Shown here: positions 1 to 34,973 of the stretch, piece after piece | Layout of the letters: every line of letters begins with the position of its first letter | How positions within the stretch are numbered: the stretch's first letter is position 1 | Source: Candidatus Nomurabacteria bacterium RIFCSPHIGHO2_01_FULL_41_71 | GTDB lineage: Bacteria > Patescibacteriota > Minisyncoccia > Phycocordibacterales > UBA9973 | Reading direction: 5' to 3' | DNA: 34,973 nt | Assembly: GCA_001785355.1 (NCBI GenBank) | Contig: MFTQ01000010.1 | Span: 1-34,973 of the forward strand | The notes under the pieces: model-generated | Told to the model about the DNA's origin: nothing | What the model saw: the letters and a program-made list of their open reading frames with translations, nothing else | The model's database searches: none | Position numbers and translations under genes: made by a program

Positions 1-357
1 ACCGGAGCCGATTCTCTCAACGCCCCAAGCGTTCTCAAGCTCGGCATCCACCGCGTAGACCGTTCCGTCTAATTCAACGGCGGTTATATTTGGATTGTTC
101 AATAATCCCTGTATCGCTGCCTCTGGAACGCTCGCGGCTACGGCAGGAACAATCGTATAACTAAATCTCACTGTTCCTCCGGCGCGCTCAACAATTGCGC
201 GTTCGGCAACGCCGGGGGTTTTATCAAAACTGACAAAAACATCAATTTTATTGTTGCTTGCCGCTTGAACTTGTGAGTTTGTCGGTCCAATTACTCCGAC
301 AGCCGCCATGCTAAATACAACACCTAAAATAAACGAATACGATAGAATTTTTTTCAT
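1..357 (-). CDS. Subtilisin-like (S8) serine protease, N-terminal part (signal peptide + propeptide); truncated by window edge
   Basis: My translation of the minus strand: MKKILSYSFILGVVFSMAAVGVIGPTNSQVQA...VDVFVSFDKTPG-like propeptide...ELENAWGVERIGSG; the AWGVERIG(S/A)G motif is typical of the start of subtilase mature domains. Not in the ORF track because it runs off the edge. Confidence 0.75.
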   Translation of the reverse strand, partial: MKKILSYSFILGVVFSMAAVGVIGPTNSQVQAASNNKIDVFVSFDKTPGVAERAIVERAGGTVRFSYTIVPAVAASVPEAAIQGLLNNPNITAVELDGTVYAVDAELENAWGVERIGSG

Positions 358-449
358 AGAATTAACCTTTGTTATTTAATAATTATTGTTAATAGGCCTT
401 TGTACTTTTAATATATCAAATTCTACAAATCGCGCAATAGCAAAAAGAC

Positions 450-477
450 GGTTGGTTGGTTGGTTGGTTGGTTGGTT
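450..477. repeat. Tetranucleotide microsatellite (GTTG)~7 upstream of the S8 protease gene
   Basis: gttggttggttggttggttggttggttt read directly. Confidence 0.95.
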
Positions 478-704
478 TGCGCCGTTTATTGTATGACGTT
501 AGAACCTCTTTGTTAATACCCAATGTGTGTTCTGGATTAAGAGTCGTTGAATTGTGGTAATGGTTGAGGGATACAAGAGTCCTCTCTAATGAAAGAATAC
601 TCTATCCACAATAGAATTACCAATCCCAATAGAACCCCCTCTTACACCTCACTCTCTAGGATGTTAACAAAGTTAATGACGTTAAAAGAAATAAAAAAAT
701 AGCT

Positions 705-869
705 GTGCCTTTGAGTACTCAAAGAATGGAAGAAATTTTTAATGAACTAGGAAGACAGGGCTGGAGTCTGTGTGAGACGGTTCCACTTGTCACTAATGTT
801 GCTCATGCTTTTCGTTATGGTACTCGGACTACAGCAGTTCAGTTTATTTTCCAGCGAGCGATTTTGTGA
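705..869 (+). CDS. Small DUF4177-like protein (54 aa, GTG start) or remnant
   Basis: Translation VPLSTQRMEEIFNELGRQGWSLCETVPLVTNVAHAFRYGTRTTAVQFIFQRAIL resembles the LNELGxEGWEL...FIFKR pattern of DUF4177; below the ORF-track length cutoff. Confidence 0.45.
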   Translation: MPLSTQRMEEIFNELGRQGWSLCETVPLVTNVAHAFRYGTRTTAVQFIFQRAIL

Positions 870-1011
870 ATCCTCATCTTTCAACTTAATAGTGCTTTAC
901 GAGTTTATATAGTAAATTCCATAGAACTGTGTTTTGGATTAACATCTACATATAACAACTAGGATAGAATATGTACTCAAATTGCCCTGCGGGTTTCTAC
1001 GATCACATAAA

Positions 1012-1038
1012 TATGTGCTAGGCAAGACCTAGCACATA
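1012..1038 (-). terminator. Hairpin directly downstream of the thioredoxin-like gene
   Basis: TATGTGCTAGG-CAAGA-CCTAGCACATA, 11-bp perfect arms; weak T tract. Confidence 0.5.
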
Positions 1039-1039
1039 C

Positions 1040-1693
1040 CTACAATTCAAAAGACTTAGTCACTTTTGCTTCCAGTTCTTCAATCCCGTGAAATCCAGTC
1101 ATGACATCATCATCCACCACCATAGCCGGCAGTTTGGTATCTTTTATCTTATATATATTTATCATTGCGTCCACGGCGGAGAGACCAATCGAAAAATCAA
1201 ATGAATATACACGCAACTCTCTATATTTATCCCGTAAAAGAGAAAGCGTCAAGGCTTGTCGTTCACACTCACCGCAATATTCACGGTTCGTGTAAAAATA
1301 AAGTATAAAAGCGGCTTTGGTTCCGCAACGGGCGGAAATTTTCTTCTGAAGCAGGTAATCTTTGATTTCCAAAAGAGAATAATACTTTTTCAGATAGGCG
1401 ACTTCGTCGTCGTTGCCCAGATTGCTCTCGCCCCATTCCAACTTTCGGCCAAGTTCGTCTAATTCGTCGGACAGGGCCAGACCAGAGGTATTCTTGCAAG
1501 AAAGTTCCGAAAGCAGGGAAAATTCCGTTTCCGAAGAAAGAATATTGATGGCAATCTGATCTTGGATGGATTTTAGTTCCGCTATTTTTCTGCTTCCGAA
1601 ATAATTGCTCAAATATACAGCTGTCATAAAAAGAAAAACAGTGATAAAAAAAACAATTATATATTTTTTCCAATCAAGTAATCCGGAATTCAT
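1040..1693 (-). CDS. Membrane-anchored thioredoxin-fold protein (CGEC motif)
   Basis: N-terminal TM segment; FILYFYTNREYCGECERQ resembles a thioredoxin active-site strand-CxxC. Confidence 0.6.
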   Translation of the reverse strand: MNSGLLDWKKYIIVFFITVFLFMTAVYLSNYFGSRKIAELKSIQDQIAINILSSETEFSLLSELSCKNTSGLALSDELDELGRKLEWGESNLGNDDEVAYLKKYYSLLEIKDYLLQKKISARCGTKAAFILYFYTNREYCGECERQALTLSLLRDKYRELRVYSFDFSIGLSAVDAMINIYKIKDTKLPAMVVDDDVMTGFHGIEELEAKVTKSFEL

Positions 1694-1724
1694 GATTCGT
1701 AATTCATGGTTTCTAATTTATCTT

Positions 1725-2969
1725 CTATTTCCAAACCGGCACCACTGAAAAAATAGTGTTCCAAACGGCTTTCAATATCCAAAAAGGGGCAATCAAAGCA
1801 AAAATGGGGAAATAATAAAGCATTTCCGGAGAAAATTTCCATCTGTCTTCAGATATCTTTCTGCCGAAAAGTATGGAAAAAAGCACAATAAAATATATTA
1901 TTGCCATCAAAAAAAACGGGGTCTTGGCGCTAAAAAAATACGGATCAAAAGCGCCAGTCATTGCTGATAAATTCAATCCCGCCGTCTGAAAATAAATAAA
2001 TTTGGAATGCAGAAAGGCGCCGACATTGTATATTATTTTCCCGAACAAAAACCCCACGGCAATCACGGAAATGATGCCGGTGGGCAAAGTGAAAAAAGCA
2101 AAATTCCCGTATCGTTTCTTAAAAATAACATCTCGATAATCAATGGTGTTATTTATAAATCCATATATCCAGCGCAATCTCTGGCGAAAAAGTTTCTCCA
2201 AAGTGGAAGGGGAAGACGTATAAACATATGCGTCGTGGCAATGCCCGATTTTATAATAATTTTTTTGCATTCTATAAGCAATCTCCATGTCCTCGGTATT
2301 GTGCGCGTGGCGATAAGGACCCAAATCATCAAATACCTTCTTGCGAAATATGGTAAGCGGTCCGGGAGTGACATTGATGGCTCCCATGAATCCAAACATC
2401 TTCTTCATATATACACCCATGTAATACTCTACGGTTTGGATATTTTGAATGAAATTCTTCGGATTATAAATAGTAACTGAAGGCGCTACCGCCATAAGCG
2501 AAGCATCTTCTTCAAAATAACTCATAATCCGAACCAGAGACTCCGGGTGGGCGATAGAATCGGCATCCAGGCATCCGAAAAATTCCGTCTCGGTATGCTC
2601 CAGTCCCAAGTTAAGCGCGGTATGTTTACCTCCATTTTCTTTTCTGAAAAGCTTTATATTGGAATAATGCGAAAACCGACACAAGGCCCGCCAAGTGCCG
2701 TCCGTCGATCCGTCATCCACAAGAAATATTTTGAGTTTTTCTTTCGGATAATTGATACCAAGCAGAGATCTCACTGTTTTATAAATAGTTCTTTCTTCAT
2801 TATAAGCGGGCACAATCACGGTCACAAACGGATATTTGGAAAGAACGGTTCCGCCTCTGCGAACCGTTAACCCCCCTCTATTTTCCAGAAAAGTCACAAA
2901 TAAAAAAACCTGCACATACACGGACAAAAAGACAAATATCTGAAACACAAAGACGGGGATGTTTTCCAT
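1725..2969 (-). CDS. Family 2 glycosyltransferase (processive type, membrane)
   Basis: VTVIVPAYNEE, LVDDGSTDGT, CLDADS, NTEDME, RQRLRW (QxxRW-like), C-terminal TM segments. Confidence 0.9.
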   Translation of the reverse strand: MENIPVFVFQIFVFLSVYVQVFLFVTFLENRGGLTVRRGGTVLSKYPFVTVIVPAYNEERTIYKTVRSLLGINYPKEKLKIFLVDDGSTDGTWRALCRFSHYSNIKLFRKENGGKHTALNLGLEHTETEFFGCLDADSIAHPESLVRIMSYFEEDASLMAVAPSVTIYNPKNFIQNIQTVEYYMGVYMKKMFGFMGAINVTPGPLTIFRKKVFDDLGPYRHAHNTEDMEIAYRMQKNYYKIGHCHDAYVYTSSPSTLEKLFRQRLRWIYGFINNTIDYRDVIFKKRYGNFAFFTLPTGIISVIAVGFLFGKIIYNVGAFLHSKFIYFQTAGLNLSAMTGAFDPYFFSAKTPFFLMAIIYFIVLFSILFGRKISEDRWKFSPEMLYYFPIFALIAPFWILKAVWNTIFSVVPVWK

Positions 2970-3012
2970 AAGACATCCGAATCATATCATTCTCGAATCA
3001 AAAAACCAAGCT

Positions 3013-3333
3013 TTACTGAACGCTTCCCTGCGCCTTCTCGTCCATACAGACGGTACACACTCCGTCTTTGCACCCTCTGCATCTGCCCCAATGAGACATA
3101 AATATTTTTTTAACAGCGGCAACTCCGACCAATATATATACGATAGACTCAAGAACCGGCACGGAGCCAAGAAGCATATTGATCACATTCCAAGATTCCA
3201 TGCTTCCCAAAAGCGCGCCAAGGCCCACCAGACCCCAGTTCAAGCCTCCCACAATAAGTAAAACTTTGCCGACCCAAAAAATTCCGCCCATACCTCTGCT
3301 TCCATGACCACAACCACAATTTGAATGACACAT
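3013..3333 (-). CDS. DUF378-family small membrane protein with Cys-rich termini
   Basis: LLIVGGLNWGLVGLGALLG...VYILVGVAAV typical DUF378 pattern; CxxxCxC N-terminus and CRGCKDGVCTVC C-terminus. Confidence 0.75.
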   Translation of the reverse strand: MCHSNCGCGHGSRGMGGIFWVGKVLLIVGGLNWGLVGLGALLGSMESWNVINMLLGSVPVLESIVYILVGVAAVKKIFMSHWGRCRGCKDGVCTVCMDEKAQGSVQ

Positions 3334-3386
3334 AATTTTTAAAGTTTAATGTTAATACATCAATTATATATTTACAATCAAGAAAA

Positions 3387-3415
3387 TTGCAAGTCGTGGA
3401 AAATACCTGTATAAT
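3387..3415 (+). promoter_or_regulatory. Sigma70-type promoter of dsbA-like gene (TTGCAA-17-TATAAT)
   Basis: TTGCAA 3387-3392, TATAAT 3410-3415, 17-nt spacer; expected TSS coincides with ATG 3423. Confidence 0.75.
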
Positions 3416-3422
3416 GTCCACC

Positions 3423-4112
3423 ATGCAAAACAATAAACAAATGGCAGGCGCGATTATCCTGGCGGGAGTAATCATCGCCGGAGCAATTTTGTTGAAAGGC
3501 AATACTATCCGTCCCCCCGGGGGGCAAGCAGAAAATTTCGGAAATTCAGGCAATCCACCGGAAATAAATATACGGGCGGTATCGGAAAAAGATCATATTT
3601 GGGGAGATAAAAACGCAAAAGTGGTGGTGGTAGAATATTCAGATACGGAATGTCCTTTTTGTAAAATTTTCCATGCGACTATGCACCGAATAGTGGAAGA
3701 AAACAAAGGCAAAGTGGCTTGGGTCTATAGGCATTATCCTATCCCCGAACTCCATTCTAAAGCACCTCGACAAGCCGAAGCGACCGAATGCGCCTATGAG
3801 CAAGGCGGAAATGACGCTTTTTGGAAATATATAGACAGAATTTTTGTCATTACTCCTTCCAACAACGGTCTCCCGGATGAAGAATTAACCAATATAGCGG
3901 AATATTTGGGATTTAACACTTCTTCTTTTTATACTTGCCTTGAAAGCGGAAAATATAAAAATAAAGTGGAAAGCGACATCGCCGACGGAAAACAAGCCAA
4001 AGTGAACGGCACTCCTTCGTCTTATATATTGGTAAACGGCAAAGTGGTGGATCTCATCCCCGGAGCACAACCATATGAAACGGTGATAGAGAAGTTGAAC
4101 GCAATAAAATAA
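3423..4112 (+). CDS. DsbA/thioredoxin_4-family thiol:disulfide oxidoreductase, N-terminal membrane anchor
   Basis: VVVEYSDTECPFCKIFHATMHRI (CPFC), VNGTPSSYILVNGK cis-Pro loop; start moved to ATG 3423 because the tracked TTG start lies in the -35 box. Confidence 0.85.
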   Translation: MQNNKQMAGAIILAGVIIAGAILLKGNTIRPPGGQAENFGNSGNPPEINIRAVSEKDHIWGDKNAKVVVVEYSDTECPFCKIFHATMHRIVEENKGKVAWVYRHYPIPELHSKAPRQAEATECAYEQGGNDAFWKYIDRIFVITPSNNGLPDEELTNIAEYLGFNTSSFYTCLESGKYKNKVESDIADGKQAKVNGTPSSYILVNGKVVDLIPGAQPYETVIEKLNAIK

Positions 4113-4165
4113 AAAAAATAATATTCACTCTTACACATCTTATTAAAATCAAAATTAGTAAATAA

Positions 4166-4201
4166 TTACCACAATAGACACGGCCGTTGTTATTATGGTA
4201 A
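4166..4201. repeat. 36-bp palindrome, cassette 1, upstream copy (covers most of the promoter)
   Basis: TTACCACAATAGACACGG|CCGTTGTTATTATGGTAA, 14/18 paired; overlaps TAGACA (4175-4180) and TAATAT (4199-4204), 18-nt spacer. Confidence 0.85.
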
Positions 4202-4210
4202 TATAACAAT

Positions 4211-4771
4211 ATGCGTTTAATTGACCAAGAATCAAATTCCGGAAAAATAATCCGCGCTCTCGGATATGGAATGGGTATATCTGTAGCTTTATCTAATAGG
4301 GGGACAAGTTATAAAATGACAAAAATGTTAGTTAAAGAAATTTTTGGTTTAAATAAAAAACCCGAAAATTATTCTAGATATTTTTCTAAATTAAGAAAAC
4401 AAAAACTTTTATACATTAAAAAGATTGGGGGTGATCATATTGTATCTCTTACAGAGAGGGGTGAGGAAATTTTGTTAAGATTTAATTACGAAAATTTAGA
4501 AATAAAAGAAAGAAAAATATGGGATAGAAATTTTCGTATGGTTATTTTTGATATTCCAGAGACTAAAAGAAATGCTAGGGACTCACTGCGAGAAAAAATG
4601 AAAGAGTTGGGTTTGGTAAAGTTCAACGATAGTGTTTGGGTATACCCGTATCCCTGCCAAAAAGAAATTGATTTTGTCGCCAATTATTGGAAGATAGGAA
4701 AGTATGTACATTTCGCTTTGGTCAGAGACATCACAAATAAAGATTATTTAGAAAAATATTTCAATTTATAA
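4211..4771 (+). CDS. PaaX-like protein: winged-HTH-like region + Cas2-like (PaaX central) domain, paralog 1
   Basis: YSRYFSKLRKQKLLYIKK...ISLTERGEE-like wing; RMVIFDIPETKRNARDSLREKMKELGLVKFNDSVWVYPYPC is the Cas2-like core. Confidence 0.75.
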   Translation: MRLIDQESNSGKIIRALGYGMGISVALSNRGTSYKMTKMLVKEIFGLNKKPENYSRYFSKLRKQKLLYIKKIGGDHIVSLTERGEEILLRFNYENLEIKERKIWDRNFRMVIFDIPETKRNARDSLREKMKELGLVKFNDSVWVYPYPCQKEIDFVANYWKIGKYVHFALVRDITNKDYLEKYFNL

Positions 4772-4802
4772 ACCATTTTATGTCTTTATCATTATTTTTT
4801 TA

Positions 4803-4838
4803 TTACCATAATAACCACGGCCGTGATTATTATGGTAA
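4803..4838. repeat. 36-bp palindrome, cassette 1, downstream copy
   Basis: TTACCATAATAACCACGG|CCGTGATTATTATGGTAA, 17/18 paired. Confidence 0.95.
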
Positions 4839-4878
4839 TTTCAATTTAATTAGTATAGTACTTGCTTTTTTGTGACTA

Positions 4879-4923
4879 AAAAACTACTTTGACTATTTGT
4901 TTCCTTTAGTCAAAGTAGTTTTT
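4879..4923. terminator. Rho-independent terminator of rpoD, one arm inside the last codons
   Basis: AAAAACTACTTTGACTA...TAGTCAAAGTAGTTTTT, 17-bp perfect arms, 11-nt loop; rpoD stop at 4906-4908. Confidence 0.85.
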
Positions 4924-6090
4924 CAGTCTTGAAATTTTATCGTGCTGACGAAGCTTTTCATGCACTTTTGCCTCGATTTGACGGATTCGTTCCCGAGTAA
5001 CTCCGAACTCTTCGCCCACCCGCTCCAGGGTATGCTGAATGCCATCGATAAGTCCATAGCGCATCTCCAAAATTTTACGCTCTTTGGAATTAAGCTCATC
5101 CAAAACTTCTTTGATTTGATCGGAAAGAATACGCCTCGAGGATTCTTGATCCGGACGCAGAATCTTGTCGTCGGGAATGAAATTCTCCAAAGTTGATTTA
5201 TCGTCATCGTCTCCGACCGGAGACTCGAGCGAAACCGTTTCCTGGGAAATATTTTCAATCACATGAATTTTCTCCACCGGAATACCCATTTCGGTGGCAA
5301 TCTCTTCCGCCAGAGGTTCGCGTCCCAAATCTTGAGAGAGCCTGCGATGCACTTGCTTGTATTTGGAAATAGTCTCCACCATATGCACCGGAATACGAAT
5401 GGTTCTCGACTGGTCCGCCAAGGCGCGGGTAATAGACTGACGAATCCACCAAGTGGCGTAAGTGGAAAATTTATATCCCTTAGTCCAATCAAATTTTTCC
5501 ACCGCCTTAAAAAGACCTAGATTTCCTTCTTGGATAAGATCAAGCAAAGTCAGATTCGCGGAGCGACCGACATATTTTTTGGCAATAGAGACTACAAGAC
5601 GCAAGTTGGCTCGAGCAAGCAGATTGGTCGCTTCTATATCCCCTTTTTCTATTCTTTTGGCCAGTTCTCTTTCTTCGCTCGCATGGATCAGCGGATACTG
5701 CCCTATCTCTTTGAGATACATCTGGATCGAATCATACATGCCGGACTTGTTCAAATCCTTATCCGAGATATCCACATCTAGATTGAGCAGATTTCCTCCC
5801 TCCAACACATCAATGCCGGAAGTGGCGAATTTCTCATACAGCTCGTCCAGAAACAAAATATTATTTTCGATATCCGGGATAGTTTTTAAAATTTCATCAT
5901 AGGTAATAAACCCCCTTTTTCTTCCTTTTTCGACAAGGGTGGCCGCAAAGCGTTCTAGGGATTCCTGTTTTTTCTCCGAGACGGTCAGCCTTTTCGCAAA
6001 CTTTTTCGCCTTGACGGCTTTTTTTTGTTTCGTCCGACGTTTTAACTTTTTTGATAATTTAGGCTTTTTATTTTTTTTCTTCTTTTTCAT
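4906..6090 (-). CDS. rpoD: RNA polymerase primary sigma factor
   Basis: [59 protein letters not shown]. Confidence 0.97.
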
Positions 6091-6099
6091 AATTTTATT

Positions 6100-7872
6100 T
6101 TATTTTTTTAAACGACCGCTTTTAATATTTTGTATTTTCTGATTTATTTCGGCTATCTCTTTTAAAATTTCGCTTGATTTATCCGCTTCCCCCGCGCTCT
6201 CAACCAGACCAAGTTCCCGCATTTTTGTTTCCAGTTTTTCCTTTAAACATTCCACTTGCAGGTGAAGCAGCATTTCTTCCAAATCTTTGTCAAAGGGAGC
6301 GCTTCCGTAAAAAACTTCGGCTTCAAAAATCAGGTTTTCCTTTTCCTTCCCGTAAGTTTCCAAAAGCTCTTCCGGTTTCCTGCCTAAAACTTCGGAAATT
6401 TCCAGAAGTATTCGATCCGTATCTGTCTTTTCTTCGGGTAGACTTTTCTGCCAGAAAACAACCCCCAGTAATCTGCGTATTATATAATCTTGGCGTCGCA
6501 TTATGCCGGAATCCGGAGAAGCAATTCCCGATTCAGATTCTCCGTGTTTCTCCCCCATCATCCGATCCTTTTCTATTTTTTTTAAATCTTCCTCCAGGGC
6601 GGAAAGAGGCACGGAAGCGAGATCGCTTATTTTTTTAAGGAAATAGGATTTTTCGATAGCACTCGAAAGAGAATCCACATAAGGCAAGATTTTTTCTTTG
6701 ATGATTCGACCGGCTTTACGCATATCTCCGCCGGCATCTTTCAAAGCTCCATTCAGCAAGAATTCAATCAAGTGTTTTGAGTTTTTTATCGCTTCTTTCC
6801 AAGACGGCGCGCCATCCCTGGATATCAGATCGGCTGGATCGGACCCTTCCGGAAGATTTGCCACTTTCACGTCCATGCCAAGAGAAAGAGCGATCTTACC
6901 CGCTCGCGCGGTCGCGGTCATTCCCGCCTTATCCGAGTCAAAAGCCAGCACTAGATTGTCGGACAGGCGACGAATAAGCCCCAAATTCGATACTACATTT
7001 TCTTTGGATACTTCCGTATCAGAGAGAGCGGTTCCGCTTGTAGCTACGGTATTTCTGAACATGGCCTGATGCGACAATACCAAGTCCATCTGTCCTTCCA
7101 CCAGAATGGAAAAATTATTTTTTCTGATCGATTCCTTGGCCTTGTCTAGACCATAAAGCACGGAAGATTTTTTAAAAATAAGGGTTTCCGGAGAGTTTAA
7201 ATATTTTGCGCTTTTTCCATCGTCTTTAAAGATTCTTCCCGAAAAAGCAATCACTCTTCCGCCCGAATCGGAAATCGGGAATATGATTCTGTTGCGAAAA
7301 CGATCATAGAATCCCCCGGAGGATGAACCTTTCTCGCTTTTTTTTGTCAATCCGGCTTTTTCTATTTCGCTGTCGGAAAATCCTTTTTTTTTCAGATAAT
7401 CGTATAAATCCCTCCATTCTTCTTTTGCAAAACCGATTCTGAATTCCTTGACGCTCTGCTCCGCAAGTCCGCGCGATTTCAAATATTCCATTGCTTCCCG
7501 TTGATGAGACAAATTGTCGATAAAGCGCAAAGTAGCGGCCTCCATAACCAAGAGCAATTTTTCTTTTTCGTCTTTTTTCTCGACTGAATAATCGCCAAGC
7601 TTCACTCCCGCCCTATCCGCAAGCATTTTTAACGCTCCTTTGAAATCAAGTCCTTCAAAATTCTCCACAAAAGAAAAAATATCTCCGGAAGCTCCGCAAC
7701 CAAAGCAGTAATACGTGCCGCGATCCGGCGAAACAAAAAAAGACGGGGTCTTCTCATTGTGAAACGGGCATTTGGCTTTCAAATTCACACCCGCTTTATC
7801 CAACTTTATATAAGATGAAACCACGTCTTCGATGGAAAGCTTTTCTTTGATTTTCTGTACGGGTGAGCTCAT
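6100..7872 (-). CDS. dnaG: DNA primase
   Basis: CPFHNEKTPSFFVSPDRGTYYCFGCGASGD zinc finger; VEGQMDLVLSHQAM TOPRIM; FDSDKAG. Confidence 0.97.
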   Translation of the reverse strand: MSSPVQKIKEKLSIEDVVSSYIKLDKAGVNLKAKCPFHNEKTPSFFVSPDRGTYYCFGCGASGDIFSFVENFEGLDFKGALKMLADRAGVKLGDYSVEKKDEKEKLLLVMEAATLRFIDNLSHQREAMEYLKSRGLAEQSVKEFRIGFAKEEWRDLYDYLKKKGFSDSEIEKAGLTKKSEKGSSSGGFYDRFRNRIIFPISDSGGRVIAFSGRIFKDDGKSAKYLNSPETLIFKKSSVLYGLDKAKESIRKNNFSILVEGQMDLVLSHQAMFRNTVATSGTALSDTEVSKENVVSNLGLIRRLSDNLVLAFDSDKAGMTATARAGKIALSLGMDVKVANLPEGSDPADLISRDGAPSWKEAIKNSKHLIEFLLNGALKDAGGDMRKAGRIIKEKILPYVDSLSSAIEKSYFLKKISDLASVPLSALEEDLKKIEKDRMMGEKHGESESGIASPDSGIMRRQDYIIRRLLGVVFWQKSLPEEKTDTDRILLEISEVLGRKPEELLETYGKEKENLIFEAEVFYGSAPFDKDLEEMLLHLQVECLKEKLETKMRELGLVESAGEADKSSEILKEIAEINQKIQNIKSGRLKK

Positions 7873-7905
7873 AAAAAATTATATTCGTACCGCTCATTAA
7901 TTTTT

Positions 7906-10900
7906 CTAAAACCCCGTTCCGGCCGGAATCAACCTGCCGATAATAACATTTTCCTTCAGGCCTCGAAGATTATCCACTCCTCCTTTAATGGCATTTTCAA
8001 TCAGCACACGGTTGGTATTCTGGAAAGACGCGGCGGAAAGCCAGCTTTTGGTGCGAAGAGAAACCTCGGTAATGCCCAAAACCACCGTTTCCGCTTTAGC
8101 TTCCTTGCCGTTTTCTTTTGCCACTCTCTGATTTTCTTCGATGAAAGCGGTATTTTCCACAATATCGCCGCTCGAGAAATTGGTTTCTCCGGCGTCTTTT
8201 ATCTTGCGTCTGGAAAACATCTGGCGAATGATTATTTCCGTGTGTTTCCTCGAGATCGAGGCGCTTTGCAATTCGTAAACCTTGTTGATCTCGCGAATAA
8301 TATATTCTTCCACCACATTTTTGCCACCATATCTGAATATTTCCGCAATGTCGGCCGATCCATCGGTCAAAAGTTCGCCCTTCTCTATCCGATCGCCAAC
8401 TTTAACGATTGGTATTCTCCTAAAAGAAACTGTATATTCTATCTCGGCCGACTTGCTCGCCGCACCAGCACTTTGACGGAGCGAACTATCTTCCTTTAAA
8501 TCAGAAAGAACCTTAATAATTTTTTCCTTGCCGTCCTTATCCTTTATCTCGACAACTTCGCCGTCCGTCTGCGACACTACGGCCGGATTTTTTGGCACCC
8601 TGCGTTCGAAAATTTCTTCCACTCTGGGAAGTCCGGTGGTAATGTCCGTCCCAGCCACTCCTCCGGCATGAAATGTCCGCAGGGTAAGTTGGGTTCCCGG
8701 CTCGCCGATCGCTTGAGCGGCGATAATACCTACCGCTTCTCCCTTGGCCACCAGATGGTTTCTGCCCAAATCGAGCCCATAGCACATTTGACATAAGCCG
8801 TGAATAGTATTGCAAGTAAGAGGAGAACGGACAAAAATTTCCTCAAATCCATACTCCTCTATTTTATAAGCCTCTTCTTTGGTAACCAAGAAACCTTTCT
8901 TGTAAAGTGTTTTGCCGTTTTTATCTTTTAGATCTTCTTGAAGCACGCGTCCGCGTATATTTTTTGACAGTGAAATTTCTATGCCGGAAATATTTTCTTT
9001 ACGCACGATCTTGCCTTCTTTCGTTCCGCAATCTTCTTCCGTAATAACCACGTCTTGGGCCACATCCACCAGCCTGCGGGTCAGATATCCGGCTTTGGCG
9101 GTATTAAGCGCGGTATCCGAAGCGCCTTTTCTGGCTCCATGGGTAATCACGAAATACTCAATCGGAGAAAGTCCTTCCAGATAGCAAGGAATAATCGGAA
9201 ACTCGAGAGTTTTTCCTTGGTTGTTCTGGATCAAGCCAATCATGCCGGTCATTTGAGTTAACGAGCTCATCGTGCCCCTCGCTCCGGAAGTAAATAAATC
9301 AAAGGTGGAACCGTTCTTATCGAGAGTACCCGGCAAAACCCTTTCGATATCTTTCTTCACGCTCATCCAAATTTCAATGGTCTTTTGATATTTTTCTTCC
9401 TCTGAAAGAAGACCTTCACTCCATTGAGAAATAATTTCTTCTTCCATTTTTTTTCCTTGAGCGATGATCTTGGGCTTCTCTGAAGACACTTTAACATTGT
9501 CCAGTCCCCAAGTAGTTCCGGAAACAGTGGAATATTTGAATCCGAATTCTTTGATCTTGTCCAATACGGAAGGAGTGGAATCAATGCCGTAATGCACGAT
9601 AAGCTCGTCGACTAAGGCGGAGAGTCTTTTTTGATTCATCTCATTATTCACATAAGCGAAGTCGTTCGGCAAAATACTATTGAAAAGCAATCGGCCCACG
9701 GAGGTCTCAAAAATTCCTCCGTCAAACTTTTTATATTTGGAAGTATCGGTGGCCAGCACTTTTACTTTTGCGCGCAAAGATACTATGCCGTATTCGTAAG
9801 CGGTAATGGCCGTGTTGGGATTGGAGAAATATTTTCCCTCGCCTTTTTCTCCGTCCATGGATTTAGTCATCCAGTAAGCGCCAAGCACCACATCCATACT
9901 CGGATGCACTATTGGGTCTCCGTTTTGGGGTTTTAAAAGATTTTTATCCGCGGCCATAAGACGCGCAGCTTCACCCTGGGCTTCAGCCAGCAGAGGCACA
10001 TACACCGCCATCTGGTCCCCATCGAAATCCGCATTAAAAGCCTGGCAAACGAGCGGATGCACTTGAATAGCATTTCCTTCGATCAAGATCGGATTAAAAG
10101 CCTGAATACCGAGACGATGAAGGGTGGGGGCACGGTTAAGAAGCACAAATTTTCCTTGAATTACTTCTTCAAGCATGGCCCAGACTGCGCTTTCTCGCTC
10201 CTCGATAAGTTTATTGGCGCCGCGAATATTGAAAGCTAGTTCGGCTTGAAGAATTTTTGAGATAACAAAGGGCCTAAAAAGCTCAAGGGCCATATGCTTG
10301 GGCAATCCGCACTGATTTAATTTGAGTTGGGGTCCCACCACAATAACACTACGACCCGAATAATCCACTCTTTTACCGAGAAGATTTTGGCGGAAAAGTC
10401 CTTGTTTGGATTTTAGGTTGTCGGACAGAGACTTGAGCGGACGTTTCTGCGATTGACTCATGGCGGTAGAATCATTTTGTTTGGCAATCGAATTGTCAAT
10501 AAGCGCATCCACCGCTTCTTGGATAATTCTTTTTTCGTTTCGCAGAATCACATCCGGAGCGTTTATTTCCTTGAGCTTCTTTAGGCGATTATTACGATTG
10601 ATAACTCGACGATATAAATCATTCAAATCCGAAGTGGCATGCCGGCCACCGTCAAGCGCCACCATCGGACGCAATACCGGAGGAATAACCGGGATAACGG
10701 TGAGAAACATCCATTCCGGTCGGATATTCGCATAAGTCATGGCCCGAATCAGAGAGAGTCTCTTTTCCAGTTTTTCTTTTTCGATCGCGCTTGATTTCTC
10801 GAGCATGGCTTCCGTTGCCTTCTTGAGCTTGCTCAAATCAAGATTTTTGAAAATAGAATAAATGGCTTCCGCGCCGATATTGGCTTCAAAACAGGTTCCG

Positions 10901-11514
10901 TATTTCAAAGAGAAGTGATGGAAAGAAATCTCGTTCAGTACTTTTCCTTCATAAATCTCGCCTATTTCTTTTTTAGTCACGGTTAGCAGATTTTTCAACT
11001 TTTCTTTTGTTTCTTCATCAACCGAATTTTTGAGCTTCATCTTGTATTCCTTGTCCAACCCCTGGATAAGCGCCTCTTTTTCTTCTTCATGAACTTTGGT
11101 AATGATATAACCGGCAAAATAAATTACCTTTTCCAGATCAGAAACAGGAATATTGAGAAGAATGCTCATTCGGCTTGGAACCCCGCGCAGAAACCAAATA
11201 TGGGAAACCGGAGTGGAGAGCTCAATGTGGCCCATGCGTTCGCGACGCACTATCGAACGAGTAACTTCCACTCCGCATTTCTCGCAGATGATATCCTTGT
11301 AACGAATACGTCTGTACTTTCCGCAATAACATTCATAATCCTTTTCCGGACCGAAGATCTTCTCATCAAAAAGGCCGCCTCGTTCGCTTCGCCCGGTGCG
11401 ATAATTTATCGTCTCCGGCTTGGTAACTTCTCCGTAAGACCATTCCCTTATTTCTTCCGGAGAAGCAAGTTTGAGCGTAATGTAATCAAAATCGGTTGTA
11501 TTTAAGGTTTTCAT
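7906..11514 (-). CDS. rpoC: RNA polymerase subunit beta'
   Basis: [47 protein letters not shown]. Confidence 0.99.
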
Positions 11515-11532
11515 GGAAATTAAAATTATTTT

Positions 11533-14500
11533 TTATTTTTCTTTTGGACCATTTTTTTTCAGTTCTACTTGAAGCGCCAGCCCTCTTAAATAATTGAGAA
11601 GCACATTGAACGACGCGGGGGCATTCGGCGGACGAATAAGCTCGTTTTTAATAATGGAATCAAAGGTGGCTGAACGACCGGAAATATCGTCAGATTTAAT
11701 AGTAAGCATTTCGCGCAGAGTATAAGCCGCGCCATATCCTTCAAGCGCCCAGACTTCCATTTCTCCGAATCTCTGCCCTCCGCCCTGGGCCTTTCCTCCG
11801 AGCGGCTGCTGAGTAATCAGAGAGTAAGGACCGATAGACCGCATATGAATCTTGTCTTCCACCATGTGGTGAAGCTTGAGCATATACATGTATCCCACCG
11901 CCACATCCTGTTCGAACGGCTCGCCGTTTCTGCCGTCAAAGAGCTTCACTTTTCCATTCTCCGGCAACCCGGCTTTTTTTAGTTCTTCTTTTATCTCCTC
12001 ATGTCGCGCTCCCAGAAAAGGAGGCACTATGGCCTGATAGCCCAGAGTATTGGCCGCCATCCCGAGATGCATTTCTAAAATCTGCCCCAGGTTCATACGG
12101 GAAGGCACGCCCAAAGGAGAAAGAATAATATCGACTGGCGTTCCATCGGCCATATATGGCATATCTTCTTCCGGTAAAATAGTCGAAATAACTCCCTTAT
12201 TCCCGTGTCTGCCGGAGAGTTTGTCTCCCACGGAAATATTCCGAATTTGAGCCACTTCAATCACTATTTTTTTGATGATGCCGGCTTCAAGCGTATGTCC
12301 CAGATCGCGAGAAAATATTTTCACTCCGATTACTCGTCCTCGTTTGCCGTGTTCCACGCGAAGCGATGTATCTTTTACATCTCGCGCCTTCTCGGCAAAA
12401 ATAGAACGAAGAAGTCTTTCCTCGGGAGTAAGCTCGGTCTCGCCTTTGGGAGTGATTTTACCCACCAAAATATCATTTTCTCTCACTTCCGCGCCGATGC
12501 GCACAATCCCGTCTTCATCCAGATCTTTTAGCTTCAACTCGCCCACATTCGGAATATCTCGCGTGGTAATCTCAACTCCAAGCTTAGTATCTCGCACAGT
12601 GCAGATAAATTCTTCCACATACACGGAGGTAAATTTACTTTTTTTCACCAAGCGCTCGGAAATGATAATGGCATCCTCGTACGTGGATCCGGACCAAGAA
12701 AGAAAAGCGACGAAAATATTTTGCCCCAAGGATATTTGTCCGGAAACGGTGCTTGAGGTATCAGCCAGAAGATCTCCTTTTTTTACTTTATCTCCCACGG
12801 AAACCAGCGGACGTTGATGAAAAACAGAAAAGTTGTTATTTCGCAAAAAATTTATCAAATTGTAAGTCTTGTCTTCAACCACTATTTTCCTGGAATCAAG
12901 ATAAGACACTACCCCTTCTTCTTCAGCCACCACCAGCCTGCCTGAATCCCGGGATGCCGATTCTTCCACTCCGGTAGCCACCAATGGCGCTTCCGGCAAA
13001 ACGCACGGAACCGCCTGCTTCTGCATGTTTGATCCCATGAGCGCGCGGTTGGCATTGTTATGTTCCAGAAAAGGAATCATGGAAGTGGCAATGGAGAAAG
13101 CTTGATTGGTGGCCACATCGATAAAGTCTACGTCGTTTCTATGCACGGTACCCGGCTCGGTCTTGATACGGGCTTCTACTTTTTCCTCGGTAATCTTGCC
13201 GTTTTCGTCATAGGGAATACCGGCATGCGCGATATTATATTTCTCTTCTTCAAGCGCGTTCAAGTAAACAATTTCTCCGGTTAATTTGCCGTTCTTTACT
13301 TTTATATAAGGAGTTTCAATAATCCCGAATTCGTTTATTTTGGCATAAGTGGAAAGATGTAAAATAAGTCCGATGTTCGGACCTTCCGGAGTATGGATGG
13401 GACACACGCGCCCATAGTGCGAAGGATGCACATCACGGACTTCGAGTCCGGCTCGCTCTCTGGTAAGGCCTCCGGGGCCCAAGGCGGAAAGAGTGCGTAG
13501 ATGCTCTATCTCATAGAGCACATTTTCCTGCGCCATAAATTGAGAAAGCTGATTGGTGGTGAAAAATTCCTTTATGCGAGCCTGGAGCGGACGCTGATTT
13601 ATGATATGTATCGGAAGCGCGGTATCCACATCAATAATGGACATGCGATCCTGGATGTTTCGCTTGATCTGCATCATGCCAGTGCGGATCTTCTGCTGTA
13701 AAATTTCTCCGACAAAGCGGACCCGTCTCTGGCCCAGATGGTCTATATCATCCGCTTTCGCTCCCGGAGTATTGTTTAAATTTATAATATGAGCTATCAC
13801 GAGAAACAGATCTTCTTTGGAAATAGTCCTACGGGCAAGCTCTTTTTCTTCCATGGATTTCCCGAAACGCTGATTAAACCTGAATCGGCCGACCGGAGAG
13901 AGATCATACCTCTCGACGGTAAACAGAGAATTGATAAATTCTTTGGCGTTCTCGGCGGTAGCCATGTCTCCGTCCCGAAGACGCTTATATATTTCTATGA
14001 AAGAATCTTCCAGATTTTTTATGCCATCCTTGGATAAAGAAACCTTCATCGCTTGTTCCACTCCGGGGATATTGACTGAATCCTTAAGAATTGCTTCATT
14101 GTTCTCATAGCCCATAACGCGAAGAAGAGCTGTGGCGGGGAATTTTCTTTTTTTATCTATGCGAATGTAGATGCCTCCGTCGGATTCGGATTCTATTTCT
14201 ATCCACACGCCTCTGGCTGGAATAATTTTAGCTCCGAAATATCTCTTGCCTTTATTTTCGCTTTCGGTAAAGAAAACTCCGAACGATCTCGCAAGCTGGG
14301 GCACGATTACTCTTTCCACTCCGTTTATGATGAATGTGCCGTGAGAAGTCATAAGCGGCAATTCGGACATGAAAATCTCCTGCTCCTTGATGGTGCCGAG
14401 AACTTTGTTGGTGAGCTTTACTCTGATTTTGAGCTGACCTTGGTATGATAACTTGTTGATTTTAGAATCCTTCTCCCCGGACTTCGGCTCGGAAATGGAA

Positions 14501-14697
14501 AAAGAAGAGAACTCAATTTGAAACTTTTTTCCGGAATAATCCGATATCGGAGAAAATTCTTTGAAAACTTCCCCTATCCCATGCTCTATGAGCCACTTGA
14601 AGGATTTCACTTGGGCCTCAATTAAATTCGGAAATTTAACCAGGGGCTTCTTGTACCTGGAGAAATACTTCTTGGGACGGCTTATTTTGGTATGCAT
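11533..14697 (-). CDS. rpoB: RNA polymerase subunit beta
   Basis: GRVCPIHTPEGPNIGLI, GNKGVISTILPEEDMPYMADGTPVDIILSPLGVPSRMN, GGKAQGGGQRFGEMEVWALEGYGA. Confidence 0.99.
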   Translation of the reverse strand: MHTKISRPKKYFSRYKKPLVKFPNLIEAQVKSFKWLIEHGIGEVFKEFSPISDYSGKKFQIEFSSFSISEPKSGEKDSKINKLSYQGQLKIRVKLTNKVLGTIKEQEIFMSELPLMTSHGTFIINGVERVIVPQLARSFGVFFTESENKGKRYFGAKIIPARGVWIEIESESDGGIYIRIDKKRKFPATALLRVMGYENNEAILKDSVNIPGVEQAMKVSLSKDGIKNLEDSFIEIYKRLRDGDMATAENAKEFINSLFTVERYDLSPVGRFRFNQRFGKSMEEKELARRTISKEDLFLVIAHIINLNNTPGAKADDIDHLGQRRVRFVGEILQQKIRTGMMQIKRNIQDRMSIIDVDTALPIHIINQRPLQARIKEFFTTNQLSQFMAQENVLYEIEHLRTLSALGPGGLTRERAGLEVRDVHPSHYGRVCPIHTPEGPNIGLILHLSTYAKINEFGIIETPYIKVKNGKLTGEIVYLNALEEEKYNIAHAGIPYDENGKITEEKVEARIKTEPGTVHRNDVDFIDVATNQAFSIATSMIPFLEHNNANRALMGSNMQKQAVPCVLPEAPLVATGVEESASRDSGRLVVAEEEGVVSYLDSRKIVVEDKTYNLINFLRNNNFSVFHQRPLVSVGDKVKKGDLLADTSSTVSGQISLGQNIFVAFLSWSGSTYEDAIIISERLVKKSKFTSVYVEEFICTVRDTKLGVEITTRDIPNVGELKLKDLDEDGIVRIGAEVRENDILVGKITPKGETELTPEERLLRSIFAEKARDVKDTSLRVEHGKRGRVIGVKIFSRDLGHTLEAGIIKKIVIEVAQIRNISVGDKLSGRHGNKGVISTILPEEDMPYMADGTPVDIILSPLGVPSRMNLGQILEMHLGMAANTLGYQAIVPPFLGARHEEIKEELKKAGLPENGKVKLFDGRNGEPFEQDVAVGYMYMLKLHHMVEDKIHMRSIGPYSLITQQPLGGKAQGGGQRFGEMEVWALEGYGAAYTLREMLTIKSDDISGRSATFDSIIKNELIRPPNAPASFNVLLNYLRGLALQVELKKNGPKEK

Positions 14698-14868
14698 ATT
14701 ATTAAAATCAAAAAGGCCCTACTAAGGCTTTAAAATGATAATAAAACGGAGATTGCATCCAAAACTCAATCAATGAATCTTTATTACCGAGAGTATACTC
14801 TTTTTGAATTCTTTGTCAACCATATATAGAGATCCCCAATTTGATCACTTTCTCCCCTTCTTCCCAAT

Positions 14869-14904
14869 AGTACAACTTCTTCGCATATGCTAGAATCTTA
14901 TACA
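14869..14904. repeat. ~36-bp imperfect palindrome, cassette 2, downstream copy
   Basis: AGTACAACTTCTTCGCAT|ATGCTAGAATCTTATACA; its right half (reverse complement TGTATAAGATTCTAGCAT) matches the upstream copy TGTACAAGATTATAGCAT 16/18. Confidence 0.7.
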
Positions 14905-14914
14905 ATTCAAAAAT

Positions 14915-15520
14915 TTAAAGGTGGAAATAATTTCTGAGTTTTTCTTCTCTCAATAAATTTTCTACGGTTAAAATCTCTACGAACTTACTTACTCCGAAGA
15001 AATCGGCAATGAAAATAATTTCATCTTTACAGGGATAAGGAAAAATCCAGGCAGATTTCTGGAATTTGAAGAAATTTAATTCCTTTAAATGATAACGCAG
15101 GGCTTCCCTGCCTTTGGTAAATCGCATTGGAATATCAAAAATGACCAATCTCCATTTGCCATCCCATTTTTTTTGTTTTTTGATTTCCATTAGATCAATA
15201 GCGAAGGCTCTTAATCTCATTTTTCCCTTTTTAGTAATTTTAACAACTGTTTTTCCATTTTTGTCGCAGATATATTCGATCAACTTCTGATTTTTGATAT
15301 TATTAACAGCGCTTTTGATTTGTATTTTAGAATATTTTTTAGAACCCTTAAACATTTTAAAACATTGAACCGCATTACCCATAGCTGAAGCCCCTAAGAC
15401 AAGAATCGGAATTGAAGCGATAGCCAACACACACAGGGCAACTGTGGCGATTTTGGCTTCAGTTGTCTCAGAATTTAAGAAGTCTCTCAACTTTTCCGTA
15501 TAATTATCTTTGTCCGCCAT
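14915..15520 (-). CDS. PaaX-like protein with hydrophobic N-terminal segment, winged-HTH-like region and Cas2-like domain, paralog 2
   Basis: VALCVLAIASIPILVLGASAMG hydrophobic segment; RLVIFDIPMRFTKGREALRYHLKELNFFKFQKSAWIFPYPC core. Confidence 0.75.
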   Translation of the reverse strand: MADKDNYTEKLRDFLNSETTEAKIATVALCVLAIASIPILVLGASAMGNAVQCFKMFKGSKKYSKIQIKSAVNNIKNQKLIEYICDKNGKTVVKITKKGKMRLRAFAIDLMEIKKQKKWDGKWRLVIFDIPMRFTKGREALRYHLKELNFFKFQKSAWIFPYPCKDEIIFIADFFGVSKFVEILTVENLLREEKLRNYFHL

Positions 15521-15521
15521 A

Positions 15522-15557
15522 TGTACAAGATTATAGCATATGCGGAATTTTTATACA
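15522..15557. repeat. ~36-bp imperfect palindrome, cassette 2, upstream copy (contains a minus-strand TATAAT)
   Basis: TGTACAAGATTATAGCAT|ATGCGGAATTTTTATACA, 12/18 paired with GCATATGC centre; starts 1 nt before the start codon of paralog 2. Confidence 0.7.
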
Positions 15558-15634
15558 TAGTGGATTATCCATCAACATTGTGTTCATATTGTGATAAATC
15601 AAAAAAATATTAAATATATGTTAATATATTATTC

Positions 15635-16012
15635 ATGGATCAGGGTCCGCCAAAACCGGTTATACGTGTGGTTGAAAATGGCATAGAAAGGGATGAAAGT
15701 CCCATACTTGTTTTTGTTGATGGAAAAAATAGATTATATAAACGAGAGATAGGAGAAATGATGGAAAATGGAGATATAACAAAAAATAATATTGCGATGT
15801 GGGCAGGAGAAAATGAAGCAATAATTGATTCCAGAGCTTATGAAGTTCTTAAAAAAAAATGCGGTAATGATATAAAAAAACTTAAATCATACCTCAAGGC
15901 AATTCTTGATTTTGAATTAACGCATTCGGATAATCCGGAACGCCACAAGAACAGATTGCCGATAGAAAAAGAGATACTGGTATTATTGGAAGAAGGCGGT
16001 TATTTTATTTAG
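15635..16012 (+). CDS. Hypothetical protein
   Basis: 125-aa ORF with plausible codon usage; fills the gap up to convergent trmD (8-nt overlap). Confidence 0.6.
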   Translation: MDQGPPKPVIRVVENGIERDESPILVFVDGKNRLYKREIGEMMENGDITKNNIAMWAGENEAIIDSRAYEVLKKKCGNDIKKLKSYLKAILDFELTHSDNPERHKNRLPIEKEILVLLEEGGYFI

Positions 16013-16658
16013 ACTTCTTCCACTCTTTTATCTTCTTGTGATCTCCAGAAAGAAGAATTTTGGGAACTCTATAATTTTTCCCTTTCCATTTTAGAATCTC
16101 CGGACGAGTATAAACCTCGCTCGAGGAGATTCGTTCTTCTTCAAGCGATTCATACTTGCCTAAGACTCCTGGAATCTGGCGGGAAATAGAATCGATCAAT
16201 ACCATAGCTGGCAATTCTCCACCGGTCAAAACATAATCTCCTATTGAAATCGGTTCAGCGCGTAGAATTTTTTGCACCCTCGCATCTATGCCCTCGTAGC
16301 GGCCGGATATTAAAATCATATCGGTGTATTTTTGCTTTACCAATTTTTTGGCATAAGCAGTATCGAATTTTTTTCCGGATGGAGAAAAAATTATTACTTT
16401 GGTTCTCCTTTTAATATCGAGGGGAGTCCTCGATATTTTGATTTTTGAAAATGCTTTAAGGAAGAGTTCCGGCCGGAGCACCATTCCCGGTCCGCCGCCG
16501 TAGGGCCGGTCATCCACCCGACGCTTCGGCTCGCACAAATCCATCGGATTATAAAATCTAATTTTTATTTTTTTATCTTTAACAGCTCGCCCAATAACAG
16601 ACTCTTTGAGATAAGAATCGAACATTTCCGGAAAAATTGTGATTATATGAAAACGCAC
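16005..16658 (-). CDS. trmD: tRNA (guanine-N1)-methyltransferase
   Basis: ITIFPEMFDSYL, YGGGPGMVLRPE, ISGRYEGIDARV, ISIGDYVLTGGELPAMVLIDSISR. Confidence 0.97.
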   Translation of the reverse strand: MRFHIITIFPEMFDSYLKESVIGRAVKDKKIKIRFYNPMDLCEPKRRVDDRPYGGGPGMVLRPELFLKAFSKIKISRTPLDIKRRTKVIIFSPSGKKFDTAYAKKLVKQKYTDMILISGRYEGIDARVQKILRAEPISIGDYVLTGGELPAMVLIDSISRQIPGVLGKYESLEEERISSSEVYTRPEILKWKGKNYRVPKILLSGDHKKIKEWKKSK

Positions 16659-17011
16659 TAAATTCCCTTCAATTCCTCCATCGCCTCGTCCACGGTCTTC
16701 ATCGTAGGAGAAGAGGTAGGGTAACTGTCATGTCTCGGCTCTGTCCTCATGCCACCCGTGCCACCTTCGGGCTCGTTGATTTTCAAATTTACCCGGGCAT
16801 TATTCTTCATACCGATAATGCGAAGCAGAGTGCGGATGGCCTTGGCGGTATTGCCCATACGACCGATAATCTTACCCATATCGGCGGGATTCACGGTAAG
16901 GGTGATAAGCACTCCCATCTCGTCCACCACGCGGTTTATCTTCACGTCATCCGGGTTGTCGACCAAAGCTTTCACTACATACTCCAGAAATACCTTGTCA
17001 GCGTCTTGCAT
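16658..17011 (-). CDS. khpA: KH-domain RNA-binding protein (KhpA-like)
   Basis: FLEYVVKALVDNPDDVKI...DMGKIIGRMGNTAKAIRTLLR (GxxG KH motif); between rpsP and trmD. Confidence 0.85.
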   Translation of the reverse strand: MQDADKVFLEYVVKALVDNPDDVKINRVVDEMGVLITLTVNPADMGKIIGRMGNTAKAIRTLLRIIGMKNNARVNLKINEPEGGTGGMRTEPRHDSYPTSSPTMKTVDEAMEELKGI

Positions 17012-17088
17012 GTCTTTTTTTTGCAGAATTATTTATTTTTTAATGTAATCAGTTTCCCGACTAGAAAACTTTAATTCAGTATATAGGA

Positions 17089-17397
17089 TTATTTGGCCGC
17101 TTTCAACTCTTTTCTCTTTTTGGTCGGCTTTTTCTTGGGAAGAACATTTATCTTCTTGCCCTGTATTACTCCCCTCGCCACCAGGAAATTATGCATGGTA
17201 TCCGAGAGCTTGGCTCCGAGAGAAATAAGATTCTTGATCCGATCCACCTCGAGTTCCGCCTGGCCGGACTTGGGATTGTAAGTGCCGACGATCTCCAAAA
17301 ATTTTCCGCTCTTGGCGCTGTTCTTCGAATCCGTCAAAACCACCCGAAAAGACGGGTCATTTTTTCTGCCTATTCTTTGCAATCTGATTTTTAGCAT
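17089..17397 (-). CDS. rpsP: Ribosomal protein bS16
   Basis: MLKIRLQRIGRKNDPSFRVVLTDSKNSAKSGKFLEIVGTYNP. Confidence 0.97.
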   Translation of the reverse strand: MLKIRLQRIGRKNDPSFRVVLTDSKNSAKSGKFLEIVGTYNPKSGQAELEVDRIKNLISLGAKLSDTMHNFLVARGVIQGKKINVLPKKKPTKKRKELKAAK

Positions 17398-17442
17398 TTC
17401 TGGAGTTTAATATAAAAAATTTAAAAAAGCAATATAAATAAA

Positions 17443-17478
17443 AGTGGGGCGCCCGCGAAGAGATCTCGCGAACGCCCC
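17443..17478 (-). terminator. GC-rich hairpin with T-rich tail downstream of the high-GC ORF
   Basis: minus strand: GGGGCGTTCGCGAGATCTCTTCGCGGGCGCCCC followed by ACTTTTATT. Confidence 0.65.
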
Positions 17479-17485
17479 AACGGCC

Positions 17486-17929
17486 TTACCGGCGGTACAC
17501 GTAATTTGTACCGCCGTCGCCGTGGCCGCCGTGGCCACGACTCGCGGGGAAACGTTCCCCGCTAAAAAAATATCCGCCGCCGTAGGTGCCGTAGCACCAC
17601 GACGACGGGAACCAACCCCCGCAGGGGTTGGCGGCCTTGGCTCTCGCCTCGGCCGCCTTGGCCGCCGCTTTCGCGGCGGCCTCAGCCCTGCGGGCCTCGA
17701 GACGGCGAGCCTCGAGGCAAAATTTTGCCGCCTCCTTGGGCGGCAGGGACGCCACCGCCGCCGTGAGGCAGGCGGAGGCGTCCCCGAACAGAACGCTCGA
17801 GGGGTGGGCCGCCCCCTCAAGCGTCTGGGCGGAGGCAGGTTCCGCCCACAAAACCGCCATCATTACCGCCACAATGGCGGTAATGATGGCGACGGCCAGC
17901 CATGGCTGGCCGTTTTTTTGATCGCTCAT
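17486..17929 (-). CDS. High-GC Ala-rich small membrane/secreted hypothetical protein
   Basis: AAAAGGAG SD before ATG at 17929; MSDQKNGQPWLAVAIITAIVAVMMAVLWAEPASAQ TM/signal segment; start trimmed from the tracked 17983. Confidence 0.6.
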   Translation of the reverse strand: MSDQKNGQPWLAVAIITAIVAVMMAVLWAEPASAQTLEGAAHPSSVLFGDASACLTAAVASLPPKEAAKFCLEARRLEARRAEAAAKAAAKAAEARAKAANPCGGWFPSSWCYGTYGGGYFFSGERFPASRGHGGHGDGGTNYVYRR

Positions 17930-18011
17930 GCTATACTCCTTTTGAAAAGGGGGCGTAGTAAAACACACCACACCCCCGGACAATACCTTTTCATTATATC
18001 ATTTTTATACT

Positions 18012-19973
18012 ATGTTGTCAAGAAAAACGTATGGAAAAAAATTAAAAAATACTCTCCAGGGTATTATTTCCATTTCCTCCAAAGGCACCGGATATGTCGC
18101 GACCGGAGAAGGCGTCGGCAAAGACCCGGAAATAAATTTCCGGCATCTACGCACCGCTCTTCACGGCGACATGGTGGAGATAGCCCTTCATCCAAGAAAT
18201 CCAAATCGTCGCCAAAGCGCCGAAGTAATCAAAATAATTTCCCGAGCCAAGCGGGGTTTCTCCGGAGCGCTGGAAATTGAAAATGGTATTTACTTCCTGA
18301 AGCCCGATGATCCGAAAATGTATACTGATATTTTAATCCCAAAAGCGCATCTCTATGGAGCGAAGATCGGGCAAAAAGTTTTCGCGGAGATAGTTTCCTG
18401 GCGCGATCCCATGAAAGCGCCGGAAGGTAAAATAACGAGAGTCCTGGGGAAACCGGGAGAAAATAACGCGGAAATGGAAGCAATAGCCATGGAACGCGGG
18501 TTCGTGGCAAGCTTGCCGGAAAAAGTCGAAAGAGAAGGAGAAAAAATAAAATCGCGGGGAATCAAAAAGGAGGATTATGCCGGGCGTATGGATTTCCGGA
18601 AAATTCTCACTTTCACCATAGACCCCGCGGATGCCAAAGATTTCGATGACGCGATATCTTTCAAAGAAATACAAAATGGAGAATACGAGATAGGCATACA
18701 TATCGCGGATGTCTCGCACTATGTCAAGCCAGATAGCGCGCTCGACGAAGAAGCTCGGGAGAGAGGCACTTCGGTATATCTGGTGGACAGAACCATCCCG
18801 ATGCTTCCGATTGCTCTTTCGGATGATCTCTGTTCTCTCCTGCCGCGCAAAGACAGGCTTACTCTGAGCGCCGTTTTTGTCATAGACAAAAACGGCGCGA
18901 TCCAAAGCGAATGGTTCGGACGAACAGTTATTTATTCAAAGAAAAGATTCACTTATGAAGAAGCTGAAAAATCTATCAAAGACTCTTCCGCTCCTTTTCA
19001 TAAAGAGCTTTATATTTTGAATAATCTGGCCAAGAAACTCGCCAAAGATAGATTCGCCAAGGGGGCCATATCTCTCGATCAGGAGGAAGTGAAATTCGTT
19101 TTAGATAAAGACGGCGCGCCGATAAAAGTAATCAAAAAAGAGCGCGGAGATTCCAACAAGCTCATAGAAGAATTCATGTTGCTGGCTAACAGAAAAGTAG
19201 CGGAGAAAATTTCCGGATCTTCCAAGGAAAGGAAATTTCCGGTTTCAAAATCAGGAGAAGTATTCATATACAGAGTGCACGGCTTGCCCGGAAAAGAGAA
19301 AATGGCGGACCTTCAGTTTTTCCTTCGAAGCTTAGGACATAAAATTTCTTTAAAAAACGGTATCGTCTCTCCGCGAGAAATAAACGCGCTCCTGAAAAAG
19401 CTGAAGGGTAAGGGCGAAGAGGATGCGGTGAATAGAGCCGTTGTCCGCTCCATGGCCAAGGCTGTTTATTCCACTCGAAACATCGGACATTGGGGACTTG
19501 CCTTTCGGCATTACACCCACTTCACTTCACCCATTCGTCGATATCCGGACATTATGGTTCACAGAATACTCTCCGAACATTTGAAAGGCAGAAAAATAGG
19601 CGCGGACAAAATTAGCTTGTATGAAAAAATGTCCATCCGAGCATCAGACCAAGAAAAGCGTGCCGCCGATGCCGAACGGGCTTCCATAAAATACAAGCAA
19701 GTAGAATATATGGCTCCCCGAGCCGGACAAAAATTCGAAGGAATAATAAGCGGAATTACCGAATGGGGGCTGTATGTGGAAGAAATGGAAACAAAATGCG
19801 AAGGCCTGGTGCGGATCCGAGACATAAATGACGATTTTTATATTTTTAACGAAAAAAAATTAGAACTTGTCGGGCAGAAAACAAAAAAAAGATACCGCTT
19901 GGGCGACCGGGTAAAAATAAAAGTCAAAAGCGCAGATTTAGAATATAAAACCATAGACTATGTTTTGGTATAG
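18012..19973 (+). CDS. rnr: RNase R / RNase II family 3'-5' exoribonuclease
   Basis: FTIDPADAKDFDDAISF, GIHIADVSHYV, HFTSPIRRYPDIMVHRIL, C-terminal S1 domain. Confidence 0.95.
   Translation: MLSRKTYGKKLKNTLQGIISISSKGTGYVATGEGVGKDPEINFRHLRTALHGDMVEIALHPRNPNRRQSAEVIKIISRAKRGFSGALEIENGIYFLKPDDPKMYTDILIPKAHLYGAKIGQKVFAEIVSWRDPMKAPEGKITRVLGKPGENNAEMEAIAMERGFVASLPEKVEREGEKIKSRGIKKEDYAGRMDFRKILTFTIDPADAKDFDDAISFKEIQNGEYEIGIHIADVSHYVKPDSALDEEARERGTSVYLVDRTIPMLPIALSDDLCSLLPRKDRLTLSAVFVIDKNGAIQSEWFGRTVIYSKKRFTYEEAEKSIKDSSAPFHKELYILNNLAKKLAKDRFAKGAISLDQEEVKFVLDKDGAPIKVIKKERGDSNKLIEEFMLLANRKVAEKISGSSKERKFPVSKSGEVFIYRVHGLPGKEKMADLQFFLRSLGHKISLKNGIVSPREINALLKKLKGKGEEDAVNRAVVRSMAKAVYSTRNIGHWGLAFRHYTHFTSPIRRYPDIMVHRILSEHLKGRKIGADKISLYEKMSIRASDQEKRAADAERASIKYKQVEYMAPRAGQKFEGIISGITEWGLYVEEMETKCEGLVRIRDINDDFYIFNEKKLELVGQKTKKRYRLGDRVKIKVKSADLEYKTIDYVLV
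18868..18898. repeat. Perfect inverted repeat inside rnr CDS (14-bp arms, 3-nt loop)
   Basis: GCGCCGTTTTTGTC-ATA-GACAAAAACGGCGC. Confidence 0.95.
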
Positions 19974-19984
19974 ATTTTAAAAAA

Positions 19985-20020
19985 TTGTAAATAATTACGC
20001 TATAGCGTTATTATTTACAA
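19985..20020. repeat. Orphan 36-bp palindrome in the rnr/smc convergent intergenic region
   Basis: TTGTAAATAATTACGCTA|TAGCGTTATTATTTACAA, 17/18 paired. Confidence 0.95.
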
Positions 20021-20032
20021 TAAGTTTTTTAT

Positions 20033-20055
20033 TTTTAGTTTTAGTTTTAGTTTTA
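20033..20055. repeat. Hexamer repeat (TTTTAG)~3.8 at the smc stop codon
   Basis: TTTTAGTTTTAGTTTTAGTTTTA read directly. Confidence 0.9.
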
Positions 20056-22227
20056 TTTGGCGATAGAAACCGCTTCGTCGAAACGAACGGACAGAAGCTT
20101 GGAAGCGCCATCGGCACCGATAGTGACTCCATAGAGAATACCCGCGCGAGACATAGTCTCGCGATTGTGAGTAACTACTACTAACTGCGAATGCTTGGAC
20201 AGTTTTTCCACCATATCTCCGTATTTTCTGGAATTGGCTTCGTCCAACGCGGCGTCCGTTTCGTCAAGCACCAAAAATGGCGGAGGATTGACCTGTGACA
20301 TGGCGAAGAGAAGCGCGATGGAGGCGAGCGAACGCTCCCCTCCGGAAAGCGCATGAAGCTCTTTGACTTTTTTGTGCGGAAGCGAAACATTTATTTCTAT
20401 CCCTTGTTCGAAAACAATTTCTTTTGCCTCATTTAAGTTCCCGGTATCGGCAAATTCTTCTGATTCTTCTTCACTGATTCGTCTTTTTTTATTTTCCACC
20501 ACTACGGAGAGCGACGCTGTGCCGCCGCCAAACATCAACCGGAAGAATTCCTCGAATTCCACATTGATTTTCTTAATCCCCTCTTTGAATTCACGGTCGA
20601 TTTTTTCTTTCAGCTCCACCATCAATTTCTCAATCGAGGCAATGCTCTTGGTAAGGTCTTCCATTTCTTTAATCAGGAAATCGTCTCTCTTTTGAACTTC
20701 TTCGAATTCTTTTTTCACGTCCGCTCCGCTACCCAAGCCGGAATCTTCAAGTTTTATTTTGAGTCGTTCGATCTTGCGCCTAAGCTCTTCCTGTCCCGCC
20801 CCTAACGGACGTCCAACGTCTGTATTTCGAACGTTGGACGTCCGTTCTTCCAGTTGAAAACTTTTGTAAGACAAGATCTCTGGCCCGCACAGCGCGCCTC
20901 CTTCTTTAATTTCATTTTCAAACGCCTCCTCCTCTCTGGAGAGATTTTCTTCTTTCACTTTTATAAGATCCAAGGCGGAAGCAAGCTCTTGATGTCGCAC
21001 TTTAAGAGAAAATTTTTCCCTTTCCTTGTCCCGCAATTTTTCCATCCTGGTGCTAATTTCGGATTTGAGTTCTTCCACCCGAAGCCCTAGATCTTTTTCT
21101 TTTTTATCCAATTCCGCAATTTCGGCAAGAGCGGTAGATTTACCTTCCATAAGTTCAGTCAGTTCTCGTTGATCATGCTTTCTTTTTTCATCTTGATCGA
21201 CACCAAGTTCCCGCATATCGCTTCCGCATAGAGGACACTTGCCGAAGAGCTTCATCCTTTCTTCCTTAGACTCAAGCATCCCCTCGACGCGCCCGAGCTT
21301 CCTCTCCATTTCTCCTTTCAAGTTTCTGATTTGGTTTAAATCATTTTCTATCGCTTTCAACTCTTCTATCTTCTTCCCGCCCGGGGAGCTATCTTCCAGG
21401 TCAGCGCCGGAAATTTTTTCTTCTATTATTTTCAGCTCGGAAGAAACTTTGTTTTTTTCCGAAGATAAATTGTTTCTTTCCGCGGAGATATAAATACTTT
21501 CCTTTTTCAGATATTCCCGGTAAAGAACCAGAAGCTCGCTCTCCAACTCTTTCATTTTTTCCAATTTTTCCACCTGCTTGCGCAGAAAATTAAGATGCGG
21601 AGCATTCTCCCTGCGAAGCAGGGACACTTCCTTCATATTCGCTTCCGTACGTTCCAATTTTCGTTCGCTGTCTTTTATTTTGTATTGGTAAACCTTAAGC
21701 CCCAGCGCGTCTTCAATCATCTCCCGTCTGTCTTTCGAATTAGCATTCAATATTCTGTCCGCTTCCCCTTGAGAAATAATATGATGCCCGGAGGAGCCAA
21801 TGTTGACCGAAGAGAGAAGATTATTTATATCCCGAAGCCTGACTTCCGATCCGTTGAGAAGATATTTATTTAGGCCATCCGGATATACTTCCCGTCCAAT
21901 GGACACAATATCGTAATTCAGATTCTGACTTTCCCCCGAATCATTTATAATTTTAAAAATTTTGTCTCTATTGTCCAGATGTATGGCGACGCTCGCGCGC
22001 GAACCCTTCTGGAGATTTTTTGAACCCTTCCAAATAAGGTCTGCTCCCGCCTTGCCTCGCATGGACTTCATGGATTGTTCTCCGAGCACGAACCGCACTG
22101 CCTCCACTACATTGGATTTGCCGGAACCATTCGGACCCACCACGCAAACGATCGGACTCTCAAACTCCAAAACAGTTTTCTTGGCGAAAGATTTAAAACC
22201 ATTCAATTCAAGAGTTTTAAGCCGCAT
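20053..22227 (-). CDS. smc: Short SMC-like chromosome segregation ATPase with central CPLC (zinc-hook-like) motif
   Basis: LNGFKSFAKKTVLEF, GPNGSGKSNVVEAVRFVLGEQS, LSGGERSLASIALLFAM, PPFLVLDETDAALD; 724 aa; CPLC at residues 331-334. Confidence 0.9.
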   Translation of the reverse strand: MRLKTLELNGFKSFAKKTVLEFESPIVCVVGPNGSGKSNVVEAVRFVLGEQSMKSMRGKAGADLIWKGSKNLQKGSRASVAIHLDNRDKIFKIINDSGESQNLNYDIVSIGREVYPDGLNKYLLNGSEVRLRDINNLLSSVNIGSSGHHIISQGEADRILNANSKDRREMIEDALGLKVYQYKIKDSERKLERTEANMKEVSLLRRENAPHLNFLRKQVEKLEKMKELESELLVLYREYLKKESIYISAERNNLSSEKNKVSSELKIIEEKISGADLEDSSPGGKKIEELKAIENDLNQIRNLKGEMERKLGRVEGMLESKEERMKLFGKCPLCGSDMRELGVDQDEKRKHDQRELTELMEGKSTALAEIAELDKKEKDLGLRVEELKSEISTRMEKLRDKEREKFSLKVRHQELASALDLIKVKEENLSREEEAFENEIKEGGALCGPEILSYKSFQLEERTSNVRNTDVGRPLGAGQEELRRKIERLKIKLEDSGLGSGADVKKEFEEVQKRDDFLIKEMEDLTKSIASIEKLMVELKEKIDREFKEGIKKINVEFEEFFRLMFGGGTASLSVVVENKKRRISEEESEEFADTGNLNEAKEIVFEQGIEINVSLPHKKVKELHALSGGERSLASIALLFAMSQVNPPPFLVLDETDAALDEANSRKYGDMVEKLSKHSQLVVVTHNRETMSRAGILYGVTIGADGASKLLSVRFDEAVSIAK
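20804..20846. repeat. Perfect inverted repeat inside smc CDS (16-bp arms)
   Basis: AACGGACGTCCAACGT-ctgtatttcga-ACGTTGGACGTCCGTT. Confidence 0.95.
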
Positions 22228-22283
22228 AAGTTTTTACTTACCTAACTAACTATCAAAATTTTTTTCATATTTTTACTGTTGTC

Positions 22284-22979
22284 TTAATCCAACCAATTTT
22301 TTGCCTTCAGGGCCGCTTCGGCGGCCCTCACTTCCGCTTCTTGCTTTGATTTGCCTTTACCTTCGGCTATCAAATTTTTGCCAAAGTAAATACCAACAGT
22401 AAAATGCTTATCGTGGTCAGGTCCGAATTCCGAGATAACTTTATAGGCCGGCGTAATGGAAATAAATTCTTGCGCTTTCTCCTGGACCAGAGATTTGGCA
22501 TCGCGCCAGAGTTTTTTGTTCACTATTTCATCCGTCTTGTGAAGAAGCGAATCCCGCACAAAACGTTCCGCCAGCCGATATCCTTGATCCAAATACACCG
22601 CGCCCACATACGCCTCATAAGTATTGGCTAAAATATAAGAACGGGCCTTGCCTGTGTCTCTGGCTTCGCCCTTGGAAAGAAACAAAAATTCATTCATACC
22701 CAAAGCGGAAGCCGACTCGGAAATAATGACGGCATTCACCAAAGCAGAACGCACGGCCGTAAGCTCACCTTCGGCATAAGAAGAATATTTTTTATATAAA
22801 TAGTCGGTAACAATAAGTTCAAGCACTGCGTCGCCAAGAAATTCCAAGCGTTCATTGTGAGCCAGACCCGCTGATGGATTCTCGTTGATATAAGATCGAT
22901 GAACGAAGGCTTGGGCAAGAAGGCTTTTGTCTTTGAAAATAATTTTTGTCTTTTTCTCAAAATCGGAAAAGTCTTTCAT
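22284..22979 (-). CDS. rnc: Ribonuclease III
   Basis: NERLEFLGDAVLELIV signature; C-terminal dsRBD (GKSKQEAEVRAAEAAL). Confidence 0.97.
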   Translation of the reverse strand: MKDFSDFEKKTKIIFKDKSLLAQAFVHRSYINENPSAGLAHNERLEFLGDAVLELIVTDYLYKKYSSYAEGELTAVRSALVNAVIISESASALGMNEFLFLSKGEARDTGKARSYILANTYEAYVGAVYLDQGYRLAERFVRDSLLHKTDEIVNKKLWRDAKSLVQEKAQEFISITPAYKVISEFGPDHDKHFTVGIYFGKNLIAEGKGKSKQEAEVRAAEAALKAKNWLD

Positions 22980-23004
22980 GTATTTAATTTAAAAATTAAA
23001 AAAA

Positions 23005-23919
23005 TTATAATTTTTTTCCGCTTAGTATCTCGACCGCCTTGGTGATAAGAGGAATAATGTCGTTGTAAACGCGAAGCTCTGGGATGGCAGAAAGCGGAAA
23101 CCATCTGGCGGCATCCAGTCCGCCCGACTTTTCAAGCACTAAATCCTTATACTCGCTCTCCGCCAGAAAGTATGCCACTTTTTTTAAAGTCTTGCCGTGT
23201 TCCGGATGCGAAGCCACATATTCGTTCTCCCCAAGCTTCTCTTTAATAACCACATCGAGTCCGATCTCTTGTTTGATCTTTTGCACGGTTTCTTTTTCCA
23301 CATTCCCATCAGTTTTTAGCTTGCCCTTGGAAAAAGTCCAATACCCGAATACATCATGCACCAAGCCCAGATAAATCTCGCCTTCGTGTCTGGAATACAC
23401 TAGGGCGCCCCCAAGCCTCTCTTCCGGCAAATTAGCCGGATCTGCCGTCCCATTTTCATTTTTAGTTCCTTTCTTTTTGCCGGTTTGTTCTTTATCCGGC
23501 TCTCCCATTTCTTTGTAGACCGCTCCGAGCACTCCATTTATAAATTTTCCGGAATTTTCTCCGCCGAAAGTTTTCCCAAGTTCGATGGCTTCATTGATAG
23601 CCACTTTTGGAGGCACCTCCTTTCGGTCGCCGAATAAAAGCTCAGTCAGACCGATGCGCAGAATATTCCTATCCACTACGGAGATTTTTTCTATCGGCCA
23701 GTCGGGAGCGGCTTTGATTATAATCTCATCCACCGCCTTTCGCCTTTTCATAACTTCTTCGGCAAGAGCATAGACGAAGGCGTCATCTTCAATCCCCAAG
23801 GCAAATTCTTTGACATTGCGTTTGATGGTTTCTTTGATATCCGTCTCTTTCGGATTGCCTAAATCCCATTCAAAAAGAGACTGAAGAACTATTGATCTGG
23901 AAAGGTGCCTGTTTGCCAT
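23005..23919 (-). CDS. nusB: NusB domain fused to a Nudix-like domain
   Basis: NusB: RHLSRSIVLQSLFEWDLG...VDRNILRIGLTELLF...PKVAINEAIELGKTFGGENSGKFINGVLGAVYKE; Nudix-like: GALVYSRHEGEIYLGLVHDVFGYWTFSKGKLKTDGNVEKETVQKIKQEIGL. Confidence 0.85.
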   Translation of the reverse strand: MANRHLSRSIVLQSLFEWDLGNPKETDIKETIKRNVKEFALGIEDDAFVYALAEEVMKRRKAVDEIIIKAAPDWPIEKISVVDRNILRIGLTELLFGDRKEVPPKVAINEAIELGKTFGGENSGKFINGVLGAVYKEMGEPDKEQTGKKKGTKNENGTADPANLPEERLGGALVYSRHEGEIYLGLVHDVFGYWTFSKGKLKTDGNVEKETVQKIKQEIGLDVVIKEKLGENEYVASHPEHGKTLKKVAYFLAESEYKDLVLEKSGGLDAARWFPLSAIPELRVYNDIIPLITKAVEILSGKKL

Positions 23920-24027
23920 CTCGTTAGAGGCAGATCGCGATCTTGTTTTGAAAATTCTGACCTATGCCTAATTAAAAAATATTATTGAAAAATAACTAAA
24001 AATAATTCAATCCGCCGACCGCGGCCT

Positions 24028-24255
24028 CTAACGGGATTGAGTTTCCTTCGCTTTCGCTTTTTTCTGTTTCTTCTCCGCCTTTTTGACCAAATCTAAAACT
24101 TTTCTGCCGCGATAAAAACCGCAAGTAACGCAGACAGCATGCGACATTTTCTTGGCCTTACAATTTTCGCACGCAAAAAAGTTCACGCTTGAAAGAGCGT
24201 GGTGCGATCGGCGGTTCCCCGTATGCGATTTGGTGCTCCTCATTCGGACTACCAT
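24028..24255 (-). CDS. rpmF: Ribosomal protein bL32
   Basis: RMRSTKSHTGNRRSHHAL, CENCKAKKMSHAVCVTCGFYRGRKV. Confidence 0.95.
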   Translation of the reverse strand: MVVRMRSTKSHTGNRRSHHALSSVNFFACENCKAKKMSHAVCVTCGFYRGRKVLDLVKKAEKKQKKAKAKETQSR

Positions 24256-24264
24256 AATGGGGTT

Positions 24265-24314
24265 ATATTAGCATAATTTACCCCTATTGCAAATTTCCTA
24301 CTGGGTAGTATCAT
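24265..24314. promoter_or_regulatory. Divergent promoter pair sharing one palindromic -35 (TTGCAA)
   Basis: TTGCAA 24287-24292; + strand -10 TATCAT 24309-24314; - strand -10 TAATAT (24270-24265); 16-nt spacer on both sides. Confidence 0.6.
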
Positions 24315-24321
24315 TAATAGT

Positions 24322-24525
24322 ATGTTCTCTTTATCATTATCAGAATCCCGGGTCGATAAGCTTGCGACCATTTCTTCGGATATCGGACAAGTATTTTTCG
24401 CCTCTATCCTTGTTGGTCCTGTGATTAATGGCGTGATTGATTTGAAATTGGTAGGAGTGGGATTAATTCTTTCTTTATCCGCATGGTTATTTAGTTTATT
24501 ATTAACAAGGGATAGATTATTATGA
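24322..24525 (+). CDS. Small two-TM membrane protein
   Basis: MFSLSLSESRVDKLATISSDIGQVFFASILVGPVINGV...LILSLSAWLFSLLLTRDRLL. Confidence 0.6.
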   Translation: MFSLSLSESRVDKLATISSDIGQVFFASILVGPVINGVIDLKLVGVGLILSLSAWLFSLLLTRDRLL

Positions 24526-24623
24526 ATAATGTTTATAATGCCATGATTAGTTTTTACATTGCCGGAGGAATAATTTTGATTATTTTTATCCTCTTAGCTA
24601 TTTTTGCCAAGAAAACGAAATAG
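24522..24623 (+). CDS. 33-aa single-TM microprotein, translationally overlapping (ATGA)
   Basis: MNNVYNAMISFYIAGGIILIIFILLAIFAKKTK; start overlaps the previous stop by ATGA. Confidence 0.55.
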   Translation: MNNVYNAMISFYIAGGIILIIFILLAIFAKKTK

Positions 24624-24644
24624 TTATTTATCAACAGAGGTCCA

Positions 24645-24672
24645 TTGCTTTAAAAATTTGCAATGATATGTT
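24645..24672 (+). promoter_or_regulatory. Putative promoter of the threonine leader (TTGCTT-16-TATGTT)
   Basis: TTGCTT 24645-24650, TATGTT 24667-24672; predicts TSS near ATG 24681 (leaderless). Confidence 0.4.
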
Positions 24673-24680
24673 TTTGGAGT

Positions 24681-24767
24681 ATGAAAAATATATTTATAAA
24701 CGTTCTTATTTCTGGTACAATTACCACCACAACCCCAAAACTTGAGGTTGTTTCAGAGCGTTTATAA
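24681..24767 (+). CDS. Threonine-rich attenuator leader peptide (28 aa)
   Basis: MKNIFINVLISGTITTTTPKLEVVSERL*, Thr codons ACA-ATT-ACC-ACC-ACA-ACC, upstream of thrS. Confidence 0.7.
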   Translation: MKNIFINVLISGTITTTTPKLEVVSERL

Positions 24768-24831
24768 ATCTCCACTAAACCAAAACACTGCGAACTTTCA
24801 AAAACGACCTCAAGAAAAAGAGGTCGTTTTT
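24692..24831 (+). promoter_or_regulatory. Transcription attenuator (mutually exclusive leader hairpins + terminator) for thrS
   Basis: ATTTATAAACG (24692-24702)/CGTTTATAAAT (24759-24769); ACAACC (24729-24734)/GGTTGT (24746-24751); CTTGAGGTTGTTT (24741-24753)/AAACGACCTCAAG (24802-24814); terminator 24800-24831. Confidence 0.65.
24800..24831 (+). terminator. Rho-independent terminator of the attenuator
   Basis: AAAAACGACCTC-AAGAAAAA-GAGGTCGTTTTT then GTTCTTT; 12-bp perfect arms. Confidence 0.9.
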
Positions 24832-24853
24832 GTTCTTTACAACTTAGTTCTTT

Positions 24854-24953
24854 GCTCGCCACAGCTTTGAGAAAGTAATTTTTATGTTGTAAATCCTCAC
24901 GCTATAGCGTAATTATTTACAATATTTTTTGTTTTCTCAAAACTGTGGCGAGC
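24854..24953. repeat. 100-bp nested inverted repeat carrying an orphan 36-bp palindrome at its centre
   Basis: GCTCGCCACAGCTTTGAGAAA (24854-24874) vs reverse complement of 24933-24953, 20/21. Confidence 0.9.
24887..24922. repeat. Orphan 36-bp palindrome (same type as 19985-20020)
   Basis: TTGTAAATCCTCACGCTA|TAGCGTAATTATTTACAA; 15/18 paired; right half identical (reverse complement) to the left half of the 19985 copy. Confidence 0.9.
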
Positions 24954-25006
24954 CAATTCCGGCTCGTCCACTATATGCTCCCTTGGTCAGGGAGCAAGGA
25001 GGAAAG

Positions 25007-25180
25007 ATGGACCAGACGAAAAAGGGTCCAGAGGGGGACAACTGTCCCCCTCTGGACCCGAACCCCAAACCTCCGGCCAAGCTGGAGGGAAAAAAGTGGG
25101 AGTGGCCGGGAGTGGCCACTTCCAAAATGGATGAACCCCGCCCGGTGGAAACCGCGGGGTCTCCCTACCCCGGCGGGTAG
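25007..25180 (+). CDS. High-GC Pro-rich 57-aa hypothetical protein
   Basis: AAGGAGGAAAG SD before ATG; MDQTKKGPEGDNCPPLDPNPKPPAKLEGKKWEWPGVATSKMDEPRPVETAGSPYPGG; contains strong hairpins, so it may instead be a structured RNA. Confidence 0.45.
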   Translation: MDQTKKGPEGDNCPPLDPNPKPPAKLEGKKWEWPGVATSKMDEPRPVETAGSPYPGG

Positions 25181-25319
25181 GGAAAAAGGTGGGGGAAATT
25201 CGGACGATCCGAAAAGTACCCCGCCTAAATTAAAAAATTAAATAGTATGGAAGTAGTATGGAAGTCCGACTTGCGTATTGTTGTGGAAAAAATTATAAAT
25301 GTGATATTATACAAAAAAT

Positions 25320-27068
25320 ATGGAAAAAAATGAAAAACTGCAGAGTTTGAGACACACTTTGGCGCATTTGCTGGTAGCGGCGATGAGGGAACTTTATCCG
25401 GGCGCCAAGAATGCCATTGGACCGGCTATTGATGACGGTTTTTATCAAGATTTTGATTTGCCAAAATCAGTCTCGGAAGAAGATTTCCCTAAGATAGAAA
25501 AGAAAATGCGGGAAATTCTAAAAACTTGGAATACATTTGACGGCCGAGAAGTAACTTTGGAAGAGGCAAAAAAAGAATTTTCTTGGAATGAATATAAGAC
25601 TGAATTGATTGAAGAATTCGCCAAAGACGGTAAAAAAATAACTTTCTACACATCCGGCACACTGGTGGATTTATGCAAGGGAGGACATTTGGAGAATCCA
25701 AACAAAGAGCTTTATCCGGATTGCTTCAAACTCGACCGCGTGGCCGGAGCTTACTGGCGCGGAAATGAGAAAAATAAAATGCTCACGCGTATTTATGGTC
25801 TGGCTTTTGAAAAAAAAGAAGAGCTAGAAAAATATACAGAAATGCGTGAAGAGGCGGAAAAAAGAGACCATAGAAAAATCGGCCAACAACTTGGTTTGTT
25901 TACGATTGCTGAAAAAGTGGGCAAAGGCCTACCTTTGTTTACACCAAAAGGCGCCTTATTGCGAGAACTCTTGAACGATTACTCACAATTGCTACGGGCA
26001 GAAAAAGGCTGGCAAAAGGTCTGGAGTCCACACATTACTAAAAATGATTTGTATAAAACTTCAGGACACTGGGATAAATTTGGCGGAGAATTGTTCTTGG
26101 TCAAGAGCCAGGAAACCTCCGACGAGCTTGTAATGAAGCCCATGAACTGCCCGCATCACCAGCAAATCTATGCCAGCTGTCCGCACAGCTATCGGGAACT
26201 GCCGATCAAATACATGGAAACAACCACGGTTTATCGGGACGAGAAAGCGGGAGAACTGCTCGGGCTCTCGCGGGTGCGCTGCATCACTCAAGACGACAGC
26301 CATACCTTTTGCACTCCGGACCAGATCAAGCAGATATTCCAGGATTTGATAGATGTGACGAAGACTTTTTACTCGGCGATCGGGATGAAAATCCGTGCCA
26401 GGCTTTCTTTCCGTGATCCAAAAACACCAGAGAAATACCTGGGTGAAAATGATTTATGGGAAAAAGCCCAAACCATATTGCTCGACATCGCCAAGGAAAA
26501 TAAACTCGATTATTTTGAAGCCCCCGGCGAAGCCGCTTTTTACGGACCCAAGATAGACTTTATGGCGATCGATGCCCTGGGCCGGGAGTGGCAACTCGCC
26601 ACTCCCCAGCTTGATTTCGTTCAGCCTAAACGTTTTGGCCTTACTTATATTGATCAGGGCGGCAAGGAACAAACACCAGTCATGATTCATTTCGCGCTCA
26701 TGGGCTCGATTGAAAGATTTCTGTCAGTGTATATAGAACACACGGCTGGTAATTTCCCCCTCTGGCTCGCTCCGGTGCAGATAAAAGTCATCCCGGTACG
26801 AACGAACCATAATGGATATACCAAAGAAATTTTTGAAATGTTGCGAGAAAACAACATCCGCGCGGAACTGGATGATAAAGATGAAAACCTAGGCTCCAAG
26901 GTTCGCGACGCGAAAACAAACAAACTCCCCTACTGGATAGTGATAGGCGACAAAGAAATCGCAAGCGCAAAAGTGACACTAGAATCCCGAGACGCCGGAA
27001 CGCTCGGCCAGATGTCAAAAGAAAAACTTTTGAAAAAACTTTTGGAAGAAACAAAGAAAAAGAAATAA
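25320..27068 (+). CDS. thrS: Threonyl-tRNA synthetase (no N-terminal TGS domain)
   Basis: RHTLAHLLVAAM (HxxxH), DLCKGGH editing site, MKPMNCPHH, GEYGLS-like GELLGLSRVRCITQDDSH, C-terminal anticodon-binding domain. Confidence 0.97.
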   Translation: MEKNEKLQSLRHTLAHLLVAAMRELYPGAKNAIGPAIDDGFYQDFDLPKSVSEEDFPKIEKKMREILKTWNTFDGREVTLEEAKKEFSWNEYKTELIEEFAKDGKKITFYTSGTLVDLCKGGHLENPNKELYPDCFKLDRVAGAYWRGNEKNKMLTRIYGLAFEKKEELEKYTEMREEAEKRDHRKIGQQLGLFTIAEKVGKGLPLFTPKGALLRELLNDYSQLLRAEKGWQKVWSPHITKNDLYKTSGHWDKFGGELFLVKSQETSDELVMKPMNCPHHQQIYASCPHSYRELPIKYMETTTVYRDEKAGELLGLSRVRCITQDDSHTFCTPDQIKQIFQDLIDVTKTFYSAIGMKIRARLSFRDPKTPEKYLGENDLWEKAQTILLDIAKENKLDYFEAPGEAAFYGPKIDFMAIDALGREWQLATPQLDFVQPKRFGLTYIDQGGKEQTPVMIHFALMGSIERFLSVYIEHTAGNFPLWLAPVQIKVIPVRTNHNGYTKEIFEMLRENNIRAELDDKDENLGSKVRDAKTNKLPYWIVIGDKEIASAKVTLESRDAGTLGQMSKEKLLKKLLEETKKKK

Positions 27069-27088
27069 CATTATCTTTCTGTATTGAT

Positions 27089-27124
27089 TGTCTACTATAT
27101 TCACGATCGTAAATATAGTAGACA
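27089..27124. repeat. 36-bp palindrome, cassette 3, downstream copy
   Basis: TGTCTACTATATTCACGA|TCGTAAATATAGTAGACA. Confidence 0.95.
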
Positions 27125-27140
27125 ACATTAAAATTTATAT

Positions 27141-27731
27141 TTATATATTTTTCTTAATTTTTTCAATTGTTCCCGTTTTGCTTATTTCAAAAATCTCTAC
27201 AAATTCTAGAATACCTAATCGTTCCAAGTCCAGTACCATTTTTTTTGGAATTTTTCGCTTCCCTATCCACACACTCTTGTGAACCATTTCAAAACCAAGG
27301 TTTCTGATAACTTCTCTGAGCCAGTCGCGTTTTCTGCGAAATTTCTCCGGAATATCAAAGCTGATTATAGCCAAGTTAACTTTATTCTCTAACTCATAAT
27401 ATCTTTCAGGTAATGCATCTTTTAGGTGTTTTAGCTTTAGTTTGCCTTCTTTTGAAATTTTAAATTTATTGCCATTTTTGCCCACTTTTTCAATAAGACC
27501 GTCCCGTTTCATTTTATAAATAAACTTTTCTAGACGTCTTTTTCTTTCTTTTAGTTTAAGTTTTCGAAATATCTCATGCTCGCGAGCACTTTGGCGTTTG
27601 TTGTGTTCATAATCTATTTTTCCCATGCTTGCTCCATAACCGCTTGCCAAAACAGCCTCAAAAAAATCAACCTGACTCAAAGCTTGGTCGTAAAGTGATT
27701 CCAAAATACTTAACAGAATTTTGCCTCTCAT
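27141..27731 (-). CDS. PaaX-like protein with Cas2-like domain, paralog 3
   Basis: MRGKILLSILESLYDQ...KMKRDGLIEKVGKNGNKFKISKEGKLKL; LAIISFDIPEKFRRKRDWLREVIRNLGFEMVHKSVWIGKRKIP; start trimmed from 27785 because the upstream part is palindrome. Confidence 0.75.
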   Translation of the reverse strand: MRGKILLSILESLYDQALSQVDFFEAVLASGYGASMGKIDYEHNKRQSAREHEIFRKLKLKERKRRLEKFIYKMKRDGLIEKVGKNGNKFKISKEGKLKLKHLKDALPERYYELENKVNLAIISFDIPEKFRRKRDWLREVIRNLGFEMVHKSVWIGKRKIPKKMVLDLERLGILEFVEIFEISKTGTIEKIKKNI

Positions 27732-27738
27732 GTTATGA

Positions 27739-27774
27739 AGTCTACCATATTCACGATCGTGAGTGTAGTGGACA
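27739..27774. repeat. 36-bp palindrome, cassette 3, upstream copy
   Basis: AGTCTACCATATTCACGA|TCGTGAGTGTAGTGGACA, 13/18 paired, core TCACGATCGTGA. Confidence 0.85.
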
Positions 27775-27794
27775 AAATTAACCAACTTCTTAAA

Positions 27795-30248
<2,454 letters not shown>

Positions 30249-30318
30249 TTAGTTATAAAAACATATATGTCAATTGAAAAACCTTTACTTCACAGTAATT
30301 TTTGATTATATTAAAGAA

Positions 30319-31458
30319 ATGGCAAATTATGAAATAACTTCTCTTGAAGAAATAAATATAAAGAAAGATTTAGAATCAAAAAATGATGCTCAAAGCTTGC
30401 GTATAAGACGTTACCTTGCAATGCCCGACCTCTCTCGCGCTTCGGGTAGCCCAATTGCTGAAATCGTCAAGCGCATTTTAGACTGTCCATATTTTAAGGA
30501 TTTGGATATAATCAAAATTCCAGAAATCGTGCCAGCAAGAATAAGTTTTGATTTGTTCGATTTTCCCACCAATCATCCCGCGCGTAGCAAATCTGACACT
30601 TATTATGTAGATGAAGATCACATTTTGCGCACTCACACGACAGTTATGTGGTATTACTATCTAGAGGACGAAAAAATTAAAGAGAAAATTAAGAAACAGG
30701 AAACAATCGGGTGTTTTTCTTTTGGTAAGGTATATCGCAAAGACGAGATTGACAACAAACACATGAATGTTTTTCATCAAATTGATGGCTGGTATCTCGT
30801 GCCAAAAACAATGAAAACTGTCACTCAAAAAGATCTGGAGGATGCTCTTGGAAACATTGCCAAGGCAGTATTTGGTCCGGAAACTAAGTATCGGCTCAAT
30901 ACAGATACTTTTCCTTACACAGATCCATCTTTGGAAATGGAAGTGAAAATTGATAACAAATGGATAGAAGTTGTTGGTTGCGGAGTAGTTAAAGGATCAG
31001 TTTTAGAAAAACTTGGTGTCAATTCAAAGAATTACACGGGCTGGGCTTTCGGCTTTGGACTAGAACGTCTAGCAATAGCTAGTATGAATTTACCGGACAT
31101 TCGTTTGCTTTGGTCCGACGATGAGAGAGTAAAAAGGCAACTCAAGCTTGGACATAAATTTGTCGAGGTCAGCAAATACCCGCCGATTACGCGAGATATT
31201 TCTTTCGTAGTGGAAAATGATTTTGTGCCGAATGATTATTTTGATTTCGTGAGGGAAATAGCCCCGGAAATTGTAGAAGAAATAAAACTTTTGGATAAAT
31301 ACGAAAACGCGGAAAAATGGGGCGTTGGAAAAATAAGTTATGCTTACCGCATCACCTACCGCTCTTTAGAGAGAACTCTCACATCCGAAGAGATAGATGA
31401 GATTCACAAGAAACTAGAAACAGAAACTGCTAAAATTTTTGGAGCGGTAATTCGCTAA
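30319..31458 (+). CDS. pheS: Single-chain phenylalanyl-tRNA synthetase (alpha-type catalytic core + C-terminal FDX-ACB domain)
   Basis: DTYYVDEDHILRTHTTVMW, FSFGKVYRKDEIDNKHMNVFHQIDG, GWAFGFGLERLAIA; C-terminal KYPPITRDISFVV...TYRSLERTLTSEEIDEIHKKL is the FDX-ACB pattern normally at the PheT C-terminus. Confidence 0.85.
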   Translation: MANYEITSLEEINIKKDLESKNDAQSLRIRRYLAMPDLSRASGSPIAEIVKRILDCPYFKDLDIIKIPEIVPARISFDLFDFPTNHPARSKSDTYYVDEDHILRTHTTVMWYYYLEDEKIKEKIKKQETIGCFSFGKVYRKDEIDNKHMNVFHQIDGWYLVPKTMKTVTQKDLEDALGNIAKAVFGPETKYRLNTDTFPYTDPSLEMEVKIDNKWIEVVGCGVVKGSVLEKLGVNSKNYTGWAFGFGLERLAIASMNLPDIRLLWSDDERVKRQLKLGHKFVEVSKYPPITRDISFVVENDFVPNDYFDFVREIAPEIVEEIKLLDKYENAEKWGVGKISYAYRITYRSLERTLTSEEIDEIHKKLETETAKIFGAVIR

Positions 31459-31632
31459 AAATTTCCTAAGATGAAGGCAAAGCTCTTCTACCTACCATTT
31501 TACATCTCTTCTTAATTCATCTGCATCGGACATACAATTTATTTAAATTAAACCAATAACACTACCATTATACCAAATCAGCCTCGACAAGGCTAATCTT
31601 CCGTCCATTACGACTCAAAACACAACCATTGG

Positions 31633-31657
31633 TTTTTGGAGGCTTAGCCTCCAAAAA
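31633..31657. terminator. Bidirectional terminator between pheS and the helicase gene
   Basis: TTTTTGGAGGC-TTA-GCCTCCAAAAA. Confidence 0.9.
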
Positions 31658-31675
31658 TACAAAAATAGTAAAAAA

Positions 31676-34582
31676 CTATTTTTTATAAATCTCGGCCATT
31701 TTGCAATATTCGCATTCCGTTACCTTACCATAAGAGTTATACCGACAAGACCGGTTTACCCATTCGCCCTTCTTGACTAATTCGTCATAATCATATATGT
31801 CTTTTATCAAAAGCTCAATTTCTTCCGATGTAACCGCGTGAGTATAAATCATTTCTTTTGGATCTTTCGCTTCTAGGTATTCCAATCTGCTTTCAGCAAC
31901 TTTCACTTTCCCCCATTTCGGTGTACCGGATAAAAGATAAGTATACATAGCGAGCTGGCGAGCCAGATTTGAAAGTCTTCCTTCATCGTCGCGTTTTTCT
32001 ATATCAATTTTTTTCTTCGGACTGCCTGTCTTGAAATCCGTCACCCGCACATTTTTGCCTCCTAACTTTTCGATAAGGTCAATCCGCCCGTAGATAGAGA
32101 GATGCGGAAATCGCTTGTCGGTAAAAGAGACAGGCTGTTCATTTTCCCTGTCTTCCGTAATTTCCTTTAATCTATTTTTAACCCAGAAAGACACTACCTT
32201 CGCTACCTCTTTTTCTTCAGGAAGAATTACCTTTTTTAGTTTTAAAATTTTATCAATGGCCTTGTGTACTTTATCTCCGAATTCGAGGCTTTCGGTCTTC
32301 AACCCCGGGAGCTGAAGCAAACTTCTGAAATACCATTTCCATGGACACTCAAAGAAATTATTCAGGAGAGACACCGACACCTTCCTGCTTTCGTAATCCT
32401 GAGCCACAATTTTTTTCAAATCATCCAGACTGGTGTGTTTTTCTTTATTTTTTTCATTCTTACCAGGACCTGCGACATAAGCTCTCGGATCATTCTTTAA
32501 AATATTTTTTTCCGTTTCTTTGGCGGATTGCTTTTCAAAATCAGACGATATATCCGAGACTATATGCGCAAGCTCTTGGTCGCTTCCGGTATATGAAAAA
32601 AGCGAGAAAGAAATAACGCAAAATCTCTTGGCTCTCGTTATGGCCACATATAATTCCCGTTTCAGAACTTCCATATTTCTTTTTTCTATTCTTTCATCAA
32701 ACGATTCCGGGAGAGCAAAGCCTCCATAATGTCTGCTAAAAAAAGATTTTTGGTCCATGTGCCCTATCCAAACATAATCAAATTCTAGCCCTTTGGATCC
32801 ATGAAGAGTGAGAACTTTCACTCCATCGTCCGGAGAAAAAACGGCAAGCGGTATGTCTTCTCCGTAAATTTCCATTCTACCCAGAAAATCCAAAAAATCA
32901 CCCAGGGTTAATTTTGGATTTTTTTCGATCCGAGACAGCGCCAGATGAAGCATGGTTCGGATAACTTCGATCCTAGATATCAAATCTCCATGATTAGTGG
33001 CCGTATCGAGCAGAAATTCAGCGCCTATTTTCTGAATAAGCGAATAAATCGGCTGACTGGAAAACGCAAGCCATGTTTTCAGCTTCCCCAACCAAGCATT
33101 TACTTCGGAAGGAAACAATGTGGAGGTATCTTTTAAGTTCAGTAGAGAGAATTCCCGCATATTGTTCGCTTTTATAAACTCATGAGAACGGATAGGGGGA
33201 ATCATGGAATGCTTGTCAAAAATACTTTCTGCCAAAACTTGCCCGTCGTCCGGATGAGCCAAGATCTTAAGCACCCGAATCAGGGCAGTAGTTTCCGGTA
33301 GATCGAAAAAATCAATCATCCACCCTCCCGCCACCGGAATCCCCATATCTTTAAGGATAGCAATAGCGCTCCGCACCTGGCGATTCTTCGGCAAGAGCAC
33401 GGCTATTTCATTTGGATCTATTCCGTTCTTGATCTTTTCTCTTATTTCCATTCCCGCGCATATAATCTCATCTCTCGGATAATACGCTTCCACCAAACGC
33501 ATAGCATGGCTAACTTTGCTTTTACTTTTTAATTTTTCTTTAGTGATAACGCTTTCAAGAAGAGCATGGGAGGAGTCCAGAATTTTCTGGGTAGAACGAT
33601 AATTTTCCACCAGAGTAATAAGTTTGGCCTTGCCGAAAGTATGCTTGAAATTCTCAAAATATTCAAGCGAGGCTCCGCCAAAGCCGTAAATCAGCTGACG
33701 ATCGTCCCCAACCACGAAAATATTCGGCTTCTCTACTATCCCCCATACAGCTTTCAAAAATTCATTCTGCGCTCCGCTCGAATCCTGATGTTCGTCCACC
33801 AAAACATACAGAAAATTCAATCTCATTTCTTCCGCCGCCTCTTCTGATTCGCGCACTATGGACACCAGGGACTTCAAGATATCGTCGTAATCGAACAAAT
33901 TTTTTTCTTTTTTCTTTTCTTCGTATACGTAATAAAATTTGGCGGCTTCAAGCGATCTACGCAGGCTCTCTATTTTCCTTTCCGCGTCTTTTTTTAACTC
34001 TCCCTTTCTCTCTCCGCGCGAAGATAAACTCGAAGGATCTTTCGAGACAAATTCAATCTCGCTTTTTATTTCTTTTTTGAAATCTTCCGGAGAAATACCC
34101 TCTCTCTTTAAAATAGATATCAGACTTCTGAGATCGCGGAAATATCGGGAGGAATCGGATCGGGGCCGTATATGCTCCCAATCATTCTCATATAATATAT
34201 CGTCAAAAAGCGAAACAGCATCCTTCTCATCCAAAAGTTTAGGTTCCTCCCGCAGACCCAGCGCTTGAAAATATTTACCAAGCATATCCATACCGAAACT
34301 ATGAAAAGTCGCCACCTTTACTTTGGAGGCTTCCGAGCCGATATATCGGCGCAAGCGTTCGCGCATGGATGCCACCGCGGAATTGGTAAAAGTCAGGCAC
34401 AGAATGCTGTCAGATTTGGTATCCGTTTTTTTCAGAATATTCCCTATGCGAAGAGCAAGCACCTGGGTTTTGCCCGTGCCCGGACCGGCCACCACCATTA
34501 CCGGACCCTCTATCCAATCCACCGCCTCCTTCTGCCTAGAATTTAATTTCTTGTATTCTGTTTCAAAAGTTTTATTGTTCAT
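31676..34582 (-). CDS. UvrD/PcrA-type SF1 helicase with C-terminal PD-(D/E)XK nuclease and likely Fe-S cysteine cluster
   Basis: LNSRQKEAVDWIEGPVMVVAGPGTGKTQVLALRI, LVDEHQDSS, VVGDDRQLIYGFGGA, TLHGSKGLEFDYVWI, VAITRAKRF; SLLNNFFECPWKWYFRSLL, VTDFKTGS, CRYNSYGKVTECEYC. Confidence 0.92.
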   Translation of the reverse strand: MNNKTFETEYKKLNSRQKEAVDWIEGPVMVVAGPGTGKTQVLALRIGNILKKTDTKSDSILCLTFTNSAVASMRERLRRYIGSEASKVKVATFHSFGMDMLGKYFQALGLREEPKLLDEKDAVSLFDDILYENDWEHIRPRSDSSRYFRDLRSLISILKREGISPEDFKKEIKSEIEFVSKDPSSLSSRGERKGELKKDAERKIESLRRSLEAAKFYYVYEEKKKEKNLFDYDDILKSLVSIVRESEEAAEEMRLNFLYVLVDEHQDSSGAQNEFLKAVWGIVEKPNIFVVGDDRQLIYGFGGASLEYFENFKHTFGKAKLITLVENYRSTQKILDSSHALLESVITKEKLKSKSKVSHAMRLVEAYYPRDEIICAGMEIREKIKNGIDPNEIAVLLPKNRQVRSAIAILKDMGIPVAGGWMIDFFDLPETTALIRVLKILAHPDDGQVLAESIFDKHSMIPPIRSHEFIKANNMREFSLLNLKDTSTLFPSEVNAWLGKLKTWLAFSSQPIYSLIQKIGAEFLLDTATNHGDLISRIEVIRTMLHLALSRIEKNPKLTLGDFLDFLGRMEIYGEDIPLAVFSPDDGVKVLTLHGSKGLEFDYVWIGHMDQKSFFSRHYGGFALPESFDERIEKRNMEVLKRELYVAITRAKRFCVISFSLFSYTGSDQELAHIVSDISSDFEKQSAKETEKNILKNDPRAYVAGPGKNEKNKEKHTSLDDLKKIVAQDYESRKVSVSLLNNFFECPWKWYFRSLLQLPGLKTESLEFGDKVHKAIDKILKLKKVILPEEKEVAKVVSFWVKNRLKEITEDRENEQPVSFTDKRFPHLSIYGRIDLIEKLGGKNVRVTDFKTGSPKKKIDIEKRDDEGRLSNLARQLAMYTYLLSGTPKWGKVKVAESRLEYLEAKDPKEMIYTHAVTSEEIELLIKDIYDYDELVKKGEWVNRSCRYNSYGKVTECEYCKMAEIYKK

Positions 34583-34707
34583 TCTGAAGTTCACTTAAAA
34601 TTATATCACTAACACAAACTAGCCGCCGATCCGATAAATGGCGGAGAAACGGACGGCCCGTATTTGCATTTTCCCAATTGGCGGTACTTTTTGGTTAAAA
34701 TCCGAAC

Positions 34708-34950
34708 CTACTTTGACGAACATCCGGACGAGGACTGAACCGCCCCGCCGCCGCTCGCTCCGCTCGCGTGCCCCGCAGAAAAAGGTTCTCCGCTATTTCT
34801 GATTTGCGCGCGCCGGATTTTTTCTTCTAAAAGGATGAGAACATTTTTCTGCGGGTCTCTGCCCTCAATGATTCGGGCAGGCGGCGGGGTCTCGGACGGC
34901 TCGCAGGCAAAAAGTTTCCTCCCCCCAACCCCCTCCACTTTTTGCCTACT
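34708..34950. other. Structured GC-rich intergenic segment with three inverted repeats and a G-tract-rich loop (minus strand)
   Basis: CCCCGCCGCC 34743-34752 / GGCGGCGGGG 34880-34889; CCCGCAGAAAAA 34772-34783 / TTTTTCTGCGGG 34844-34855; GGCAAAAAGT 34906-34915 / ACTTTTTGCC 34937-34946. Confidence 0.6.
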
Positions 34951-34973
34951 CGCCTCAAAATTATTGAATCGGC

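Follow-up and report, generated by a model that had tools for sequence, protein, structure and literature searches.

How does a bacterium charge its tRNA-Phe when its phenylalanyl-tRNA synthetase (PheRS) locus holds one gene instead of two? This question is raised by contig 10 of the draft assembly of Candidatus Nomurabacteria bacterium RIFCSPHIGHO2_01_FULL_41_71, of which we analyzed a stretch of 34,973 nucleotides (MFTQ01000010.1, positions 1 to 34,973; hereafter the window). Few synthetases are as complex as PheRS. Reviews describe the alpha2-beta2 enzyme as the bacterial form and an editing-free single chain as the mitochondrial one (PMC11580382, PMC7373986), and AARS Online distinguishes PheRS-A, PheRS-B and, for mitochondria, PheRS-M (PMC11580382). 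Earlier work on atypical synthetases of candidate phyla bacteria noted for PheRS only that B2 is absent from many beta subunits (PMC5370408). In the literature that we searched, which lay mostly outside the subscription journals and thus does not prove absence, no report of a bacterial single-chain PheRS was found. The single-chain layout is known from mitochondria; new is a bacterial single-chain PheRS that replaces pheST.

The PheRS gene and its surroundings

The gene (30319..31458, plus strand) is an uninterrupted frame of 379 amino acids with an ATG start, carries matches to PF01409 and PF03147 and aligns over its full length with 90 relatives. A PheS-type class II catalytic core at residues 42-274 (30442..31140, plus strand; PF01409 tRNA-synt_2d, E 7e-54) is followed, after a linker of about 10 residues, by an FDX-ACB anticodon-binding domain at residues 285-379 (31171..31455, plus strand; PF03147, E 9e-23). 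As both matches lie far above the cut-offs, the two-domain layout is not due to chance. The first-pass annotation had read the locus as a PheS core running directly into FDX-ACB, with no pheT adjacent and a helicase as the next gene, and the domain searches and the flanks bear this out. On one side lies the divergent gyrB (27795..29894, minus strand; PF00204 and others, synteny), whose frame is annotated up to 30224 but whose start we place near 29894 from its relatives. On the other side lies a convergent UvrD/AddA-type helicase-nuclease (31676..34594, minus strand; PF00580, PF13361, PF12705, synteny), a flank that is kept in the genus.

Between gyrB and the PheRS gene lies an AT-rich intergenic region (29895..30318), in which a stretch of very high G+C content contains an inverted repeat (29978-30150). 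A promoter-like TTTACT-17-TATATT (30284..30312, plus strand) ends about 6 bases before the ATG of the PheRS gene; in the pattern scan such matches occurred at chance number, and similar upstream sequence was present in several relatives. The position of this element and the sequence shared by the relatives suggest that the mRNA may be nearly leaderless. Besides, two proteins with a PaaX_M Cas2-like domain are encoded elsewhere in the window (14915-15520 and 27141-27785).

No partner gene in the genome

The assembly comprises 634,259 bases on 22 contigs and is 97% complete. Genome-wide, TIGR00472 (pheT_bact) matched just the FDX-ACB tail of the single-chain gene and revealed no pheT core, and PF03147 was found once, in this same gene, so that an overlooked pheT was rejected. 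No second clear PheS was detected in the genome with PF01409; the other match was marginal (E 9e-4, a 497-aa frame on C21) and probably represents a different class II synthetase. Among 37 tRNA matches in the genome there is one tRNA-Phe(GAA) (G000:C21:21312). This tRNA needs to be charged and the single-chain gene is the sole candidate. Taken together with the genome comparisons below, the gene very probably provides the cell with its sole phenylalanyl-tRNA synthetase, a single-chain enzyme that has displaced pheST. A pheT elsewhere in the genome would speak against the first-pass reading, but a pheT core was found neither here nor in any of the 35 single-chain genomes of the phylum sample described below.

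Distribution across the Patescibacteria

We searched 380 Patescibacteria genomes, each at least 90% complete, with TIGR00472 and with the family alignment. Single-chain PheRS was present in 35 of them (about one in 11), with scores of 364-719 bits and next matches of at most 179 bits; three of these genes lie at contig edges and one is apparently frameshifted. A pheT core was found in none of the 35, as judged by E-values (1e-11 to 1e-33), since TIGR00472 gave only matches of FDX-ACB strength or to small tRNA-binding domains. Among the remaining 345 genomes at least 320 have a clear pheT core by our own count from the TIGR00472 search. Near relatives of the window's protein include members with 77, 76, 65, 64, 57 and 45% identity, each from a genome without a pheT core, and most other relatives' genomes encode PheS and PheT and no single chain. 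The 35 genomes fall into 11 family-level groups. Moreover, a scan of named genomes yielded 443 confirmed single-chain loci, the best 80 of which are labelled as Nomurabacteria, Zambryskibacteria, Doudnabacteria, Yanofskybacteria, Giovannonibacteria, Kaiserbacteria, other Patescibacteria or entries merely named 'bacterium'. The single-chain layout is thus a family patchily spread in Patescibacteria and not a one-off. Screens in which pheT serves as a universal marker will give wrong counts for genomes of this kind.

With regard to a viral source, IMG/VR contigs contained no relative of the single chain, a phage collection gave PheS-like matches and one SrmL-like megaphage protein but nothing else, and no plasmid match spanned 80% of the protein. 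Two genomes in which no PheRS was found (G008 and G018, 99-100% complete) were considered as a third solution and rejected. The neighboring gyrB and ThrRS are absent as well, which points to an assembly gap, and G008 has tRNA-Phe; PheRS, gyrB and ThrRS are lacking together, so that both assemblies miss an entire segment in spite of their high completeness rating. In the relatives with PheST from the same genus and order (L026-L047), PheS is short (about 230-260 aa) and lacks the N-terminal coiled-coil region. Their PheT lacks the B2 tRNA-binding region, and small stand-alone proteins matching PheT at about 40-123 are encoded elsewhere in these genomes.

Replacement of pheST at the gyrB locus

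Genus-mates with PheST have the order AddA - pheS - pheT - gyrB, all in one direction, followed by ThrRS, NusB and RNase III. In the single-chain genomes (the window's genome G000 as well as G015, G016, G023, G024 and G149) it is AddA - single chain - gyrB - ThrRS, NusB and RNase III; here the single chain is oriented away from gyrB. AddA and the PheRS gene are not immediate neighbors everywhere, as some genomes have one or a few ORFs in between. The single chain therefore occupies the pheST slot of the genus between gyrB and the AddA-like helicase, and pheST was displaced in place. Two genomes of two other families (G031, G222) also carry the single chain near gyrB, but on the same strand as gyrB.

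The enzyme type switches repeatedly within the genus. The gyrB tree requires six changes of PheRS type, at least four of which are forced by starred branches, and a four-marker tree likewise forces at least four changes within the genus; for example, G023 with a single chain stands beside G012 with PheST (100/100). The tree of the single chains themselves scatters the copies of the genus, with the window, G023 and G024 near family f51, G149 and G016 near f74 and G015 alone, and its starred branches force three changes. Repeated transfer into the gyrB locus is the simplest reading. The AddA of G021 and G024 is only about 30% identical to that of the window and looks exchanged, so recombination of the flanks may contribute. 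These swaps at one locus provide a natural series for studying the loss of editing and tRNA identity.

A precedent is known from diatom plastids, where a retargeted mitochondrial-type monomeric PheRS displaced the alpha-beta PheRS (PMC4494062). In the diatoms, however, a nuclear gene was retargeted to an organelle, whereas here pheST was replaced on a bacterial chromosome.

Active site and predicted structure

In human mitochondrial PheRS, phenylalanine is held by His119 and Ser121 (PMC5521548) and by Gln157, Glu159, Phe232 and Phe234. In this order, the six residues correspond to H106, T108, Q154, D156, F198 and Y200 of the window's protein. The substrate loop H106-T107-T108-V109-M110-W111 (30634..30651, plus strand) keeps the histidine in 83/90 sequences of the family alignment, and its T108 and W111, both invariant (90/90), replace a Ser and a Gln of PheS and of the human mitochondrial enzyme. 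The counterpart of Gln157 and Glu159 is H153-Q154-I155-D156 (30775..30786, plus strand), with Q in 89/90 and D in 79/90. F198-P199-Y200 (30910..30918, plus strand), with F in 89/90 and Y in 87/90, takes the place of the FPF motif, which clamps the Phe ring. The motif 2 arginine R140 (30736..30738, plus strand; an arginine also in E. coli PheS, R195, and in the human mitochondrial enzyme) and the motif 3 arginine R250 (31066..31068, plus strand) are each found in 90/90. The Phe- and ATP-binding residues of the mitochondrial type are thus kept with conservative changes, except for 11 sequences with G at D156.

An AlphaFold2 model built from 50 family members (pLDDT 93.6, pTM 0.89) matches the closed state of human mitochondrial PheRS (5mgh) over its whole length (TM 0.79, rmsd 3.6), and the tRNA-bound open state less well (TM 0.58). 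The FDX-ACB domain of the human enzyme rotates by about 160 degrees to bind tRNA (PMC5521548). By analogy, the free bacterial enzyme would be closed and its FDX-ACB domain would swing open to admit the tRNA. The PheS-type core would activate phenylalanine with ATP and charge tRNA-Phe, and the C-terminal FDX-ACB, normally the end of PheT, would recognize the GAA anticodon. As the genome content includes no pheT, we infer that the protein acts as a monomer without a beta subunit.

Mitochondrial PheRS lacks B3/B4 editing (PMC7373986). With the B3/B4 editing domain of PheT absent, discrimination between Phe and Tyr must come from the synthetic site. The pocket changes specific to the family, i.e. 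Ser to Thr and Gln to Trp at 111 in all 90 sequences, Glu to Asp in 79 (Gly in 11) and FPF to FPY in 87, might sharpen the rejection of Tyr, which is a speculation. At several positions the pocket has residues seen neither in PheS nor in human mitochondrial PheRS, which also counts against our reading of the gene as a phenylalanyl-tRNA synthetase. Replacement of a two-gene editing enzyme by one of 379 amino acids across the phylum suggests that bacterial translation can do without PheT, including its domain for editing in cis.

Genomes with the two enzyme types did not differ obviously in the few tRNA-Phe genes that we compared, a number too small for a conclusion; the pattern search was too loose and returned mostly tRNA-Ser(UGA)-like and chance matches. 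The usual bacterial tRNA-Phe carries A37. In the genomes L275-L281 and L260 the GAA anticodon of the tRNA-Phe genes is followed by G37.

Relation to known PheRS types and origin of the family

The first-pass annotation had assigned the gene to the mitochondrial single-chain type. This held for the domains and the whole-length predicted fold, but not for the profile: with TIGR00469 the window scores 243.6 and six relatives 216-247.5 bits, all below the cut-off of 258.35 bits, and the single chain is not filed under this family because it misses this value. Like mitochondrial PheRS (PheRS-M, human FARS2), it is one chain with a PheS-type core and a C-terminal FDX-ACB and without an editing domain, and the best sequence matches among solved structures are all human mitochondrial PheRS (197 bits; bacterial PheS 124 bits). 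Unlike the mitochondrial enzyme, it is encoded on a bacterial chromosome, and it has W111 where the mitochondrial protein has Gln, FPY for FPF and Asp for Glu159. By analogy it would work like mitochondrial PheRS. With the bacterial alpha2-beta2 enzyme (PheS/PheT; TIGR00468, TIGR00472) it shares homologous core and FDX-ACB domains as well as the pheST locus by gyrB, but it has no beta chain, no B1/B5, no B3/B4 and no tRNA-binding B2, and its core falls outside the sampled PheS. With TIGR00468 (cut-off 237.45 bits) the window reaches 163.1 bits, while true PheS, including the short patescibacterial ones, reach 294-402. The core alone scores 169 with the mitochondrial and 161 with the PheS model, compared to 116-132 and 294-402 for four true PheS.

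Could the protein nevertheless be an alpha subunit that still pairs with a beta subunit, one that is highly divergent or missing from the assembly? The genome sequence is a draft, and divergent or split pheT genes exist elsewhere in the phylum. However, the FDX-ACB domain expected from PheT is already part of the chain, the single-chain gene sits in the very slot of pheST, and all 35 single-chain genomes lack the pheT core, which leaves such a partner barely conceivable. Slightly less remote, but still very unlikely, is a PheS paralogue with another job, similar to SrmL, the 'PheS-related mystery ligase' (NF051887), with tRNA-Phe being charged by something unseen. SrmL is also a two-domain single chain of identical layout, NF051887 narrowly ranks first among the NCBIfam matches of the window's protein (246.8 vs 243.6 bits), and the pocket changes also speak for this reading. 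Yet 246.8 bits lie below the cut-off of 300 bits, which no member of the single-chain family in the 380 genomes exceeds, whereas true SrmL of the same phylum score 360-401. SrmL forms a separate clade (100/100) and has H at the position of F198, E at that of G220 and I at that of W111; the F of FPF and G220, both missing from SrmL, are kept in the single-chain family. In addition, it is this family that replaces PheST genome by genome and in the PheST slot.

A third reading accepts a single-chain PheRS and derives it from a recent fusion within Patescibacteria, in which pheS of the lineage itself was joined to the 3' part of pheT and converged on the mitochondrial layout. The constituent parts would be the same, and the FDX-ACB tree places pheT tails of the same order beside the family and the human mitochondrial sequence, on an unstarred branch (88/82). 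In the core tree (206 columns, mixture model), however, all PheS, bacterial and patescibacterial, are separated from the single-chain family, SrmL and human mitochondrial PheRS (98/99). Constraining the family to group with patescibacterial PheS was rejected (AU p 0.017), as was grouping with PheS of the same order (AU p 0.011). A combined tree of core and FDX-ACB, in which each PheS core was joined to the FDX-ACB of its own PheT, separated single chains from PheST with 100/96 and, without SrmL, with 100/100, with some doubt kept by the long branches. The sequence comparisons thus disfavor a recent fusion of patescibacterial pheS, which we regard as unlikely.

The phylogeny against mitochondrial and bacterial PheRS proposed in the first-pass annotation accordingly sets the single-chain family apart from the sampled PheS and suggests descent from the single-chain lineage to which the mitochondrial enzyme belongs. 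The FDX-ACB tree, which is independent of the core, groups the human mitochondrial sequence with the single-chain family (96/86) and leaves SrmL outside. A sister relationship to mitochondrial PheRS is suggested and not more, because the trees contain one mitochondrial sequence (human, with about 35 residues missing) on a long branch; they have no archaeal root and do not settle the order of the mitochondrial enzyme, SrmL and the family. As a bacterial candidate relative of mitochondrial PheRS, the single chain makes the mitochondrial origin testable. It is possible, although we hold it for rather doubtful, that mitochondrial PheRS has its bacterial sister group or its source in the patescibacterial single-chain lineage. 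It would then descend from a single-chain enzyme that already circulated among bacteria and repeatedly displaced the editing heterotetramer, and not from an alphaproteobacterial PheST that shrank inside eukaryotes.

A general replacement of PheST by SrmL across the phylum was rejected, since only one of the 380 genomes (G165) has a protein above the NF051887 cut-off and this genome keeps PheS and PheT. A genome of the same order as the window (G037, 97% complete) encodes an SrmL above the cut-off (L025, G037:C20), and no other PheS or pheT core was found in it; SrmL might charge tRNA-Phe there, or the PheRS locus might be missing. A 359-aa megaphage protein with PheS and FDX-ACB domains (L236:2950-4029; LR745206.1, an uncultured phage of 634,780 bp) groups with SrmL and not with the window's family, and an Azotobacter plasmid (L284:5818-6930) carries a gene similar to this megaphage gene.
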